Assembly: GCF_000264945.2 (NCBI RefSeq)
Contig: NZ_CP013070.1
Coordinates: 3,304,501 to 3,368,500, forward strand
Source: Sphingobium indicum B90A
GTDB lineage: Bacteria > Pseudomonadota > Alphaproteobacteria > Sphingomonadales > Sphingomonadaceae
Direction: 5' to 3'
Length of the DNA: 64,000 nucleotides
How positions within the stretch are numbered: the stretch's first letter is position 1; each line of letters begins with the position of its first letter. Below are positions 1 through 64,000 of the stretch, one piece after another. Both the position numbers and the translations under genes were made by a program. The notes under the pieces were generated by a model. It was not told where the DNA came from, searched no databases, and saw nothing but the letters and a program-made list of their open reading frames with translations.

Positions 1-210
1 AATCTTCGCATGGGGAATCGCGACTCCGCCGCCAAAGCCGGTGGACCCCAGCTTCTCGCGCTCCAGCAGCGCTTCCGCCACCATATCCGCTTCCAGGCCG
101 TAGGCCTGGGCAGCCAGCGTCGCAACCTTCTGAAACAACTGCTTCTTGCCGTTCACCGAAAGGGCGGTGCCCAATGCATCCGGTGCGACGATATCGTTGA
201 AATGAACCAT
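1..210 (-). CDS. ptsN: PTS IIA-like nitrogen-regulatory protein PtsN (partial, 3' end missing)
   Basis: The first 70 residues of an EIIA-Ntr protein, the last phosphoacceptor of the nitrogen-related PTS, which acts in the cytoplasm by regulatory binding and not by sugar transport. The reading ends at the window edge with GGVAIPHAKI, the family signature around the phosphorylated histidine (His67 here). The start MVHFNDIVAP gives the normal short N-terminus. A second in-frame ATG 25 codons upstream (position 285) would add residues that do not look like the family, and neither start has a convincing ribosome binding site. It follows hpf on the same strand, the usual pairing of a ribosome hibernation factor with ptsN in proteobacteria. 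Family identity is firm; the exact start is not. Confidence 0.85.
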   Translation of the reverse strand, partial: MVHFNDIVAPDALGTALSVNGKKQLFQKVATLAAQAYGLEADMVAEALLEREKLGSTGFGGGVAIPHAKI

Positions 211-330
211 GCCGAATCCCAGCCGAGCCGCGCCCAGCTTCGGAAAAATTGACGCAATGCCCGGATCTTTAAAGTCCGGCCCCATAGGCCGCCAGCCGAC
301 GCAGGTCAACCGGCGGCCGGGGGATGACGA

Positions 331-927
331 TCAGGCCAGTCGGGGCTCGACCCAGCCGATGGTCCCGTCCTGCCGGCGATAGACCATGTTGTACGCCGCG
401 GTCCCGGCATTGACGAACAACAGCGCGTTGGTGTTGCGCAGGTCGAGCATCATCACCGCATCCGACACGCTGGCTTCGGGAATGTCGACCTTGGTTTCCG
501 CCACGATCAGCGGCGCTTCGGCCGGTTCCTCCTCATCGGCCGGGGATGCGAAAATCGTGTAGCCTGCGCCGTCCAGCTCCTCGACGCTGAAACCATTGGT
601 CCGGTTCGCCTCGGCCGCGGCGGCCTGGGCGCTGCGATCCTTCAGGCGGCGGAGGTAGCGGCGCAACTGCTTCTCGATCCGCTCGGCCGCCTGATCGAAG
701 GCGGGATGCGCCTCCTGCGCCTCTCCGGCGCCCTTGAGGATCAGGCCGGTCATGACATGGCAGACGATGTCGCAATGGAAGGCGCCGTGCGGGGCCGGCC
801 GGAACGTGACCTGGGCGGAAAGCGCGCGGGAAAAATATTTCTCGGCCATGGCCTCCAGACGGGTCCAGACATGCTGCTTGAGCGCGTCGCCCGTATCGAC
901 CTGATGCCCGGAAACACGAATATCCAT
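331..927 (-). CDS. hpf: Ribosome hibernation promoting factor, long form (HPF/RaiA)
   Basis: A 198-residue protein beginning MDIRVSGHQVDTGDALKQHV, the sigma-54 modulation/S30EA fold that binds the 30S subunit and silences ribosomes in stationary phase. Length and layout fit the long form: an N-terminal S30EA domain (about residues 1-105), an Ala/Glu-rich linker, and a C-terminal dimerisation domain (about 135-195, with the ALLFVNAGTAAYNMVYRRQDG segment typical of long HPF) that drives 100S ribosome formation. The start at 927 is chosen because AAGGAG lies seven bases upstream; the longer frame to 1002 has no family similarity. It lies just upstream of ptsN on the same strand, probably in one transcript. 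Confidence 0.9.
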   Translation of the reverse strand: MDIRVSGHQVDTGDALKQHVWTRLEAMAEKYFSRALSAQVTFRPAPHGAFHCDIVCHVMTGLILKGAGEAQEAHPAFDQAAERIEKQLRRYLRRLKDRSAQAAAAEANRTNGFSVEELDGAGYTIFASPADEEEPAEAPLIVAETKVDIPEASVSDAVMMLDLRNTNALLFVNAGTAAYNMVYRRQDGTIGWVEPRLA

Positions 928-1022
928 ATGCCTTCTCCTTATTCTTGCCGGACCGCCCGGGATTGGCGACCCGGTCGGCGTGGAGGCGTGAAGGCAGTGC
1001 ATCCCTGACGGGATGCCTGTAA

Positions 1023-1715
1023 TCAGACCTCCTCAAGCCAGAGCGGCTTTTCCAGCGTCGCGACGAACGCTGCATGCCTCTCCAGCTCCTCCGCGCTTAC
1101 CGCAAAGACGCGCGCGGGACGAACAGGGCGAACCGCGACTTCCGCCGCAAGTTCCATATTTGCAACGCGTTTCTCTTCCTCCTGTGCAAGACCGAGGCCG
1201 ATCTGACGGCCGCCGGTCAACTCGATGTAAAGCTGGGCCAGCAATTCGGCGTCGAGCAGAGCGCCATGCTTGATGCGGTGGCTGCGGTCGATGCCGTATC
1301 GGGTGCAGAGCGCGTCCAGGCTGTGCTTGGCGCCGGGGTGAAGCTGCCGCGCTATGGCGACGGTGTCGATCATCCGCGCCATCGACACTTCGGGCAATCC
1401 GCACAGCCTCAATTCGTGGTTGAGGAAGCCGAAGTCGAAGCGCGCATTGTGCGCGACCAGATGGCTGTCCTCCAGAAAGGCGAGCAGTTCCTCCACCCCA
1501 TGGGAAAACAGCGGCTTGTCCCTCAGGAAGCTGTCGGACAGGCCGTGCACCGCCTCCGCCGCGGCCGGCATGGACCGTTGCGGATTGTAATAAGCGTGGA
1601 ATGTGCGGCCCGTGGGAACCCGGTTGAGGAGTTCGATGCATCCGATTTCGACCAGGCGATCTCCGGAAGCTGGGTCGAATCCCGTCGTTTCGGTGTCGAA
1701 AATGATCTCGCGCAT
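1023..1715 (-). CDS. dnaQ: DNA polymerase III epsilon subunit (3'-5' proofreading exonuclease)
   Basis: A 230-residue DnaQ-type exonuclease that proofreads for the replicative polymerase core. Exo I is DTETTGFDP near the N-terminus (the two acidic metal ligands), Exo II is in HNARFDFGFLNHEL, and Exo III is the HGALLDAELLAQLY segment with the catalytic His and Asp. The C-terminal part after about residue 180 is the expected tail that binds the polymerase alpha subunit. It sits in the dnaQ-coaE-aroE-maf-ppsR block that also flanks the Caulobacter origin. The gap to coaE is 31 bp, consistent with co-transcription. A 7-bp stem (999-1016) lies downstream of its stop, without a T-run. Confidence 0.95.
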   Translation of the reverse strand: MREIIFDTETTGFDPASGDRLVEIGCIELLNRVPTGRTFHAYYNPQRSMPAAAEAVHGLSDSFLRDKPLFSHGVEELLAFLEDSHLVAHNARFDFGFLNHELRLCGLPEVSMARMIDTVAIARQLHPGAKHSLDALCTRYGIDRSHRIKHGALLDAELLAQLYIELTGGRQIGLGLAQEEEKRVANMELAAEVAVRPVRPARVFAVSAEELERHAAFVATLEKPLWLEEV

Positions 1716-1746
1716 TGCCCTCTACACGACTCTTGCCGGACCCCTC

Positions 1747-2340
1747 TTATCGGCCTGTCTTCGCACCAAGGCAAGCGACCAGGCGGCGGACCTGGAAGCG
1801 GGTCTCCGCGAAGGTCGTCCCCGTGTGGATGATATAATCCGCCCGCCGCCGCTTTTCGGCATCGGGCGTTTGCAGATGGACAATCCGGCGGAATTTCGCA
1901 GCGGTCATGCCGGGCCGGGCCAGGACTCGCTTGCGCTGCTTCCAGGCCGGGGCCGTGACGACGATGACGCCCGCCAGCTTGCGATCGCCATGCCTCTCGA
2001 ACAGCAGCGGAATGTCCAGCACCACGAACCTGCGCGATCGGTTCCTTTGCAGGAACGCCCTGCGGCCCTGTTGCACGGCGGGATGGACGATGGTCTCCAG
2101 CGCCTTCAATTCCTGCGGATGGCCAAAGACCGCCGCGCCCAGCTTCGCCCGGTCGACGCCCTTTGGACCCGTCGTGCCGGGAAAGCGCGCCTCTATCGCC
2201 GGCAGCAGCGCGCCGCCCGGCCCCTGCAGGCGATGCACCTCCGCATCGGCATCGAACAGCGGGACGCCTTCCCGCCGCAACATGGCCGCGACGGCGGACT
2301 TCCCCATGCCGATGGAGCCGGTGAGACCGTAGATCTTCAT
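1747..2340 (-). CDS. coaE: Dephospho-CoA kinase
   Basis: This 197-residue kinase carries out the last step of coenzyme A synthesis, phosphorylating the ribose 3'-OH of dephospho-CoA with ATP. The P-loop is GLTGSIGMGKSAVA at residues 5-18, followed by the DADAEVHRL segment of the CoA domain. The start at 2340 (MKIYGLTG) is chosen because the P-loop of this family always lies within the first dozen residues; the frame extends 26 codons further upstream but runs into the end of aroE. It is separated from aroE by 19 bp on the same strand, so it is probably in the same operon. Confidence 0.95.
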   Translation of the reverse strand: MKIYGLTGSIGMGKSAVAAMLRREGVPLFDADAEVHRLQGPGGALLPAIEARFPGTTGPKGVDRAKLGAAVFGHPQELKALETIVHPAVQQGRRAFLQRNRSRRFVVLDIPLLFERHGDRKLAGVIVVTAPAWKQRKRVLARPGMTAAKFRRIVHLQTPDAEKRRRADYIIHTGTTFAETRFQVRRLVACLGAKTGR

Positions 2341-2359
2341 CCCATCATCTTCATGAATC

Positions 2360-3181
2360 TCAGGCGGCAAGCAGCAGGGCGCGCAATTCCTCGTCCCGTT
2401 CGCGCGGCGCCTGCGCATCGAAGAAGATGTCGAAGGCCAGCGCCGCCTGCCCGATCAGCATCTCCAGCCCGTCGAGGGTCTTCAATCCGTTCATGCGCGC
2501 CGCCTTGAGCAACTGCGTCTCCAGCGGCGCATAGACGATGTCGTAGACGGTCGCGTCCGGGTTCAGGGGCGAAAGGTCAAGGTCCAGCACCGGCTGGCCC
2601 GCCATGCCGAGCGAGCTGGTATTGACGATCAGGTCCGCGCCGGGCAGCGCGTCGGTCATGCCGATCACCCGGCCCTTTACCCCCGCGCGGTCGAGCAGCG
2701 CCTGCCCCTTCGCCGCATCCCGCGCCATGACCGTGATGTCCGGCACGCCCAGGCTGGTCAGCGCGAACAGGATCGCCCGCGCCGCGCCGCCCGCGCCCAC
2801 AAGCACGGCGCTCTGCCCCTTCCACTTGTCGCGCAGCAGCGGCTGGAGGAACCCGCCCGCATCGGTGTTGGTGCCGATCAGCGGCCCGCCCGTCTCGCTG
2901 GCGATGGTGTTCATCGCGCCGATCCGCTCGCGCACCCCGCCCGGATCGTCGGTATAGTCCATCACCGCGATCTTGTGCGGGATGGTGACGTTGCAGCCCA
3001 GCCAGTCCGGATCGGCCCGCCGGGCGAGGAAATAGGCGGCCAGACCCTCACTGGTGACATGGGTTTTCCGATACTCCGCCTCTATTCCCAGCGCATCCAG
3101 CCAGAAATTGTGGATCAGCGGCGACTTGCTGTGCGCGATCGGATCGCCGATCACCTCGGCATAGGGGAGCTTGTCGGTCAT
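2360..3181 (-). CDS. aroE: Shikimate dehydrogenase
   Basis: A 273-residue NADP-dependent shikimate dehydrogenase, fourth enzyme of the common aromatic amino acid pathway. The N-terminal substrate domain contains GDPIAHSKSPLIHN (shikimate-binding serines) and NVTIPHK with the catalytic lysine, then NTDAGGF with the catalytic aspartate. The C-terminal Rossmann domain has GAGGAARAI. Its start codon overlaps the maf stop by four bases (ATGA at 3178-3181), so the two are translationally coupled. Length is normal. Confidence 0.96.
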   Translation of the reverse strand: MTDKLPYAEVIGDPIAHSKSPLIHNFWLDALGIEAEYRKTHVTSEGLAAYFLARRADPDWLGCNVTIPHKIAVMDYTDDPGGVRERIGAMNTIASETGGPLIGTNTDAGGFLQPLLRDKWKGQSAVLVGAGGAARAILFALTSLGVPDITVMARDAAKGQALLDRAGVKGRVIGMTDALPGADLIVNTSSLGMAGQPVLDLDLSPLNPDATVYDIVYAPLETQLLKAARMNGLKTLDGLEMLIGQAALAFDIFFDAQAPRERDEELRALLLAA

Positions 3182-3771
3182 GACTCCAGAACGCCCCGGA
3201 TGCGCAGAAAGTCAAGCAGGGGCAGCAGCGGCAGGCCCTGAATCGCGAATTGGCTGCCTTCGACCCGGCTGAAAAGCTGCGCGCCCGGCCCCTCTATCCG
3301 GTAGCAGCCGACGCACCAGCGGCATTGCTCCCAGTCGCCGTCGAGATATTGCGCGATGAATGCGTCGGACAAGGGGCGCACCGTCATCCGCACCCGCTCG
3401 ATATGCCGCCAGATCGGTTCGCCGTTGAGCGCGATCACCGCCGCGCTGTGGAGATGATGCACCCGCCCGGAAAGCAGCTTCAATATCCGCTCCGCATCGC
3501 TGCGGTCGACCGCCTTGTCGATCATCGCGCCGTCGTCCAGGCTGAGCGTCTGGTCGCAGCCCAGCACCAGCCCGCCCGGCACCCGGCGCGACACGCGCAG
3601 CGCCTTGAGTTCCGCCAGCGCGTCGGCCAGTTGCCGGGCGTCCAGCCCGTCGGCGCGCAGGGCTTCCTTGGCCGCTTCCTCGTCGACGCCGGGCGAGAGC
3701 GCCTCGAACGGCACTTGCGCCGCTTGCAGCAGCGCCCGGCGGCTCGCGCTTTGCGACGCCAGCACGATCAT
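3178..3771 (-). CDS. maf: Maf family nucleotide pyrophosphatase
   Basis: A 197-residue Maf/HAM1-like protein. The family hydrolyses non-canonical or modified nucleoside triphosphates and was first linked to septum formation. Diagnostic segments are LASQSASRRALL at the N-terminus (phosphate-binding SxSxRR) and VLGCDQTLSLDD, where the aspartate is the catalytic base. It starts 4 bp downstream of the ppsR stop and overlaps aroE. Substrate preference within the Maf subfamilies cannot be read from the sequence with certainty. The same gene neighbours the origin in Caulobacter. Confidence 0.92.
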   Translation of the reverse strand: MIVLASQSASRRALLQAAQVPFEALSPGVDEEAAKEALRADGLDARQLADALAELKALRVSRRVPGGLVLGCDQTLSLDDGAMIDKAVDRSDAERILKLLSGRVHHLHSAAVIALNGEPIWRHIERVRMTVRPLSDAFIAQYLDGDWEQCRWCVGCYRIEGPGAQLFSRVEGSQFAIQGLPLLPLLDFLRIRGVLES

Positions 3772-3775
3772 GGTC

Positions 3776-4606
3776 TCATACTCCTTCCGCCAGAACGCGG
3801 TCGTTGAACAGGTTGATGATGGCGGCCGCCGCTTCCTCGATGGAGCGGCGGGTCATGTCGATCACCGGCCAGCCATTGTCCGCGAACATGCGGCGGGCGA
3901 AGGCCAGTTCCTCCTGCACCTTGTCCAGATCGACATAGCTGGTTTCGGGCGCCTGGTTGAGCGAGAGCAGGCGATTTCGGCGGATCTGCACCAGCCGTTC
4001 CGGGCTGACCGTCAGCCCCACCACCATCGGATGCTTCAACGAATAGAGGGCGGGCGGCGGCGGCGACTGGATCACCAGCGGAATATTGGCGGTCTTGTAC
4101 CCGCGATTGGCGAGATAGATGGAGGTCGGCGTCTTTGAGGCGCGGGAGACGCCCGCCAGCACGATGTCCGCCTCCTCCCAATTTTCATGGCCGACGCCGT
4201 CGTCATGGGCGATGGTGAACTGGATAGCCTCGATCCGGGCGAAATAGGCTTCGTCCAGGATATGCTTGCGGCCGGGGCGGTTGCGGGTTTCCTGGCCCAA
4301 TATGTTGGAGAGCGCGTCGGTCACGCTGTCCAGCGCCGCGACATGCGGCAGGCCGAGCGCCCGGCAGCGCGTCTCCAGCCGCCGCCTGAGCTGGTGGTTG
4401 GACAGGGTGAAAAGCACCAGTCCCGGATTGGCGGCGATCTCCTCCATGATGCGGTCGAGATGGATGTCGGACCGGACCATCGGCCAGAAATGGCGCACCG
4501 CCTCCACATTCTCGAACGCGCCGATGGCCGCCTTGGCGATATTCTCCAGCGTCTCGCCAGTGGAGTCCGAAAGCAGGTGGAGATGGATGCGCGACATGAA
4601 GAACAT
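3776..4606 (-). CDS. ppsR: Pyruvate,phosphate dikinase / PEP synthase regulatory protein (PSRP, DUF299)
   Basis: A 276-residue bifunctional serine/threonine kinase and pyrophosphorylase that switches PEP synthase or pyruvate,phosphate dikinase on and off. HLHLLSDSTGETLENIA at the N-terminus and the P-loop-like GVSRASKTPTSIYLA are hallmarks of the family. Two in-frame ATGs (4606 and 4597) are possible; the second (MSRIHLHLL) is closer to the usual start and neither has a strong ribosome binding site. It is the first gene to the left of the probable origin, the position held by the homologous gene in Caulobacter, and is probably the first gene of the maf-aroE-coaE-dnaQ transcript. Confidence 0.93.
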   Translation of the reverse strand: MFFMSRIHLHLLSDSTGETLENIAKAAIGAFENVEAVRHFWPMVRSDIHLDRIMEEIAANPGLVLFTLSNHQLRRRLETRCRALGLPHVAALDSVTDALSNILGQETRNRPGRKHILDEAYFARIEAIQFTIAHDDGVGHENWEEADIVLAGVSRASKTPTSIYLANRGYKTANIPLVIQSPPPPALYSLKHPMVVGLTVSPERLVQIRRNRLLSLNQAPETSYVDLDKVQEELAFARRMFADNGWPVIDMTRRSIEEAAAAIINLFNDRVLAEGV

Positions 4607-4882
4607 CTCTGTGGGGAGGCTGTGGATAAAGCAAGGGATAGGTTGCGGGGAAAATCAGGCGTTTGTCGCCCTCCCCGATTCCGGGAATCTTGTCCACAGC
4701 CCGCCAACAGATGGAAATTAAAATCCACAGCCTGTGGATAAGGGGGATAAGCGGACTGACTCGGACCGGAATCGGCGACTCCAGGGAGTCAAGTTGTTGG
4801 CAAATCCGGGCACAGCGCATAAACCCCGCTGCCAACCGCCCTACTATCTCCATCATCCTTCTGAATCTAAATAAGAGAGTTT
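4607..4882. other. oriC: Probable chromosomal replication origin (oriC) between ppsR and hemE
   Basis: This gene-free gap holds two perfect DnaA boxes, both reading TGTGGATAA (4621-4629 and 4733-4741), a one-mismatch box TTGTCCACA (4690-4698) and a weaker AAATCCACA (4721-4729). The last two face the second perfect box, giving a tight group over about 50 bp. GANTC, the CcrM methylation site of alphaproteobacteria, occurs seven times between 4677 and 4867 (4677, 4685, 4758, 4769, 4777, 4786, 4863), where less than one would be expected by chance. AT-rich stretches at about 4711-4726 and 4861-4882 are candidates for unwinding. In Caulobacter oriC lies between hemE and the ppsR homologue, the same arrangement as here. 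The gap must also hold the divergent promoters for ppsR and hemE. Confidence 0.85.
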
Positions 4883-5944
4883 ATGACGGGACCAGATGCC
4901 GGCCTTTCGAACGGCCCGATACCCAAGCCGTTGCTTTCGGTCCTGAAAGGCGCGCTGCCTGCCGTGCCGCCCATGTGGCTGATGCGCCAGGCGGGGCGCT
5001 ATCTGCCCGAATATCGCGCCTTGCGGGCGGAAAAGGGCGGATTCCTGGAACTGGTCTATGACAGCGCGGCGGCGGCGGAAGTGACCGTGCAGCCGCTGCG
5101 CCGTTTCGGTTTTGACGGCGCGATCCTGTTTTCCGACATTTTGATCGTGCCTTATGCGATGGGGCAGGATCTGTGGTTCGAGGCCGGGGAAGGCCCGCGT
5201 CTGGCGCCGATCCTGGCGGAGACTGACCTGTCGACCCTGAAACCCGATTTCAGCCGCTATGAGGCGGTCTATGAGACGGTCCGGCAGGTGAAGGCCGCAT
5301 TGGACCCGCAAGTCACCTTCCTGGGCTTTGCGGGCAGTCCCTGGACCATCGCCACCTATATGGTCGTGGGTCAGGGCAGCAAGGACCAGGGCGCGGCCCG
5401 CCGCATGGCCTACAGCCAACCCAAAAAATTCGGCGCGATCATCGATGCGATCATCGATGCGACGGTGGTCTATCTGTCCGGCCAGATCGAGGCGGGGGTC
5501 GAGGCCGTGCAGCTTTTCGACAGTTGGGCGGGCAGCCTGGCCCCGCTGGAGTTCGAGCGCTGGGTGATCCGGCCCAACAGGCGGATCGTGGAGAAGCTGA
5601 AGGCGATCCACCCGGATATTCCAGTGATCGGCTTTCCCAAGGGCGCGGGCGCGAAGCTGGCGGATTATGCGGCGGGGACCGGGGTCGACGCGGTCGGCGT
5701 GGACGAGACGGTCGATCCGCACTGGGCCAACCGCGTGTTGCCGCAGGGGTTGCCGGTGCAGGGGAATCTCGATCCGCTGGCGCTGATCGCCGGGGGTAAG
5801 GCGGTGGAAGAGGCCGTCGACAATATCCGCGCCGCCTTTGCCGGGCGGCCCCATATCTTCAACCTGGGGCATGGGATATTGCCCGACACCCCCATTGATC
5901 ATGTCGAAGCGCTGCTTAGCTATGTGCGGGCAGCGGGAGACTGA
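4883..5944 (+). CDS. hemE: Uroporphyrinogen decarboxylase
   Basis: A 353-residue HemE that decarboxylates the four acetate side chains of uroporphyrinogen III to give coproporphyrinogen III in heme synthesis. The signature PPMWLMRQAGRYLPEYRALR lies near the N-terminus with the substrate-binding arginines, and GFAGSPWTIATYM follows in the middle of the protein. The start at 4883 has AAGAGAG six bases upstream. It is followed after 2 bp by hemJ, so heme genes are co-transcribed. It marks the right edge of the probable origin. Confidence 0.97.
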   Translation: MTGPDAGLSNGPIPKPLLSVLKGALPAVPPMWLMRQAGRYLPEYRALRAEKGGFLELVYDSAAAAEVTVQPLRRFGFDGAILFSDILIVPYAMGQDLWFEAGEGPRLAPILAETDLSTLKPDFSRYEAVYETVRQVKAALDPQVTFLGFAGSPWTIATYMVVGQGSKDQGAARRMAYSQPKKFGAIIDAIIDATVVYLSGQIEAGVEAVQLFDSWAGSLAPLEFERWVIRPNRRIVEKLKAIHPDIPVIGFPKGAGAKLADYAAGTGVDAVGVDETVDPHWANRVLPQGLPVQGNLDPLALIAGGKAVEEAVDNIRAAFAGRPHIFNLGHGILPDTPIDHVEALLSYVRAAGD

Positions 5945-5946
5945 AT

Positions 5947-6387
5947 ATGCCTTATCTGGGAGCAGCCTATTTGTGGGTCAAAGCCGCGCATGTCATCTTC
6001 GTCATCTTCCTGATGGCGGGCCTGTTCATGATGCCGCGCTTCTTCGTCTATCACCAGCAATGCCCGGTGGGATCGGACGAGGACAGGAAGTGGATCGACC
6101 GGGAAAGGCGGCTGCTCAAGATCATCCTGAACCCGTCGCTGCTTCTGGTCTGGGTCTTCGGCCTGATGCTGATGGTGGAGATCGGCGCCTGGCATTTCGG
6201 CTGGTTCCACCTGAAATTGCTCTTCGTGCTGGGTCTGTCGGGCTATCATGGCTGGATCGCGGGCTATGCGAAGAAGCTGGCCAGGGGGGAGCGGCCGCTC
6301 AGCGAGAAGCAATTGCGGTTGCTGAACGAGATTCCGGGAATCGCGGCTGCGGTGATCGTGATCGCGGTGATCGTGAAGCCGTTTTGA
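5947..6387 (+). CDS. hemJ: Protoporphyrinogen oxidase HemJ (membrane)
   Basis: A 146-residue integral membrane protein of the HemJ/UPF0093 family, which oxidises protoporphyrinogen IX to protoporphyrin IX in bacteria without HemG or HemY. Four hydrophobic segments are visible. The first contains a conserved histidine (AHVIFVIFLMAGLFMMPR) followed by RFFVYH, and a conserved lysine lies in KLLFVLGLSGYHGW. The gene starts 2 bp after the hemE stop. The downstream gap to the convergent panC is filled by a palindromic repeat. Confidence 0.93.
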   Translation: MPYLGAAYLWVKAAHVIFVIFLMAGLFMMPRFFVYHQQCPVGSDEDRKWIDRERRLLKIILNPSLLLVWVFGLMLMVEIGAWHFGWFHLKLLFVLGLSGYHGWIAGYAKKLARGERPLSEKQLRLLNEIPGIAAAVIVIAVIVKPF

Positions 6388-6406
6388 CGACCTGACCAGA
6401 TGCGAG

Positions 6407-6472
6407 GTGCTCCTGCGAAGGCAGGAGCCCAGTCCCGCGGTCCGAACTGGGCTCCTGCCTTCGCAGGAGCAC
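6407..6472. repeat. Palindromic repeat pair, family A, between convergent hemJ and panC
   Basis: Two 27-bp arms (6407-6433 and 6446-6472) are perfect inverted copies separated by 12 bp. Each arm is itself a palindrome around CTCCTGCGAAGGCAGGAG. Related copies occur at 19849-19912, 42034-42059 and, degenerate, at 60136-60155. It resembles a REP element and probably serves as a bidirectional terminator; neither strand shows a long T-run. Confidence 0.85.
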
Positions 6473-6480
6473 GATGTGCT

Positions 6481-7326
6481 TCAGGCCGGATCGACCGGGA
6501 TATTGTCGATCAAGCGCGTCTTGCCGAGTTTCGCCGCGCCCAGCAGCCTTGCGGGGCGGTCCAGCGCCGTCATCGGTTCCAGAGTAACCGCGTCGCACAG
6601 CGTCACATAGTCGATGGGATCGAAGCCATGCGCCGCCAGCAGGGCGATGGCCTTGGCGACGGCCGATTCCACGGTCGCGCCCTTTTCCATCTGCCGCGCC
6701 GCTTCGCCCAGGGCGCGGGGCAGGGCGAGCGCGTCCTTGCGCTCCTCCTCGCTGAGATAGGCGTTGCGCGACGACAGGGCCAGGCCGTCCTCGGCCCGTT
6801 GGGTGGGCACGCCGACAATCTCGATCGGCACGTCCAGGTCGCGGACCATCCGGCGGATCACGGCGAGCTGCTGATAATCCTTTTCCCCGAACAGGGCGAC
6901 GTCCGGGCGGATCTGGTTGAACAGCTTGGTCACGACCGTCGCCACGCCGTCGAAATGGCCGGGCCGGGCCGCGCCGTCGAGCCCCTCGGTCACGCCGGAG
7001 ACGGAGATGTTGGTGGCATAGCCCACAGGGTACATGACATCGACCGTCGGCGCCCAGAGGATGTCGACTCCGGCGGCCTGCAGCATCTGCGCGTCCTTGG
7101 CCTCGCGCCGGGGATAGGCGTCCAGATCCTCGTTCACGCCGAACTGGCGGGGATTGACGAAGATCGACACCGCCACATGGCCAGCATGGCGCCGCGCTTC
7201 CTCCACCAGCGCCATATGCCCGTCATGCAGCGCGCCCATGGTGGGCACCAAAGCGAGCGGTTTTCCGTCGCTTTTCAGCGCATCGACGGCGGCGCGCAGT
7301 GAAGGCAGGTCACGGAGGATTTGCAC
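6481..7326 (-). CDS. panC: Pantoate--beta-alanine ligase (pantothenate synthetase)
   Basis: A 281-residue ATP-dependent ligase that joins pantoate and beta-alanine to make pantothenate, feeding CoA synthesis. PTMGALHDGHMALVEEARR carries the HxGH nucleotide-binding motif, and ALSSRNAYLSEEER is the second family signature. The GTG at 7326 is chosen as start because the family begins within a few residues of QILRDLPSLR and the length then matches. A longer frame to a TTG at 7413 would leave only 22 bp before the divergent mipZ. Confidence 0.93.
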   Translation of the reverse strand: MQILRDLPSLRAAVDALKSDGKPLALVPTMGALHDGHMALVEEARRHAGHVAVSIFVNPRQFGVNEDLDAYPRREAKDAQMLQAAGVDILWAPTVDVMYPVGYATNISVSGVTEGLDGAARPGHFDGVATVVTKLFNQIRPDVALFGEKDYQQLAVIRRMVRDLDVPIEIVGVPTQRAEDGLALSSRNAYLSEEERKDALALPRALGEAARQMEKGATVESAVAKAIALLAAHGFDPIDYVTLCDAVTLEPMTALDRPARLLGAAKLGKTRLIDNIPVDPA

Positions 7327-7435
7327 GACAGGAACGGCTCCGATAAGGGCAGCGATAGGGGTCAATCCTGCTAAGGCATGACCGGCTGAAACGGTCAACA
7401 GACAATGCGACAATCAACGGGGTAATGAAGGTCCG

Positions 7436-8242
7436 ATGGCGAACGCCCAAACGCACCATATCGTCTTCGCCAATGAGAAGGGCGGGACCGGCAAGTCGAC
7501 GACCGCCGTGCATACGGCCATCGCGCTGACGGTATTGGGTCATCGCGTCGGCATGATCGACCTCGACCCGCGGCAGCGCACCATCACCCGCTATATGGAG
7601 AATCGGGCGGAGACCGCGCGCCGCCGCGGCATCGACCTGCCGACTCCGGACTTCGCGGTGTTCAAGGGCGACAGCGTCGAGGCGCTGGAGGAACAGGCGG
7701 CCGCCATGGCCGAAGGCAAGGATTTCCTGGTCATCGACACGCCCGGTCGCGACGATGATTATGCCCGCCACATGGCCGCCCGCGCCAACACGCTGGTGAC
7801 GCCGATGAACGACAGTTTCGTCGATTTCGACCTGATCGGGCAGGTGGACGCGGAAACATTCAAGGTTAAGCGCCTGTCCTTCTATTCCGAACTGATCTTC
7901 GAGGCGCGCAAGACCCGCGCCAAGGCGGACGGCGTCACCATCGACTGGGTGGTGCTGCGCAACCGCGTCCAGCATCATGACGCCCGCAACAAGAAGCGGG
8001 TGGGCGACGCGCTGATGGAGCTTTCCCGCCGCGTCGGATTCCGCGTGATTCCGGGCCTTTCGGAGCGAGTGATCTTCCGCGAGCTTTTTCCGTCGGGCCT
8101 GACCCTGCTGGACAAGGGGCATCTGGGCGAACTGGGCGTCAGCCATATCGCCGCGCGGCAGGAACTGCGCGAGATGGTGTCGGGCCTTGCCCTGCCCTCG
8201 CGGGTCGAGGCCGCGCCGCTGGACATGCTCGGCGCGGCCTGA
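7436..8242 (+). CDS. mipZ: Cell-division regulator MipZ (ParA-family ATPase)
   Basis: A 268-residue ParA/MinD-type ATPase matching alphaproteobacterial MipZ, which forms gradients from the pole-tethered ParB-origin complex and inhibits FtsZ near the poles. The deviant Walker A is NEKGGTGKST (residues 13-22). DLDPRQRT, VTPMNDSFVDFDLIG, DWVVLRNR and the ELFPSGLTLLD segment near the C-terminus are characteristic of MipZ rather than of plasmid ParA. A GAAGG lies just upstream of the ATG. The downstream J-domain gene overlaps its stop codon. It lies about 2.8 kb from the probable origin. No parAB genes are in the window. Confidence 0.93.
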   Translation: MANAQTHHIVFANEKGGTGKSTTAVHTAIALTVLGHRVGMIDLDPRQRTITRYMENRAETARRRGIDLPTPDFAVFKGDSVEALEEQAAAMAEGKDFLVIDTPGRDDDYARHMAARANTLVTPMNDSFVDFDLIGQVDAETFKVKRLSFYSELIFEARKTRAKADGVTIDWVVLRNRVQHHDARNKKRVGDALMELSRRVGFRVIPGLSERVIFRELFPSGLTLLDKGHLGELGVSHIAARQELREMVSGLALPSRVEAAPLDMLGAA

Positions 8243-8679
8243 TGGGTCTGCTGGCGCTGCTTCTGATCGGGCTGGCGGCCTGGCTGATCTGGACGGGACG
8301 GCTGCAACGCATGAGCGCGAAGGATGGCATGGCGCTGGGCGCCGCTCTGGTCGGCGCGGTCGCGGCCGCCAAGGGCAAGCCGCTGGTCGGCGCGCCGCTG
8401 CTGATCGGGGCCACCTTGTTCTTCCTGGCCAGAAGCCGGCGGGGCAAGGCGAAGGCCGGGCCGGGCACGCCCGCGCCGCAAGCCGTTTCGTCCCAGGCGG
8501 TGAACGACGCGCGCAAGTTGCTGGGCGTGGGACCGGACGCCGACGCCCGCGCCATCCGCGCCGCGCATCGTCGCCTGATCGCCTCGGTCCATCCGGACAA
8601 GGGCGGCACCGAAGCGCTGGCGGCCCAGATCAACGCCGCCCGCGACCTGCTGATCGAGGAAGCCGCGCAACACCGTTGA
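8242..8679 (+). CDS. Membrane-anchored J-domain protein
   Basis: A 145-residue protein with an N-terminal transmembrane helix (residues 2-18), a second hydrophobic stretch (about 32-63) and a C-terminal J domain (about 88-145) with the HPD motif at 117-119 that stimulates Hsp70 ATPase. The topology resembles mitochondrial Tim14/Pam18-type J proteins. Its ATG overlaps the mipZ stop (TGATG), so translation is coupled. A DnaK partner is assumed; the client and the reason for pairing with mipZ are unknown. Confidence 0.85.
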   Translation: MGLLALLLIGLAAWLIWTGRLQRMSAKDGMALGAALVGAVAAAKGKPLVGAPLLIGATLFFLARSRRGKAKAGPGTPAPQAVSSQAVNDARKLLGVGPDADARAIRAAHRRLIASVHPDKGGTEALAAQINAARDLLIEEAAQHR

Positions 8680-8698
8680 AGCCAAGGGAGAGGATGCC

Positions 8699-10108
8699 AT
8701 GGCCCATCGCTTTCATCCCACGCTCCTACGCGAATATGACATTCGGGGCGTGGTGGGCCGCACGCTGGGCGAGGCGGATGGCTATGCCGTGGGCCGCAGC
8801 TTCGGCACGATTGTCAGGAGGATGGGCGTCAGGCGGGCAGGCGGATCAAGGGTCGCGGTCGGCTATGACGGTCGGCTGAGTTCCCCGGCGCTGGAACAGG
8901 CGGTCGTGCAGGGCCTGCAGGATTCCGGAACCGATGTCGTGCGCATAGGCCTCGGCCCGACGCCCATGCTCTATTATGCCGAAGCGGCGTTCGATGTCGA
9001 CGGCGGCGTGCAGATAACCGGCAGCCACAATCCCGCCGATCATAACGGCTTCAAGCTGGTATTTCAGCACCAGGCCTTTTTTGGGGCGGACATCGCGAAT
9101 CTGGGGAGCATGGCGGCGGCGGGCGACTGGAGCGACGGGGGGAGCGGAAACAGAGGGCAGGTCGAGACTGTCGCCGTCATGGACCGCTACGTCGCCCGGC
9201 TGGTGCAGGGGTTCGACGGCGCCGCCTGGCGCATTGGCTGGGACGCGGGCAACGGCGCCGCCGGGCCGGTGGTGGACAAGCTGGTCAAGCTCCTGCCAGG
9301 TGAGCATCATGTGCTTTTCACCCAGATAGACGGACATTTTCCCCATCATCACCCCGATCCCACTGTCGAGGCGAATCTGGCGGACCTGAAAGCGCTTGTC
9401 CGCGCCAAGAAGCTCGATTTCGGAGTGGCTTTCGACGGAGACGGGGACCGGATCGGCGTGGTGGACGGCAAGGGGCGGGTAATCTGGGGCGACCAGTTGC
9501 TGGGCATTTTCGCCGAACTGGTGCTGAAGGACCGCCCGAACGCCACCATCGTCGCGGATGTGAAGGCCAGCCAGGCCCTGTTCGACCGCATCGCCGCGCT
9601 GGGCGGGCGGGCGCTGATGTGGAAGACGGGCCACAGCTTGATCAAGTCCAAAATGAAGGAGATTGCCGCTCCGCTGGGCGGCGAGATGACCGGCCATATC
9701 TTCCTCGCGGACGATTATTACGGTTTCGACGACGGGCTTTATGCGGCGGTGCGCCTGATCCGGGGTCTGACCCGGTTGGGCCGCAGCGTCACCGCCCTGC
9801 GCGACGAAATGCCGAACATGGCGAATACGCCCGAACTTCGCTTTCCAGTGGCGGATAGCCGCAAGTTCGCGGTGGTGGAGGAAGTCCGCGCCCGCTTGCA
9901 GGCCCTGGGCGCGAACGTCGACGAAACCGACGGCCTGCGGGTCGTCACGCCCGATGGCTGGTGGCTGCTCAGGGCCTCCAACACCCAGGACGCGCTCGTT
10001 GCCCGCGCCGAGGCGAAGGATGAGGAAGGATTGGCGCGCCTGGTCGCGCAGATCGACGCCCATCTGGCCGATTCGGGCGTGATTCGGATTTCGCGAGCCG
10101 ATTCCTGA
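8699..10108 (+). CDS. Phosphoglucomutase/phosphomannomutase (AlgC/ManB type)
   Basis: A 469-residue alpha-D-phosphohexomutase. It interconverts hexose 6-phosphate and 1-phosphate to supply nucleotide sugars for polysaccharides. The phosphoserine loop is TGSHNPADHNGFK, the metal-binding loop FDGDGDRIG, and the sugar-specificity loop GEMTGHIFLADD is of the mannose/glucose dual-specificity type. The final phosphate-binding loop is near RASNTQDALVARAEA. It follows the J-domain gene by 19 bp. It could supply precursors to the distant surface polysaccharide locus; that link is an inference. Confidence 0.93.
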   Translation: MAHRFHPTLLREYDIRGVVGRTLGEADGYAVGRSFGTIVRRMGVRRAGGSRVAVGYDGRLSSPALEQAVVQGLQDSGTDVVRIGLGPTPMLYYAEAAFDVDGGVQITGSHNPADHNGFKLVFQHQAFFGADIANLGSMAAAGDWSDGGSGNRGQVETVAVMDRYVARLVQGFDGAAWRIGWDAGNGAAGPVVDKLVKLLPGEHHVLFTQIDGHFPHHHPDPTVEANLADLKALVRAKKLDFGVAFDGDGDRIGVVDGKGRVIWGDQLLGIFAELVLKDRPNATIVADVKASQALFDRIAALGGRALMWKTGHSLIKSKMKEIAAPLGGEMTGHIFLADDYYGFDDGLYAAVRLIRGLTRLGRSVTALRDEMPNMANTPELRFPVADSRKFAVVEEVRARLQALGANVDETDGLRVVTPDGWWLLRASNTQDALVARAEAKDEEGLARLVAQIDAHLADSGVIRISRADS

Positions 10109-10164
10109 TCCCGGCGACAGGCAGATCGCCAGGAGAAACTTATTTTTACGCTAGGGAAACAAGG

Positions 10165-10307
10165 ATATAAGGGGGCAGTTGCAGAAAACGCAACCAGGGG
10201 TCAGCTTTTCGCATTTGCGAAATGCGCCGCTGCACCGCAAAAGGAAAAGGCCTTTCAGGCATCCTCTCCTAAAACTTTCAAGCCGTCCTCCGGGGCGGCT
10301 TTTTTTT
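10165..10307 (+). ncRNA. Candidate small RNA with intrinsic terminator
   Basis: Within the 396-bp gap after the phosphohexomutase lies a series of three stem-loops ending in a terminator: a 5-bp GTTGC/GCAAC stem (10178-10194), a perfect palindrome TTTCGCATTTGCGAAA (10207-10222), and the terminator at 10280-10307. A TATAAG that could serve as a -10 box lies at about 10166, so the exact 5' end is a guess. No known family is recognised. It might simply be the 3' UTR and terminator of the upstream gene. Confidence 0.35.
10280..10307 (+). terminator. Intrinsic terminator
   Basis: AAGCCG and CGGCTT form a GC-rich stem with a 10-base loop followed by an eight-base T-run, a classical Rho-independent terminator for plus-strand transcription. 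It ends either the phosphohexomutase transcript or a separate small RNA. The remaining sequence up to the porin gene (10308-10504) is AT-rich and probably holds the porin promoter; no further gene is seen. Confidence 0.85.
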
Positions 10308-10504
10308 GCCTTTTTGCCCTCTCTTTTTTCGCTTCCTGCCGTAGCGTCGTTTCGCATTTTCGGCGATCCAGCGCGTGAAATCCCCGTAAATTAGGGCTTT
10401 TCGAACGATAATTTAACCATATTGCTAATAGGGCGCGGCTTTAAGGGCATCATTTTTCCGGTGAAAGCCATTTGCCGCAAACACGTTTGAAGAGAGGTTT
10501 CATC

Positions 10505-11809
10505 ATGCCATTGCGCCGCCCCATCCTCGTCAGTCTCCTGCTGTCGGGCGCATTCGCAGCACCCGTCCCGGCTCTGGCGGGTGGTTTCTACCTTCAGGAA
10601 CAGGCGCCAAAGGAAACCGGCCGGGCAATGGCCGGCGCCGGCGCTGCGGCGGACGATCCGTCCGCCATCTATTTCAATCCCGCGGCCATGACGCAATTGC
10701 CGGGCATCCAGACCTCGGTCGGCGGCATCGCGCTCATGGCCTCCGCCCACCAGGCCAATCGCGGCACCTACCGCACCGTTCCCACCGTGCCGGGCGCGCG
10801 GGTGCCGGTGACCGGCAATGACGGCGGCCAGCCGTTCGAAAAGGTCATTCCCATCCCCAGCTTCTACGTCACGGCGCAGGCGACCGACCGGCTGTGGCTT
10901 GGCCTGGGGGTCAATGCGCCCTTCGGGTTGAAGCTGGATTATGACGACGGCTTTTTCGGCCGTTACGATTCGATCTACACCGACCTCAAGACCTATAATA
11001 TCCAGTCCAGCGCAGCCTATAGGCTCAACGACAATTTCTCCATCGGCGGCGGCGTCGACGTGCAATATGTGAAGGCGACCCTCACCAACGCGCTGCCGCA
11101 GCTTTCGCCACTGGCCCCGACCGATGGTTTCGCCCGGTTGAAGGGCGACGACTGGACGGTCGGCTGGAATGCGGGCCTGTTCTACACCAATGGCGACACC
11201 AATGTGGGCGTCTCCTACCGTTCCGGCGTCAATCACAAGGTGACCGGCACGCAGAGCATTTCCGGTCTCCTGGGTCCGATCGCCTCGGCCAATGGCGTTT
11301 TGGACGCTTCCGCGCCGCTCGACCTGCCCGACATCGTCACGGTCGGCTTCATGCATCGCCTGACGCCGAAGCTGCGCGCCATGATCAGCGCCCGCTGGTA
11401 CAATTGGTCGAAGTTCAAGGGCATCGCCATCACCACCGCCGCCGGGACCAGCAACAAGGAACTGGATTACAAGGACAGCTACAGCGTCAGCCTGGGCGGA
11501 GAATATGACGTCAGCCCGGCTTTGACCCTGCGGGCGGGCACGATGTTCGACCGCTCGCCCACCAATCCGCAGCATCTGACGACCCGCGTGCCCGACGGCG
11601 ATCGGACCTGGCTGTCGGCCGGCGCGACCTATAATATCTCGCCCGCCTTTGCGCTGAACCTCAGCTATGCCCATAATTTCGTGGAGAAGGCGAACATCAT
11701 CCGTCCGGACAGCTATTATCCCGCGCCCGCAACGGTGACGGCGACCACCCTGTCGCAGACCAGCGGCAATGCGGACCAGATCGGCGCTTCTTTGACGGCG
11801 CGTTTTTGA
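10505..11809 (+). CDS. FadL/TodX-family outer membrane transport protein
   Basis: A 434-residue outer membrane beta-barrel of the OMPP1/FadL/TodX family, which takes up long-chain fatty acids or hydrophobic aromatic compounds. A signal peptide ends at about ALAGGFYLQE, and the mature N-terminus runs into GRAMAGAGAAADDPSAIYFNPAAMTQL in pieces typical of the FadL hatch region. The protein ends in a phenylalanine (LTARF), as expected for Bam-dependent insertion. The ATG at 10505 has GAGAGG upstream and places the signal peptide correctly. The substrate is unknown. A 32-bp perfect inverted repeat follows. Confidence 0.9.
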   Translation: MPLRRPILVSLLLSGAFAAPVPALAGGFYLQEQAPKETGRAMAGAGAAADDPSAIYFNPAAMTQLPGIQTSVGGIALMASAHQANRGTYRTVPTVPGARVPVTGNDGGQPFEKVIPIPSFYVTAQATDRLWLGLGVNAPFGLKLDYDDGFFGRYDSIYTDLKTYNIQSSAAYRLNDNFSIGGGVDVQYVKATLTNALPQLSPLAPTDGFARLKGDDWTVGWNAGLFYTNGDTNVGVSYRSGVNHKVTGTQSISGLLGPIASANGVLDASAPLDLPDIVTVGFMHRLTPKLRAMISARWYNWSKFKGIAITTAAGTSNKELDYKDSYSVSLGGEYDVSPALTLRAGTMFDRSPTNPQHLTTRVPDGDRTWLSAGATYNISPAFALNLSYAHNFVEKANIIRPDSYYPAPATVTATTLSQTSGNADQIGASLTARF

Positions 11810-11814
11810 TGGGA

Positions 11815-11895
11815 GCGGCACCGGCCCTCACCCCCACCCGACCGCCACAGGATACCATGTCTGGGCGGTCGGGTGGGGGTGAGGGCCGGTGCCGC
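11815..11895. repeat. 32-bp perfect inverted repeat downstream of the porin gene
   Basis: Arms at 11815-11846 and 11864-11895 are perfect reverse complements with a 17-base loop. They begin and end with GCGGCACCGGCCCTCACCCC and its complement. A second small hairpin (11898-11916, GTTTCAGC/GCTGAAAC) follows. The position 5 bp after the stop suggests transcript termination or 3'-end protection. No T-run is present, and the sequence is unlike the other palindromic families in the window. Confidence 0.85.
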
Positions 11896-11959
11896 ACGTT
11901 TCAGCTTTGCTGAAACCCAAAACAGCTCGCGCTTCTAAAGCTCGCGGTAAATCCCTATA

Positions 11960-11988
11960 GGGGCTCCATCACCACGGAGCCCCTTTTT
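11960..11988 (+). terminator. Terminator-like hairpin directly abutting the ispG start codon
   Basis: GGGGCTCC (11960-11967) and GGAGCCCC (11976-11983) form an eight-pair stem with an eight-base loop, followed by five T residues. Only one base separates the T-run from the ATG of ispG at 11990. The hairpin therefore occupies the place of the ribosome binding site. A small competing hairpin CCC-TATA-GGG (11953-11962) overlaps its 5' arm. It could end porin transcription, or act as an attenuator for ispG. Confidence 0.8.
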
Positions 11989-11989
11989 C

Positions 11990-13150
11990 ATGTCCGACCA
12001 TAATCCCGGCCTGCGTCCCTGGCGCGACATCGCCCGCAGGCAATGCCGCCAGATCATGGTCGGCAATGTTCCGGTAGGCGGCGGCGCGCCGGTCACGGTG
12101 CAGACCATGACCAACACGCCCACCGATGACGTCAGGGCGACCGTCGACCAGATCCGCCGTTGCGAGGAAGCGGGCGTGGACATCATCCGCGTCTCCTGCC
12201 CCGACGAGGCGTCCACCGCGGCGCTCAAGCAGATCGTCCGCGCCGCCCGCGTGCCGATCGTCGCGGACATTCATTTCCACTATAAGCGGGCTCTGGAAGC
12301 CGCCGATGCGGGCGCGGCCTGCCTGCGCATCAATCCGGGCAATATCGGCAGCGAGGCGCGGGTCAAGGAAGTGGTCGACGCGGCCAAGGCCAACGGTTGC
12401 TCGATCCGCATTGGCGTCAATGCGGGCAGCCTGGAAAAGGATCTGCTCGAAAAATATGGCGAGCCTTGCCCGGAAGCGCTGGTCGAAAGCGCGCTCGATC
12501 ATATCAAGCTGCTCCAGGACCAGGATTTTCACGACTATAAGGTGGCGGTGAAGGCGAGCGACGTCTTCCTGGCCGTCGCCGCCTATATGCAACTGGCCGA
12601 AGCGGTGGATTGCCCGCTGCATCTGGGCATTACCGAGGCGGGCGGACTGATCGGCGGCACGGTGAAAAGCGCCATCGGCATCGGCAACCTGCTCTGGGCC
12701 GGGATCGGCGACACGATCCGCGTTTCCCTTTCCGCCGAGCCGGAGGAGGAAGTGCGGGTCGGTTACGAGATATTGAAGTCGCTCGGCATCCGCACGCGGG
12801 GCGTGAAGGTCATCTCCTGCCCCAGTTGCGCGCGCCAGGGATTCGACGTGATCCGCACGGTGCAGGCGCTGGAGGAACGGCTCCAGCATATCCACACGCC
12901 GCTGTCGCTGTCCGTGCTGGGCTGCGTGGTGAACGGCCCCGGCGAAGCGCGGGAGACCGACATCGGCCTGACCGGCGGCGGCGCGGGCAAGCATATGGTC
13001 TATCTGTCGGGCCTGACCGATCATACGGTGCAGGACGAAGGCATGATCGACCATATCGTCGGCCTGGTGGAGGCCAAGGCGGCGGAGATCGAGGCGGCCA
13101 AGCTGGAGGCCGAAACCACCGATGCCGGAAAGGCGGAAGCGGCGGAATAA
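11990..13150 (+). CDS. ispG: 4-hydroxy-3-methylbut-2-enyl diphosphate synthase (IspG/GcpE)
   Basis: A 386-residue iron-sulfur enzyme of the MEP isoprenoid pathway, converting methylerythritol cyclodiphosphate to HMBPP. The N-terminal TIM barrel begins with [20 protein letters not shown]. The 4Fe-4S ligands are in [11 protein letters not shown] and [11 protein letters not shown] in the C-terminal domain. The start [14 protein letters not shown] fits the family, yet no Shine-Dalgarno sequence precedes it because a terminator-like hairpin ends one base upstream. An acidic/alanine-rich tail of about 25 residues follows the conserved core. Confidence 0.95.
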
Positions 13151-13166
13151 GCCGTTCCCCGTCCCC

Positions 13167-14075
13167 ATGACCGCGCCCCGCTCCCTCGCCCTTCCCTTTG
13201 CCGTCTGCTGCCTGGGGGTCGCGCTGTTTTCCGTGATGGATGCGGCGATGAAGGGATTGAGCCTCTCCATCGGCCTGTTCGACGCGCTGTTCTGGCGCGC
13301 CGTTGCGGGCAGCCTGCTGGGGCTGGCTCTGATGCTGCTGACGCGGCAGCGCTGGCCGGACCGGGCGGTGTTGCGGCTGCATATGCTGCGCGGGGCGGTG
13401 GTGGCGGTGATGGCCAGCCTGTTCTTCTGGGCGATCATGCGGATGCCACTGGCCGAGGCCATCGCCCTGTCCTTCATCGCCCCGCTGGTCGCGCTCTATC
13501 TGGCCGCGCTGCTGCTCAAGGAGAGGATCGGGCGGCGGGCCATCGGCGCGTCTTTGCTGGGGCTGGTCGGCGTCGCGGTCATCCTGTCGGGTCGCGTGCG
13601 GGGCGATTATGATACGGACGCGCTGTTGGGCGCGGGCGCGGTCCTCGTTTCGGCGGTGCTGTTCGCCTGGAACCTCATCCTCCAGCGGCAGCAGGCGCAG
13701 CTTGCTTCCCCGATAGAGGTCGCCTTCTTCCAGCATGTGGTGATGCTGGGGCTGTTCGTGCTTTTCGCGGCGCTCGTCCAGGTCAGGCCGGTCGTGCCGG
13801 CGCCGCCCTCATGGGCGCTGGTGGCCCTGGCCGCGACGCTGGCCTTCACCTCGCTCGCCGCGCTGGCCTGGGCCTATGCGCGGGCGGAGGCGCAACTGTT
13901 GATCCCGGTTGAATATAGCGCCTTCCTCTGGGCCGCGATCATCGGCTGGCTTGCCTTTGGCGAACGGCTGACCCTGACCACCCTGGCAGGCGCGCTGCTG
14001 ATCGTGGTGGGATGCCTGATCGCGTCCCGTGCAGGGCCGGCCCAGGCATCGCATGTCGAACCGTCCGTCGCCTGA
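13167..14075 (+). CDS. EamA/DMT-family transporter
   Basis: A 302-residue integral membrane protein with about ten hydrophobic helices in two EamA repeats (RhaT/YdcZ-like drug/metabolite transporter superfamily). Glycine- and alanine-rich helices such as LLGLVGVAVILSGRVRG and the final LAGALLIVVGCLIASR are typical. The start at 13167 (MTAPRSLALPF) is used because the upstream extension overlaps the ispG tail and is strongly basic. Substrate cannot be predicted. It lies 16 bp after ispG and may share its transcript. Confidence 0.85.
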   Translation: MTAPRSLALPFAVCCLGVALFSVMDAAMKGLSLSIGLFDALFWRAVAGSLLGLALMLLTRQRWPDRAVLRLHMLRGAVVAVMASLFFWAIMRMPLAEAIALSFIAPLVALYLAALLLKERIGRRAIGASLLGLVGVAVILSGRVRGDYDTDALLGAGAVLVSAVLFAWNLILQRQQAQLASPIEVAFFQHVVMLGLFVLFAALVQVRPVVPAPPSWALVALAATLAFTSLAALAWAYARAEAQLLIPVEYSAFLWAAIIGWLAFGERLTLTTLAGALLIVVGCLIASRAGPAQASHVEPSVA

Positions 14076-14085
14076 AAGGAAAAGC

Positions 14086-14577
14086 ATGTCCGTCACCATC
14101 CGCGAGGCCGTTGCCGCCGACATCGGTGCGATTCACGGCTTCATCCTCGCCCTGGCCGACTATGAGAAGCTGTCGCACGAGGTGAAGGCCGACCGCGCCA
14201 GCCTGGACAAATATCTTTTCGGCCCGCGCCCCATGGCCGAGGTGCTGATCGCGGAACATGACGGAAAGGCCGTCGGCTTCGCCCTTTTCTTCCACAATTT
14301 CTCCACCTTCGAAGGGCGGCCGGGACTTTATCTGGAGGATCTGTTCGTCATTCCCGAAGCGCGGAGCCTGGGCGCGGGCAAGGCGCTGCTCTCCCGCCTC
14401 GCGCAACTGGCGCTGGAACGGGATTGCGCGAGGCTGGAATGGTGGGTGCTGGACTGGAACGAACCGTCCATCGCCTTCTACCGTTCGCTCGGCGCGCGGC
14501 CGATGGACGAATGGACGGTGCAGCGCGTCGACGGCGAAGCGCTCAGCGCCCTCGCCTCAGCGCATCCTGCACGCTGA
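14086..14577 (+). CDS. GNAT-family N-acetyltransferase
   Basis: A 163-residue GNAT acetyltransferase beginning MSVTIREAVAADIGAIHGFI, preceded by AAAGGA at good spacing. The acetyl-CoA loop is in LGAGKALLSRLAQLAL (motif A), and LDWNEPSIAFYRSLGARPMD near the C-terminus is the pattern of the diamine/thialysine acetyltransferase branch. The acceptor is unknown, though small polyamines or lysine analogues are plausible from that subfamily. It follows the EamA gene by 10 bp. Confidence 0.85.
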   Translation: MSVTIREAVAADIGAIHGFILALADYEKLSHEVKADRASLDKYLFGPRPMAEVLIAEHDGKAVGFALFFHNFSTFEGRPGLYLEDLFVIPEARSLGAGKALLSRLAQLALERDCARLEWWVLDWNEPSIAFYRSLGARPMDEWTVQRVDGEALSALASAHPAR

Positions 14578-14647
14578 CGCCCAGAAGGACGGCGGTGAAG
14601 GCCCCCAGCGCGACGACGACGAGGGTGGGGTAGAAAGCGGCGATCAT
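14543..14647 (-). CDS. Small hydrophobic membrane protein (34 aa)
   Basis: A 34-codon frame starting MIAAFYPTLVVVALGAFT and ending QDALRRGR. It consists of one predicted transmembrane helix followed by a short positively charged tail, the usual shape of small membrane proteins. AGGAGA lies seven bases upstream of the ATG, one of the best ribosome binding sites in the area, which is the main reason for calling it. Its 3' end overlaps the antisense 3' end of the acetyltransferase gene. No family is recognised and the function is unknown. Confidence 0.5.
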   Translation of the reverse strand: MIAAFYPTLVVVALGAFTAVLLGVSVQDALRRGR

Positions 14648-14807
14648 GGCGTAGTCTCCTTTCGGGGGACTTTTGCGCTGACCCCCCGCCCGCCGACATA
14701 CGGATTGTTACGGAGTCAGCGAGACGAGCCGAGGGGCCGGACTCTTGACGGGGACTCCCCGCTCGGCGCATTGTCCCCGGACGGAACATTTGGGGGACAT
14801 GGAGGCC

Positions 14808-17129
14808 ATGGCTGTCAGCCGCGGTGCCAAGCGCACGCCGGAATGGCGCGAAATGCTGAAACGCAGCCTGATCCGCAGCGGCGCGCTGATCGGATCGATC
14901 GCGCTGTTGCTGGCGACCCTGTTCCTGGCGCTGGCGCTGCTCAGCTATCAGCCCAGCGACCCGTCGATGAACACGGTCGCGGGCGACCATGTGCAGAATA
15001 TCATGCAGGCGCCCGGCGCATGGGTGGCGGATTTCCTGCTCTGGCTGCTGGGCGTGCCGGTGGCTTTGGTGCTGCCGCTGATGGCGATCACCGCCCGGCG
15101 CCTCTGGGGCGACCAGGATATGAGCGGGTGGAAGGGGCAGTTCGGCAAATGCCTCGCGGGCATCACGCTGATCGGCATCGCGCTGGCGCTGTTTCAGACC
15201 AATCCGCTGGTGGGCCTGCCCGCCGGATGGGGCGGCATCATCGCGCTGGTGACGGCGCGGGGCATCGCCAGCCTGACCGCGCAGTTGCCCGCCGCGCAGG
15301 GATGGATCACCGGCATCCTGATCCTGCTGACGCTGATCGCGGGCGCTGTCCTGTGGTATCGCAGCCTGGCGCTGGAAAAGCCGATCATCGCCTTGCGCAG
15401 GCCTTCGCTGCCGCGCCTCAGCCTGCCCAAGCCGACATTCGCTCTGGCCGGTCCCGCGCCGACTGTCGACGTGGATGAGGAAGACGATGTTTTCGAGCGC
15501 GTGGCGACGCCGCGCAAGACCGTCTCCAACGAACCCAAGCCGCCGATCAACATCCAGACGCCCAAGCCCGCGCCGGCGCAGCGCCCCATGGCGCCGGTGT
15601 CGCAGGACGACCTGTTCGGCCATAGCTCCCTGCCTTCGCCCGACCTGCTGAACCCGATCCCCGCGAGCCAGGGGCAGAAGATCGACAAGGCGGCGCTGGA
15701 GCGCAATGCGCGCCTGCTGGAATCCGTGCTCGACGACTTCCATGTGAAGGGCAATATCGTGGAGGTCCGGCCCGGCCCGGTCGTCACCATGTATGAGCTG
15801 GAGCCTGCGCCCGGCATCAAGGCAAGCCGGGTGATCGCGCTGGCCGACGACATCGCTCGCAACATGTCGGCGCTTTCGGCCCGCGTGGCGACGATTCCGG
15901 GGCGCACGGTGATCGGCATCGAACTGCCCAATGCGAACCGGGAGGGCGTGTCCTTCCGCGAACTCATCACCAGCGAACAGTTCGGGGCGGAGGCGACGCT
16001 GCCGATCATCCTGGGCAAGAATATTTCCGGCGAGCCGATCATCGCCGACCTGGCGCCGATGCCGCATCTGCTGATCGCGGGCACGACGGGTTCGGGCAAG
16101 TCGGTCGGGCTGAACGCGATGATCCTGTCGCTGCTCTACCGCATGACGCCGGACCAGTTGCGGCTGATCATGATCGATCCGAAGATGCTGGAACTGTCGA
16201 CCTATGACGATATTCCGCATCTGCTGTCGCCGGTGGTGACGGAGCCTGCCAAGGCGATCCGGGCGCTCAAATGGGCGGTGGAGCAGATGGAGGACCGCTA
16301 TCGCATGATGGCGTCGATTTCCGTCCGCAACCTCGCCAATTACAATGAGAAGGTTCGTGCCGCGAAGGCCAAGGGCAAGCCGCTCGGCCGCCGGGTGCAG
16401 ACCGGCTACGATCCCGAAACCGGCAAGCCGATCTATGAGGAGGAGCAGTTGGATTTTCAGCCGCTGCCCCAGATCGTGGTGGTGGTGGACGAGCTGGCCG
16501 ACCTGATGATGACGGCGGGCAAGGAAGTCGAATTCCTGATCCAGCGGCTGGCGCAGAAGGCGCGCGCGGCGGGCATCCACCTGATCCTCGCGACGCAGCG
16601 GCCCTCGGTCGACGTCATCACCGGCGTGATCAAGGCGAACCTGCCGACCCGCATCAGCTTCTTCGTCACGTCGAAGATCGACAGCCGCACCATATTGGGG
16701 GAGCAGGGCGCCGAACAACTGCTGGGCAAGGGCGACATGCTCTACATGCATGGCGGCAAGGGGCTGATGCGCGTCCACGGTCCCTTCGTGTCGGACGACG
16801 AGGTGCGGGTGGTGGCGGATCATTGGCGCGCCCAGGGCCAGCCCGACTATATCGCCGCCGTCACGGAGGAGCCGGAGGAAGGCAGCTTCGCGCTCGACGG
16901 GGTGGATCTGGGCGACGACAGCCCCGACGCGCAGCTTTTCCGCAAGGCCTGCCAGTTGGTGTTCGAAAATCAGAAGGCGTCGACCAGTTGGCTCCAGCGG
17001 CAATTGCGCGTCGGCTATAACAGCGCCGCCCGCCTGATCGAGCAGATGGAGGAGCAGGGGTTGGTGGGGCCGCCCAACCATGTCGGCCGCCGCGAAGTGC
17101 TGCGGGACGAAAACGGCAATCCGCTTTAG
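14808..17129 (+). CDS. ftsK: DNA translocase FtsK
   Basis: A 773-residue septal DNA pump that clears and decatenates chromosome termini at division. Four transmembrane helices lie within about the first 190 residues, followed by a short Pro-rich linker (much shorter than in E. coli), the RecA-like motor with Walker A GTTGSGKSVGLNAM and Walker B PQIVVVVDELADLMM, and a C-terminal winged-helix gamma domain (ASTSWLQRQLRVGYNSAARL) that reads KOPS sites. The start MAVSRGAKRTPEW is typical of the family; an ATG three codons upstream (14799) is possible. A divergent small gene lies upstream. Confidence 0.95.
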   Translation: MAVSRGAKRTPEWREMLKRSLIRSGALIGSIALLLATLFLALALLSYQPSDPSMNTVAGDHVQNIMQAPGAWVADFLLWLLGVPVALVLPLMAITARRLWGDQDMSGWKGQFGKCLAGITLIGIALALFQTNPLVGLPAGWGGIIALVTARGIASLTAQLPAAQGWITGILILLTLIAGAVLWYRSLALEKPIIALRRPSLPRLSLPKPTFALAGPAPTVDVDEEDDVFERVATPRKTVSNEPKPPINIQTPKPAPAQRPMAPVSQDDLFGHSSLPSPDLLNPIPASQGQKIDKAALERNARLLESVLDDFHVKGNIVEVRPGPVVTMYELEPAPGIKASRVIALADDIARNMSALSARVATIPGRTVIGIELPNANREGVSFRELITSEQFGAEATLPIILGKNISGEPIIADLAPMPHLLIAGTTGSGKSVGLNAMILSLLYRMTPDQLRLIMIDPKMLELSTYDDIPHLLSPVVTEPAKAIRALKWAVEQMEDRYRMMASISVRNLANYNEKVRAAKAKGKPLGRRVQTGYDPETGKPIYEEEQLDFQPLPQIVVVVDELADLMMTAGKEVEFLIQRLAQKARAAGIHLILATQRPSVDVITGVIKANLPTRISFFVTSKIDSRTILGEQGAEQLLGKGDMLYMHGGKGLMRVHGPFVSDDEVRVVADHWRAQGQPDYIAAVTEEPEEGSFALDGVDLGDDSPDAQLFRKACQLVFENQKASTSWLQRQLRVGYNSAARLIEQMEEQGLVGPPNHVGRREVLRDENGNPL

Positions 17130-17141
17130 CTGCCCTTTCCA

Positions 17142-17219
17142 CCCTGAGCTTGTTTCAGGGGGCATTTCTCCAGATCGAGCCTTGGTTTTTTGGGGATGGA
17201 TGCTGAAACAAGTTCAGCA
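17142..17219. repeat. Palindromic repeat pair, family B, after ftsK
   Basis: Two related short palindromes in opposite orientation: CCCTGAGCTTGTTTCAGGG (17142-17160) and TGCTGAAACAAGTTCAGCA (17201-17219). The pattern CTGA-CTTGTTTCAG is a common sphingomonad intergenic repeat. The rest of the 250-bp gap to the nucleoside transporter (17220-17379) shows no gene; it should hold the transporter promoter. Confidence 0.7.
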
Positions 17220-17379
17220 TGACGACGAGATAAGAGCAGCAAACGCCCAGGCATCTCGACCCGAATCCATTTGCAAAATCGTAAATTTACCGGCGTAAAG
17301 CTATTGGCGTAAAGCTGCTGGCCTCCATCATGCGCGCTCTTTATGGTCGCGCCGTTCGTTCTTCCCGCGAAAGCTGTTC

Positions 17380-18702
17380 ATGCATCTTCTCATTGGCCTA
17401 GCCGGTATCGCGCTGATCCTTTCCATTGCCTTCATCCTTTCCTCCGACCGCCGCGCCATCCGCCTTCGCGTCGTCGGCGCGGCGTTCCTGTTGCAGGCGG
17501 GCATCGCGCTGCTGGTGCTCTACGTGCCCGCCGGACGCGCCGTAATCGCGGGCATGTCGCGTGGCGTGTCGAACCTGCTCGGCTATGCGCAGGCGGGGAC
17601 GGACTTCATCTTCGGTCCGCTCGCCAGGCCGGAGATCGGCGGCGCCAGCTTCGCCATCGCGGCGCTGCCGGTGATCATCTTCTTCGCCAGCCTGGTGTCT
17701 ATCCTCTACCATCTGGGCATCATGCAGCAGGTGGTGCGCTGGGTCGGCGGCGCGATCGAGAAGGTGACGGGCGTGTCCAAGGTCGAGAGCCTGTGCGCCG
17801 CCGCCAACATCTTCGTGGGGCAGAGCGAGAGTCCGCTCGTCATCCGCCCTTATCTGGCGGGCCTGACCCCGCCGCAGCTTTTCGCCGTGATGACCAGCGG
17901 CATGGCGGGCGTCGCGGGCACGATCCTGGCCGCCTATGCCTCCATGGGGATCAAGATCGACTATCTGCTGGCGGCGAGCTTCATGTCCGCGCCCGGCGGC
18001 CTGCTGATGGCGAAGATCATGATGCCCGACGAGCCGGAGCGCGAACCCGAACTCCCCCTGGGCGATCATCCCGACATCGCCCTGCCCGAAAGCCGGATCG
18101 GCGACACCGGGCCTGCCGCTCTGCTGCCGGGCGGAACCCCCGGCGAGCCGATGCCCCCCGCCACCCATGACGAGGAAAAGCCCGCCAACCTCATCATGGC
18201 GGCCGCGCAGGGCGCGCAGACCGGCGTGAAGCTGGCCGTCGCGGTCGGCGCCATGGTGCTGGCCTTCGTCGCGCTGGTGGCGCTGGCCAACGGCATACTC
18301 GGCGGCATCGGCGGCTGGTTCGGCTATCCCGACCTCAGCTTCCAGCAACTGCTCGGCCATGCCTTTTCCCCGCTCATGGTTCTGCTCAACATTCCCTGGA
18401 CGGAGGCGCAGGTGGCGGGCGGCCTGTTCGGGACCAAGGTCGTGCTCAACGAATTCGTCGCCTATATCAATCTCGGCCAGGTGCAGGGCGCGCTGTCTCC
18501 GGCGACCGTCGCCATCGTCACCTTCGCGCTGTGCGGCTTCGCCAATTTCAGCTCCATCGCGATCCAGATGGCGGTCACCGGCAATCTTGCGCCCAACCAG
18601 CGGCCGGTGATCGCCCGGCTGGGCCTGAAGGCGCTGGTCGCGGGCAGCCTTGCCAACCTCATGAGCGCGGCGCTGGCGGGCCTGATGCTCAGCCTGCGCT
18701 GA
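17380..18702 (+). CDS. Concentrative nucleoside transporter (NupC/CNT family)
   Basis: A 440-residue membrane protein of the CNT family, which imports nucleosides with a proton or sodium gradient. Hydrophobic helices fill most of the length. QSESPLVIRPYL and the SIAIQMAVTGNLAPNQRP segment near the C-terminus are the conserved substrate/cation-binding signatures. A hydrophilic insertion of about 50 residues in the middle, rich in Pro and Glu, separates the two halves and is longer than in E. coli NupC. Purine versus pyrimidine preference cannot be called. Confidence 0.9.
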   Translation: MHLLIGLAGIALILSIAFILSSDRRAIRLRVVGAAFLLQAGIALLVLYVPAGRAVIAGMSRGVSNLLGYAQAGTDFIFGPLARPEIGGASFAIAALPVIIFFASLVSILYHLGIMQQVVRWVGGAIEKVTGVSKVESLCAAANIFVGQSESPLVIRPYLAGLTPPQLFAVMTSGMAGVAGTILAAYASMGIKIDYLLAASFMSAPGGLLMAKIMMPDEPEREPELPLGDHPDIALPESRIGDTGPAALLPGGTPGEPMPPATHDEEKPANLIMAAAQGAQTGVKLAVAVGAMVLAFVALVALANGILGGIGGWFGYPDLSFQQLLGHAFSPLMVLLNIPWTEAQVAGGLFGTKVVLNEFVAYINLGQVQGALSPATVAIVTFALCGFANFSSIAIQMAVTGNLAPNQRPVIARLGLKALVAGSLANLMSAALAGLMLSLR

Positions 18703-18763
18703 TCGTTCCGACACTATAACGAAAGTTCTACCCGCAGCCTGCAAGATCGGTTATGGTTAACGC

Positions 18764-19813
18764 ATGGGGGCGATACGCATATTCGGGCTGACGGTCTTGT
18801 CGGTCCTGTGGGCGGCGCCGGCCGCGGCGCAGGCGCCGAAGCCGGGCAAGCTGGAAAGCTACAAGGACTGGACCATCGGCTGCGACAATCGCAATCGATG
18901 CGAGGCCGTGTCGCTGCTGCCCGAAGGCGGCAACTGGCCCGATGCGCCGGTGATGCTGGGCATCGTGCGAGACGCGGGGGCGGACGCCGATCCCGAAATC
19001 TGGGTCAGCCGCGCAGCCAAGGGCCGGGAGACGCTGGATTTCCTGGTGGACGGCCGCAAGATCGCCAGCGTGACGAGCGTGAACGGCGAGGCAAGCGTCC
19101 AAGGCCCGCAGGCGTCCGCGCTGGCGATCGCCATGGCGAAGGGCGGCGGCATGGAGATCCGCGCCGGCGGCAGGCGCATCGACCGGCCGTCCCTGGCCGG
19201 CTCGGCTGCCGCGCTGCGCTATATGGACGCGAAGCAGGGCAGGGCGGGGACGGTGGCGGCCCTTGTCGCAACGGGCCTGCTTGCGCGCGGCGCCGTGCGT
19301 CCTGCGCCCCCACTCCCCACGATCCGGCGGGCCGCCGTGCCCGCGGGCGCTCAGCCGCCCGCGCTCTGGCGAGAGGAACTGACGGCGCTAGGCACCTTCA
19401 CGGGTTGCGCGGATGAGATGAGGTCCGCGTCCTCTCCTCCCGAACTGCACCGATTGTCGAAGACGGAGACGCTGGTCCTGGTGCCCTGCGGTGCGGGGGC
19501 CTATAACTACACCTCCGTCCCCGTGATCGCGACCGGCATTCCTGGCCGACGCGTCTTCCGCTTCGCGGGCTTCGACTATCAGCCGGGCTGGAGCGAGGAG
19601 GCAGGCCATCCAATGCTGGTCAATGCGGACTGGGCGCCGGAAACGGCCACCCTGCAAAGCTATGCCAAGGGACGCGGCATCGGCGATTGCGGCGGCAGCG
19701 AGGCCTATGTCTGGGACGGCGCGCGCTTCCGCCTGGTCGAGGCGAGCGCGATGGGGGAATGCCGCGGCGCATGGCACTGGATCACCACCTGGTCCGCCAG
19801 GGTGACCGACTGA
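18764..19813 (+). CDS. DUF1176 domain-containing exported protein
   Basis: A 349-residue protein with a signal peptide ending near AAPAAAQAPKPG and the DUF1176 pattern: KDWTIGCDNRNRCEAVSL near the N-terminus and a C-terminal half with CADEM, LVPCGAGAYN and ECRGAWHWITTW. Conserved cysteines suggest disulfides in the periplasm. The family's function is unknown. The gene stands alone, 61 bp after the nucleoside transporter and convergent with egtD. Confidence 0.85.
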   Translation: MGAIRIFGLTVLSVLWAAPAAAQAPKPGKLESYKDWTIGCDNRNRCEAVSLLPEGGNWPDAPVMLGIVRDAGADADPEIWVSRAAKGRETLDFLVDGRKIASVTSVNGEASVQGPQASALAIAMAKGGGMEIRAGGRRIDRPSLAGSAAALRYMDAKQGRAGTVAALVATGLLARGAVRPAPPLPTIRRAAVPAGAQPPALWREELTALGTFTGCADEMRSASSPPELHRLSKTETLVLVPCGAGAYNYTSVPVIATGIPGRRVFRFAGFDYQPGWSEEAGHPMLVNADWAPETATLQSYAKGRGIGDCGGSEAYVWDGARFRLVEASAMGECRGAWHWITTWSARVTD

Positions 19814-19848
19814 GCCGCCGGAGGCTTTCCCGCCCAACGCGCACCCCG

Positions 19849-19912
19849 TGTTCCTGCGAAGGCAGCAACCCAGATCGGACGGCGGAACTGGGTTCCTGCC
19901 TTCGCAGGAACA
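19849..19912. repeat. Palindromic repeat pair, family A (imperfect)
   Basis: Two inverted copies of the family A unit TTCCTGCGAAGGCAG, the left one carrying a mismatch that breaks its inner palindrome. It is the same element as at 6407-6472 and again lies between convergent genes (DUF1176 gene and egtD). It belongs to the 318-bp gap 19814-20131, which has no gene. Confidence 0.8.
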
Positions 19913-19984
19913 GCTTTGTTCTCTCGACATGAGAGCGGGTTTCGATCGCTTGCAATTCGCCCAAAGCATCCAATCAAATGCACG

Positions 19985-20109
19985 CCGTTCGTGCTGAGCA
20001 GGGGCTGAGCGAAGTCGAAGGCCCGTATCGTAGCACCTGCGCCAGGATCGGTCCTTCATGCGCCGCTTCGACAAGCCTGTCCTGCACCTGCGAAGGGTTC
20101 AGTGAACGG
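19985..20109. repeat. Degenerate palindromic repeat, family C
   Basis: A diverged inverted pair: CCGTTCGTGCTGAGC with TCGAAG on the left, and CTTCGACAAGCCTG with TTCAGTGAACGG on the right. It matches the cleaner family C copy at 28893-28971. It fills the second half of the gap between the DUF1176 gene and egtD. Confidence 0.6.
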
Positions 20110-20131
20110 TTCCTAGTTATTGCTGGATGCT

Positions 20132-21088
20132 CTAAGCGCCCGCGAGGATCAGCGAGAACAGCCCTTCCGCGTCGCTCCATTCGCGCAGCGGCTCCCACCC
20201 GCCGGCGCGCAGCAGCAGCCTTTCGTCGCGGGCGCCATATTTATGGCTGCTCTCGGTATGGATCGTCTCCCCCTGCTCCATGCGGAAGCATTGGCCGGCG
20301 ACGTGGAAATGGAGCGGCCGCACCGCCTCCAGATGCATTTCGATGCGCGCCTTGTCGTCGTTCCAGATGGCGCGATGGACGAAGCCGTCCAGCGGCAGGT
20401 CGCCCGCCAGCTCCCGATTGATGCGCGTGATCAGGTTGAGGTTGAACGCGGCCGTGACCCCGGCGGCATCGTCATAGGCGGCGACCAGCCGGTCGCGGTC
20501 CTTGATCCGGTCCATGCCGATCAGCAGCATCGCGTCCCCGCCCAGCAGCCGCCGCATCGCCCGCAGCAGGTCGACCGCCGCATCCGGCTCCATATTGCCG
20601 ATGGTCGATCCGGGGAAGAAGCCCAGGCGCGGCAGCCCGTCGATCGCCGCCGGCAAGGCCAGTTCGCCGTTGAAGTCGCCCACCACCGGCAGGATGGGCA
20701 GGCCCGGAAAGGCCGACGCCAGTTCCGCGCTCGACGCGTGGAGGAAGTCGCCGCTGATGTCGATCGGCACATAGGCGGCCGGATCGATGGCGCGCAGCAG
20801 ATGCGGTGTCTTGCGCGAACTGCCCGCGCCGAATTCCACCACGGCCCGACCGGCGCCGACGGCGGCGGCGAAATCCGCGCCATGCCGCTCCAGCAGGGCG
20901 GTTTCCGTGCGCGTCGGATAATATTCCGGCAGGTCGGTGATCGCCTCGAACAGTTCCGATCCCCGCCGGTCGTAGAACCAGATGGGCGGCGTCGCCTTGG
21001 GCTCGCGGGACAAGCCTTCGACGATGTCGCGGCGGAAGGCCGGATCGGGAGCGCGCAGGGCCGGCGGGACATCCTCGGTCAGCAGCAT
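20132..21088 (-). CDS. egtD: L-histidine N(alpha)-methyltransferase EgtD
   Basis: A 318-residue SAM-dependent methyltransferase that makes hercynine (trimethylhistidine), the first step of ergothioneine synthesis. Family features include FYDRRGSELFEAITDLPEYYPTR in segments, the SAM loop EFGAGSSRKT, GDFNGELALP, FFPGSTIGNM and the C-terminal ESSHKYG that binds histidine. It starts 4 bp after the egtB stop, so the two form an egtBD operon in which EgtB normally uses hercynine. EgtD looks intact although its partner is frameshifted. Confidence 0.93.
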   Translation of the reverse strand: MLLTEDVPPALRAPDPAFRRDIVEGLSREPKATPPIWFYDRRGSELFEAITDLPEYYPTRTETALLERHGADFAAAVGAGRAVVEFGAGSSRKTPHLLRAIDPAAYVPIDISGDFLHASSAELASAFPGLPILPVVGDFNGELALPAAIDGLPRLGFFPGSTIGNMEPDAAVDLLRAMRRLLGGDAMLLIGMDRIKDRDRLVAAYDDAAGVTAAFNLNLITRINRELAGDLPLDGFVHRAIWNDDKARIEMHLEAVRPLHFHVAGQCFRMEQGETIHTESSHKYGARDERLLLRAGGWEPLREWSDAEGLFSLILAGA

Positions 21089-21092
21089 CGCG

Positions 21093-22360
21093 TCACAGAT
21101 CCTTCGCCAGCCGCAGCCCGGTGAACTGCCAGCGTTGATGGGGGTAGAAGAAATTGCGGTAGCTGGGCCGCATATGGCCGCGCGGCGTGGCGCAACTGCC
21201 GCCCTTCAGCACGAACTGCCCGGACATGAACTTGCCGTTATATTCGCCCACCGCGCCTTCGGCGGCGCGGAAACCGGGATGGGGGCGATAGGCGCTGCCC
21301 GTCCATTCCCACACGTCGCCGTACATCTGCGTCAGCGCGGAGCCTCCGTCCGCGGCGCGGGGGCGGGGGCAGGCGGAGCCGTCCAACTGGTTGCCGCTGG
21401 TCGGCGCGACGTTCAGGGCGGCGCTTTCCCATTCCGCCTCGGTCGGCAGGCGCGCGCCCGCCCATCGGGCATAGGCGTCCGCCTCATAGAGGCTGACATG
21501 GCTGACCGGCGCGGCGGGATTGACCGGCTTGCGCCCGTCCAGGCCGAAGCGTGTCCAGCCCTGATCGCCCCGCCGCCAGTAAAGCGGCGCCTCTATCCGT
21601 TCGGCCTGCACCCAGGCCCAGCCGTCCGACAGCCAAAGGGCGGCGTCGGCATAGCCGCCATCCTCGATGAAGGCGATCCACTCGCCATTGGTTATCAGCC
21701 GGTGCGCCAGGGCATGGGGGTGCAGCACCGTCTTGTGGCGGGGCGTCTCGCAATCGAAGGCGAAGTCGCTTTTGCCGTCATCGCCGATCTCGACCAATCC
21801 CTGCCGACCCTCGATCCAGTGGAGGGGCCCGGCAGCGGCGCGGGCAGTGCGTTGGGCGCGTCGTAGAGCGCGGGTTCCAGCGGGTTCAGCGACAGCAGAT
21901 GCTGCACGTCGGTGAGCATCAGTTCCTGATGTTGCTGCTCATGGTGGAGGCCCAGCAGCACCAGCGCCTGCGCATCGGGCATCAGCATCGGCAGGGCGGC
22001 GGCCAGCGCCCTGTCGACATGGGCGCGATAGGCGCGGATTTCCTCCAGCGTCGGGCGGGTGAGCATGCCCCGCATCGGCCGGGCGTGGCGTGGGCCTTCG
22101 GCCTCATAATAGCTGTTGAACAGATAGGCGTAATGCGGATCGAAGGGCGCGTAGCCCGGCACATGGTCGCGCAGGACGAAGCATTCGAAGAACCAGCTCA
22201 CATGCGCCAGGTGCCATTTGGCGGGGGACGCGTCGGGCATGGACTGGACCGTCGCATCCGCGTCCGACAGCGGCGCGGCGAGCGCTTCGCTCAATCCCCG
22301 GACCTCGCGATAGCGGGTGACGAGGTCGATCTGGCCCGGTGCTGTCCGGCTTCTTGCCAT
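21093..22360 (-). pseudogene. egtB: Ergothioneine sulfoxide synthase EgtB, single-base frameshift
   Basis: EgtB joins hercynine to a thiol using iron and oxygen. The first 185 or so residues (from 22360) give the DinB-like domain with WHLAHVSWFFE and the HxxxHxE iron site HEQQHQE. The remaining two thirds continue in another frame as the FGE-sulfatase-type domain, ending in GSCATPRGHMRPSYRN and FTGLRLAKDL. The switch falls at the G-run 21824-21827: one extra base there would read through LPGPLHWIEGRQGLVEIGD and give one frame of 422 residues, the normal length. The gap is thus a one-base loss, either a real mutation or a homopolymer sequencing error. Everything else, including spacing to egtD, is intact. 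Confidence 0.85.
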
Positions 22361-22511
22361 GCATGCCCCTTCGATACGGTTGCGCCGCTCTCACGGAATA
22401 ATCGCATGAAGGGGCGGATCGGTTCCGGCCCGGCCTTTGGCCATATTGCTTGTCGGGACGATGGGAATGGCTGGACAAGGCGGCGCCGCTTGCCCAAATG
22501 ATGAGCCTGTC

Positions 22512-23768
22512 ATGACCAAGCGCATCCTTCTCATCGTTTCGGGCGGCATCGCCGCCTACAAGTCGCTGGAACTGGTGCGGCTGCTGCGCAGGCGCGGCAT
22601 CGCGGTGCGGGCGGTGCTGACGGAAAGCGCGCAGAAATTGGTGACGCCGCTGTCGCTGGGCGTGCTGACGGAGGATCATGTCTATGGCGACATGTTCGAC
22701 CTCAAGGAAGAACGCGAGATCGGCCATATCCAGCTTTCGCGGCAGGCCGACCTGGTGGTGGTCGCGCCCGCGACGGCGAATATCCTGGCCAGGATGGCGG
22801 GCGGCATTGCCGACGATCTGGCGACGACGCTGCTGCTGGCGACCGACAAGCCGGTGCTCGCCGTCCCCGCCATGAACGTGCGCATGTGGCATCATGCCGC
22901 GACCCGGCGGAACGTCGCGCAACTCAAGGCCGACGGCGTGCATGTGATGGAGCCGGACAGCGGGGAGATGGCCTGCGGCGAATTCGGCAAGGGCCGCCTG
23001 CCCGATCCGGAGGCGATCGCGGCGGAAGTGGAGCGGCTGCTCGCCCGGCCGCCCGCCGCCGATCCGCTTGCCGGGCAGCCGGATTTCGAGGCGGCCGATG
23101 CGCCGCTCGCGGGACGGCATGTGCTGGTGACGGCCGGGCCGACGCATGAGCCGATCGACCCGGTCCGCTACATCGCCAACCGATCCTCCGGTAAGCAGGG
23201 CTTCGCCATCGCGGCGGCGGCGGCGCGGGCCGGGGCGCGGGTGACCTTGGTGGCGGGGCCTGTGCATCTGCCCACGCCGCCCGGCGTCACCCGCGTGGAT
23301 GTGGAGACGGCGCGGGAGATGCTGGCCGCCGTAGAGCAGGCCTTGCCCGCCGATGCCGCGATCATGGTGGCGGCCGTGGCCGACTGGCGCGCGGCCGACG
23401 CGGCTGATCAGAAGCTGAAAAAGGATGGATCGGGGAAGCCGGCGCCCCTCGCCCTGGTGGAAAATCCCGATATTCTCGCCACTCTGGGCAGGCATGCGAA
23501 GCGTCCCGGCCTGCTGGTCGGCTTTGCCGCCGAAACGCAGAAGATCGCCGAACATGCGCAGGCTAAGCTGGCGCGCAAGGGGGCCGACTGGATCGTCGCC
23601 AATGACGTGTCCGGCCCACCCGGCTCAAGCGTGATGGGCGGCGATTCCAACAGCGTGCACATCGTTTCGAAGGACGGCGTCGAAAGCTGGGACCATCTGC
23701 CCAAGGATGCCGTCGCCACCCGCCTGATAGAAAAGGTCGCCCATGTCCTCTCCGCTTCCGCCCATTGA
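22512..23768 (+). CDS. coaBC: Bifunctional CoaBC (phosphopantothenoylcysteine synthase/decarboxylase)
   Basis: A 418-residue fusion protein making 4'-phosphopantetheine for CoA. The N-terminal flavin decarboxylase CoaC shows [33 protein letters not shown] and the catalytic cysteine in [12 protein letters not shown]. The C-terminal CoaB ligase has [30 protein letters not shown] and the KLKK lysines. The start [12 protein letters not shown] at 22512 is chosen from family length; the 25-codon upstream extension is not conserved. The 3' end overlaps dut by 26 bp. Together with coaE and panC it is the third CoA-pathway gene here. Confidence 0.95.
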
Positions 23769-24207
23769 AATCCGCCTGAAGCGCTTGCCCCATGGCCGGG
23801 GCCTGCCGGCGCCGGCCTATGCCACGGCGCATGCGGCGGGGATGGACGTCGTGTCGGCGGAGGACGTCATCCTGGCGCCGGGCGGCCGGCATGCGGTCGC
23901 GACGGGTTTCGCCATGGCCATCCCGGAAGGCTATGAGGTGCAGGTGCGGCCGCGCTCCGGCCTGGCGCTGAACCATGGGATCAGCCTGCCCAACACGCCC
24001 GGCACGATCGACGCGGACTATCGGGGCGAGTTGAAGGTCATATTGATCAATCTGGGCGAGGAACCCTTCGTGATCGCGCGGGGCGACCGGATCGCGCAAC
24101 TGGTCGCCGCGCCGGTGCAGGCGGCGCGCTTCGCCGAAGTCGAGGAACTGGACGAGACGGTCAGGGGCGCTGGCGGCTTCGGGTCGACGGGGGTGCGCGC
24201 CCGATGA
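23743..24207 (+). CDS. dut: dUTP diphosphatase
   Basis: A 154-residue trimeric dUTPase that keeps uracil out of DNA and supplies dUMP. All five motifs are present: [10 protein letters not shown] (I), [11 protein letters not shown] (II), [17 protein letters not shown] with the catalytic Asp (III), RGDRIAQLV (IV) and the C-terminal [10 protein letters not shown] (V). It overlaps coaBC by 26 bp and its stop overlaps the start of the ThiF-like gene by 4 bp, so this is a tightly coupled operon. Confidence 0.96.
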
Positions 24208-24980
24208 CGCCCCTGCCCCTCACGGACGATCAGCTTGAGCGCTATGCCCGGCATATCGTGCTCAAGGAGATCGGCGGCGCGGGGCAGGCGCGGCTGCTGT
24301 CCGCCGATGTGGCGATCATCGGCGCGGGCGGGATCGGCAGCCCGGCCATCCTCTATCTTGCGGCGGCGGGCGTCGGCACGATCCGGGTGATAGACGACGA
24401 TGCGGTCGCCCTCTCCAATCTCCAGCGGCAGGTTCTGTTCGGCACCGCCGAAATCGGCGCGGCGAAGGCCGAAAGCGCGATGGCGGCGGTTGCGCGGCTC
24501 AATCCCGACGTGAAGCTGATCCCGATCAACGCCCGCATCGATGCAGGCAATGCCGCGCTGATGCTGCGGGATGCCGATGTCGTGCTGGACGGCTGCGACA
24601 GTTTCGCCACCCGGCTGGCGGTGGCCGATTGCACGCAGAAGCTGCGGATTCCGCTCGTCTCGGCGGCTGTCGGGCCGTTCGAGGGGCAGTTGGCGACCTA
24701 TCGCGGCTGGGAAGCGGGCAAGCCCTGCTATCGCTGCCTCGTCGGCTCGCCGGAGGACGCGCCGGAGCGGAACTGTTCCGAAACCGGCGTGATCGGCGCG
24801 CTGACGGGCGTGATGGGCAGCCTGGCGGCGCTGGAGGTGATCCGCGCCCTGGTTCCCTTTGGCGAGGATATGGCGGGGCGCCTGCTGCTCGCCGACCTGT
24901 TGTCGATGCGGTTTCGCACCGTGGCCGTGCCGAAGGATCCCGCCTGCCGGTGTTGCGCCGTGGAACTATGCGCGAGCTGA
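24204..24980 (+). CDS. HesA/MoeB/ThiF-family E1-like adenylyltransferase
   Basis: A 258-residue ATP-dependent activator of a ubiquitin-like sulfur carrier (MoaD or ThiS). The Rossmann ATP site is [19 protein letters not shown], followed by [16 protein letters not shown] and DGCDSFATR. Two Cys pairs, CYRC and CRCC, form the structural zinc site. No rhodanese domain is fused. Whether it serves molybdopterin or thiamine cannot be decided from context, since no moa or thi gene is nearby. The adjacent DsrE-like gene overlaps its end. Confidence 0.9.
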
Positions 24981-25333
24981 GGATCGTCGTCGCGACGGCG
25001 GATGCCGAGCGGCTGCGCGGCGCATTGGTGATCGCTGCGGCTCAGGCGGCGCTGGGCGGCGGCGCGGCGGTGTTCCTGCAACTGGATGCGGTGGGATTGC
25101 TGCGCATGCCCGTGGAAGCGCCCCGCGACGAAGCGCATCGGGCTGCGGGGCTGCCTTCGCTGGCGATGGTGATCGAAGAGGCGCTGGGATTGGGCGTCAC
25201 CCTGCTCGCCTGCCAGAGCGGACTTGCGCTGTGCGGAATGACTGCCGATGATCTGCCCAAGGGCGTCGAGGTCGGCGGGCCGGTCGGATTCCTGCAACAG
25301 ACCGGCGAAGAGGCCCGACTGATCCTTGCCTGA
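24968..25333 (+). CDS. DsrE-family protein
   Basis: A 121-residue DsrE/DsrF-like protein starting [20 protein letters not shown]. The family contains sulfur-transfer proteins and peroxiredoxin-like proteins. A cysteine occurs in LLACQSGLALCGM, near the position of the active cysteine in sulfur-transfer members, and both Cys could be redox active. The start at 24968 overlaps the ThiF-like gene by 13 bp, so a sulfur-relay partnership with that E1-like enzyme is reasonable. Role not proven. Confidence 0.75.
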   Translation: MRELRIVVATADAERLRGALVIAAAQAALGGGAAVFLQLDAVGLLRMPVEAPRDEAHRAAGLPSLAMVIEEALGLGVTLLACQSGLALCGMTADDLPKGVEVGGPVGFLQQTGEEARLILA

Positions 25334-25482
25334 AGGCGTGGAACCACCGCCCTGCCGCCGATCCTTGGGGCGCATGATCAAAACAGACGGCCAATTCGTT
25401 GCATGGCAGGAACGATCGGGTTCACAGCGGGTTCAAGCCCTGCCACCTACACTCCTCATCCTGAACAACCGGAGATGATCGC

Positions 25483-26136
25483 ATGAAGCGCATGTTTGCG
25501 CCCCACGGCCTGACGCTGGCTGCCCTGACCCTTGCCGTCGCGCCCTTTGCGGCGCCGATGATGCCGGCCGCCGCGCAGGCGGGCCAGTCGGACCTGTCCA
25601 GAGTCAACGCCTATATCCGCGCCGTCACCACCATGATCGCCGATTTCGCCCAGACCGACCGCAACGGCCAGACGCTGACCGGCCGGCTTACGATCAAGCA
25701 GCCGGGCAAGATCCGTTTCCAATATCAGAAGGGCGTGCCTTTGCTGATCGTGGGCGACGGCAAGGCGCTGACCATGATCGATTATGAGGTGCGCCAGGTG
25801 CAGCGCTGGCCGATCGGCAATTCGCCGCTGGGCGCGCTGATCGATCCCAACAAGGATCTGTCGAAATTCGGCAAGGTGATCCAGACCGGCGATCCGACCG
25901 TTCTGTCCGTCCAGGCGCGCGACCCCAGGCGGCCCGAATATGGCACCATCACCATGATCTTCAAACGCGATGCGGGCAGCCCGGCGGGCCTTCAGCTTTA
26001 CGGCTGGGTGGCGCTGGATTCGCAGAACAACCGGACGGCGGTGAAGCTCAGCAACCAGCGCTATGGCGTGCCGGTGGCCGATTCCGCCTTCCGCTGGACC
26101 GATCCGCGACCCAAGGGACGCTCGGCCGGCGGCTAA
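25483..26136 (+). CDS. lolA: Outer-membrane lipoprotein carrier protein LolA
   Basis: A 217-residue periplasmic chaperone that ferries lipoproteins from LolCDE to the outer membrane. A signal peptide ends around PAAAQAGQSD. FAQTDRNGQTLTGRLTIKQP and GKIRFQYQKGVPLLIVGDG are the LolA core, and residues before the end form the usual basic tail. GGAG lies at a good distance from the ATG at 25483. It is followed by a gap that includes an intrinsic terminator and a long stem-loop element. Confidence 0.92.
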   Translation: MKRMFAPHGLTLAALTLAVAPFAAPMMPAAAQAGQSDLSRVNAYIRAVTTMIADFAQTDRNGQTLTGRLTIKQPGKIRFQYQKGVPLLIVGDGKALTMIDYEVRQVQRWPIGNSPLGALIDPNKDLSKFGKVIQTGDPTVLSVQARDPRRPEYGTITMIFKRDAGSPAGLQLYGWVALDSQNNRTAVKLSNQRYGVPVADSAFRWTDPRPKGRSAGG

Positions 26137-26299
26137 ACGGGCCACAGGCGCGACGGGCCGAAAACTTTTCGGAATCGTTCATCTGAGGCTCATATCCCGG
26201 ACCCTAAAAGGAACTCCACGGCGAGAGACGAAACCGGGATTTCCCCCCTGTTACCCGGAACCCCGCTCCCGCCGCAAAGCGCTTCAAGGGCGCGATCGA

Positions 26300-26335
26300 G
26301 GCCCCCGTTCCATGCCCCCGGAGCGGGGGCCTTTT
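26300..26335 (+). terminator. Intrinsic terminator after lolA (possible small RNA end)
   Basis: GGCCCCCG (26300-26307) and CGGGGGCC (26324-26331) form an eight-pair stem with a 16-base loop and four T residues. It lies 164 bp after lolA, which is far for a simple lolA terminator. The stretch 26180-26335 might therefore encode a small RNA, but no promoter or family is recognised. Confidence 0.7.
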
Positions 26336-26476
26336 CGTTTGGGCCGGAATTTGGCCAGGCCGGGCTGCAATAGCGGCTTTCTGCGCTTCCGGTGCTCACG
26401 ACCTTCAAGGTCGCTGCGCGCCGGTTCTGGAAATCCACTATTTTCGCTCCGCCCTGGCCAAATTCCGGCCCAAACG
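26336..26476. repeat. Long stem-loop element with shared core (copy 1)
   Basis: Perfect 24-bp arms at 26336-26359 and 26453-26476 (CGTTTGGGCCGGAATTTGGC and its complement at the ends). They enclose a core of about 70 bp (26385-26455) that starts GCTTCCGGTGCTCACG, contains the palindromic ACCTTCAAGGT, continues GCTGCGC and ends with a TATTTTCG-CCGCCCT segment. A second copy with an almost identical core but different arms lies at 54033-54204. It starts right after the terminator T-run at 26335. Confidence 0.8.
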
Positions 26477-26528
26477 GTCACATCCTTGCGCCCTTGCGCC
26501 GGGCGGCGGAGACTCCTAGTGGATCAGC

Positions 26529-27326
26529 ATGTCTCAGACGCTCAGCATCGCTTCGTGGAATATCAACAGCGTTCGTGCCCGGCTCGACATTGTCGAGCGC
26601 TTTCTGACGGAAGAATCGCCCGACATATTGTGTCTGCAGGAAACGAAGGTGGTGAACGACACCTTCCCGGCGGGGCTGTTCCGGCAACGGGGCTATAATC
26701 ATCAGGTGCTGAACGGACAGCCGATGCACCATGGCGTGGCGATCCTGTCGAAGATTCCGATCCGGGAGGACGACCGGCTCGACTGGCAGGCCAATGGGGA
26801 GGCGCGCCATGTCGGCGTGCGGCTGGACAATGGGGTCAGGATCGAGAATGTCTACGTGCCCGCCGGCGGCGACGTGCCGGATCGGGAGGTCAATCCGAAA
26901 TTCGGGCAGAAGCTCGACTTCCTGGAGCGCATGATCCAATGGTCCTCCACGCTGGAGGACAAGCCGACCATCCTGACCGGCGATTTCAACATCGCGCCGA
27001 TGGAATGCGACGTGTGGAGCCACAAGCAGCTTTTGAACGTCGTCAGCCATACGCCCATCGAATGCGAGATTCTGGCGCGCTTGCAGGAATCGAACGATTG
27101 GGTCGACATCGGCCGCAAATTCTACCCCGCGCCGCAGCGGCTCTACACCTGGTGGAGCTATCGCGCGCGCGACTGGGCGGAATCGGATCGCGGACGGCGG
27201 CTCGACCATATGTGGATGACGCGGGACGTCGCGGAAAAGGCGGTCAGCCACCGCGTCGTCGAGCCGATTCGCGGCTGGTCGCGGCCGTCCGACCATGTGC
27301 CGATCATCACGGAATTCGCCTTCTGA
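26529..27326 (+). CDS. xthA: Exodeoxyribonuclease III
   Basis: A 265-residue AP endonuclease/3'-5' exonuclease of base-excision repair. SIASWNINSVRARL, CLQETKV (metal-binding Glu), GDFNIAP and the catalytic histidine in RPSDHVPI are the standard motifs of the ExoIII/APE1 family. RGRRLDHMWMT carries the active-site Asp. The 3' end overlaps the ribA start codon by one base (TGATG). Length is normal. Confidence 0.95.
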   Translation: MSQTLSIASWNINSVRARLDIVERFLTEESPDILCLQETKVVNDTFPAGLFRQRGYNHQVLNGQPMHHGVAILSKIPIREDDRLDWQANGEARHVGVRLDNGVRIENVYVPAGGDVPDREVNPKFGQKLDFLERMIQWSSTLEDKPTILTGDFNIAPMECDVWSHKQLLNVVSHTPIECEILARLQESNDWVDIGRKFYPAPQRLYTWWSYRARDWAESDRGRRLDHMWMTRDVAEKAVSHRVVEPIRGWSRPSDHVPIITEFAF

Positions 27327-28384
27327 TGGGCGCTCGTGACGCCGCACGCGCCATCGATGCGCTGCGCCGGGGTTGGCCCGTGCGGGTGCAGGCCCCCGAC
27401 GGCGCGTTGCGGCTGATGGCGGTGGAAGGGGCCGACGCGGTGACGCTTGCCGCCTTCGATCCGGGCGCCCGGGCCGACATACTGATCTCCGCGGCGCGGG
27501 CGCAGACGCTGAAGCTTGCCAACCAGATCGCGGCGGCCGATCCCGACATGCCGGTGCTGGTGGCGCGGGCGCCGTGGATCGATGCCGACGTGGCGACGGC
27601 GATTTCCGATCCGGTGCTGGACCTTGCCTCGCCGCTGAAGGGGCCGTTCATGGCGAAGCCGCTGGCAGCGCCGCTGGCGGCCAAGGCGGCGCTGCGGCTG
27701 GCGCGGCTGGCGGGCATATTGCCTGCCTATTTCGCGACGGTGGATGGAGAGGTTGAGGCGGAGGTCGGCGCCGACGATGTCGACGCCTATGACGACGCCG
27801 TGCATCTGGATATTGCGACGCGGGCGAGGTTGCCGGTATCGGCCAGCGAAACCGCCGAGATCGTCGCCTTCCGCAGCCCGGACGAACCGCGCGAGCATGT
27901 GGCGCTGATCGTCGGCCAGCGCGATTCATCGCCGCCGGTGATCCGGCTGCACAGCGAATGCCTGACCGGCGATGTTCTGGGGTCGCTGAAATGCGATTGC
28001 GGGCCGCAATTGCATGAGGCGCTGCACCAGATCGCGGATTCCACCTGGGGCATATTGCTCTATCTGCGGCAGGAAGGGCGGGGCATCGGTCTCGTCAACA
28101 AGCTGCGCGCCTATGCCTTGCAGGATCAGGGATTCGATACGGTCGACGCCAATGTGCGGCTGGGTTTCGCCATCGATGCGCGGGATTTTTCCGTGGCGGC
28201 GCGGATGCTGGACCTGCTGGGGGTGGGGGAGGTGCGGCTGCTCACCAACAATCCCAACAAGGTGACGGGGCTGCAAGCGGCGGGAATCAAGGTGGCGGAA
28301 CGGCTGCCGATCATCCTGCCCGCCAATCCGCATAATGAACGCTATCTCGCCACCAAGCGGGACCGGACCGGGCACCAGCTATGA
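27326..28384 (+). CDS. ribA: GTP cyclohydrolase II with N-terminal extension
   Basis: A 352-residue protein. The C-terminal 200 residues are RibA, which opens GTP to start riboflavin synthesis: HSECLTGDVLGSLKCDCGPQ gives the three zinc cysteines, and RQEGRGIGLVNKL the catalytic loop. The first 150 residues are a separate Ala-rich domain found in alphaproteobacterial RibA proteins. It does not show the residues of RibB, so it is not a normal RibBA fusion. The ATG overlaps the xthA stop and the end overlaps the L,D-transpeptidase start (ATGA). Confidence 0.9.
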   Translation: MGARDAARAIDALRRGWPVRVQAPDGALRLMAVEGADAVTLAAFDPGARADILISAARAQTLKLANQIAAADPDMPVLVARAPWIDADVATAISDPVLDLASPLKGPFMAKPLAAPLAAKAALRLARLAGILPAYFATVDGEVEAEVGADDVDAYDDAVHLDIATRARLPVSASETAEIVAFRSPDEPREHVALIVGQRDSSPPVIRLHSECLTGDVLGSLKCDCGPQLHEALHQIADSTWGILLYLRQEGRGIGLVNKLRAYALQDQGFDTVDANVRLGFAIDARDFSVAARMLDLLGVGEVRLLTNNPNKVTGLQAAGIKVAERLPIILPANPHNERYLATKRDRTGHQL

Positions 28385-28905
28385 GCGTCGTCCGCGTCGA
28401 TGCGGACGCGGGGCGTCTTTCCTTCGGCGACTTGGCCATGCCCTGCACCATCGGGCGTGGCGGTTCCTGCGCGGCGGCGGACAAGCGGGAAGGGGACGGG
28501 TGCACGCCGCTGGGCGTCTGGCCGATCCGGGGCGTGCTGCTGCGGCCGGGCAAGGTGGAGGCGGCGGGCATCCGCCTGCCGTGGCGCTGGTTGCGGGAGG
28601 GGGATGGCTGGTCCGACGATGTCGCCGATCCGGCCTATAACCGGCCGGTGCATCTGCCGGGTGCCTTTTCGGCGGAAGATCTGCTGCGGGACGATGATGC
28701 TTATGATGTGATCGTGGCGCTGGGGCATAATGACGCGCCGCCGGTGCCGGGGCGGGGGAGCGCGATTTTCTTTCACCTTTCCGAAGGGAGGCCCACCGCC
28801 GGATGCGTGGCGGTGGAGCGGGCGGATATGCTGCGGTTATTGCCGTTGCTGGCGCCGGGTGATGTGATGGAGATTGTCAGCCTATCCCACCCCCGTTCGC
28901 CCTGA
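28381..28905 (+). CDS. L,D-transpeptidase (YkuD) family protein
   Basis: A 174-residue protein with the catalytic signature of L,D-transpeptidases, GHNDAPP followed by FFHLSEGRPTAGCVAVE, where the histidine and cysteine are the active pair for 3-3 peptidoglycan cross-links or lipoprotein attachment. No clear signal peptide is visible at this start, which is unusual for the family. The ATG overlaps the ribA stop and translation is probably coupled. The substrate cannot be read from sequence. Confidence 0.85.
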   Translation: MSVVRVDADAGRLSFGDLAMPCTIGRGGSCAAADKREGDGCTPLGVWPIRGVLLRPGKVEAAGIRLPWRWLREGDGWSDDVADPAYNRPVHLPGAFSAEDLLRDDDAYDVIVALGHNDAPPVPGRGSAIFFHLSEGRPTAGCVAVERADMLRLLPLLAPGDVMEIVSLSHPRSP

Positions 28906-28971
28906 GCTTGTCGAAGGGCTTTTCTTTATTTGAAGAGAAGTGAAGGGCTTCGACAGGCTCAGCCCGAACGG
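28893..28971. repeat. Palindromic repeat pair, family C
   Basis: Two inverted copies of CCGTTCGCCCTGAGCTTGTC (left, from 28893) and its complement (right, to 28971), each ending in a GAAGGGCTT-type half. The left arm begins inside the last codons of the L,D-transpeptidase gene. It sits between convergent genes (L,D-transpeptidase and glnD). A diverged copy lies at 19985-20109. Confidence 0.85.
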
Positions 28972-29001
28972 AAGTGGGTGAGCCAGCCTGATTTCCTCAC
29001 G

Positions 29002-31761
29002 TCAGGCCCGCTCCAGTTCCGCCACTTCACCGCCGGCCGCTTCCAGCAGGCGCCGCTCCAGCGTTTGCAGCCGGCCCTTGCTCTCGATCTTTCCGGCCAG
29101 CAGGTCGGTGACGTAGAAAGTATCCACTGCCCGCTCGCCATAGGTGGCGACATGGGCGCTGTGGACCGTCACTTTCGACTGGAACAGGGCGTTGGCCAGG
29201 CTGAAGAGCAGCGCCGGGCGGTCCCGCGCATTCACCTCGATCACGGTGAAGCGGTTGGACGCCTTGTTGTCGATCAGCACATTGGGTTCGATGCGGAAGG
29301 CCTCTGCGCGGGTGCGGGGCAGGGGGCGCGCCTCCAGCTTGGTGATCATGCGGTGCCGGTTGGCGAGCGAATCCTCGATCGCCTTGCGGATGCGCGTCAA
29401 CTGGTCGGGGCTGTGGAAGGCGCCGCCCAGCGGGTCCTGCACCAGGAAATTGTCGATGGCGACGCCGTCGCGGGTCGTGTGGATGCGCGCGTCGATGATG
29501 TTGCCGCCCGCCAGATGGATGGCGCCCGCGATCCGGTAGAACAGCCCCGGATGGTCGGCGGCATAGACCGTCACCAGCGTCGCGCCGCGCTGCGGATAAT
29601 ATTGCGCGGCGATGGAAAGCGGGGAATCGCCCGCCTCCAATATATGCTGCGCATTGTGGATGAGGATGTCCTCCGGCTCCGCGATCCAGTAGCTTTCGGG
29701 CAGGCGCTTGCTGAGCTTGGCGAAATCCGCCTCCGACAGGCCCATTGCCTGGCGCAGCGTCTGCTGCTTGGTCGTGACCCGTTCGCTGCGGCCCTTCTGC
29801 TTGTGGCCTAGGCGCAGCACCTCTTCGGCCGCCTCGTAGAGATCGCCCAGCAACTGCCGCTTCCAGCTATTCCAGACGCCCGGTCCCACAGCGCGAATGT
29901 CGACCACGGTCAGGCAGAGAAGCAGGCGAAGCCGCTCCAGGCTCTGCACCACGTCGACGAAATCGAGGATCGTCTTGTAATCGGCCAGGTCGCGCTTGAA
30001 GGCGGTGGCCGACATCAGCAGATGGTGCCGCACCAGCCAGGACACGGTCTCCGTCTCCGCCGGGGTCAGGCCCAGGCGCGGGCAGAGATGGTCCGCCACT
30101 TCCGCACCCAATATGCTGTGGTCGCCGCCGCGCCCCTTGGCGATGTCGTGCAGCAGCACCGCGACATAGAGCACCCGGCGCGACAGCAGCTTGCCCATCA
30201 GGTCCGCCGCCAGCGGATGATCCCGGTTCAGTTCGCCCTTCTCGATCCGCGCCAGCAGGCCGACGGCGCGGATCGTATGTTCGTCCACCGTATAATGATG
30301 ATACATGTCGAACTGCATCTGCGCCACGACGCGGCGGAAATCGGGGACGAAGCGGCCGAAGACGGTCGATTCGTTCATCCAGCGCAGCACCGTTTCCGGG
30401 TCGCGGGGACTGGTCAGCACCTCCATGAAGGCGGCGTTGGCGCGGGGATCGCGGCGTATCTTCGCGGTGATCAGGCTGGCGTCGCGGCTGGCGGCGCGCA
30501 TCGCGCTGGGATGGATGGCCAGGCCGTGCTTGTCCGCCAGCGCGAAGATTTCCAGCAGCCGGACCGGATCGTCCTGGAAGAACTGGTCGTTGGGCAGCGC
30601 CAGCCGCCCGCGATCCAGCACGAAGCCGTCCAGCTTCTTCGGGCGGCGGAAGAAGCTGGGGATATAGCGCCGCCCGCGTTCCGCCATCTGGTCGTCCAGA
30701 TGGGCGAGGAACACGGCGGTCAGGTCGCCCACCGTCTTCGCGTTCAGGAAATAATAGCGCATGAACCGCTCGACGCCCGACCGCCCGGCGCGCCCGGTGA
30801 AATGCATGCGGGTGGCGGTTTCCAGTTGCAGGTCGAAGGTCAGCCGGTCCTCCGCCCGCCCGGTGATCATGTGCAGGTGGCAGCGCACCGCCCAGAGGAA
30901 ATCCTCCGCCTTCTGGAACTGGCGCAATTCGCTTTCGGTGAGCAGGCCGACATCGACCAGTTCGGCGACCGACTTCACCCGGTTCACATATTTGCCGATC
31001 CAGAACAGCGTGTGTAGGTCGCGCAGCCCGCCCTTCCCCTCCTTCACATTGGGTTCGACCACATAGCGGCTGTCGCCCATCCGCTTGTGCCGCTCGTCGC
31101 GCTCCTCCAGCTTTTCGGTGACGAAGGCGCGGGCGGTGCCCTGCATGATCTCGCTGTCGAAACGGGCTGCGGTTTCCTCGTACAGCGCCCTGTCGCCCCA
31201 GATGTAGCGCGCCTCCAGCAGGGCGGTGCGCACGGTCAGGTCGACCTTCGCCATGCGCATCGTCTCATCGATGGAACGGCTGCTATGGCCGACCTTCAGC
31301 CCCAGGTCCCACAGCGAATAGAGCATGGATTCGATCACCTGCTCGGTCCAGCCGGTGGGCTTCCATGGGGTGATGAAGCCGATGTCGACGTCGCTGTGCG
31401 GCGCCATCTCGCCCCGGCCGTAGCCGCCCACCGCGATCAGCACGATCCGCTCGCCAGTGCTGCGGTTGCCCGCCGGATAGAGATGGTGGGTCGTCGCGTC
31501 GTAGAGCAGGCGCAAAATCTGGTCGATCAGGAAGGCGAAGGCGGTCACCGCCTCCCGCCCCCGGGTCGGCTTCTGGCTGAGGCGGCGGGCGACATCGTCC
31601 CGCCCGGCGTCCAGCGCGTCCTTCAATTCCTTCACGATCAGGCCGCGCAGCTTGATCTGGTCGCCCCGATGCTCCTGCGCCAGGGCGGCGATGCGGTCGG
31701 AAATGGCGCGCCGGTCGATGATGGCGCGTCTGGACCCCAATTTCGGAAACTGCATGACCAT
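29002..31761 (-). CDS. glnD: [Protein-PII] uridylyltransferase / uridylyl-removing enzyme
   Basis: A 919-residue nitrogen sensor that adds or removes UMP on PII proteins in response to glutamine. The nucleotidyltransferase domain has GGYGRGEM (about 112-119) and SDVD (123-126). The HD hydrolase domain lies around residues 490-610 with VAVLLHDIAKGRGGDHS. Two ACT domains at the C-terminus bind glutamine. Two ATGs (31761, 31755) are possible. It follows mutS by 9 bp on the same strand, an arrangement known in other sphingomonads. With ptsN it gives two nitrogen-control genes in the window. Confidence 0.95.
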   Translation of the reverse strand: MVMQFPKLGSRRAIIDRRAISDRIAALAQEHRGDQIKLRGLIVKELKDALDAGRDDVARRLSQKPTRGREAVTAFAFLIDQILRLLYDATTHHLYPAGNRSTGERIVLIAVGGYGRGEMAPHSDVDIGFITPWKPTGWTEQVIESMLYSLWDLGLKVGHSSRSIDETMRMAKVDLTVRTALLEARYIWGDRALYEETAARFDSEIMQGTARAFVTEKLEERDERHKRMGDSRYVVEPNVKEGKGGLRDLHTLFWIGKYVNRVKSVAELVDVGLLTESELRQFQKAEDFLWAVRCHLHMITGRAEDRLTFDLQLETATRMHFTGRAGRSGVERFMRYYFLNAKTVGDLTAVFLAHLDDQMAERGRRYIPSFFRRPKKLDGFVLDRGRLALPNDQFFQDDPVRLLEIFALADKHGLAIHPSAMRAASRDASLITAKIRRDPRANAAFMEVLTSPRDPETVLRWMNESTVFGRFVPDFRRVVAQMQFDMYHHYTVDEHTIRAVGLLARIEKGELNRDHPLAADLMGKLLSRRVLYVAVLLHDIAKGRGGDHSILGAEVADHLCPRLGLTPAETETVSWLVRHHLLMSATAFKRDLADYKTILDFVDVVQSLERLRLLLCLTVVDIRAVGPGVWNSWKRQLLGDLYEAAEEVLRLGHKQKGRSERVTTKQQTLRQAMGLSEADFAKLSKRLPESYWIAEPEDILIHNAQHILEAGDSPLSIAAQYYPQRGATLVTVYAADHPGLFYRIAGAIHLAGGNIIDARIHTTRDGVAIDNFLVQDPLGGAFHSPDQLTRIRKAIEDSLANRHRMITKLEARPLPRTRAEAFRIEPNVLIDNKASNRFTVIEVNARDRPALLFSLANALFQSKVTVHSAHVATYGERAVDTFYVTDLLAGKIESKGRLQTLERRLLEAAGGEVAELERA

Positions 31762-31770
31762 AGGGCTTAT

Positions 31771-34422
31771 CTAGCCATCCCGACCGGCTGCTGCCAGTTG
31801 CTTGAGCCGATAGAGTTGATCGAGCGCCTCGCGGGGGGAAAGCGCGTCGGCGTCTATGCCGTCCAGCGCGGCTCGGAGCGGATCGGCCTTTTCCTCCACC
31901 TGCGCGACGGCGGCGGCGAACAGAGGCAGGTCGTCCAGCCCCGCCGCGATGCCGCCGGTCTTCGCCTTGCCCGCTTCCAGGCGGGAGAGGACATCCTTCG
32001 CCCGCTTGAGCACGGCGGGGGGCAGCCCGGCCAGCCTCGCCACGGCGAGGCCGTAGCTGCGGTCCGCAGGCCCTTCCGCGACTTCGTGCAGCAACACCAG
32101 GTCGCCCTTCCACTCCCGCGCCCGGACATGGTGGAGGGAAAGGGAGGATAGCGTCTCCGCCAGCCGGGTCAGCTCATGATAATGGGTCGCGAACAGGCAA
32201 CGGCAGCGGTTGACCTCATGCACCGCCTCCACCACCGCCCATGCCAATGCCAGCCCGTCATAGGTCGACGTGCCGCGCCCGACTTCATCCAGGATGACGA
32301 AGCTGCGCTCGGTCGCTTGCGCCAATATGGCGGCGGTCTCGACCATCTCGACCATGAAGGTGGAGCGGCCCTTGGCCAGATTGTCCGACGCGCCGACGCG
32401 GCTGAACAGGCGGTCGACCAGAGTCAGGGTAGCGGACTGGGCGGGGACATAAGCGCCCGCCTGGGCCAGGATGACGATGATTGCATTCTGCCGCAGGAAG
32501 GTGGACTTGCCGCCCATGTTCGGGCCTGTGACCAGCCAGAGCCGGTCGCTTGCCCCAAGCCGGCAGTCGTTGGCGACGAAGGGCTGGCCGTCGCGGCGCA
32601 GCGCATCCTCCACCACCGGATGGCGGCCGCCGCTGATTTCCAGACATGGCCCTTCGCCGTCTTCGGGCAGGAAATGGGGCCGCTGCCAGCCGCCTTCGGC
32701 CGCCCGTTCGGCCAGCGCAGCCGCCACGTCGAGCCGGGCGAGGGCGTCGGCGGCGCGGGCGATCTCCGCCTTGCGGGCGAGGGTGGATTCGATCAGCTCT
32801 TCCAGATGCGCGGCTTCGGCGACCAACGCGTGGGCACCGGCCTGCGCGACGCGGCTCGCCTGTTCGTGCAGGTCCACCGAATTGAAGCGCACCACGCCCG
32901 CCAGCGTCTGGCGATGGGTGAAGCCGCTGTCGGGCTGCATCAACTGGTCGGCGGCGCGGGCGGGCACCTCGACATGATAGCCGAGCACGCCATTATGCCG
33001 GATTTTGAGCGAGGCGATGCCGGTCTGCTCGCGATATTTCGCCTCCAGCGCGGCGATGGCGCGGCGGCCGTCCCCGGCGAGGCGACGCAATTCGTCCAGC
33101 GCCGCGTCATAGCCGTCGGCGATATAGCCGCCATTGGCCGTTTCGGTGGGCGGGCTGGGGACGAGGGCGCGGGACAGGCTGTCGACCAGCGCGCCATGGC
33201 CGTCGAGGGAGGGAAGAAGCTGCGCCAGCAGCAGGGGCTGGTCTGGCAGGCGGCCCAGCCGCTCCCGCAATAGCCGCGCTTCGCCCAGCCCGTCGCGGAG
33301 TTGACCCAGATCGCGGGGACTGCCCCGGCCCATCGCCAGACGCCCCAGGGCGCGCCCTATGTCCGGCAAGGCTCGCAGCGCCACGCGCAACTGGTCGCGC
33401 AGCATGGCGTCGTCATGGAAAAGTTGCACCAGTCCCAGCCGCGCCTCGATCGCGGGCTGATCCATCAGCGGCGCCGACAGATCCTGCGCCAGCAATCGGG
33501 CGCCCGCGCCGGTGACGGTCCGGTCCACCGCGCCCAGCAGGCTGCCCGCCCGCGTCCCGCTCATGGTGGTGGTGATTTCCAGGCTCTCGCGGGTCGCGGC
33601 GTCGATGGCGACATGCGCGCCGCTGGTCTTGCGAACAGGCGGGGCCAGGAAGGGCAGGGTGCCCTTGCCCGCATGGTCGAGATAGCCGAGCAGTCCCCCC
33701 ATGGCCGCTAGTTCGGCGCGGCTGAACTGGCCGAATCCGTCCAGCGTGGCGACGCCGAAGATGCGTTTCAGTGCCGTTTCGGCCCGGCTGCTGGAAAAGG
33801 CGGCGCGGTCGAACGGGTGGGAATCGGGCAGTTCCAGGTCCAACCCGTCCGGCAGCACGATCTCGCTTGGCCGCAGGCGCGCCAGTTCGGCGGGCAGATC
33901 GGCCGCCCGCAGCGTCAGCGTCTCGAAACGGCCGGTCGAAATGTCTGCGGCGGCCAGCCCATATTCGTCCGCCTCTTCGCCGCCGACCTGCGCCAGCGCC
34001 GCCAGCATATTGTCGCGCCGGCTGTCGAGCAGCGTTTCCTCGGTCAGCGTGCCTGCCGTCACGTAACGGACGATGGCGCGGGCGACGAGGGACTTGGACC
34101 CGCGCGCCTTGGCCTCGGCAGGGGTTTCGGTCTGTTCGGCGATGGCGACGCGATGGCCCGCCTTGATCAGCCGCGCCAGATAGGATTCCGCGCTGTGCAC
34201 CGGCACGCCGCACATCGGGATCGGCGCGCCGCCATGCTCGCCCCGGCTGGTGAGCGCGATGTCCAGCGTCGCCGCCGCCGCCTTCGCATCCTCGAAGAAC
34301 AGTTCGAAGAAATCGCCCATGCGGTAGAAGAGCAGGCAGTCCTGCGCCTCCGCCTTCAGCGCGAGATATTGCGCCATCATGGGCGTCGCCTGTTGCGTGG
34401 ATGTATCGATCGTTCGCGCCAT
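31771..34422 (-). CDS. mutS: DNA mismatch repair protein MutS
   Basis: An 883-residue mismatch-recognition ATPase. The mismatch-binding Phe-x-Glu is in RMGDFFELFFEDA near the N-terminus. The ATPase has Walker A TGPNMGGKSTFLRQ, the EMVETAAIL segment and Walker B VILDEVGRGTSTYDG. The start at 34422 (MARTIDTSTQQ) is used because the clamp domain then begins at the usual place; upstream codons to 34467 are not conserved. A divergent gene, maeB, lies 140 bp away. Confidence 0.96.
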   Translation of the reverse strand: MARTIDTSTQQATPMMAQYLALKAEAQDCLLFYRMGDFFELFFEDAKAAAATLDIALTSRGEHGGAPIPMCGVPVHSAESYLARLIKAGHRVAIAEQTETPAEAKARGSKSLVARAIVRYVTAGTLTEETLLDSRRDNMLAALAQVGGEEADEYGLAAADISTGRFETLTLRAADLPAELARLRPSEIVLPDGLDLELPDSHPFDRAAFSSSRAETALKRIFGVATLDGFGQFSRAELAAMGGLLGYLDHAGKGTLPFLAPPVRKTSGAHVAIDAATRESLEITTTMSGTRAGSLLGAVDRTVTGAGARLLAQDLSAPLMDQPAIEARLGLVQLFHDDAMLRDQLRVALRALPDIGRALGRLAMGRGSPRDLGQLRDGLGEARLLRERLGRLPDQPLLLAQLLPSLDGHGALVDSLSRALVPSPPTETANGGYIADGYDAALDELRRLAGDGRRAIAALEAKYREQTGIASLKIRHNGVLGYHVEVPARAADQLMQPDSGFTHRQTLAGVVRFNSVDLHEQASRVAQAGAHALVAEAAHLEELIESTLARKAEIARAADALARLDVAAALAERAAEGGWQRPHFLPEDGEGPCLEISGGRHPVVEDALRRDGQPFVANDCRLGASDRLWLVTGPNMGGKSTFLRQNAIIVILAQAGAYVPAQSATLTLVDRLFSRVGASDNLAKGRSTFMVEMVETAAILAQATERSFVILDEVGRGTSTYDGLALAWAVVEAVHEVNRCRCLFATHYHELTRLAETLSSLSLHHVRAREWKGDLVLLHEVAEGPADRSYGLAVARLAGLPPAVLKRAKDVLSRLEAGKAKTGGIAAGLDDLPLFAAAVAQVEEKADPLRAALDGIDADALSPREALDQLYRLKQLAAAGRDG

Positions 34423-34561
34423 GGCAAAGCGGATAGCGTGAAGCCCGGCCTCATGCCAGTGCTGCAAGAGCAGCAGGAAAATTGCGCTTCTCGCACTTGC
34501 CCACAGGATATTCTTGCCGCTAGGGCCACCTCATCTTTCCAAACAAGGGGTGGGTGCAGCC

Positions 34562-36823
34562 ATGACCGACAAGTCGAATGTGGAATTTTCCGAGCGCGAG
34601 GCGCTGTTCTTCCACTCGACGGGACGCCCCGGCAAGATCGAGATCATCGCCTCGAAGCCGATGGCGACCCAGCGCGACCTCAGCCTCGCCTATTCGCCCG
34701 GCGTCGCGGTGCCGGTGCGCGCCATCGCGGAAGACCCGGCGACCGCCTATGACTATACCGCGAAGGGCAATCTGGTCGCGGTGATCTCCAACGGCACGGC
34801 GATCCTGGGGCTGGGCAATCTGGGCGCGTTGGCGTCCAAGCCGGTGATGGAGGGCAAGTCGGTCCTCTTCAAGCGCTTCGCCGACGTCGACAGCATCGAC
34901 ATCGAACTCAAGACCGAGGATGTCGACAAGTTCATCGACGCGGTCGAGCTGATGGAGCCGACCTTCGGCGGCATCAATCTGGAGGACATCAAGGCCCCGG
35001 AATGCTTCATCATCGAACAGACGCTGAAGGAGCGGATGAACATTCCGGTCTTCCATGACGACCAGCACGGCACCGCGATCATCGCGGCGGCGGGCGTCAT
35101 CAACGCGGCGATGCTGACCGGGCGCGACATGAAGGACATGAAGGTGGTGGTGAACGGCGCGGGCGCGGCGTCCATCTCCTGCACCGAACTGATCAAGGCG
35201 CTGGGCGTGCAGCATGACAATGTGATCATGTGCGACAGCAAGGGCGTGATCTACCAGGGCCGCACCGAGGGCATGAACCAGTGGAAGTCGGCCCATGCGG
35301 TGAAGACCGACGCCCGTTCGCTGGCCGAGGCGGTGAAGGGCGCGGACGTGTTCCTGGGCCTCTCCGTCGCTGGGGCGATGACGCAGGACATGGTGAAGTC
35401 CATGGCGGACAAGCCGATCATCTTCGCCATGGCGAACCCCGACCCGGAAATCGCGCCGCCCGACGCCAAGGCGGTGCGCCCGGACGCCATCGTCGCCACG
35501 GGCCGGTCGGACTATCCCAACCAGGTCAACAATGTGCTGGGCTTCCCCTTCATCTTCCGCGGCGCGCTGGACGTGCGGGCGACCGGGATCAACGAGGCGA
35601 TGAAGCTGGCCGCTGCCAAGGCCATCGCCGAACTGGCGCGGGAACAGGTGCCGGAGGAAGTCGCCAAGGCCTATGGCCGCTCGCACAGCTTCGGCCCGGA
35701 CTATATCATCCCCGCGCCCTTCGACCCGCGCCTGATGGAGGTCGTGCCCTCCGCCGTCGCGCAGGCGGCGATGGAGACCGGCGTCGCGCAGCGGCCCATC
35801 GCGGACATGGCCGCCTATCGCCAGTCGCTCAAGGGTCGGCTCAACCCGACCACCTCCGTCCTCACCACCGCCTATGAGGTGGCGAAGGCCAATCCCAAGC
35901 GCGTCGTCTTCGCCGAGGCGGAAGAGGAAGTGGTGCTGCGCGCCGCCATCCAGTTCCGCACCCTTGGCTATGGCATCCCCGTGCTGGTCGGGCGCGCCCA
36001 TGTCTATGACAAGCTCAAGGAACTGGGCGTGGAGGATCCGGAAAGCTACGAACTGCACAACAGCGTCAACTCGCCGCTGGTGCCGGAAATGGTGGACACG
36101 CTCTACAAGCGGCTCCAGCGCCGGGGCTATCTGCGCCGCGATTGCGAGCGGATGGTCAATCGCGACCGCAACATCTTCGGCTCGCTGCTGGTGAAGATGG
36201 GCCATGCCGACGCGATGCTGACCGGCATGACCCGTCCCTTCGGCCAGACGCTGCGCGAAGTGAAGCGGGTGCTGGACCCGGCGGCGGGCCGCACCCCCTT
36301 CGGCATCCATGTGCTGGTGACGAAGGACAAGACCGTGTTCCTGGCCGACACCACGGTGAACGAGCGTCCCACGGCCCAGGAACTGGCCGACATCGCGGAG
36401 GGCACGGTGGCGGTCGCCCGGCGCATGGGCCATGATCCGCGCGTCGCATTCCTGTCCTATTCCAATTTCGGCAACCCGCCGGGCGGCTTCCTGGAAAATG
36501 TCCGCGACGCGGTGAAGGTGCTGGAAGACCGCGAGGTCGACTTCGAATTCGAAGGGGAGATGACCGCCGATGCGGCGCTCAACCCGACGGTGATGAAGAA
36601 TTATCCCTTCAGCCGCCTGTCCGGCCCGGCCAATATATTGGTGATGCCGGGGCTTCAGTCGGCCAATATCTCTGCCAAGCTGCTGCGCGAACTGGGCGGC
36701 GCGACCATGATCGGGCCGATGCTGGTCGGCATGGACAAGTCGGTGCAGATCGCCACCATGGCGTCCAACGCGTCGGAATTGCTGACGCTGGCGGTGCTGG
36801 CTTCGGCCGGCGTGGCGGTCTGA
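34562..36823 (+). CDS. maeB: NADP-dependent malic enzyme with phosphotransacetylase domain
   Basis: A 753-residue MaeB. The N-terminal part (about 1-425) is the malic enzyme that turns malate into pyruvate and CO2: AYSPGVAVPV, FHDDQHGTAI and the Rossmann segment NGAGAASISC. The C-terminal part (about 430-753) is a phosphate acetyltransferase-like domain that regulates the enzyme through acetyl-CoA and usually lacks transferase activity. The start MTDKSNVEFSEREAL fits the family. It lies divergent to mutS. Confidence 0.94.
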   Translation: MTDKSNVEFSEREALFFHSTGRPGKIEIIASKPMATQRDLSLAYSPGVAVPVRAIAEDPATAYDYTAKGNLVAVISNGTAILGLGNLGALASKPVMEGKSVLFKRFADVDSIDIELKTEDVDKFIDAVELMEPTFGGINLEDIKAPECFIIEQTLKERMNIPVFHDDQHGTAIIAAAGVINAAMLTGRDMKDMKVVVNGAGAASISCTELIKALGVQHDNVIMCDSKGVIYQGRTEGMNQWKSAHAVKTDARSLAEAVKGADVFLGLSVAGAMTQDMVKSMADKPIIFAMANPDPEIAPPDAKAVRPDAIVATGRSDYPNQVNNVLGFPFIFRGALDVRATGINEAMKLAAAKAIAELAREQVPEEVAKAYGRSHSFGPDYIIPAPFDPRLMEVVPSAVAQAAMETGVAQRPIADMAAYRQSLKGRLNPTTSVLTTAYEVAKANPKRVVFAEAEEEVVLRAAIQFRTLGYGIPVLVGRAHVYDKLKELGVEDPESYELHNSVNSPLVPEMVDTLYKRLQRRGYLRRDCERMVNRDRNIFGSLLVKMGHADAMLTGMTRPFGQTLREVKRVLDPAAGRTPFGIHVLVTKDKTVFLADTTVNERPTAQELADIAEGTVAVARRMGHDPRVAFLSYSNFGNPPGGFLENVRDAVKVLEDREVDFEFEGEMTADAALNPTVMKNYPFSRLSGPANILVMPGLQSANISAKLLRELGGATMIGPMLVGMDKSVQIATMASNASELLTLAVLASAGVAV

Positions 36824-37160
36824 CCGCCTCTGGCGGATGTGATCTTGGCTGGAGGCGGCGGCGCGCTTCCGGCTTGGCCGTTGAAAACCGCCGCCCGCGT
36901 CGCGGCAGCCGCCATGCCCTGCCGCGCAGCGCCGCCGCCAATATTGGCCGGCCTGGATTCCGGCAATATCGCATGGCGGATGATGCGTGATCGTGCCGTG
37001 CCGTACGCGCAATGGTCGCTTAAGGTGGCGCTGCGAGATTCGGAAAAAGGGAAACTCATCAGCTTATCAGCCGGATTTGCTTGCCATGCCCCGCCGAGTC
37101 TAGAAGAGAGGGGACGATGAAGATCAGTGACGATATTTCCTTCCTGCGGGACGCGCCGGC
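36824..37160. other. 337-bp gap between maeB and the flavin reductase
   Basis: No convincing gene or strong terminator is seen. At the end, GAGAGGGGACG precedes ATG at 37117 that opens a 15-codon frame (MKISDDISFLRDAPA), stopping at 37164 and overlapping the flavin reductase start by four bases. It could be a short translationally coupled leader, or chance. Confidence 0.4.
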
Positions 37161-37661
37161 ATGAGCGAGGCCGTCGCCTTCGACAGCGGCACTTTCCGCC
37201 GGGTGCTGGGCCATTATCCGACCGGCGTCTGCGTGGTGACGGCAGTGGCAGGCGACGATGCGCCGACCGGCATGGTGGTCGGCTCCTTCACCTCCGTCTC
37301 GCTCGATCCGCCCCTGGTCGCATTCTTCCCGGCCAAGAATTCGCACAGTTGGCCCCGCATCGAAAAGGCGGGGAAATTCTGCGTCAACATCCTCGCCAGC
37401 GACCAGAAGCCGCTCTGCCAGCAATTTTCGAGCAAGGGCGCGAACGACAAGTTCGCGGGCGTGACGCATCGGGTGTCGGCCAATGGCTCCCCGATACTGG
37501 ACGGGGTGGTGGCCTGGATCGACTGCCGGCTCGAAGCCGTGCATGAAGCGGGCGACCATTATATCGTGCTGGGCCGGGTCATCGCGCTGGAGGTGGAAAC
37601 GCCCGGCAAGCCGCTGCTTTTCTTCCAGGGCGACTATGGCGAGTTCGCGCATCTGAGCTGA
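37161..37661 (+). CDS. Flavin reductase family protein
   Basis: A 166-residue FMN-binding split-barrel flavin reductase. HYPTGVCVVTAVAGD near the start and MVVGSFTSVSLDPPLVAFF are the FMN-binding signature; GDYGEF closes the fold. Such proteins supply reduced flavin to two-component monooxygenases or act as FMN oxidoreductases. No monooxygenase gene is next to it, so the partner is unknown. It converges with the LuxR gene, with only 11 bp between stops. Confidence 0.87.
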   Translation: MSEAVAFDSGTFRRVLGHYPTGVCVVTAVAGDDAPTGMVVGSFTSVSLDPPLVAFFPAKNSHSWPRIEKAGKFCVNILASDQKPLCQQFSSKGANDKFAGVTHRVSANGSPILDGVVAWIDCRLEAVHEAGDHYIVLGRVIALEVETPGKPLLFFQGDYGEFAHLS

Positions 37662-37672
37662 GCGTCCAGCCC

Positions 37673-38407
37673 TTAATCCTGGCCGCCGCCCTTCAACAGA
37701 TGCGCGACGATCTGCGTGCGGTTGGACGCGCCGTTCACCGCCATGATCGCCCGCACATGGACCTTCACCGTGCTTTCGCTGATGTTCAGCCGCTGGGCGA
37801 TGTCCTTGTTGGAGGCGCCCTGCGCGAGCAGGCGCAGCACGTCGCGCTGCCGCTTGGTCAGCAGCTTGGACTTGTCCACCGCCAGCGCGATCCGCTCGTT
37901 GAGGCCGCCGGCCCTGTCGGGCGGGCGCATGTGCAGCGCGGCGGCGAGCGGTGCCGGATAGACCGCAAGCCCCTCCTTCAACAGGAACAGCACCCGCTGC
38001 ATGGTGACGATGCCGGTGCTGGACCGCAGCAGGGCCTGCGTCCCTGCGGCGACGGCCGCCTGCATCAGCGCTTCATTGCCATGGTCGGCGATCACCAGGA
38101 TGGCGGCGGCCGGCCATAGCTGCTTCGCCTGCGCGATCTGCAGCGGCAGGGCGGCGCTTTCCAGTTCGGAATCCCCCGTCTGGAACAGGATGATGTCGGG
38201 CGGCTCCCCGGCCTTGGACTGGTCCAGGCTGGACTGCTGCATTATGCGGACGCCCGCCGCCTCCAGCGCGACGGCGATGCAGGCCCGGCGAAGCGGGCTC
38301 CCGTCCAGGATCAGCAAGGTGAGACGGGGGGCATCCTCTTCCACTATTACGCTTTCGAAACGAATGGGAGGCGAAGCCGCCTGCTTCAAGGGCGGGAGGC
38401 GGCTCAT
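37673..38407 (-). CDS. LuxR-type regulator with degenerate receiver domain (1)
   Basis: A 244-residue protein with a receiver-like domain (about 27-145) and a GerE/LuxR helix-turn-helix (about 180-240, KRQRDVLRLLAQGASNKDIA then STVKVHVRAIM). The site of phosphorylation is not conserved: the end of strand 3 reads DIILFQTGD, with Gln76 where Asp is expected, and Arg128 replaces the usual Lys. Phosphorylation-independent action is likely. Its ATG overlaps the stop of the Wzc-like gene (ATGA, 38404-38407), so it is co-expressed with the polysaccharide co-polymerase and is a good candidate for its regulator. Confidence 0.85.
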   Translation of the reverse strand: MSRLPPLKQAASPPIRFESVIVEEDAPRLTLLILDGSPLRRACIAVALEAAGVRIMQQSSLDQSKAGEPPDIILFQTGDSELESAALPLQIAQAKQLWPAAAILVIADHGNEALMQAAVAAGTQALLRSSTGIVTMQRVLFLLKEGLAVYPAPLAAALHMRPPDRAGGLNERIALAVDKSKLLTKRQRDVLRLLAQGASNKDIAQRLNISESTVKVHVRAIMAVNGASNRTQIVAHLLKGGGQD

Positions 38408-40677
38408 GCCGCCTTGCGCGTAAAGGCGTGGCGGACACGGTCCGCCCAGCTCCGCCGGACGGGGAAGCTGTCGGAATAATAGGCGGCCGACCCCATGTAG
38501 AACTGGACGGCGTCGCCATAGCCGCGGCGGGCATGTTCCTCATAATCGACCTGGTTGAACACGGCGCCGACCACCTGGTTGTTCACCATCTGGAGCGAAG
38601 CGCGCAACTGTTCGACCGTCGTATGCCCCCATCGCACGACCATCAGCGTCGAATCCGCCAGGGAGGACAGGGTACGCGCATCGCGCACGGCCAATATGGC
38701 GGGCGCGTTGATGACCACCAGGTCGAACCGATCGCGCAGGTCGTCCAGCAGGCGGCCGACCTGCCAGCCCTGCACCACGGCGGCCGGATTGCGGATCTGC
38801 TCCCGGGTGCTGAGCACCACAGGCATCAGCGCGACGGGCGCCGCGCCCTCGGCGGCGTCATGGTCCACATGGCGCTCGGCCTGCGGGATCAGGCGGCGGC
38901 TTTCGCCCGCGTGGGTCAGCACCTCGATCAGGTCCGGCGTGTCGGAACCGTCCTGGATCGAACGCAGGATGCTGGGGCCGGGGCGGCGCAGGTCGAGGTC
39001 GACCACGATGGCGCGGCGGCCCATCGACGCGGCGGCCGCCGCCAGCGTCAGCGCCACGCTGGACTTGCCGTCGCCCGGCAGGGGCGACGTCACCAGCACC
39101 CGCTGGCTCGTCCCCTGGTGGGGCAGTTCCTCGATCTCGCTGGCAAGATTGCGGGCGATCTCCGTGAACAACGATTGCGGCTCCGTCGTCACCGGATTGT
39201 CCTCGATCGTCGCGGGGATCGGTTCCTCCAGCTTCGGCAGCATCGCCAGGGTCCGCAGGCCGAAGAGACGGCGAAGCTGGTCGCCGCTGCGCAGCCGGTT
39301 GTCGAACATCTCCATCCCCAGCACGATCAGGAAGGCGAGGACGGAGGAGCCGACGAACGCGGCCAGCGCCATTTTCTTGGGCGCGGGCGCGACGGGCTGG
39401 AGCGGCACGGCGGCGGCCGACACCATGGTCGAGTTGACGCCGGTGGTCTGGAGTTCCGACTGCACCGTCTGGGCGCGCTGCGCCGTGGTGAGATAGGCCT
39501 GCCGCGCCACCTCCGCCCGGCGGTCGAGAATGGAAAGGTCGACCAGATTGGCATTGTTGCGGAAGGCGGCGCCGGTCATGGCGTTGAGCTTCGCCTGCAA
39601 CTGGCCCGCCCGGGCGGAGGCGGCGTTCGCCTCCGCCAGCGCCATCGCCCGTTCGCGCCCGGCATCGGTGTCGTTCTTCGTCTGCTGGGTTGCGACGACG
39701 GACGCGCGCTCCTGCACCAGCGCCCTGCTGACCTGCACGATCTGGGCCGACAGCGCCTGCATCTGCGGATGGTTCGCGCCCATCTGGACGGAAATTTCGG
39801 AGCGCTGGCGAACCAGGTCGTCATACTGCTTCTGCAGATTGTCGAGCGCTGGGGAGGACGCGCCCGCCACTGTCCGCATGCTGGCGGCGCGGCTGACGCC
39901 GGCCGCCTGCGCCTGCATCGCGCTGCTCATCGCGGCGGTGGAGGCGGCCTCCACGGCGATGCGGTTCATCTGCTGATAGTCCTCCGCGCTGCCCGCGCCC
40001 ATCGGCATCAGGTGTTGGCGGCGGAAATCGGCAACGGCGCGCTCGGCCAGTTCCACCTCATGGGCCAGGCGCTTGGTCTCCTTGTCGAGCGCCGTGCTGA
40101 GGCCGTTGCGCCAGGTCTGGCGGCGCTGCGATCGCATCTTCTGAAGGCTGTCGACGAAACGGTTGGCGATCCGCGCCGCCAGTTCCGCCTTGCGCGACTG
40201 GACGGTGATGTCGATGAAGTCGGAATCGGTGGAGCTGACCACGCGGGTGGTCTTGGTAAGCTGCGCGGCGGCCTGCTGCACCGTCATCTGGACGCCGTGC
40301 GTGAAGGCCTGGTTGCGGTTGAGGTTGAGGTCGCGCACCACCTGCTCCGCCAGCGCCTGCGAGCGGTATATGCGCGCTTCATTGGCGACGCGCTGCTGGT
40401 TGCGGGTGGCGTCGGCCTGGTTGGAGCCGGTGGAATCGTTCAGTTCCACCTGCACGGTCGCCGTCGCTTCGTAGCGGTTGGGCAGTTGCAACTGGACGAT
40501 CAGCACCACCAGGACGCAGGCGATGACGATGCTGGCGACCAGCTTCATGTGGCGGCGGAGCAGGAACCAGATCTGCCGCGCCGACATCTGCTGCAACTCG
40601 AAGGACAGGTCGCGCGGCTTTTCCGCGCCGCCGCCCGCAGCGGCGCCATCGATCAGGGTGAGCTGTGCAGACGCCAT
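38404..40677 (-). CDS. Wzc-type polysaccharide co-polymerase / tyrosine autokinase-like protein
   Basis: A 757-residue inner-membrane protein with an N-terminal Wzz domain flanked by two transmembrane helices (about 45-65 and 430-450), a long periplasmic coiled region, and a C-terminal BY-kinase domain. Walker A is SPLPGDGKSS (531-540) and Walker A' is VVDLDLRRPG (Asp560, Asp562). Walker B reads DLVVINAPAIL, with Asn657 where the family has Asp. The C-terminal tail has tyrosines at 712, 720, 727, 733 and 734. It controls chain length and export of a surface polysaccharide. GGGAGA precedes the ATG. Confidence 0.88.
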   Translation of the reverse strand: MASAQLTLIDGAAAGGGAEKPRDLSFELQQMSARQIWFLLRRHMKLVASIVIACVLVVLIVQLQLPNRYEATATVQVELNDSTGSNQADATRNQQRVANEARIYRSQALAEQVVRDLNLNRNQAFTHGVQMTVQQAAAQLTKTTRVVSSTDSDFIDITVQSRKAELAARIANRFVDSLQKMRSQRRQTWRNGLSTALDKETKRLAHEVELAERAVADFRRQHLMPMGAGSAEDYQQMNRIAVEAASTAAMSSAMQAQAAGVSRAASMRTVAGASSPALDNLQKQYDDLVRQRSEISVQMGANHPQMQALSAQIVQVSRALVQERASVVATQQTKNDTDAGRERAMALAEANAASARAGQLQAKLNAMTGAAFRNNANLVDLSILDRRAEVARQAYLTTAQRAQTVQSELQTTGVNSTMVSAAAVPLQPVAPAPKKMALAAFVGSSVLAFLIVLGMEMFDNRLRSGDQLRRLFGLRTLAMLPKLEEPIPATIEDNPVTTEPQSLFTEIARNLASEIEELPHQGTSQRVLVTSPLPGDGKSSVALTLAAAAASMGRRAIVVDLDLRRPGPSILRSIQDGSDTPDLIEVLTHAGESRRLIPQAERHVDHDAAEGAAPVALMPVVLSTREQIRNPAAVVQGWQVGRLLDDLRDRFDLVVINAPAILAVRDARTLSSLADSTLMVVRWGHTTVEQLRASLQMVNNQVVGAVFNQVDYEEHARRGYGDAVQFYMGSAAYYSDSFPVRRSWADRVRHAFTRKAA

Positions 40678-41000
40678 GATAATCTCCCGCTCGCATCGGC
40701 GCGCGGACGCGCCCCGCCGTCAGGGCTGTCCCAACGAGGCGATAGTGCGGGTTGCGGCGCAAGAGAGCAAAAGCGCATCGGGGACCGGCGATGCGCATAG
40801 GTGCTAACCCTTCGGATCGAGGCGCGGCCCCATGCCCCGCCCGGACCGGATACCGATCCATGACGCCCCGAACGCGCCATGCATGCGTTTACGGCCTAAA
40901 CATTTCTGATGCGTGTCTGACTATTCCGGATCGTCCCATTCCGCGCCATTGTGCGAAAGTTGAGCGAGGATAAGAACGCTCCGCATCAGGGGTTGGCCAC
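40678..41000. other. Divergent promoter region upstream of the Wzc-like gene
   Basis: This 323-bp gap separates the minus-strand Wzc-like gene from the plus-strand dioxygenase-like gene. It should hold the promoters of both. AT content is higher at about 40890-40970. No repeat, hairpin or recognisable operator is seen, and short frames in it have no coding support. Confidence 0.5.
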
Positions 41001-41981
41001 ATGATCGCGGAGTTGGCATATCAGGAACTGGAACCGGGCTCGCTCGCCCGGCTGTTCGGCGCGGGCTGCGCCGCGGTGCTGGTGCGCTGCCCGGACGTCG
41101 TCGCCGGGCTGTGGCGCGGATTGCTGGAGGACAGGGCGGAGCAGATGCCCTGGGAAGCGCCGCTGGTCGACATGGCGCGCAACTATCACGGCAGCGGCGA
41201 CATCACCGCCAGCCTGGGCGACCTCTTCTACTTCCAGCCTGGGCGCCACGGCTATATCGCCCGGAAAATGGCCCTTTCCCATGATGAGGGGGAGGATCAT
41301 GCCACCATGTATCCCCCCTATTTCGTGCAGGGTGCGCAGCATTATGCGCCCCGGCAGGCGCTGCTGGACCAATGCTGGGCGGTTGGCTACCGGCTGATGG
41401 CGGCGCTCGCGCCGGAGGGGACGCCGCCCCGCCATTTCCAGGTCGTGGTGCAAAGGCTGAAATATCAGGAAAACGCGGGCGATTTCGACCGGCTGGGCGC
41501 GCTGGCCCGCAATTCGCTGGGGCGATGGGGCCGGGCGGGCTGCGCGCTGGACGAAAGGCGGTGGCAGGCGGCGGGCGCGCTCAGCCCGCGCGGCCTGTCC
41601 GACCTGTATGGGCTGCTGGCCGATGCGCCTGTCCTGGGACGGCTGCTGCGGGGCGTCAACCGGCTGTTGCTGCGCCGCGACCGCAGCAGGGACATCGCGC
41701 CGGGCCAGAAGCTGATAGAGGGCGCGCATTTCGACCATCGCTATTTTTCCGCCCTGTGCGGCGAACGGGCGCAGATGCTGACGCAGGTCTTCGCCGGCGG
41801 GCGATGGATCGACCTGCCGATCGATCGCGGGACGCTCGCGGTCATTCCCGGCAGCATGGCGACGCAGGCCTATGGCGTGCGGCACGTGCTGCACCGCGTG
41901 CTGCATGTGGAAAAGCCGGGCCAGACCGGCGGCGGCGATCCACGCACGGACAATGTGACGCTGCTGATCGGGTCGGCTTGA
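41001..41981 (+). CDS. 2-oxoglutarate/Fe(II)-type dioxygenase-like protein (IPNS-like fold)
   Basis: A 326-residue protein of uncertain function. The C-terminal third has the pattern of the isopenicillin-N-synthase/2OG oxygenase family. His243-x-Asp245 (GAHFDHRYF) and His298 (VLHRVLH) are spaced like the metal triad; Arg315 near DNVTLLIG may bind the co-substrate; and the RWIDLP and GTLAVIPGS segments match the strand order. The N-terminal part is not recognised. It lies divergent to the Wzc-like gene and convergent with the polymerase gene, so a role in decorating the surface polysaccharide or a precursor is an inference. Confidence 0.6.
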   Translation: MIAELAYQELEPGSLARLFGAGCAAVLVRCPDVVAGLWRGLLEDRAEQMPWEAPLVDMARNYHGSGDITASLGDLFYFQPGRHGYIARKMALSHDEGEDHATMYPPYFVQGAQHYAPRQALLDQCWAVGYRLMAALAPEGTPPRHFQVVVQRLKYQENAGDFDRLGALARNSLGRWGRAGCALDERRWQAAGALSPRGLSDLYGLLADAPVLGRLLRGVNRLLLRRDRSRDIAPGQKLIEGAHFDHRYFSALCGERAQMLTQVFAGGRWIDLPIDRGTLAVIPGSMATQAYGVRHVLHRVLHVEKPGQTGGGDPRTDNVTLLIGSA

Positions 41982-42001
41982 GGAAGGGGAAAGAGGGTGG
42001 A

Positions 42002-42059
42002 GGGCGGACGTTAATGTCCGCCCCAGATTGAATCGTGCTCCTGCGAAGGCAGGAGCACG
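42002..42059. repeat. Two hairpins between convergent genes (one family A palindrome)
   Basis: GGGCGGAC and GTCCGCCC (42002-42023, six-base loop) form one stem. A single family A palindrome, CGTGCTCCTGC-GAAG-GCAGGAGCACG, follows at 42034-42059. Together they sit between the dioxygenase-like gene and the polymerase gene, which converge. They are likely to end both transcripts. Confidence 0.75.
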
Positions 42060-42099
42060 TCGCGTTTCGATGGGCAAACCGACGGTATCGCCGCCCCGC

Positions 42100-43425
42100 C
42101 TATAATGCCGGCAAGGGCTGCGGCCCTACCGGCCGCGCATAGATCAGCCGCGCCGCTTCCGGAAAGGCCTTGCGGGGGACATAGATGGTCGCCAGCGCCA
42201 CCATCACCGGCATCACCCACATGCGCGAATACATGTGCGGATAGGACAGGGTGTAGATCAGGAACACCAACACCACCGCCACCGCCATCGCGCCCTTGTC
42301 GCGGCTGACGCGTAGCCCGTTCGCCGCCAGCAGGACGATCAGCCCCAGCAGGACGATCAGCCCGCAAAAGGCGATCGCGCCACCCTCGTTCCAGATCAGC
42401 AGGAACAGGTTGTGCACCGGATTGTCATAGGCGCTGAGTTCGCGATAGCGGTCCACGCCCATGCCGATGACGGTATAGTCCTCGGCAAATCCCCAGGCTT
42501 CCTCCATGAGCTGCGATCGGTTGAGGAACGTCCCCGCCTGGTTGATGTCGCCGCTCTCCACGGCATTGCCGACGCGCTCCTGGAACGCCTTGGGCAGCGG
42601 GGCGCCGCTGGCGAGGAACAGCCCGGCCGCCACCGCCACCGCCAGCCCCAGGCGGAAGATGTAGCGCACGCCCATCAGCAGCAACGTCGCGAAGATCGCC
42701 AGCAGCGAGGCTGAAAATCCGGTGAAGGACGCGCTCAGCATCAGGCCCCAGAGCAGCAGGACCAGGCAGGCGAGCCCGGCCACGCCCCCGATCAGCCGGT
42801 GGCGCATCGAATAGAGCAGCATCGGCAGCGAGAAGGCGACGACCGCCCCATTGGGATTGGGCTGGCCCGCCATGGACCCCAGCCGCCCATTGCCGGTGAT
42901 GAAGCCGTCGCCCAGCCAGTGCAGCGTGTCGCTATAGGTGAGGAAGGAACTGGCGGCGATGCCCACCGCTTCGGAACAGGCGATGCCCAGCATGAAGACC
43001 AGCGGCGCCTTGCGGATCGTGCCTTCCTCCTGCTGCATCAGCAGGATCGGGATGCAGAGGAAGGCGACGGTATATTGCAGGGCGATGTTTACCCAGCGCA
43101 GCGGATCGCCGTTGATGATCGACCCGATGAACAGCCCGCCCAGCATCATCACCAGCCCCGCGAGCCAGAAGGGCGTGAGCGAGCGGAAGGGCGTGACGCT
43201 CAGCCGGCCGCGCAACGCGGAAATGGAGAAGCTGATGAGGAAGAAGAGGTCGGAAAAGGTGAGATTGATCTGGCCGACGCGCAGCAGGCCCCAACCGCTG
43301 AGGAAGATCGCGATCAGCAGGCAGCCGCGCGCGATCCTGTCCCAGATTTCCTCATGCGCGGCCGGAACATGCGGCGCGGCGGCCGATGCTGGACCGTGTG
43401 GGGCAGGGCTGGCGAGAATCGTCAC
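42100..43425 (-). CDS. O-antigen ligase/Wzy-type polysaccharide polymerase
   Basis: About 441 residues with ten to twelve hydrophobic helices and the Wzy_C/O-antigen-ligase pattern: a long periplasmic loop with GMGVDRYRELSAYDNPVHNLFLLIWNEGG in two pieces, where the His and Arg are typical of the family. It would join repeat units of the polysaccharide on the periplasmic side. The GTG at 43425 (VTILASPAPHG) is the proposed start; the frame is open far upstream and the true start is uncertain. It lies divergent to the sulfotransferase gene across a 201-bp gap. Confidence 0.82.
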   Translation of the reverse strand: MTILASPAPHGPASAAAPHVPAAHEEIWDRIARGCLLIAIFLSGWGLLRVGQINLTFSDLFFLISFSISALRGRLSVTPFRSLTPFWLAGLVMMLGGLFIGSIINGDPLRWVNIALQYTVAFLCIPILLMQQEEGTIRKAPLVFMLGIACSEAVGIAASSFLTYSDTLHWLGDGFITGNGRLGSMAGQPNPNGAVVAFSLPMLLYSMRHRLIGGVAGLACLVLLLWGLMLSASFTGFSASLLAIFATLLLMGVRYIFRLGLAVAVAAGLFLASGAPLPKAFQERVGNAVESGDINQAGTFLNRSQLMEEAWGFAEDYTVIGMGVDRYRELSAYDNPVHNLFLLIWNEGGAIAFCGLIVLLGLIVLLAANGLRVSRDKGAMAVAVVLVFLIYTLSYPHMYSRMWVMPVMVALATIYVPRKAFPEAARLIYARPVGPQPLPAL

Positions 43426-43626
43426 GGCCTTGGAAGCTGCGCCTCGCGCCGTTCCCGCGCAAACGCCCTTCGGGGCAGGGCATGGGGCGATTCCAGCCAG
43501 CCCGCCTATCCGAATTTGCCGGAGGATCAGCCTTGTGATCCGTTGAAATGCCCTTGCGACTGACGGGATAACGGCAGCCGAGCGCCGCCGGACCGGCAGG
43601 GCGTCTAGCACGACGAGGATGACCCG

Positions 43627-44631
43627 GTGACCGATGCGATCCTGCCCCTGCGCAACAGCGAACCGCCGGCGACGGTGGAGCAGGCCGTCGACCTTTCGCC
43701 CTCCGCCGCGCGGCAGGGATCGGTCAGGCTGATCTATGTGGCCGGCTATGGGCGGAGCGGGACGACCCTGCTCGACATCGCGCTGGGCGAGCATCCGGCG
43801 ATCATGGGCGCGGGCGAGGTGACGACGCTGGCGCGGCATGTCTGGGACCGCGGCGAATATTGCGCCTGCGGGGCGCGGGTGCGGGACTGCCCGCAATGGA
43901 ATGCCATCGTCACGCGCTGGACGCAGGGCGAACCGGACGGGTTCCTGGCCCGCTATCGCCGCGCGCAGGAACGGACGGAGGCGCTCCTGGCCCCGGCGCG
44001 GCTGCTGCGCCTGCCGGGATGGCGCGACCATGTTCGCCGAACCGTCAAATTGCTGCGCGGCATGGCGCTGGTGTCGGGACGGCCGATACTGGTCGATTCC
44101 TCGAAACTGCCGGGACGGGCCTTCGCGCTGGCGGCGATGCCGGGCGTCGACCTGCATGTCGTGCATGTGGTGCGCGACGGGCGCGGCGTCGCCTGGTCGC
44201 TGATGAAGGGGCACAGCCGCAGCGTCGAAAAGGGGGTGCAGCGCGAATTGCGGCCCAAGCCGCTGCTCTACACCGCCCTGCGCTGGGCGATGGTGAATGT
44301 CGCGGCGGAACTGCTGTGCCGCCGGGTCGGGCCGGGGCGCAGCATCCGCGTGCGCTACGAGGATTTCGTCGACGACCCGCGCGGCACCATCGGGCGGATC
44401 GTCGCGCTGGTGGGGGAGGCGCCGCATCTGCCCGCCGCCGACCTTGCCCCCTTCGCCCCGCAGCACCAGGTCGCGGGCAGCCGCCATCGCATGCAGAAAT
44501 CGCTCAGCATCAGGGGCGATGATCGGTGGAAGCGGGAGATGCCGGGGTGGAAGCGGCGGCTGTTCACCCTGTTGTGCGCGCCCTTGCTGCGGCGATACGG
44601 CTATGCCTTGCGCCGCGGGGGCGCGGCATGA
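43627..44631 (+). CDS. Sulfotransferase (PAPS-dependent)
   Basis: A 334-residue sulfotransferase. The PAPS 5'-phosphosulfate loop is YGRSGTTLLD near residue 45, and the 3'-phosphate segment is VVRDGRGVAWS. A CACGARVRDC cluster is of the type seen in bacterial Sulfotransfer_3 proteins. It starts with GTG and ends with an ATGA overlap to the lipoprotein gene. It would transfer sulfate to a sugar or protein made by this locus; the acceptor is unknown. First gene of a five-gene coupled operon (43627-50171). Confidence 0.88.
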   Translation: MTDAILPLRNSEPPATVEQAVDLSPSAARQGSVRLIYVAGYGRSGTTLLDIALGEHPAIMGAGEVTTLARHVWDRGEYCACGARVRDCPQWNAIVTRWTQGEPDGFLARYRRAQERTEALLAPARLLRLPGWRDHVRRTVKLLRGMALVSGRPILVDSSKLPGRAFALAAMPGVDLHVVHVVRDGRGVAWSLMKGHSRSVEKGVQRELRPKPLLYTALRWAMVNVAAELLCRRVGPGRSIRVRYEDFVDDPRGTIGRIVALVGEAPHLPAADLAPFAPQHQVAGSRHRMQKSLSIRGDDRWKREMPGWKRRLFTLLCAPLLRRYGYALRRGGAA

Positions 44632-45962
44632 GGCGTCTGCTGGCCGGCATGCTGCTGCCCGTCGTGATCGCGGGCTGTTCCGGCGCGGGCAGCGAATCGC
44701 GGGCGCAGCCGGTGAAGGGCGACCCCGCCTTTCCCGGCGCGGTCGGCTATGGCGCGGCGGCCAAGGGCGGGCGCGGCGGGCGTATCCTGGGCGTCGACAC
44801 GCTGGCCGACGGCGGGCCTGGGTCGCTTCGCGCCTGCATCGACGCCACCGGACCCCGCGTCTGCATATTCCGGGTGAGCGGCACGATCCGCTTCACCACG
44901 CGCCCGCCGGTGATCGCCAATCCCTATCTCACCATAGCGGGGCAAACGGCGCCGGGCGGCGGCATCGTCATCGCCCATGCGGGCGGCGCGGAAGGGCGCA
45001 CGCCGATCCTCATCAAGAACACGCACGACATCGTCATCCGCCATGTCCGCGTGCGCAACGACCGCACCGGCACCCATCGCGGGTCGGAGGACAGCTTCAC
45101 CATAGAGAATAGCCGCCAGGTGATCATCGACCATGTCAGCGCAAGCTGGGCGCGGGACGAACTGATCAACGGCTATGGCGACAATGACTGGATCACGATC
45201 AGCAACTCGATCTTTGCGGAGGGCATTCCGCGCCACGACAAATGCGCGCTGCTGGCGAGCGACCCGAAGGGGCCGCAGCATTTGAGCTTCATCGGCAATA
45301 TCTGCGCCCATAATGGCGACCGCAATCCGGACCTCAACTTCCCCCCCGGCTCCTGCGCGGAGGTGATCAACAACATCCTCTATAACGGCCAGTCGGAATT
45401 CGCGGAGATCTGGGAGAGCTTCGGCGGCGTTCCCGTCTCGCTGATCGGCAACAGCTTCATCGCGGGGCGGAACACCCGGCCGGACACGGTCGGGGTCGCG
45501 CGCAACGTCATGGGGTCGAAGGGGATGGCGAGGGTCTATCTTGCCGACAACCGCTTCGACGGGGATTTCGTCCATCTCTCCCCCCTGTTGAAGGAGGCGG
45601 AGGTGGACCGGCCGCCCTGCCCGCCGACCGTCGCCGCCGAACCGGCGGAAGCGGCCTATAGAGCGGTGCTGAGCGATGCGGGCGCCTTTCCCCGCGACCC
45701 TTTCGACCGGCGAATCGTCAAACAGGTGCGCGAACGCAAGGGGCATATCGTGAAGCAGCCCGGCCTGATCGACGATCCGGAACCGGGAGCGCCCTATGCC
45801 GATGCGGACGGCGACGGCATGGACGACCTGTGGGAGGCGGAGCATGGCGCCGATCCGCGCAAGGCCGATCCCTGGGCCGATGCCGACGGGGACGGCCTGG
45901 CCAATCTCGACCAGTTCCTGGACCAGCGGGCGCGCGACCTGATGGACGGGGTTGCGCCATGA
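44628..45962 (+). CDS. Pectate-lyase-like (right-handed beta-helix) lipoprotein
   Basis: A 444-residue protein with a lipoprotein signal peptide ending VVIAGCSGAGS (lipobox cysteine at about 17) and a Pel-type beta-helix: GAVGYGAAAKGGRGG, GPGSLRACID, NTHDIVIRHVRVR, DHVSASWA and NNILYNGQ are the recurring pectate-lyase pattern. The C-terminus has two DADGDG repeats like thrombospondin type 3 calcium sites. It is likely to cleave or bind an acidic polysaccharide at the outer membrane. In sphingan loci a lyase of this kind accompanies the secretion genes. It overlaps both neighbours by four bases. Confidence 0.83.
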   Translation: MRRLLAGMLLPVVIAGCSGAGSESRAQPVKGDPAFPGAVGYGAAAKGGRGGRILGVDTLADGGPGSLRACIDATGPRVCIFRVSGTIRFTTRPPVIANPYLTIAGQTAPGGGIVIAHAGGAEGRTPILIKNTHDIVIRHVRVRNDRTGTHRGSEDSFTIENSRQVIIDHVSASWARDELINGYGDNDWITISNSIFAEGIPRHDKCALLASDPKGPQHLSFIGNICAHNGDRNPDLNFPPGSCAEVINNILYNGQSEFAEIWESFGGVPVSLIGNSFIAGRNTRPDTVGVARNVMGSKGMARVYLADNRFDGDFVHLSPLLKEAEVDRPPCPPTVAAEPAEAAYRAVLSDAGAFPRDPFDRRIVKQVRERKGHIVKQPGLIDDPEPGAPYADADGDGMDDLWEAEHGADPRKADPWADADGDGLANLDQFLDQRARDLMDGVAP

Positions 45963-47125
45963 ACGCGCCCCTGCCCCGGCTGAAGCCCGCGGATGCGGCG
46001 CGGGACGATCGCCTGCGCATCTGCTTCCCCTTTTCCGGGGACAGCATCGGCGGCAGCCATATTTCGGTGCGCGGGCTGATCGAGCATCTCGACCCGGCGC
46101 TCTACCGTCCCATGGTGGTGACGGAGGTGCCCGGCGGCATGATCGCCAGTTTCTTCGCCGGGCATGAGCGGATGGACGACCCCGCCGCCCAGGGGCCGTT
46201 CGTGCCGGGCGAGGCCTTCACCCTGCGGAAATTCGGACGGACGCTGGGCGGCGTTCTGCCCCGCGCCCGTTTCCTGCGGCGCAACCGGATCGACATCGTT
46301 CATGTCAATGACGGGCGGAGCAGCGCCAACTGGGCCTTGCCGGCGCGGCTGGCCGGGGCGAAGCTGATCTGGCACCATCGCGGCGATCCGGGGGCGCTGG
46401 GCCTGCGCCTGCTCGCGCCCGCGCTGGCGCATCGGGTGCTTGCGGTGTCCTCCTTCGCCCTGCCGCCCGCCGGCATCTGGTCGGCGCGCGGTCGGGCGTC
46501 GGTGATCCACAGCCCCTTCGACACCAGCCTGGAGGTGGACCGCGCCAGGGCGAGGGAGGCGCTGATCCGCGAATTGGGCGTGCCGCCCGATACGGTGTTG
46601 CTGGGCTATTTCGGCGCCTTCGTGCCTAGGAAGCGGCCCCTGCTGTTCGTCGACATGGTCGCCCGGCTGGCGGAGATGAGCCCGCGCCCGGTCATGGGCC
46701 TGATGTTCGGGGAGGCGCGGGTGCCCGCCATGGACATCGCCCTGCGCAGGCGGATCGCGGAAAAGGGCGTGGAGGACAGGGTGAAGCCGATGGGCTATCG
46801 CACGCCCGGCCCCTTCTGGATCGCGGCCTGCGACCGGCTGGTCGTGCCCGCCGTGGGCGAGCCGTTCGGGCGGACATTGGTGGAGGCGATGCTGGTCGGC
46901 ACGCCCATCGTCGCCGCCCGCTCCGGCGGCAATATCGAGGCGCTGGAGGGCGGCATCGGCCTGCTGGTGGAGCCGGACGACGCCGGGGCGCTGGCCCGGG
47001 CCTGCATCGATCCGGGCGACGCCCGCGCCATGGCCCTGCACGCCCAGGCCGATGCCCGCGCCCGCTTCGGCGAGGCGGCCCATTGCGCCAGGGTCTGCGC
47101 CGTTTACGAAGCGTTGCGGTCATGA
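45959..47125 (+). CDS. GT4-family glycosyltransferase
   Basis: A 388-residue glycosyltransferase of the GT-B fold. The N-terminal domain has SGDSIGGSHISVRGLIEHL (nucleotide/acceptor loop), DIVHVNDGRSSANWALPARL and IWHHRGDPG. The C-terminal donor domain has GYFGAFVPRKRP and GEPFGRTLVEAMLVGTPIVA with the EX7E-like motif. Substrates are unknown. The start overlaps the lipoprotein stop (ATGA) and its stop overlaps the ABC transporter start, showing translational coupling of a sugar transferase with a type I secretion system. Confidence 0.9.
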   Translation: MNAPLPRLKPADAARDDRLRICFPFSGDSIGGSHISVRGLIEHLDPALYRPMVVTEVPGGMIASFFAGHERMDDPAAQGPFVPGEAFTLRKFGRTLGGVLPRARFLRRNRIDIVHVNDGRSSANWALPARLAGAKLIWHHRGDPGALGLRLLAPALAHRVLAVSSFALPPAGIWSARGRASVIHSPFDTSLEVDRARAREALIRELGVPPDTVLLGYFGAFVPRKRPLLFVDMVARLAEMSPRPVMGLMFGEARVPAMDIALRRRIAEKGVEDRVKPMGYRTPGPFWIAACDRLVVPAVGEPFGRTLVEAMLVGTPIVAARSGGNIEALEGGIGLLVEPDDAGALARACIDPGDARAMALHAQADARARFGEAAHCARVCAVYEALRS

Positions 47126-48810
47126 TCGGGGCGGTGAAGCGGCATTTCCTGTGGGCGGCGCTGTTCAGCGCGCTCGCCAATCTGCTGTTCCTGGCGCCGA
47201 CGCTCTACATGCTGCAAATCTACGACCGGGTGGTGCCGACGCGGGGCGGGACCACGCTGGCCTTCCTGACGCTGGCGCTGCTGCTGGCCTTCGCCACCCT
47301 CTCGCTGCTGGAACATGTCCGCTCGCGCATATTGGTGCGGGCCAGCATCGGGCTGGACCGGCGGCTGGCGCGGACGCTGATCGCCGCCACCCTGCGCCAG
47401 CAGGCGGGGGAGGGGATCGGGCGCAGGAGCCGCCAGCCGATCCGCGAATGCGACCAGCTTCGCCAGACGCTGACCGGCCCGGCCATGTTCGCTCTGTTCG
47501 ACGCGCCGTGGACGCCGATCTACATCCTGGTCTGCGCGCTCATCCACCCGCTGATCGGGCTGATGGCGCTGGCGGGCAGCCTGGTTCTGGTCGCCGTCGC
47601 CTGGGCAAGCGACCGGGCGACGCGCCAACCCCTGTTGCAGGCCAGCGCCGCGGCGAACCTGTCCTATGGCAGCCAGGAACAGACGATGCAGGGGGCAGAG
47701 GCGGTGCGCGCGCTGGGCATGCGGGGCGCGATGGTCCGGCGGCACCTGGCCGAGCGGGAGGACATGCTCGGCTGGCAGGCCGAAGCCAGCTTCGCCGCCG
47801 GCAGCCGCATGGCGATCAGCCGCTTCCTGCGCAACATGCTGCAATCCGGCGCGCTGGGGCTGGGGGCGCTGCTGGCGATAGACGGGCAGATTTCGGGGGG
47901 TGCGATCTTCGCCTCCTCCTTCCTGCTGGGGCGGGCGGTGGCGCCGGTCGACCAGCTTGTGGGAAGCTGGCGCAGTTTCGTCGCGGCGCGGGCTTCGCAT
48001 GGGGAGATCATGGCCTGGCTGGACGGCGCGACGGATGACGCGCCGCAGACCAGCCTGCCCCGTCCGAAGGGCCGGGTCGATGTGGAGCGCGTGACCGTCG
48101 AGGATTCGCATTCGCAGCGGCTGATCCTCAACAACCTGTCCTTCGCCATCGGCCCGGGCGAGATGGTGGCGGTGATCGGCGCCAGCGGCGCGGGCAAGTC
48201 GACGCTGGCCCGGCTGGTGGCGGGCGCCATAGCCTGCGACCAGGGTGAAATCCGCATCGACGGGGCGGAACGGTCGCAATGGGACGGCGACGCGCTGGCC
48301 GCCCATATCGGCTACATGCCGCAGCAACTGTCCCTCTTCGCCGGGTCGATCCGCGACAATATCGCTCGCTTTGCCGATCCCGACGCCGACGAGCGGATCG
48401 ACGCCGACGTGATCGCCGCGGCGCAGCTATGCGGCGCGCACGGGATGATCCTGCGCCTGCCGCAGGGCTATGACACGATGCTGGGCTGGGGCGGCATGGG
48501 GCTGTCCATGGGCCAGACGCAGCGGATCGCGCTGGCCCGCGCCCTGTTCCGCGACCCGGCGGTGCTGATCCTGGACGAACCCAATGCGCATCTCGATTCC
48601 GATGGCGAGGCGCAACTGATCGCGGCGCTGGCCAGCGCGAAGGCGCGGGGCGCGGCGATCATGGTAACGGCGCACCGCACCGGCCTGCTGGGACCGGCGG
48701 ACCGGATATTGGTCCTCGACAATGGCCGCATGCGGATGAGCGGGCCGCGCGATCAGGTGCTGGGCGCGCTGGCCCGTCCCCGTCCCGCGCCCGTGGCGGG
48801 AGCGGCCTGA
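47122..48810 (+). CDS. Type I secretion ABC transporter (PrtD-like)
   Basis: A 562-residue half-transporter with an N-terminal membrane domain (about 15-300, six helices) and a C-terminal ATPase. Walker A is GASGAGKST, Q-loop MPQQLSLF, the ABC signature reads LSMGQTQRIALARAL, Walker B is VLILDEP. No C39 peptidase domain is present, as in PrtD/AprD rather than peptide exporters. The start MIGAVKRHFLWAAL at 47122 overlaps the glycosyltransferase stop. It pairs with the HlyD-like gene and probably exports the adjacent RTX protein. Confidence 0.92.
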   Translation: MIGAVKRHFLWAALFSALANLLFLAPTLYMLQIYDRVVPTRGGTTLAFLTLALLLAFATLSLLEHVRSRILVRASIGLDRRLARTLIAATLRQQAGEGIGRRSRQPIRECDQLRQTLTGPAMFALFDAPWTPIYILVCALIHPLIGLMALAGSLVLVAVAWASDRATRQPLLQASAAANLSYGSQEQTMQGAEAVRALGMRGAMVRRHLAEREDMLGWQAEASFAAGSRMAISRFLRNMLQSGALGLGALLAIDGQISGGAIFASSFLLGRAVAPVDQLVGSWRSFVAARASHGEIMAWLDGATDDAPQTSLPRPKGRVDVERVTVEDSHSQRLILNNLSFAIGPGEMVAVIGASGAGKSTLARLVAGAIACDQGEIRIDGAERSQWDGDALAAHIGYMPQQLSLFAGSIRDNIARFADPDADERIDADVIAAAQLCGAHGMILRLPQGYDTMLGWGGMGLSMGQTQRIALARALFRDPAVLILDEPNAHLDSDGEAQLIAALASAKARGAAIMVTAHRTGLLGPADRILVLDNGRMRMSGPRDQVLGALARPRPAPVAGAA

Positions 48811-50171
48811 TGCTGATGCGGACAAGCCGGCCCCTGCTGTTGCCGCCGCCCGGCCGGCCGCCGGCCGTTGCGGTCGACCCCAGGCCGGAGGTGCGCGGCG
48901 GATTGCTGGTGGCGGCCGCCTTTTTCCTGCTGTTCCTGGGCTGGGCGGCCTTTGCCCGGCTGGACGCGGCGGCGCTGGCGCCGGGGCGCACCACCGTGGC
49001 GGGGCAGAGGCAGAGCGTGCAGCATCGCGACGGCGGCATCGTCGCGGCGATCCTGGTGAAGGAAGGCCAGACGGTCCGGCAGGGCGAAGTGCTGGTCCGG
49101 CTCGCCGCGCCAGCCGTGGCCGCGCAGGAGAGGGTGCTGGCGTCGCAGGCGATCTGGCTGATCGCGCAACGCGCCCGCCTGCGCGCCGAACAGGCGGGCG
49201 TGGGCCTGGAGACGCCGGTCGAGTTCCGCAACCTGACCGGGGACGACCGCGCCGATGCGCAAGCGGCGATGCGGGCGCAGCGGGCGCAGATGGCGGCGCG
49301 GTCGGCGCTGCTCGGCACGCAGCAGGGCGTGGCGATGCATGAGGGGAGCCAGGCAGGGTCTCAGGCGGCGGGCTATCGCGAGCAGGTCGCGTCGGTGATC
49401 GAGCAGGAACGGCTGATCACCGACGAGCTGGAGAGCCTGCGCACCGTGGCGGAGAAGGGCTTTGTCAGCAAGACGCGCATCCGCGCGCTGGAGCGGGCCA
49501 AGGCGGACCTGATCGGCCAGCGCGGGCGCCTGCGCGCTGCCCGCGACAGCGCCGCCAACATGGTGGGGGAGGCGCGGCTGAAGGCGCTGGAGGCGAAGCA
49601 GAACCTTGAGGAGAAGATCGCGTCGGAACTGCGCGATACCCAGGCGCTGCTGGGCGACGTGCTGCCCAAATGGGGCGCGGCGCGGGACGAACTCGCCCGG
49701 ACGCAGGTGCGCGCGCCGGTGAGCGGGACGGTCGTCGGCCTTGGCGTGCATACGGTGGGCGGGGTGATCGCGGCCGGTCAGACGCTGATGGACATCGTGC
49801 CGCGCCATTCCGCCGTGGTGATCGAGGCGAGATTCTCCCCCACCGACGTCGACGACCTGGCCGTGGGGCAGAAGGCGGAGATACGCTTCGCCGGCTTTCC
49901 GGGGCGCAGCCTGCCGATCATCGAGGGCAAGGTGACCCGCATATCGGCGGACAGCTTTGTCGAGGAGAAGACGGGCATCGCCTATTTCGCGGGAGAGGTG
50001 ACCATCGCGCCCGATCAGATCGCGCTGATCCGGCGGTATCGGGAAGGCGATTTCGCGATGAAGCCGGGCATGCCGGTGGAGGTTGTCGTGCCGCTGCGGC
50101 GGCGGACGGCGCTGCAATATATGGTCGACCCGCTGACCGACAGCATGTGGCGTTCCTTCCGGGAGCAATAG
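48810..50171 (+). CDS. HlyD-family periplasmic adaptor (PrtE-like)
   Basis: A 453-residue membrane fusion protein linking the ABC transporter to an outer-membrane TolC channel. One transmembrane helix (about 31-50) is followed by a lipoyl half (RDGGIVAAILVKEGQTVRQG), a long alpha-helical hairpin (about 120-300), the second lipoyl half (TQVRAPVSGTVVGLGVHTVG) and a beta domain. The ATG overlaps the ABC stop (TGATG). No TolC-type gene lies in this window. The RTX gene follows after a 127-bp gap with a hairpin. Confidence 0.92.
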   Translation: MLMRTSRPLLLPPPGRPPAVAVDPRPEVRGGLLVAAAFFLLFLGWAAFARLDAAALAPGRTTVAGQRQSVQHRDGGIVAAILVKEGQTVRQGEVLVRLAAPAVAAQERVLASQAIWLIAQRARLRAEQAGVGLETPVEFRNLTGDDRADAQAAMRAQRAQMAARSALLGTQQGVAMHEGSQAGSQAAGYREQVASVIEQERLITDELESLRTVAEKGFVSKTRIRALERAKADLIGQRGRLRAARDSAANMVGEARLKALEAKQNLEEKIASELRDTQALLGDVLPKWGAARDELARTQVRAPVSGTVVGLGVHTVGGVIAAGQTLMDIVPRHSAVVIEARFSPTDVDDLAVGQKAEIRFAGFPGRSLPIIEGKVTRISADSFVEEKTGIAYFAGEVTIAPDQIALIRRYREGDFAMKPGMPVEVVVPLRRRTALQYMVDPLTDSMWRSFREQ

Positions 50172-50175
50172 GCGC

Positions 50176-50215
50176 GCGCCTACACCCATTGGCGCACTCC
50201 CGAAGGTGTAGGCGC
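50176..50215. promoter_or_regulatory. 11-bp inverted repeat between the secretion genes and the RTX gene
   Basis: GCGCCTACACC (50176-50186) and GGTGTAGGCGC (50205-50215) are perfect reverse complements with an 18-base spacer. No T-run follows. It starts four bases after the HlyD stop and lies about 85 bp before the RTX start. It could be a partial terminator that lowers RTX read-through, or an operator. AGGGGG precedes the RTX ATG. Confidence 0.6.
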
Positions 50216-50298
50216 TATCCCTAAGACCCCACCGCCGCGATGCGATTTGCCGCTAAGGATTCCGGACCTTTCACAAGGACGCTGGATAGGGGGCGGGC

Positions 50299-53200
50299 AT
50301 GGCGAATTTCTTTAACGTGGTGGGAAGCCAGACCATCACGGCAGGTAGTGAGAAGGACCAGTTCTTCGCCTTCACCCGGCTTGCCAATCTCGACACGGTG
50401 CGCCCCGACGCGGTGCTGGCGCAACTGGTCTGGAACTCCGCGATCCTGACCGGCAGCGGCGCGGCCTATCAAATGGCCGCCAGCAACATCCAGATTTCCA
50501 TGGACCTGCTGATGGGCGGCACCGGCACGGACGTCATCTATGGGTCCAACCTGTCCGACGCGATCTTCTACAATAATGGCGTGATTTCCGGCGGCTTCGG
50601 CAGCTTCGACAATATCGAGCAGTTCTGGCTGGGCGACGGGGACGACATCATCGACCTGACGGCGCATGGCGCGGGCGGGATAGACTATGCCAAGGACGTG
50701 CTGGTCCAGGCGGGCCTTGGCAACGACATCGTCATCGGCGGCGCGGGCAAGGACAATCTTCAGGGCGACGGCGGCAACGACATCATCTTCGGCTGGCGCG
50801 GCAGCGACACGATAGCCGGCGGCGCGGGGGACGACCTGCTCTACGGCGACGATCTGGGCTTCAACAACATCTCTGGCGACGATACCATCGACGGCGGCAC
50901 GGGCAACGACATCCTCTATGGCGGCCGCGGCAGCGACAGGATGACCGGCGGAGACGATGACGACATCCTCTACGGCCAGGCCGGCGGCGACAACATGTCG
51001 GGCGGGTCGGGCAATGACATTCTCCATGGCGACGATGCCGACACCAACAGCAACGACACGCTGAACGGCGATGCGGGCAATGACCAGCTTTATGGCGGCG
51101 CGGGCAGCGACGAACTCTATGGCGGCACCGGCGACGACCTGTTGGATGGCGGCAGCGGCAACGATTACATGCATGGCGGCGCGGGCAACGACACGATCCT
51201 CGCGGGCGCGGGCAACGACGTGATAGACGGCAGCGCGGACGTCGACACGCTGGTCTTTTCGGGCAACCGGATGGACTATGTCTTCACGCTCCAGGCCGAC
51301 GGCAGCCATGTCGCGGTCGACCAGCGCGCCGGCTCTCCGGAGGGTAGCAAGACGATCCGCAACGTCGAATATTTCCAGTTCGCGGACATGACGACCCCTT
51401 CCACCGCGCTGAATGCGCCGCCGGTCATCACGTCCAACGGCGGCGGCTCCAGCGCGTCCCTGACCGTCGATGAGAATGTCACCGCCGTCACCATCGTCAC
51501 CGCGACCGATCCCGACATGGGGCAGGCGGTCGCCTTTTCCATCGTCGGCGGCGCAGACGCCGCGCTGTTCGCGATCGACGCGCTGACGGGCGAGCTGCGC
51601 TTCCTCGCCGCGCCCAATTTCGAAAGCCCGGCCGATGCCGACCGCGACAATGTCTACCAACTGATCGTCGCCGCCAATGACGGCAATGGCGGCGTGGACA
51701 CGCAGGCGCTTTCCGTGACCGTGAACGACGTGCCGGACGGCTTCGCGCCGGTCATCACCTCCAATGGCGGCGGCGCCAGCGCGGCGATCGCCATTGACGA
51801 GAATGGGACGGCTGTGACCAGCGTCACCGCCACCGATGCCGACAGCCCGTCGATCGGCTTCGCCATCATCGGCGGAGCGGATGCGGCGCTCTTTGAGATC
51901 GATGCGGTGACGGGCGCGCTCCGCTTCAAGACCGCGCCGGACCACGAAGCCCCTGCCGACGCCGATCATGACAATGTCTATGACGTGATCGTGCAGGCCA
52001 GCGACGGCGCCAATGCGGACCAGCAGATGCTGGCGGTGACCGTCGCCAATCTCAACGATAACGCGCCGGTGCTGACTTCCTATGCCGGGGCGGCTTCCGT
52101 CGCCCTTTCCGTCGCCGAAAACAGCCTGCTCGCCGCGACGGTCCAGGCCAGCGATGCCGACGGCGCGGCGCTCAGCTACAGCATCGGCGGGGGCGCCGAC
52201 GCGGCGCTGTTCACCATAGACCCGGCGACGGGTGCGCTGAGCTTCAAGACGGCGCCCGATTTCGAAGCGCCCGACGACAGCAATGGCGACCGCCTCTACC
52301 ATGTCATCGTCAGCGCCAGCGACGGCAGCACCAGCGTCTCGCAGACCCTGGCCATCAGCGTCGCCAATGTGAACGACAACGCGCCGATCATCACCTCCAA
52401 CGGCGGCGGCGCGTCGGCGTCGATCAGCATGGCGGAGAATGCGGGCGCCGTGACCGTCGTCACCGCCAGCGACGCGGACGGGACCGCGCCCGGCTTCGCC
52501 ATTTCCGGGGGAGCCGACGCCGCGCTGTTCACCATAGATCCGGTGACGGGCGCCCTTTCCTTCATCAACGCCCCGGATTTCGAGAACCGGCTCGATGCCG
52601 ATGGCGATGGCGTCTACCAGGTGACGGTGCGCGCGACCGACGGCAGCAACGCCGATGACCAGCTTCTGTCGATCACCGTCACTGACGTCGCGGAAAACGG
52701 GAAGACGATCACGGGATCTTCGGGCAACAACACGATCAGCCCCACGACCGCCGTGCTCGCCTATCAGACCACGGCGCTCAACGACACCATCTACGCCCTT
52801 GCCGGCAATGACGTCATCGATGGCGGAGCGGGCGCGGACTATATGGACGGCGGCGCGGGCAACGACAGCTTCTATGTCGACACATGGTCGGACGACGGCT
52901 TTGCCGGCAATGACGACCAGGTGATCGAACTGGCGGGCGGCGGCAGCGACCTTGTCTATGCGTCCGTCAGCTACCGCCTCGCGGCCAATGTCGAGAAGCT
53001 GACGCTGACCGGCGCGGCGGCGATCAACGGCATGGGCAATGAACTGACCAACACCATCACCGGCAATGATGCGGCCAATATGCTGTCGGGCGGCCTGGGC
53101 GCCGACATCCTCTACGGCATGGGCGGCGCCGACGCGCTGGACGGCGGCGACGATAACGACACCCTCTTCGGCGGCGACGGCGACGACATGCTGGTCGGCG

Positions 53201-54036
53201 GGCTGGGCGACGATTATCTGGACGGCGGCGCGGGCGCCGACAGCATGACCGGCGGCCTGGGCAATGACAGCTATATCGTCGACAGTTGGTCCGACGACGG
53301 CAACAGCGCCAATGACGACCTGATCGTCGAGCTGGCGGGCGAGGGGACCGATCAGGTGAGCGCCTCCGTCAGCTACAAAATGGCGGCCGAGATCGAGAAG
53401 CTGGTTCTGACCGGCACGGACTCGATCGACGGCATCGGCAACGACATCGCCAACACGATGACCGGCAACAGCGGCAATAACGGCCTGTGGGGCGGGCTGG
53501 GCAACGACACCCTGCTGGGCAATGGCGGCGACGACCGGCTCTATGGCGAGGACGGGCAGGACAGCCTGGACGGCGGCGCTGGCAACGACCTGCTGGACGG
53601 CGGCGCGGCGGGCGACACGCTGAAGGGCGGGGCAGGCAGCGACATGCTGATCGGCGGCGCGGGCAAGGACACGCTGACCGGCGGCGCGGAGGCGGACGTC
53701 TTCGTCTTCAACCGCGGCGACACGACGCTCAACACGGCAAGCTATGACCGCATCACCGATTTCAAGGCGATCGAGGGCGACCGCATCGACCTCGACTTCC
53801 TGAACGGCTCCCTGCCCGCTGCCGACTATGCCGAACGGACGATCGCCACCAACAATTTCGCCGACGCGCTGGCGGCGGCCAACACCACCGCCGGCGTCAA
53901 TCACGTGGCGTTCGTCGCCGGGACGAGCGATGGCTGGATCTTCTACGACGCCAATGGCGACGGCGCTTTCGACCAAAGCGTTCAGCTAGTGGGCGTCAAC
54001 AGCCTGGCCGGGGCGGATTCGACCAGTTTCTTCTAG
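50299..54036 (+). CDS. Large RTX protein with four cadherin-like repeats, probable type I secreted adhesin
   Basis: A 1245-residue acidic protein without signal peptide. An N-terminal segment is followed by RTX block 1 with many GGxGxDxL/I nonapeptides (about 125-325). Four tandem cadherin-like repeats follow, beginning near residues 373, 483, 589 and 695 and ending near 798. RTX block 2 (about 810-1130) has a duplicated unit around GNDSFYVDTWSDDG and GNDSYIVDSWSDDG. The C-terminal segment DRITDFKAIEGDRIDLDFL resembles the serralysin-type export domain, and the last residues are hydrophobic (STSFF). It lies right after the ABC and HlyD genes, so it is their likely cargo. Adhesion or matrix binding is inferred from the domain types. 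Confidence 0.88.
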   Translation: MANFFNVVGSQTITAGSEKDQFFAFTRLANLDTVRPDAVLAQLVWNSAILTGSGAAYQMAASNIQISMDLLMGGTGTDVIYGSNLSDAIFYNNGVISGGFGSFDNIEQFWLGDGDDIIDLTAHGAGGIDYAKDVLVQAGLGNDIVIGGAGKDNLQGDGGNDIIFGWRGSDTIAGGAGDDLLYGDDLGFNNISGDDTIDGGTGNDILYGGRGSDRMTGGDDDDILYGQAGGDNMSGGSGNDILHGDDADTNSNDTLNGDAGNDQLYGGAGSDELYGGTGDDLLDGGSGNDYMHGGAGNDTILAGAGNDVIDGSADVDTLVFSGNRMDYVFTLQADGSHVAVDQRAGSPEGSKTIRNVEYFQFADMTTPSTALNAPPVITSNGGGSSASLTVDENVTAVTIVTATDPDMGQAVAFSIVGGADAALFAIDALTGELRFLAAPNFESPADADRDNVYQLIVAANDGNGGVDTQALSVTVNDVPDGFAPVITSNGGGASAAIAIDENGTAVTSVTATDADSPSIGFAIIGGADAALFEIDAVTGALRFKTAPDHEAPADADHDNVYDVIVQASDGANADQQMLAVTVANLNDNAPVLTSYAGAASVALSVAENSLLAATVQASDADGAALSYSIGGGADAALFTIDPATGALSFKTAPDFEAPDDSNGDRLYHVIVSASDGSTSVSQTLAISVANVNDNAPIITSNGGGASASISMAENAGAVTVVTASDADGTAPGFAISGGADAALFTIDPVTGALSFINAPDFENRLDADGDGVYQVTVRATDGSNADDQLLSITVTDVAENGKTITGSSGNNTISPTTAVLAYQTTALNDTIYALAGNDVIDGGAGADYMDGGAGNDSFYVDTWSDDGFAGNDDQVIELAGGGSDLVYASVSYRLAANVEKLTLTGAAAINGMGNELTNTITGNDAANMLSGGLGADILYGMGGADALDGGDDNDTLFGGDGDDMLVGGLGDDYLDGGAGADSMTGGLGNDSYIVDSWSDDGNSANDDLIVELAGEGTDQVSASVSYKMAAEIEKLVLTGTDSIDGIGNDIANTMTGNSGNNGLWGGLGNDTLLGNGGDDRLYGEDGQDSLDGGAGNDLLDGGAAGDTLKGGAGSDMLIGGAGKDTLTGGAEADVFVFNRGDTTLNTASYDRITDFKAIEGDRIDLDFLNGSLPAADYAERTIATNNFADALAAANTTAGVNHVAFVAGTSDGWIFYDANGDGAFDQSVQLVGVNSLAGADSTSFF

Positions 54037-54204
54037 GACCGATCGACATTCAGCCCATAACGGCCTGCAAATGGTTGAAGCGAGTCACGTGCCTCGCTTC
54101 AATCCCGTGCTTCCGGTGCTCACGTACTTTAAGTACGCTGCGCTCCGGGTCACAGAAAACTACCATTTTCGGCTCGCCCTGAACTGAATGTCGATCGGTC
54201 CTAG
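54033..54204. repeat. Long stem-loop element with shared core (copy 2)
   Basis: Perfect 21-bp arms (54033-54053 and 54184-54204) begin with CTAGGACCGATCGACATTCA. The RTX stop codon lies inside the left arm. Inside are a perfect 10-bp hairpin TTGAAGCGAG/CTCGCTTCAA (54075-54102) and a core (54109-54180) that starts GCTTCCGGTGCTCACG, holds the palindrome GTACTTTAAGTAC, continues GCTGCGC and ends ATTTTCGGCTCGCCCT. The core matches copy 1 at 26385-26455 while the arms do not. It lies between the convergent RTX and flippase genes. Confidence 0.85.
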
Positions 54205-54252
54205 GATTTGTGGGGATGGAAATGTGCCGGGCCGGTCGACGCCCGATCCGGC

Positions 54253-55635
54253 TCAGCCCATGCTCGCCGCGACCGGCCGCACCCTTGCCCGCCGCAACCA
54301 GGCGACGTCCAGCAGCACCGCCGTCACCACGCCCAGCATCACATGGGCCATGTTCCCGCCAATGGGTCCGTAACGGGGAACGGCATAGGCCGCGACCGCC
54401 ACGAACAGCGCCGTGCCGAAGCCGGAGATCGCAAGGACCGCCCAGCTCCGGTTCATCGCCAGCATCGCCGAGCGGGACGGCGCGGCATGCAGCATCAGCA
54501 TCACGGCGACCAACTGCGTCAGCAGCAGGATATAGGTTTCCGAATAGGCCGCGCCCGGCCCGACCCGGATGAGCAGCGGCCCCAGCAGCCAGGCGCCCGC
54601 CAGCATGGCGAGGCCGACCGCCGCCAGCGCCATCTGCACCTGCAGCGTCGCCGCCCGGAAGGTCCGGACACTGCCGTTCGCCCACATGCGCGCGACATCG
54701 GGATAGACGACCGCCTGCACCTGCGCGCCCACCTGCGTCGCGACCTTCGCGATGCGCTTGGCGAGATAATAGACCGCCGCGGCCGAACTGCCCGCCACCG
54801 CGCCGACGAACAGCGAGTCCGCTTCCGTGGTGATGACGCGCAGGGTCAGCGAAAGGTTGGTCGAACAGGCAAAACCGAAGAAGCCCGGAAAATCCCTTGC
54901 CAGGCCCTTCAGCCGGGCATGCAGCGGATTGGGTATCCCCATCTTTCTCAAGGCGCGGAATCCGACCCAGAAGACCAGGACCGAACCCAGCGCCTGCGAC
55001 GCCGTCCACGCCACCATGAAGCCGACCAGGCCGGCATGCGTCACCATGCAGAGGAAGGCGAGCAGGATGCGCAGCACATTGCCCGCCACCTGCGCATAGG
55101 CCAGCATCTTGAACTGGCCCGACAGGCGCAACGCGGCGGTCGGCACGCCCGCGATGTTGAACAGGGTCGCGACCGAATAGATCGCCACCAGCTCGACATG
55201 CAGGGGCTGAAGGCCAAAGAGCGGCCCGAACAGCCATGCCAGCCCGACGGCGCTGAACGCCGCCACCGCAGCGGCGCCCATGTCCAGCATCAGGCCATAG
55301 CAGTACAGCCGCTGCATCCGTCGCGGCGAACCCCTGGCTTCTTCCTCCACCGCGAAGCGGATCAGCGGCTGCCAGGATTCGAAGCGCAGGATTCGTTCGA
55401 CCACGCGATTATAGGACAGGACCAGAACCATGACGCCATAGGTCGCCGGTCCCAGCGATCGGGCCGCCATCGCCACGCTGACCAGCATGATCAGCGCGTT
55501 CAGGAAATTGCCCGACAGCAAATGTCCCACCGCGATCAGCCGGCCCCGGCTTCCCTTGACCAGGAAACCCGCGAACCGGCCGCGCAGCATCGGCAAGGCG
55601 CGTGCGGCGAGCGCGCCCTTCACATCATATGCCAT
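54253..55635 (-). CDS. Wzx-like polysaccharide flippase (oligosaccharide exporter family)
   Basis: A 460-residue membrane protein with about twelve hydrophobic helices, of the MOP/PST flippase family. AARSLGPATYGVMVLVLSYN near the first helices is the typical pattern. It would turn undecaprenyl-linked repeat units to the periplasmic face for the polymerase. The start at 55635 lies 27 bp after the stop of the upstream LuxR gene, so both are probably in one transcript. The family is clear; the sugar is not. Confidence 0.87.
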   Translation of the reverse strand: MAYDVKGALAARALPMLRGRFAGFLVKGSRGRLIAVGHLLSGNFLNALIMLVSVAMAARSLGPATYGVMVLVLSYNRVVERILRFESWQPLIRFAVEEEARGSPRRMQRLYCYGLMLDMGAAAVAAFSAVGLAWLFGPLFGLQPLHVELVAIYSVATLFNIAGVPTAALRLSGQFKMLAYAQVAGNVLRILLAFLCMVTHAGLVGFMVAWTASQALGSVLVFWVGFRALRKMGIPNPLHARLKGLARDFPGFFGFACSTNLSLTLRVITTEADSLFVGAVAGSSAAAVYYLAKRIAKVATQVGAQVQAVVYPDVARMWANGSVRTFRAATLQVQMALAAVGLAMLAGAWLLGPLLIRVGPGAAYSETYILLLTQLVAVMLMLHAAPSRSAMLAMNRSWAVLAISGFGTALFVAVAAYAVPRYGPIGGNMAHVMLGVVTAVLLDVAWLRRARVRPVAASMG

Positions 55636-55662
55636 GACGATCCCCCCATGGGGTCGTGAAGA

Positions 55663-56415
55663 TCAGGCGCGGCTGGCCAGCCCCGCCAGTTCCAGGACAG
55701 GCAATTGCGTCGGATGGGGGATGGCGACGGGCAGTTCGGGTTCGACCTCCGCCACGCGTCCGCGCATGCCGTGATTGGCTGCCCAGATCGCCGCCTGGGT
55801 CCGGTTCTTGACGCGCAGCTTGCGCAGCACGGCCTTCACATGGACCTTCACGGTCGCCTCGCTGATGTCCATCCGCTTGGAAATGACCTTGTTCGGGCAT
55901 CCCATGATCAGCCAGCGCAGGATTTCCAGTTCCCGGTCGGACAGGCAGGCCGCGTCCACCGGGCGTTCGACCTCCAGCGCGTCGGTCAGGCTGGGCCGGG
56001 ATTGCAGCTCGTCCGCCAGTTGCGGAGGAAGGACGCGCTCGCCCATGGCCACCAGCCGCAGCGTCGCCACCAGCCGGTCGCAGGAGATTTCCTTGACGAT
56101 ATAGGCCAGCGCCCCGAGCCGGAAAGCCTTGAGCATGATCTGGAAATCGAACCTGTCGGACAGCAGGACGAGATAGGAACAGGGAAAACGTTTCTGCAGA
56201 ACCGAAAGCGTTTCTATGTCCATCGCTTCGGTCCCGTCGTCGATCAGCAACAGGGACGGGCCCGTATCCTCCTCCGGCACCTCAACCTGTTGAAGCGCCG
56301 CGGCGATATTGGGATATTGGGTTACGCGGAAATCCCGTTCAATCAGGATGCGGCTGAGCCCCTCCCGAACGATTGCATTACCGCACAACAGACGCACATT
56401 AACTGGGTAAGACAT
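55663..56415 (-). CDS. LuxR-type response regulator (2)
   Basis: A 250-residue regulator with a receiver domain (about 5-125) and a GerE helix-turn-helix (about 155-215: SDRELEILRWLIMGCPNKVI then ATVKVHVKAVLRKL). Here the strand-3 aspartate is present (LLLIDD, Asp59 or Asp60), as is Lys108. The acidic pair of strand 1 is missing (LLCGN), which would weaken magnesium binding. It is a relative of the regulator at 37673-38407. No histidine kinase gene is in the window. It precedes the flippase gene and may regulate the locus. Confidence 0.86.
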   Translation of the reverse strand: MSYPVNVRLLCGNAIVREGLSRILIERDFRVTQYPNIAAALQQVEVPEEDTGPSLLLIDDGTEAMDIETLSVLQKRFPCSYLVLLSDRFDFQIMLKAFRLGALAYIVKEISCDRLVATLRLVAMGERVLPPQLADELQSRPSLTDALEVERPVDAACLSDRELEILRWLIMGCPNKVISKRMDISEATVKVHVKAVLRKLRVKNRTQAAIWAANHGMRGRVAEVEPELPVAIPHPTQLPVLELAGLASRA

Positions 56416-56759
56416 TGGGTAGTCCCCTCATGATCTCCTCTACCCCCGTAAGCAGGCCCCAAACGGAATGTAGAAGACCAGTAATCAAATGCCTGTAGTG
56501 CGACCCTTTCTTTTTGTTTCAACAACTTATCAGTAGCATATTTTTGCCGCGAGAGTCCCGATATGTTCAATGGAAATTTCGGGTGCGCGCAATAAGGCGT
56601 TAACATATTGTTAATCTGCTGAATTTTTCACGCCATTGCGAAAATATGCCGCACCTGCGGCAGCCCAGCTTACTACTTTGGTGTTATCGCGAATGGTCTA
56701 GCCGGGAATCGCCCGCGCCGTTTCGCATCCGGATCGATTCGGGCGGAAAGTAATCCAGG
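56416..56759. promoter_or_regulatory. AT-rich 344-bp gap between regulator 2 and the PIG-L gene
   Basis: No gene is seen. The part 56510-56660 has clearly lower GC than the flanks and contains T-rich and A-rich runs and GTTAACATATTGTTAA at about 56593-56608, a near-palindrome of GTTAAC with TTGTTAA. It probably holds the promoter and operator of regulator 2. No terminator T-run follows the PIG-L stop. Confidence 0.5.
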
Positions 56760-57443
56760 TTAATCTATTTGTCGCACCAGAACAAATGCTTCGGCCGCCT
56801 GGCGATAGACCGTCGCGCCGCGCAGCGTCGCGAGGGCGCGAATGGCCTCTATCGACCGTTCGTCGGGGCTGGGTTTCACTTGGCTCCGGAACGCCTGGAA
56901 GGCGGCGATCTTGCGCTCTATCGTCTCGCTGATGTCGACGAACATGTTGGGGATGAAGGCGGGCGTGACGCCGGGGGCTAGCCAGTTGGTTTCCGACAGA
57001 GTCTCATAGGCCAGGACGCAGCTTGGCCCGCCCGGCCCTCGCGGCCGGGCGTGGACCAGCGCGGCGTTGAAGACGATCTGATGGTCCAGATGGATGTCGC
57101 CGATGAAGGGGATCAGCAGCAGGTCGGGCGCGATCCGCGACAGCGCGTCCGACAGCGCCGCATTCAGCTCGCTGCGCCTGACCTGGTCCAGCCCGGCGGC
57201 CGGGAAATCCAGGAAGCAGGTGTCGGCCACGCCGATCGTCCCGTGCGCCTGCAGCGTTTCGGAGCGTATCCGCCGCACCAGTTCCTCGTCGAACAGCGGC
57301 GGCTGGCCGCGGGTGACGACGACGACATGCACCTCGGCCCCCGCTGCCGCCGCCCGCGCCATGGTGCCGCCGCAACCCAATATCTCATCGTCGGGATGGG
57401 GCGCGACCACCGCGACCCGTCGGGCGTTGAAAGGCAGCGACAT
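56760..57443 (-). CDS. PIG-L family N-acetyl-sugar deacetylase
   Basis: A 227-residue zinc deacetylase of the PIG-L/LmbE family. AVVAPHPDDEILGCGG gives the His-Pro-Asp-Asp-Glu metal site, and GDIHLDHQ supplies the third zinc ligand. The family removes acetyl groups from GlcNAc-type sugars. It is the last gene of a four-gene operon, 3 bp after the formyltransferase-like gene. The pair suggests replacing an N-acetyl group by another acyl group on the polysaccharide or its precursor; that order of events is inference. Confidence 0.88.
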   Translation of the reverse strand: MSLPFNARRVAVVAPHPDDEILGCGGTMARAAAAGAEVHVVVVTRGQPPLFDEELVRRIRSETLQAHGTIGVADTCFLDFPAAGLDQVRRSELNAALSDALSRIAPDLLLIPFIGDIHLDHQIVFNAALVHARPRGPGGPSCVLAYETLSETNWLAPGVTPAFIPNMFVDISETIERKIAAFQAFRSQVKPSPDERSIEAIRALATLRGATVYRQAAEAFVLVRQID

Positions 57444-57446
57444 CGG

Positions 57447-58361
57447 CTATTCCCCCAAAATGGCGTGGAGTTTCGGCGGCTTGTCAGGACCGCTCCATTG
57501 CGTGACGGCAAGGGCGGTGGCCTGGCCGCAGAGGATGGTGAAGCCCTCCGCCGTTCGCGCCACGACCTGTCCCGGCAGGGCCGCATGACGCCAGCCCATG
57601 TCGGACGGCGCCGCCGCCCAGATCCTGAGGTCCGCGCCGTCCAGCCGGGTGAAGGCGCCGGGATAGGGATGGCCGGCGGCGCGGATCAGGCGCAGCACGT
57701 CGCCGGCCGGCCGCCGCCAGTCGATCAGCCCGTCCGCAGGGGTCCGGCGCGCCGCCCAGGTGGCGCAGCCTTCGTCCTGCGCCGTGCGCGGCATCTCCCC
57801 CGCCGCGATCCGCTCCAGCATGCGGTCGAACATGACGGCCAGCGCTCGCATATGCTTGGCATAGAGCGTGGCCGCCGTTTCGTCCGGCGCGACATGGAAG
57901 AATTGCTGATCGGCTATGTCGCCCGTGTCCGTGCCCGCATCGATCCAGAACAGGGTTCCGGCGGTGATCGGTTCCTGCTGCAATATCGTCCAAGGAATGG
58001 CGGCCCGGCCGCGCAGCCGGGGCAGGGCGGCGGGATGATAGCCGATCGCCCGGTCGGGAAAGAGCGCGCGGAAGGCGGGCCCGCAAATCTGGGACCAGCC
58101 CATGACGAAGGCGATGTCGGCGCCCGCGTCGCGGATCGCGGCCAGCGCTTCCTCCCGGTTGATATTGTCGACATGGATGACCGGGCAGCCCCGCTCCCGC
58201 GCCGCCGGCTCCAGGTCGACATAATCGGAATGGCGCCCGGCCAGCGCGGGATCGAGCGTGACGATGGCGGCCATGTCCCATGCCGGATGGCGGGCGATCG
58301 CCTCGAAGGCGATCCGCGTGGTTTCAACCGCCCCGATGAGGAGGGCGCGCTTCGTCGGCAT
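57447..58361 (-). CDS. Formyltransferase-family protein (sugar N-formyltransferase-like)
   Basis: A 304-residue protein similar to methionyl-tRNA formyltransferase and sugar N-formyltransferases. The segment AIGYHPAALPRLRGRAAIPW followed by DAGTDTGDI is the 10-formyltetrahydrofolate site. His109 and Asp145 of the usual Asn-His-Asp triad are present, but the Asn position holds Gly107. A C-terminal domain (about 205-300) resembles the FMT C-terminal barrel. The true fmt gene is normally next to def, which is absent here, so sugar formylation is favoured. It overlaps the sugar-transferase gene by 38 bp. Confidence 0.82.
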   Translation of the reverse strand: MPTKRALLIGAVETTRIAFEAIARHPAWDMAAIVTLDPALAGRHSDYVDLEPAARERGCPVIHVDNINREEALAAIRDAGADIAFVMGWSQICGPAFRALFPDRAIGYHPAALPRLRGRAAIPWTILQQEPITAGTLFWIDAGTDTGDIADQQFFHVAPDETAATLYAKHMRALAVMFDRMLERIAAGEMPRTAQDEGCATWAARRTPADGLIDWRRPAGDVLRLIRAAGHPYPGAFTRLDGADLRIWAAAPSDMGWRHAALPGQVVARTAEGFTILCGQATALAVTQWSGPDKPPKLHAILGE

Positions 58362-58920
58362 GCCAGTCTATCCTTTTTTCGCCGCCGATCACGACCAGCA
58401 CCGTGCGGGCGATGATCTGCGCGTCCAGGCGGGCGCTGCGGCGGCGCACATAGCAGAGGTCGAAGCGCAGCTTTTCCTCGACGCTCAGCAGCGTGTTGCC
58501 GCTGACCTGCGCCAGGCCGGTCAGGCCCGGCCGCACCTTGCCCCGCTCCACGCCGTCGCGGCCCATGGCGGCGATGCTGTGGGGCAGCAGGGGCCGGGGG
58601 CCGACGAAATCCATCTCGCCGCGCGCGATGTTGATCAGTTCGGGCAACTCGTCCAGCCGGGAGCGCCGCAGGAACCGCCCCACCGCCGTGATCCGCTGCG
58701 CATCGGGCAGCAGGGCGCCCTGGCCGTCGCGCAGGTCGCGCATGCTGCGGAACTTGATCATGGCGAAGGGCCGCCCGCCCAGGCCGCTTCGGGCCTGGCG
58801 AAACAGCACCGGCCGCCCCAGGCCGATCAGCACCAGCAGGGACAGCAGCAGCAGCAGCGGGGACAACAGCGCGAGAAGGGCGATCGCCAGCAATCCCGCC
58901 GGGCGCAGGCGGGCGGTCAT
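58324..58920 (-). CDS. Undecaprenyl-phosphate sugar phosphotransferase (PglC-like, initiating)
   Basis: A 198-residue monotopic phosphoglycosyl transferase, short form. A hydrophobic N-terminal segment (about 7-35) is followed by FRQARSGLGGRPFAMIKFRS and RRSRLDELPELINI with the catalytic Asp-Glu pair, then GEMDFVGPRPLL. It puts the first sugar phosphate on undecaprenyl phosphate at the start of repeat-unit synthesis. The start overlaps the GT4 gene by four bases and its end overlaps the formyltransferase-like gene by 38 bp. Confidence 0.92.
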   Translation of the reverse strand: MTARLRPAGLLAIALLALLSPLLLLLSLLVLIGLGRPVLFRQARSGLGGRPFAMIKFRSMRDLRDGQGALLPDAQRITAVGRFLRRSRLDELPELINIARGEMDFVGPRPLLPHSIAAMGRDGVERGKVRPGLTGLAQVSGNTLLSVEEKLRFDLCYVRRRSARLDAQIIARTVLVVIGGEKRIDWHADEARPPHRGG

Positions 58921-60101
58921 GCGCCTTCCGGCACCAGCAGCGCGGGTGGAGGCGCGGGCACGGGCGTCGCGCTGGCCGCGCAGCGCAATTGCATGACGTC
59001 CAGCAGCATGGCGTTCACCTTGTCCACATCATAGATGTCGACCGCCGTCCGCCGCGCCGCTGCGGCCATGGCGGCGACGCGCTCCGGTTGGGCGATCATC
59101 CTTTCCATGGCGGCGGCCAGCGCAGGCCCGTCACGGGGCGGCACGAGCAGGCCGTTGACGCCGTGGCGGATCGGCTCCCGGCAGCCGGGCATGTCGGTGG
59201 TGATGACCGGCCGTCCGGTCGCCAGCGCCTCCAATATCGTGCGGGGTAGGCCCTCCCGGTAGAAGGACGGCAGAACGAAGGCGTGGGCGGCCGCGATGAA
59301 GGGCCGCACGTCGCGGGTTTCGGGCAGGAATTCGATCAGCCCGGCTTGCCGCCATTGCTCCAGATCGGCCGCGGTATAGCCGGTCGGATTTTCCGCCTCC
59401 GGCCGGGTCAGCAGCAGGAAGCGGACCTCCGGGCGGCTTGCGCGGACGATCCGGGCGGCCTCGACATATTCGCCCACGCCCTTGTCGCGCATCAACCGGC
59501 CCATCATCAGGAAGGTGAAGGGGCCTTCGGGCAGGGGCCGTTCGGCGAAGTGCCGGATGTCGATGCCGGAACCGGCAACCTGCATGACCCTTTGCGCCGG
59601 CGAGACGATCCCGCTTTCGCGCATCAGGCGATGATCGTCGCCGTTGAACACGAAGATGCAGCGCGCCCGGGAGACGCCGATCCGGTAAAGCCGCGACACG
59701 ACGGCCCGCAGCCAGCGGCGGCCGTCGGCTTCCTCGCTGAAGACATAGCCAAGGCCGCTCATGATCGCGAAATAGCGCGCCCGGCTCCACAGGCGGGCGG
59801 CCAACCCGCCATAGATGATCGGCTTTTGCGTATAGGCGATGACGACATCGGGCCGCTCCGCCCGCATCAGCCGCCGGTAATGGAGCAGGGTGCGCAGGTC
59901 ATGCAGCGGATTGGTGCCCGCCCGCGCCATGGGCGTCCGGCGAAAGCGCACGCCCATGCCCGCCAGCCTGGCCAGCACCTCCGGTTCCTCGTCCGGGGCG
60001 CAGGCGACGACCTCATGCCCCTCCTCGATCATCCGGGCGATCAGCGCCCCGCGGAAGTTGACCAGCGACCAGGACAGGCTGGAGAGGATCACGACTTTCA
60101 T
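58917..60101 (-). CDS. GT4-family glycosyltransferase (PglA-like)
   Basis: A 394-residue GT-B transferase starting MKVVILSSLSWSLVNFRGAL. GYTAADLEQWRQAG, HAFVLPSFYREGLPRTILEA and ATGRPVITTDMPGCRE give the C-terminal donor site with the EX7E motif. Its neighbourhood with a PglC-like enzyme suggests that it adds the second sugar. The start at 60101 fits the family; upstream codons to 60464 run through the intergenic region. First gene of the minus-strand operon down to 56760. Confidence 0.9.
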   Translation of the reverse strand: MKVVILSSLSWSLVNFRGALIARMIEEGHEVVACAPDEEPEVLARLAGMGVRFRRTPMARAGTNPLHDLRTLLHYRRLMRAERPDVVIAYTQKPIIYGGLAARLWSRARYFAIMSGLGYVFSEEADGRRWLRAVVSRLYRIGVSRARCIFVFNGDDHRLMRESGIVSPAQRVMQVAGSGIDIRHFAERPLPEGPFTFLMMGRLMRDKGVGEYVEAARIVRASRPEVRFLLLTRPEAENPTGYTAADLEQWRQAGLIEFLPETRDVRPFIAAAHAFVLPSFYREGLPRTILEALATGRPVITTDMPGCREPIRHGVNGLLVPPRDGPALAAAMERMIAQPERVAAMAAAARRTAVDIYDVDKVNAMLLDVMQLRCAASATPVPAPPPALLVPEGA

Positions 60102-60502
60102 GGCGCATATGCCTCTCTGGCTGGCCTGACTTTTCGCGTTCCTGCCTGCGCAGGAACACATCATTGGGTGGGATAGCACGCCCTGTCGCCACATTTTGCG
60201 GTGCATCGGTAGATACCCCTTTGAGGCAGGCGGCATCCCCTCCGCGCACGGCGCGGCCCCGCGGTGGCACGACGGCACTGGCGACATAGCCATAAGGGGA
60301 GATCGCCCGCACCGGCCGCGCCGCGCAAGGGATAAAGGATGATGTCCGGTCGATCGATTACCGGGAAGCCCCTGTTTCGATAGCCTGATGCCTACCGTCG
60401 GTTGCGGCGGGCATGCAGGGCAACGCCTCCAGGCAACCCTCTTCCATCGCAACCGGCGGACCAAGGGTTCGTAGACAAGCGCCCGAAATCGGAGACAAGC
60501 GA
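60102..60502. promoter_or_regulatory. Divergent promoter region, with a degenerate family A half-repeat
   Basis: The 401-bp gap separates the minus-strand transferase operon from the plus-strand dehydratase operon. A single degenerate family A palindrome GTTCCTGC-CTGC-GCAGGAAC lies at 60136-60155. The remainder shows no gene; it should hold two promoters. GGAGA lies nine bases before the dehydratase ATG. Confidence 0.5.
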
Positions 60503-62629
60503 ATGCCGAATATCGCGCCAGCCGGGCAGAATGGGGCGGAAGCCGCTGCGGAAACGCCCCTCCTGCGGCTGGATGCCGCCGTCCGCGCTTTCGCGGCGCG
60601 GGGCGCCACGCGCTTCTGGGCGATCAGGCTGGCCGTCATCCTGGCGCTGGACGCGCTCATCATGCTGGGCAGCTTCGTTCTTTCCCGCCTGATCCTGTCC
60701 GACCTGCCCATGCCCCGGACGCTGCTGGACCCCTGGTTCATGGCGCTGTTCGTCGGCGTGAACCTCAGCGTGCTGTTCGTCGTCGGCACCTATCGACAAA
60801 GCTGGCGCTTCCTGTCGATCGGGGACGCGCTGTCGCTGGCGGCCAGCCTGCTCGCCAGCAGTTGGCTCATCTGGATGATCACCGCCGGGTTGCTGGCGCC
60901 GCAGAAGATGATGCGCGGCCCGATGACCGTCTTCCTGACCGTCGACGTGCCGCTGACCGTCGCGGCGCTGCTGGCGGTGCGCGTGCTGCGGCGGCAGTTC
61001 TTCAAGCATGTCCGGGCGGCGCGGCTGCGCCGGACGGTGCAGGCGCGCCGCCGCATCCTGTTGCTGGGCGAACTGGATTGGGCGCGCGTGATGGCGGATC
61101 TTGTCCCCACCGAGGCGCATTCGGGGCTGGAGATCGTCGGCGTCATCTCCTTCGACGGGCATGACCGGCGGCTGCATGTCGGCGGCCTGCCGATATTGGG
61201 ATCGCCGGAGATGCTGCCCCGGATCGTGGCGGACCTCGACCGCGCGGGCAAGCGTCCGGTCAGCCTGGTGGTGCAGGAAAGCAGCGAGCGGCTCGACCGG
61301 CAGCAGATATTGCGCATCGCCAGCCTGGCCGAGCAGGAAAATCTGGTCGTCTCGCGCTTCCGCAATCCCTGGACCAGCGCCCAATCCATGGACGGCGACC
61401 GCATGGCGATAGAGAAGATGCCGCTCGCCGAACTGCTGGGGCGTCCGGAAATCACCGTGCAGCACAGCTATCTGGAACGGGTCGTCACCGGGGCGCGGAT
61501 CATGGTGACGGGCGCGGGCGGCACGATCGGCGGCGAACTGGTGCGCCAGCTTGCCTATTATTCCCCGGCGGAGATCGTGCTGCTCGATCACAGCGAATAT
61601 AATCTCTACGCCATAGAGATGGAGGCGCGGGAGAAATTCCCCCATATCCGCTTCCACGCCGAACTCTGCTCCATCCGCCAGCGCCCCGCCCTCTGGCAGG
61701 TTTTCGAGCGGCGGCGGCCGCAGATCGTCTTCCACGCCGCCGCGCTGAAGCACGTGCCGATGGTGGAGGCCAATCCCTGCGCCGGGGTGCACACCAATGT
61801 GCTGGGCACCCGCAACGTCGCGGACGCGGTCTGCGAGTTCGAGGCGCGGGCGATGATCCAGGTGTCGACCGACAAGGCGGTGAACCCCGTCGGCCTGATG
61901 GGCGCCACCAAGCGGCTGGGCGAACTCTATTGCCAGGCGCTGGACCTGATCGGCAGTTGCGATCCGGACAGTCCGCGCTTCCTGACGGTGCGCTTCGGCA
62001 ATGTGCTGGGGTCCAGCGGATCGCTGATCCCGCTGTTCCAGCAGCAACTGGCGAACGGCAAGCCGCTGACCGTCACCCATCCCGACATCGAACGCTTCTT
62101 CATGACCGTGCAGGAGGCGGTGCTGCTGATCCTGCAAAGCAGCGCCCGCGCATTGGAGACGGATTCGGAACGCGGTACCATCTTCGTCCTCGACATGGGG
62201 GAGCCGGTGAAGATCGTGGAGATCGCCCGCCGCGTCATCCGCATGGCGGGGCTGCGGCCGGAGATCGACGTGCCGATCAGGTTCATCGGCCTGCGTCCCG
62301 GCGAAAAGCTGTTCGAGGAATTGTTCGACAGCAGCGAGGACAAGATCGAAAGCGCCATTCCCGGCATTTTCGAGGCGATGCCCTCGCCCATCCCGCTGGA
62401 GATGCTGGTGGAGGGCTTCGCCCAGCTCGCCCGGCTGATCGCGGCGGGCGACGCGGACGAGCTGGTGCGGCTGACGCACGAGATGGTCGCTGCCTCGGCC
62501 AGTTCGCGCTGGGCGGAGATATTGCGGCGGCTGGCGGCGGAAAGTTCCGACACGCTGCTGATGATGCCGCCGCGCCCGGCGGACATTCCGGCCGCCCTGT
62601 CCTCGCCGCTGCCGCGCGATGTCGCCTGA
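60503..62629 (+). CDS. Membrane NDP-sugar 4,6-dehydratase (WbpM/PglF/CapD family)
   Basis: A 708-residue enzyme with four N-terminal transmembrane helices (within about residues 40-165), a CoA-binding-like domain, and a C-terminal short-chain dehydrogenase domain. VTGAGGTIGGELVRQL is the NAD loop. QVSTDKAVNP and MGATKRLGE give the Ser-Met-Lys catalytic triad that marks the large dehydratases; Met replaces Tyr. It would turn UDP-GlcNAc into a 4-keto-6-deoxy sugar. The start MPNIAPAGQNG at 60503 has GGAGA upstream. The aminotransferase gene follows after 15 bp. Confidence 0.92.
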   Translation: MPNIAPAGQNGAEAAAETPLLRLDAAVRAFAARGATRFWAIRLAVILALDALIMLGSFVLSRLILSDLPMPRTLLDPWFMALFVGVNLSVLFVVGTYRQSWRFLSIGDALSLAASLLASSWLIWMITAGLLAPQKMMRGPMTVFLTVDVPLTVAALLAVRVLRRQFFKHVRAARLRRTVQARRRILLLGELDWARVMADLVPTEAHSGLEIVGVISFDGHDRRLHVGGLPILGSPEMLPRIVADLDRAGKRPVSLVVQESSERLDRQQILRIASLAEQENLVVSRFRNPWTSAQSMDGDRMAIEKMPLAELLGRPEITVQHSYLERVVTGARIMVTGAGGTIGGELVRQLAYYSPAEIVLLDHSEYNLYAIEMEAREKFPHIRFHAELCSIRQRPALWQVFERRRPQIVFHAAALKHVPMVEANPCAGVHTNVLGTRNVADAVCEFEARAMIQVSTDKAVNPVGLMGATKRLGELYCQALDLIGSCDPDSPRFLTVRFGNVLGSSGSLIPLFQQQLANGKPLTVTHPDIERFFMTVQEAVLLILQSSARALETDSERGTIFVLDMGEPVKIVEIARRVIRMAGLRPEIDVPIRFIGLRPGEKLFEELFDSSEDKIESAIPGIFEAMPSPIPLEMLVEGFAQLARLIAAGDADELVRLTHEMVAASASSRWAEILRRLAAESSDTLLMMPPRPADIPAALSSPLPRDVA

Positions 62630-62644
62630 CCTTCCGGAGGAACC

Positions 62645-63883
62645 ATGATGCAAGCCGCGCCAGCCCCAGCCCGGATCGCGCCCCGCGCCAGCCCGACCCG
62701 CCTCAGCCCGCTCGACCATCCGACGCTGCGCTGGCCGCAGCATGAGGCCGACGAGATCGCGGCGGCGACGCATGTTCTGGAGACCGGGCGGGTGAATTCC
62801 ATGGTCCATGGCGAGCAGGGTCGCGCCTTCGAAGCCGAGTTCGCGGCCTTTTGCGGCATGCCCCACGGCATTGCGGTCAGCAACGGCACGGTGGCGCTGG
62901 AACTGGCGCTGCGGGCGCTGGGCATCGGCGCGGGCGACGAAGTGATCCTGCCTTCGCGCAGCTTCTTCGCCAGCGCGGCCTGCATCGTCGCGGTGGGCGC
63001 CACGCCGGTCTTCGCCGACATCGATCCGGTCAGCAACAATATCGATCCGGCGTCGGTCCGCCGCATGCTGTCGCCGCGCAGCCGGGCGATAATATGCGTG
63101 CATCTGGCGGGCTGGCCCTGCGACATGGATGCGCTTCGGGCGCTGGCCGATGAAAAGGGGCTGTGGCTGGTCGAGGATTGCGCGCAGGCGCACGGCGCGA
63201 CGCTGCGCGGCCGGCCCGTGGGCGGCTTCGGGGATGCCGCCGCCTTCTCCTTCTGCACCGACAAGATCATGTCGACCGGCGGGGAAGGGGGCATGCTGCT
63301 GCTGCGCGACGAAGCGCATTGGAAGCGGGCCTGGGCCTATAAGGATCATGGCAAGAATCCCGACAAATTCTTCGCGCCCGCCCCGGCCAGCGGCTTCCGC
63401 TACCTGCACGACAGTTTCGGCAGCAACTGGCGGATGACCGAAATGCAGGCCGCCATCGGCCGGGCGCAGCTTGCCAAGCTGCCCGGCTGGCTCGTCCGCC
63501 GCCGCCGCAACGCGCAGGCGCTGATGCCTTTGTTGCGCGCCGTTCCGGGCGTGGAGGTGCCGGAGATACCGGGCCATGTGGGCCATGCCTTCTACCGGCT
63601 TTACGTCACCATCACCGCCGACCGGCTGGGCGAAGGCGGGACCGCGCCGGTCATCGACCGGATGGCGCGCATGGGCATGCCGGTCGGCAGCGGTTCCTGC
63701 GCCGACATGACGCGGGAGGCTGCCTTTGCCGCCATGGATGTGCGCCGGGACGGCATGCTGTCCGTTGCGCAGGATCAGGGCCGCCGCAGCATCGCTTTCC
63801 CGGTCGACCATCTGCTGGACGATGCGGACATGCAGCGGCTCGCCAACTGCCTTGCGATCGCCCTCGCAGAACAGGATCGCTGA
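62645..63883 (+). CDS. DegT/DnrJ/EryC1-family PLP aminotransferase
   Basis: A 412-residue sugar aminotransferase. The segment AFSFCTDKIMSTGGEGG contains the PLP-binding lysine, and VEDCAQAHGATLRG the Asp that contacts the PLP ring nitrogen. It would aminate the 4-keto sugar made by the dehydratase next door, giving a 4-amino-4,6-dideoxy sugar (PglE or perosamine-synthase type reaction). The N-terminal 20 residues are a low-complexity Ala/Pro extension. GGAGG precedes the start and the distance to the next sulfotransferase gene is 16 bp. Confidence 0.93.
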   Translation: MMQAAPAPARIAPRASPTRLSPLDHPTLRWPQHEADEIAAATHVLETGRVNSMVHGEQGRAFEAEFAAFCGMPHGIAVSNGTVALELALRALGIGAGDEVILPSRSFFASAACIVAVGATPVFADIDPVSNNIDPASVRRMLSPRSRAIICVHLAGWPCDMDALRALADEKGLWLVEDCAQAHGATLRGRPVGGFGDAAAFSFCTDKIMSTGGEGGMLLLRDEAHWKRAWAYKDHGKNPDKFFAPAPASGFRYLHDSFGSNWRMTEMQAAIGRAQLAKLPGWLVRRRRNAQALMPLLRAVPGVEVPEIPGHVGHAFYRLYVTITADRLGEGGTAPVIDRMARMGMPVGSGSCADMTREAAFAAMDVRRDGMLSVAQDQGRRSIAFPVDHLLDDADMQRLANCLAIALAEQDR

Positions 63884-63899
63884 CGAAAGGGAAGAGACA

Positions 63900-64000
63900 A
63901 TGACCAACGACCGCCTGCCGCATTTCGTCATCATCGGCGCCGTCAAGGGCGCGACGACCTGGATCCACAACCAGCTTCAGGACAATCCGGCCATCTACCT
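63900..64000 (+). CDS. Sulfotransferase (partial, cut by window end)
   Basis: Only 33 codons are visible: MTNDRLPHFVIIGAVKGATT, then WIHNQLQDNPAIY. GAVKGATTWIHNQL is the PAPS-binding 5'-phosphosulfate loop of the sulfotransferase family, with the Lys and Thr of the site. GGGAAGAG lies before the ATG. It follows the aminotransferase in the same operon and would be a second sulfotransferase of the locus. Confidence 0.75.
   Translation, partial: MTNDRLPHFVIIGAVKGATTWIHNQLQDNPAIY

What the first reader, a model, noticed from the sequence alone, without database searches (positions are those of the whole stretch)
4607..4882. Probable chromosomal oriC with DnaA boxes and a GANTC cluster
Two perfect DnaA boxes (4621-4629, 4733-4741), a one-mismatch box (4690-4698) and a weak one (4721-4729) lie in a 276-bp gap between ppsR and hemE, together with seven GANTC sites within 4677-4867. 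The gene order around it (dnaQ-coaE-aroE-maf-ppsR // hemE) matches the Caulobacter origin. This implies CcrM-controlled, DnaA-driven initiation and makes base 1 of the chromosome definable.
Basis: partly seen in the sequence, partly recalled or inferred. Interest (0 to 1): 0.75.

Follow-up and report, generated by a model that had tools for sequence, protein, structure and literature searches.

The report
Sphingobium chromosomal replication origin
The 276-base gap between the ppsR and hemE genes is very probably where this Sphingobium-type bacterium starts copying its chromosome; such origins are known in its relatives, but its dense, evolutionarily maintained cluster of GANTC methylation sites is unusual and its role is untested.

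Summary
The gap is the hemE/COG1806 origin known from Caulobacter and predicted for most Sphingomonadaceae; divergent hemE/ppsR flank it in 107 of 110 sphingomonad loci (the other 3 end at contig edges). Three parS-like sites, the genome's only ones at up to 2 mismatches, lie 22-30 kb away. 'CcrM-controlled' is not shown, and in Caulobacter CcrM is dispensable for initiation control (PMC3973325). New here: GANTC is 3.6-3.8 times over expectation in sphingomonad origins against 1.5 in other Alphaproteobacteria, and the density persists although sites turn over. The genome's only other exact DnaA-box pair, far from the origin, precedes a conserved structured RNA gene without Rfam match. Origin call: about 0.92. 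Class: new member of a known kind.

The parts
4607..4882 (.). Origin gap (oriC) between divergent ppsR and hemE
   Evidence: divergent hemE/ppsR in 107 of 110 sphingomonad loci (3 end at contig edges); AT 46% against 33% for the window
4621..4629 (-). DnaA box, exact TTATCCACA
   Evidence: identical in 42 of 44 aligned Sphingobium-set gaps, 2 gapped
4653..4665 (+). IHF-consensus match (WATCAN5WTR)
   Evidence: one of 5 in the 64-kb window, but only 8 of 107 sphingomonad gaps have any such match, so not conserved
4690..4698 (+). DnaA box, one mismatch (TTGTCCACA); exact in 26 of 44 relatives
4721..4729 (+). Weak DnaA box (AAATCCACA), left half of an inverted pair with 4733-4741
   Evidence: CCACA end conserved; TCATCCACA in 22 of 44
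4733..4741 (-). DnaA box, exact TTATCCACA, right half of the inverted pair
   Evidence: exact in 27 of 44, TGTGGATAG or TGTGGGTAA in 16, TGTGAGTAA in 1
4743..4750 (-). GGGGATAA, possible further weak DnaA-type site beside the inverted pair
   Evidence: mostly conserved columns; by resemblance only
4677..4867 (.). Seven GANTC (CcrM-type) sites: 4677, 4685, 4758, 4769, 4777, 4786, 4863
   Evidence: kept in 9, 33, 44, 14, 7, 43 and 36 of 44 Sphingobium-set gaps
4784..4836 (.). Conserved block GGGAGTCAAGTTGTTGGCAAATCC...GCATAAACCCCGCTGCCAAC with inverted repeat TTGGCA...TGCCAA; candidate hemE promoter or operator (inference)
   Evidence: TTGGCA in 90 of 107 gaps, TTGGCA-N20-40-TGCCAA in 50 of 107; the sigma-70 consensus scan found no promoter
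4847..4882 (.). AT-rich stretch before hemE, holding the least stable 25 bp of the gap; candidate unwinding element or hemE leader
   Evidence: 64-79% AT in 20-bp windows across the Sphingobium set
3776..4606 (-). ppsR / COG1806 kinase-pyrophosphorylase, left flank
   Evidence: PF03618 E 5.8e-92
4883..5944 (+). hemE, uroporphyrinogen decarboxylase, right flank
   Evidence: PF01208 E 4.7e-113

Best explanation
The gap is the DnaA-dependent origin of the chromosome, of the Alphaproteobacterial hemE/COG1806 type. DnaA binds the strong box at 4621, the box at 4690 and the inverted pair 4721/4733, forms a filament and melts a neighbouring AT-rich stretch (4709-4727 or 4847-4882; position inferred), where helicase is loaded. 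Transcription of hemE leaves the right half of the origin (inferred). The origin lies close to parS-like sites and mipZ, which would segregate it. Shown by sequence: position, boxes, conservation, GANTC density, parS-like sites nearby. Inferred: DnaA binding, unwinding, firing. The GANTC sites are probable CcrM substrates, hemimethylated after firing; whether that mark controls initiation, hemE/ppsR transcription or neither is open.
For: Sites verified and non-random. Divergent hemE/ppsR in 107 of 110 sphingomonad loci and hemE beside ppsR in 92 of 109 ppsR loci drawn across the class, two of them sphingomonads. Box 4621 unchanged in 42 of 44. Exactly three parS-like sites (up to 2 mismatches) in the whole genome, all 22-30 kb from the gap, none for the reversed pattern. 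The dnaA locus (3.5 kb) has no box with at most one mismatch. KOPS-type octamers put the terminus near 1.3 Mb, which leaves arms of about 1.7 and 2.0 Mb from this gap. In relative G050 the gap gives the best KOPS score of the six positions compared, 138, equal to the grid maximum (sampling resolves this to about 0.1 Mb). Literature: PMC4741004 (passages) places oriC beside hemE in Sphingopyxis and, via DoriC, most Sphingomonadaceae; PMC1914354 (passages) gives the Caulobacter and Rickettsia precedent.
Against: Cumulative GC skew from 52 pieces (28% of the chromosome) has its minimum at ~1.92 Mb and maximum at ~1.18 Mb; the gap shows only a local sign change. KOPS does not resolve the origin: score 115 at the gap, 133 for 3.16-3.20 Mb, 111 for 2.7 Mb, 107 for the dnaA region, 95 for position 0, 81 for 1.92 Mb. 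G050's GC-skew minimum is 0.39 Mb from its gap. 36 of 107 sphingomonad gaps have no exact box. 17 of 109 class loci show no hemE beside ppsR, two of them on short pieces. A place at C1:1.0926-1.0929 Mb also has three boxes with at most one mismatch within 400 bp, two of them in tandem. The dif consensus tried found nothing. No experiment.
Confidence: 0.92

Rival explanations
1. The GANTC cluster is a methylation timer: after firing, the hemimethylated origin binds DnaA poorly or is sequestered until CcrM re-methylates it late in the cycle, an Alphaproteobacterial counterpart of Dam/SeqA.
For: GANTC 3.8x over expectation in 107 sphingomonad gaps (3.6x in 80 after removing near-copies), while seven control palindromes of the same letters give 0.37-2.11x; density 16.5/kb against 1.2-3.8/kb in flanks of 79 loci; sites turn over while number is kept; CcrM-type and GcrA genes present; a similar idea is proposed for Agrobacterium ori2 (PMC11514494, passages).
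Against: In Caulobacter CcrM is not required for initiation control (PMC3973325, passages). Class-wide, enrichment is the same with (1.51x, 66 genomes) and without (1.52x, 12 genomes) a detected RAMA protein. One control palindrome, AGNCT, is itself 2.1x over expectation in sphingomonads. No SeqA-like reader was sought.
Confidence: 0.2
2. The GANTC sites act in transcription: GcrA/CcrM-dependent promoters of hemE and ppsR (and perhaps an origin RNA like Caulobacter CcnA) lie in the gap, and replication only uses the DnaA boxes.
For: The two best-kept sites are 4786 (43 of 44), inside the left end of the conserved block 4784-4836 that leads towards hemE, and 4758 (44 of 44), 22 bp before it; GcrA present; in Caulobacter hemE transcription matters for replication and the ncRNA CcnA is encoded in the origin (PMC8959179, passages).
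Against: No promoter was found by the sigma-70 scan; no transcript data; some sphingomonad gaps hold 8-10 GANTC spread over the whole gap.
Confidence: 0.4
3. The gap is an ordinary divergent promoter region with DnaA-regulated genes and the origin is elsewhere, for example near the GC-skew minimum at 1.9-2.0 Mb where dnaA also lies.
For: Sampled GC-skew minimum ~1.92 Mb; dnaA at 2.02 Mb; KOPS score there (107) is only slightly below the gap's (115).
Against: No box with at most one mismatch in 3.5 kb around dnaA; arms would be about 0.6-0.7 and 2.9-3.0 Mb given the KOPS terminus near 1.3 Mb; parS-like sites are all beside the gap; dnaA is reported not to be conserved near ori in Sphingomonadales (PMC8116508, passages).
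Confidence: 0.06

Closest known systems
Caulobacter crescentus Cori (between hemE and CC0001/COG1806)
   Same: Same flanking genes, several DnaA boxes, AT-richer than the genome, GANTC sites reported in the origin (PMC1914354 and PMC3973325, passages)
   Different: No TTAA-N7-TTAA CtrA site here (Cori has five, PMC1914354); the IHF match at 4653 is not conserved; gap 276 bp against 404 bp; GANTC density was not compared with Cori itself, only with 90 unnamed class gaps, where it is much lower on average
Sphingopyxis oriC at hemE (S. granuli TFA and relatives)
   Same: Same family and gene neighbourhood, conserved DnaA boxes (PMC4741004, passages)
   Different: That paper reports boxes and a DUE; the word GANTC does not occur in its main text (count 0). 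Its alignment is in a supplement not read
E. coli oriC with Dam/SeqA (recalled)
   Same: A DnaA-box origin dense in sites of a solitary adenine methyltransferase
   Different: GATC/Dam there, GANTC/CcrM here; no sequestration protein shown; works-like only

Membership tests
Alphaproteobacterial hemE/COG1806 chromosomal origin | Intergenic gap between divergent hemE and COG1806 (ppsR) | tested here: met
Alphaproteobacterial hemE/COG1806 chromosomal origin | Cluster of DnaA boxes beyond chance | tested here: met
Alphaproteobacterial hemE/COG1806 chromosomal origin | AT content above genome average | tested here: met
   46% in the gap, 33% in the window
Alphaproteobacterial hemE/COG1806 chromosomal origin | par locus / parS close by | tested here: met
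   three parS-like sites 22-30 kb away; consensus recalled; parAB genes not searched
Alphaproteobacterial hemE/COG1806 chromosomal origin | Cumulative GC-skew minimum at the locus | tested here: not met
   minimum ~1.92 Mb in a 28% sample. Not defining on its own: PMC1914354 (passages) calls GC skew insufficient in several Alphaproteobacteria
Alphaproteobacterial hemE/COG1806 chromosomal origin | Replication starts here | not testable with these tools
   needs marker frequency or origin-plasmid assay
CtrA-regulated Cori type | CtrA sites TTAA-N7-TTAA in the origin | tested here: not met
   none in the window gap; exact site in 4 of 107 sphingomonad gaps
CtrA-regulated Cori type | IHF site | tested here: inconclusive
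   one consensus match at 4653; any such match in only 8 of 107 gaps
Methylation-gated origin (Dam/SeqA-like) | Over-representation of the methyltransferase site in the origin | tested here: met
Methylation-gated origin (Dam/SeqA-like) | Solitary methyltransferase present | tested here: inconclusive
   one RAMA-domain protein, 397-aa frame; that it is a GANTC methyltransferase without a partner nuclease was not checked
Methylation-gated origin (Dam/SeqA-like) | Initiation changed by methylation state or by a reader protein | not testable with these tools
   needs ccrM depletion in a sphingomonad; negative in Caulobacter (PMC3973325, passages)

The most novel reading that the evidence does not exclude
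Sphingomonads couple DnaA and CcrM at two far-apart places of the chromosome: an origin selected for GANTC density, and an RNA gene in the far half of the chromosome whose upstream region carries DnaA boxes and GANTC sites. The RNA would be a cell-cycle signal read out when the fork reaches that region, and hemimethylation of the origin would time re-initiation.
Probability: 0.2. Interest if true: 0.7.

Novelty: new member of a known kind. Interest (0 to 1): 0.35.

Why it matters
It fixes base 1 for this genome on grounds better than GC skew, which here points elsewhere. It also gives a sharp test object: sphingomonad origins keep many GANTC sites while individual sites come and go, which suggests selection for the methylation mark itself, in a class where the model organism says CcrM does not matter for initiation control. 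The side result, a conserved structured RNA with DnaA boxes and GANTC upstream, may be a new cell-cycle RNA.

Tried and rejected
GC skew as the arbiter: jagged in the sample, minimum at ~1.92 Mb, so it argues against the locus but does not settle the call. KOPS octamers: good for the terminus, poor for the origin in this genome. dif by a gamma-proteobacterial consensus with up to 3 mismatches: no hit. CcrM presence as explanation of GANTC enrichment across the class: no difference, 1.51x against 1.52x, but only 12 RAMA-negative genomes, some perhaps incomplete, and one counted positive (G074) is below the family cut-off. CtrA regulation of the origin: no supporting sites. My first IHF pattern had a wrong spacer and found nothing; the corrected one found 4653. 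Tandem DnaA boxes at 1.508 Mb as a second origin: set aside because they sit upstream of an RNA gene with an intrinsic terminator. The box cluster at C1:1092632-1092950 was only looked at: one GANTC within 400 bp, no further test.

Full report
1. What was checked. The gap 4607-4882 is real and as described: two exact DnaA boxes, one with one mismatch, one weak, and seven GANTC sites. Dinucleotide shuffles of the gap never reach these counts (0 of 2000). The window is C1:3304501-3368500 of a 3.65-Mb contig in a 4-contig genome, so the gap is at C1:3309107-3309382. The window's 64 kb as a whole avoid GANTC (100 found, 273.5 expected), which makes the cluster stand out more. By GANTC density the gap ranks first of 246 crudely called intergenic stretches in a 1.02-Mb sample, 28% of the contig. 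In that sample no 280-bp stretch has as many DnaA boxes (3 with at most one mismatch); within 400 bp one place ties, C1:1092632-1092950.

2. Neighbours. Pfam supports ppsR (PF03618), hemE (PF01208), Maf, AroE, CoaE, a DnaQ-type exonuclease, MipZ at 7436-8242 and UPF0093 after hemE. Three parS-like sites, the only ones in the genome at up to 2 mismatches, lie 22-30 kb away. dnaA lies at 2.02 Mb; PMC8116508 (passages) reports that dnaA is not conserved near ori in Sphingomonadales and that parAB is near ori in almost all genomes analysed.

3. Conservation. Of 110 sphingomonad loci (the window's own included), 107 keep divergent hemE/ppsR with a gap of median 284 bp; the other three end at contig edges. 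At least one exact box is in 71 of 107, two or more in 57 of 107. In 44 distinct gaps of the Sphingobium set, box 4621 is kept in 42, GANTC 4758 in 44 and GANTC 4786 in 43. A block at about 4784-4836 with the inverted repeat TTGGCA...TGCCAA is about as conserved as the boxes and may hold the hemE promoter; a sigma-70 scan found none. An exact CtrA site is absent here and present in 4 of 107. One IHF-consensus match (4653) is not conserved.

4. GANTC in context. Across the 107 gaps GANTC is 3.82x over a dinucleotide expectation; seven palindromes of the same letters give 0.37-2.11x (AGNCT at 2.11 is the highest, so a moderate excess of another palindrome also occurs). After removing near-copies (80 gaps) it is 3.59x. 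In 79 loci the gap has 16.5 GANTC per kb, the flanking 500-bp bins 1.2-3.8. In an alignment of 77 gaps, 184 of 369 GANTC lie in columns shared by under 30% of rows, against 26-79 such instances for the other palindromes: sites turn over but number is kept. In 90 non-sphingomonad class gaps 33 reach twice a single-base expectation, against 93 of 107 in sphingomonads. Among the 78 of these tested for a RAMA protein, positives (66) give 1.51x and negatives (12) 1.52x, so enrichment does not follow CcrM presence in this small test.

5. Whole-chromosome evidence. The curve changes sign many times, including minus to plus at the gap. KOPS octamers (321 sampled) switch at about 1.3 Mb, giving a terminus there; the origin is not resolved (115 at the gap, best 133 at 3.16-3.20 Mb, 107 at dnaA, 81 at 1.92 Mb). 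In G050, a one-contig relative sampled in 40 pieces, KOPS scores best at its hemE/ppsR gap among six positions (138; +99/-16 and +7/-62 on the two arms), while its GC-skew minimum is 0.39 Mb away.

6. Literature. PMC4741004 (passages): oriC at hemE in Sphingopyxis and most Sphingomonadaceae of DoriC, with conserved DnaA boxes and a DUE. PMC1914354 (passages): Caulobacter and Rickettsia origins between hemE and COG1806; GC skew insufficient in several species. PMC3973325 (passages): several GANTC in the Caulobacter origin, CcrM not required for initiation control, though cells over-expressing CcrM accumulate extra chromosomes. PMC11514494 (passages): hemimethylation proposed to hold back ori2 of Agrobacterium. 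Searches that joined GANTC or CcrM with sphingomonads and origins listed no paper that, by title, abstract start or passages read, reports the enrichment; supplements were not read and most subscription papers are not held.

7. A second conserved DnaA-box place. The only other exact pair in the genome is a tandem TGTGGATAA-N-TGTGGATAA at C1:1508178-1508196. Allowing one mismatch it occurs once in each of 38 of 61 same-genus genomes (own included), and the reversed control in none. Twenty fetched copies and the own one fall in one group linked by more than 400 bp of alignable DNA. In nine genomes chosen because contig length was known it lies at 0.77-0.99 of the half-chromosome from the gap, treating the contig as the circle; seven others with both on contig C1 were not computed, and two of those are only 1.0-1.1 Mb apart by the places, so terminus proximity is a tendency, not a rule. 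Beside it, on the minus strand, is a stretch of about 370 nt (ends inferred) that folds better than all 100 shuffles (z -5.6), ends in a hairpin with a T-rich tail, and shows covariation (18 of 64 pairs changed on both sides, 0 of 500 shuffles as high; 17 of 21 sequences used; the structure was predicted from the same alignment, and related sequences can beat such shuffles). Rfam has no match at gathering threshold and only two sub-threshold ones at E up to 10. GANTC lies 51-52 bp from the boxes, on the RNA side, in all 19 copies the script parsed; two were not parsed. A model of its 3' end finds 21 of 149 family genomes, the 20 others weakly and by the terminator region only; 14 of these 20 have a same-strand DnaA box 250-600 bp upstream, 15 such boxes against 3 same-strand ones elsewhere, but opposite-strand boxes also gather there, 6 against 5 (window chosen after the fact). 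Beyond the genus, homology of the RNA body is therefore not shown.

8. Verdict. An ordinary but correctly found chromosomal origin, in a GANTC-rich form that mostly lacks CtrA sites and is typical of sphingomonads. The control claim (CcrM) is inference and has a counter-example in the model organism.

Noticed in passing
L010:7745-8196 (own chromosome C1:1507745-1508196, RNA on the minus strand; outside the window): Tandem exact DnaA boxes and two GANTC sites upstream of a conserved structured RNA of about 370 nt with an intrinsic terminator and no Rfam match; box pair found in 38 of 61 genus genomes.
   Followed up: partly
L007:12632-12950 (own chromosome C1:1092632-1092950; outside the window): Two tandem DnaA boxes (TTATCCACT, TTATCCACA) and a third (TTTTCCACA) 300 bp away, the only place in the sample that ties the gap's three boxes within 400 bp.
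   Followed up: partly
window 10243-10314 (+): suhB/mmgR sRNA match (RF00519, 44.7 bits) about 5 kb from the origin.
   Followed up: no
window 7436-8242 (+): mipZ (PF09140) 2.6 kb from the origin gap.
   Followed up: no
own chromosome C1, about 1.98-2.18 Mb and elsewhere in the sample: GC skew changes sign many times; in pieces at 1.98-2.18 Mb it is positive while KOPS polarity is negative, as if segments had been inverted within replichores.
   Followed up: partly
L119: One relative has a 943-bp hemE/ppsR gap instead of about 284 bp.
   Followed up: no
window 4784-4836: Conserved inverted repeat TTGGCA...TGCCAA in 50 of 107 sphingomonad gaps; function unknown.
   Followed up: partly
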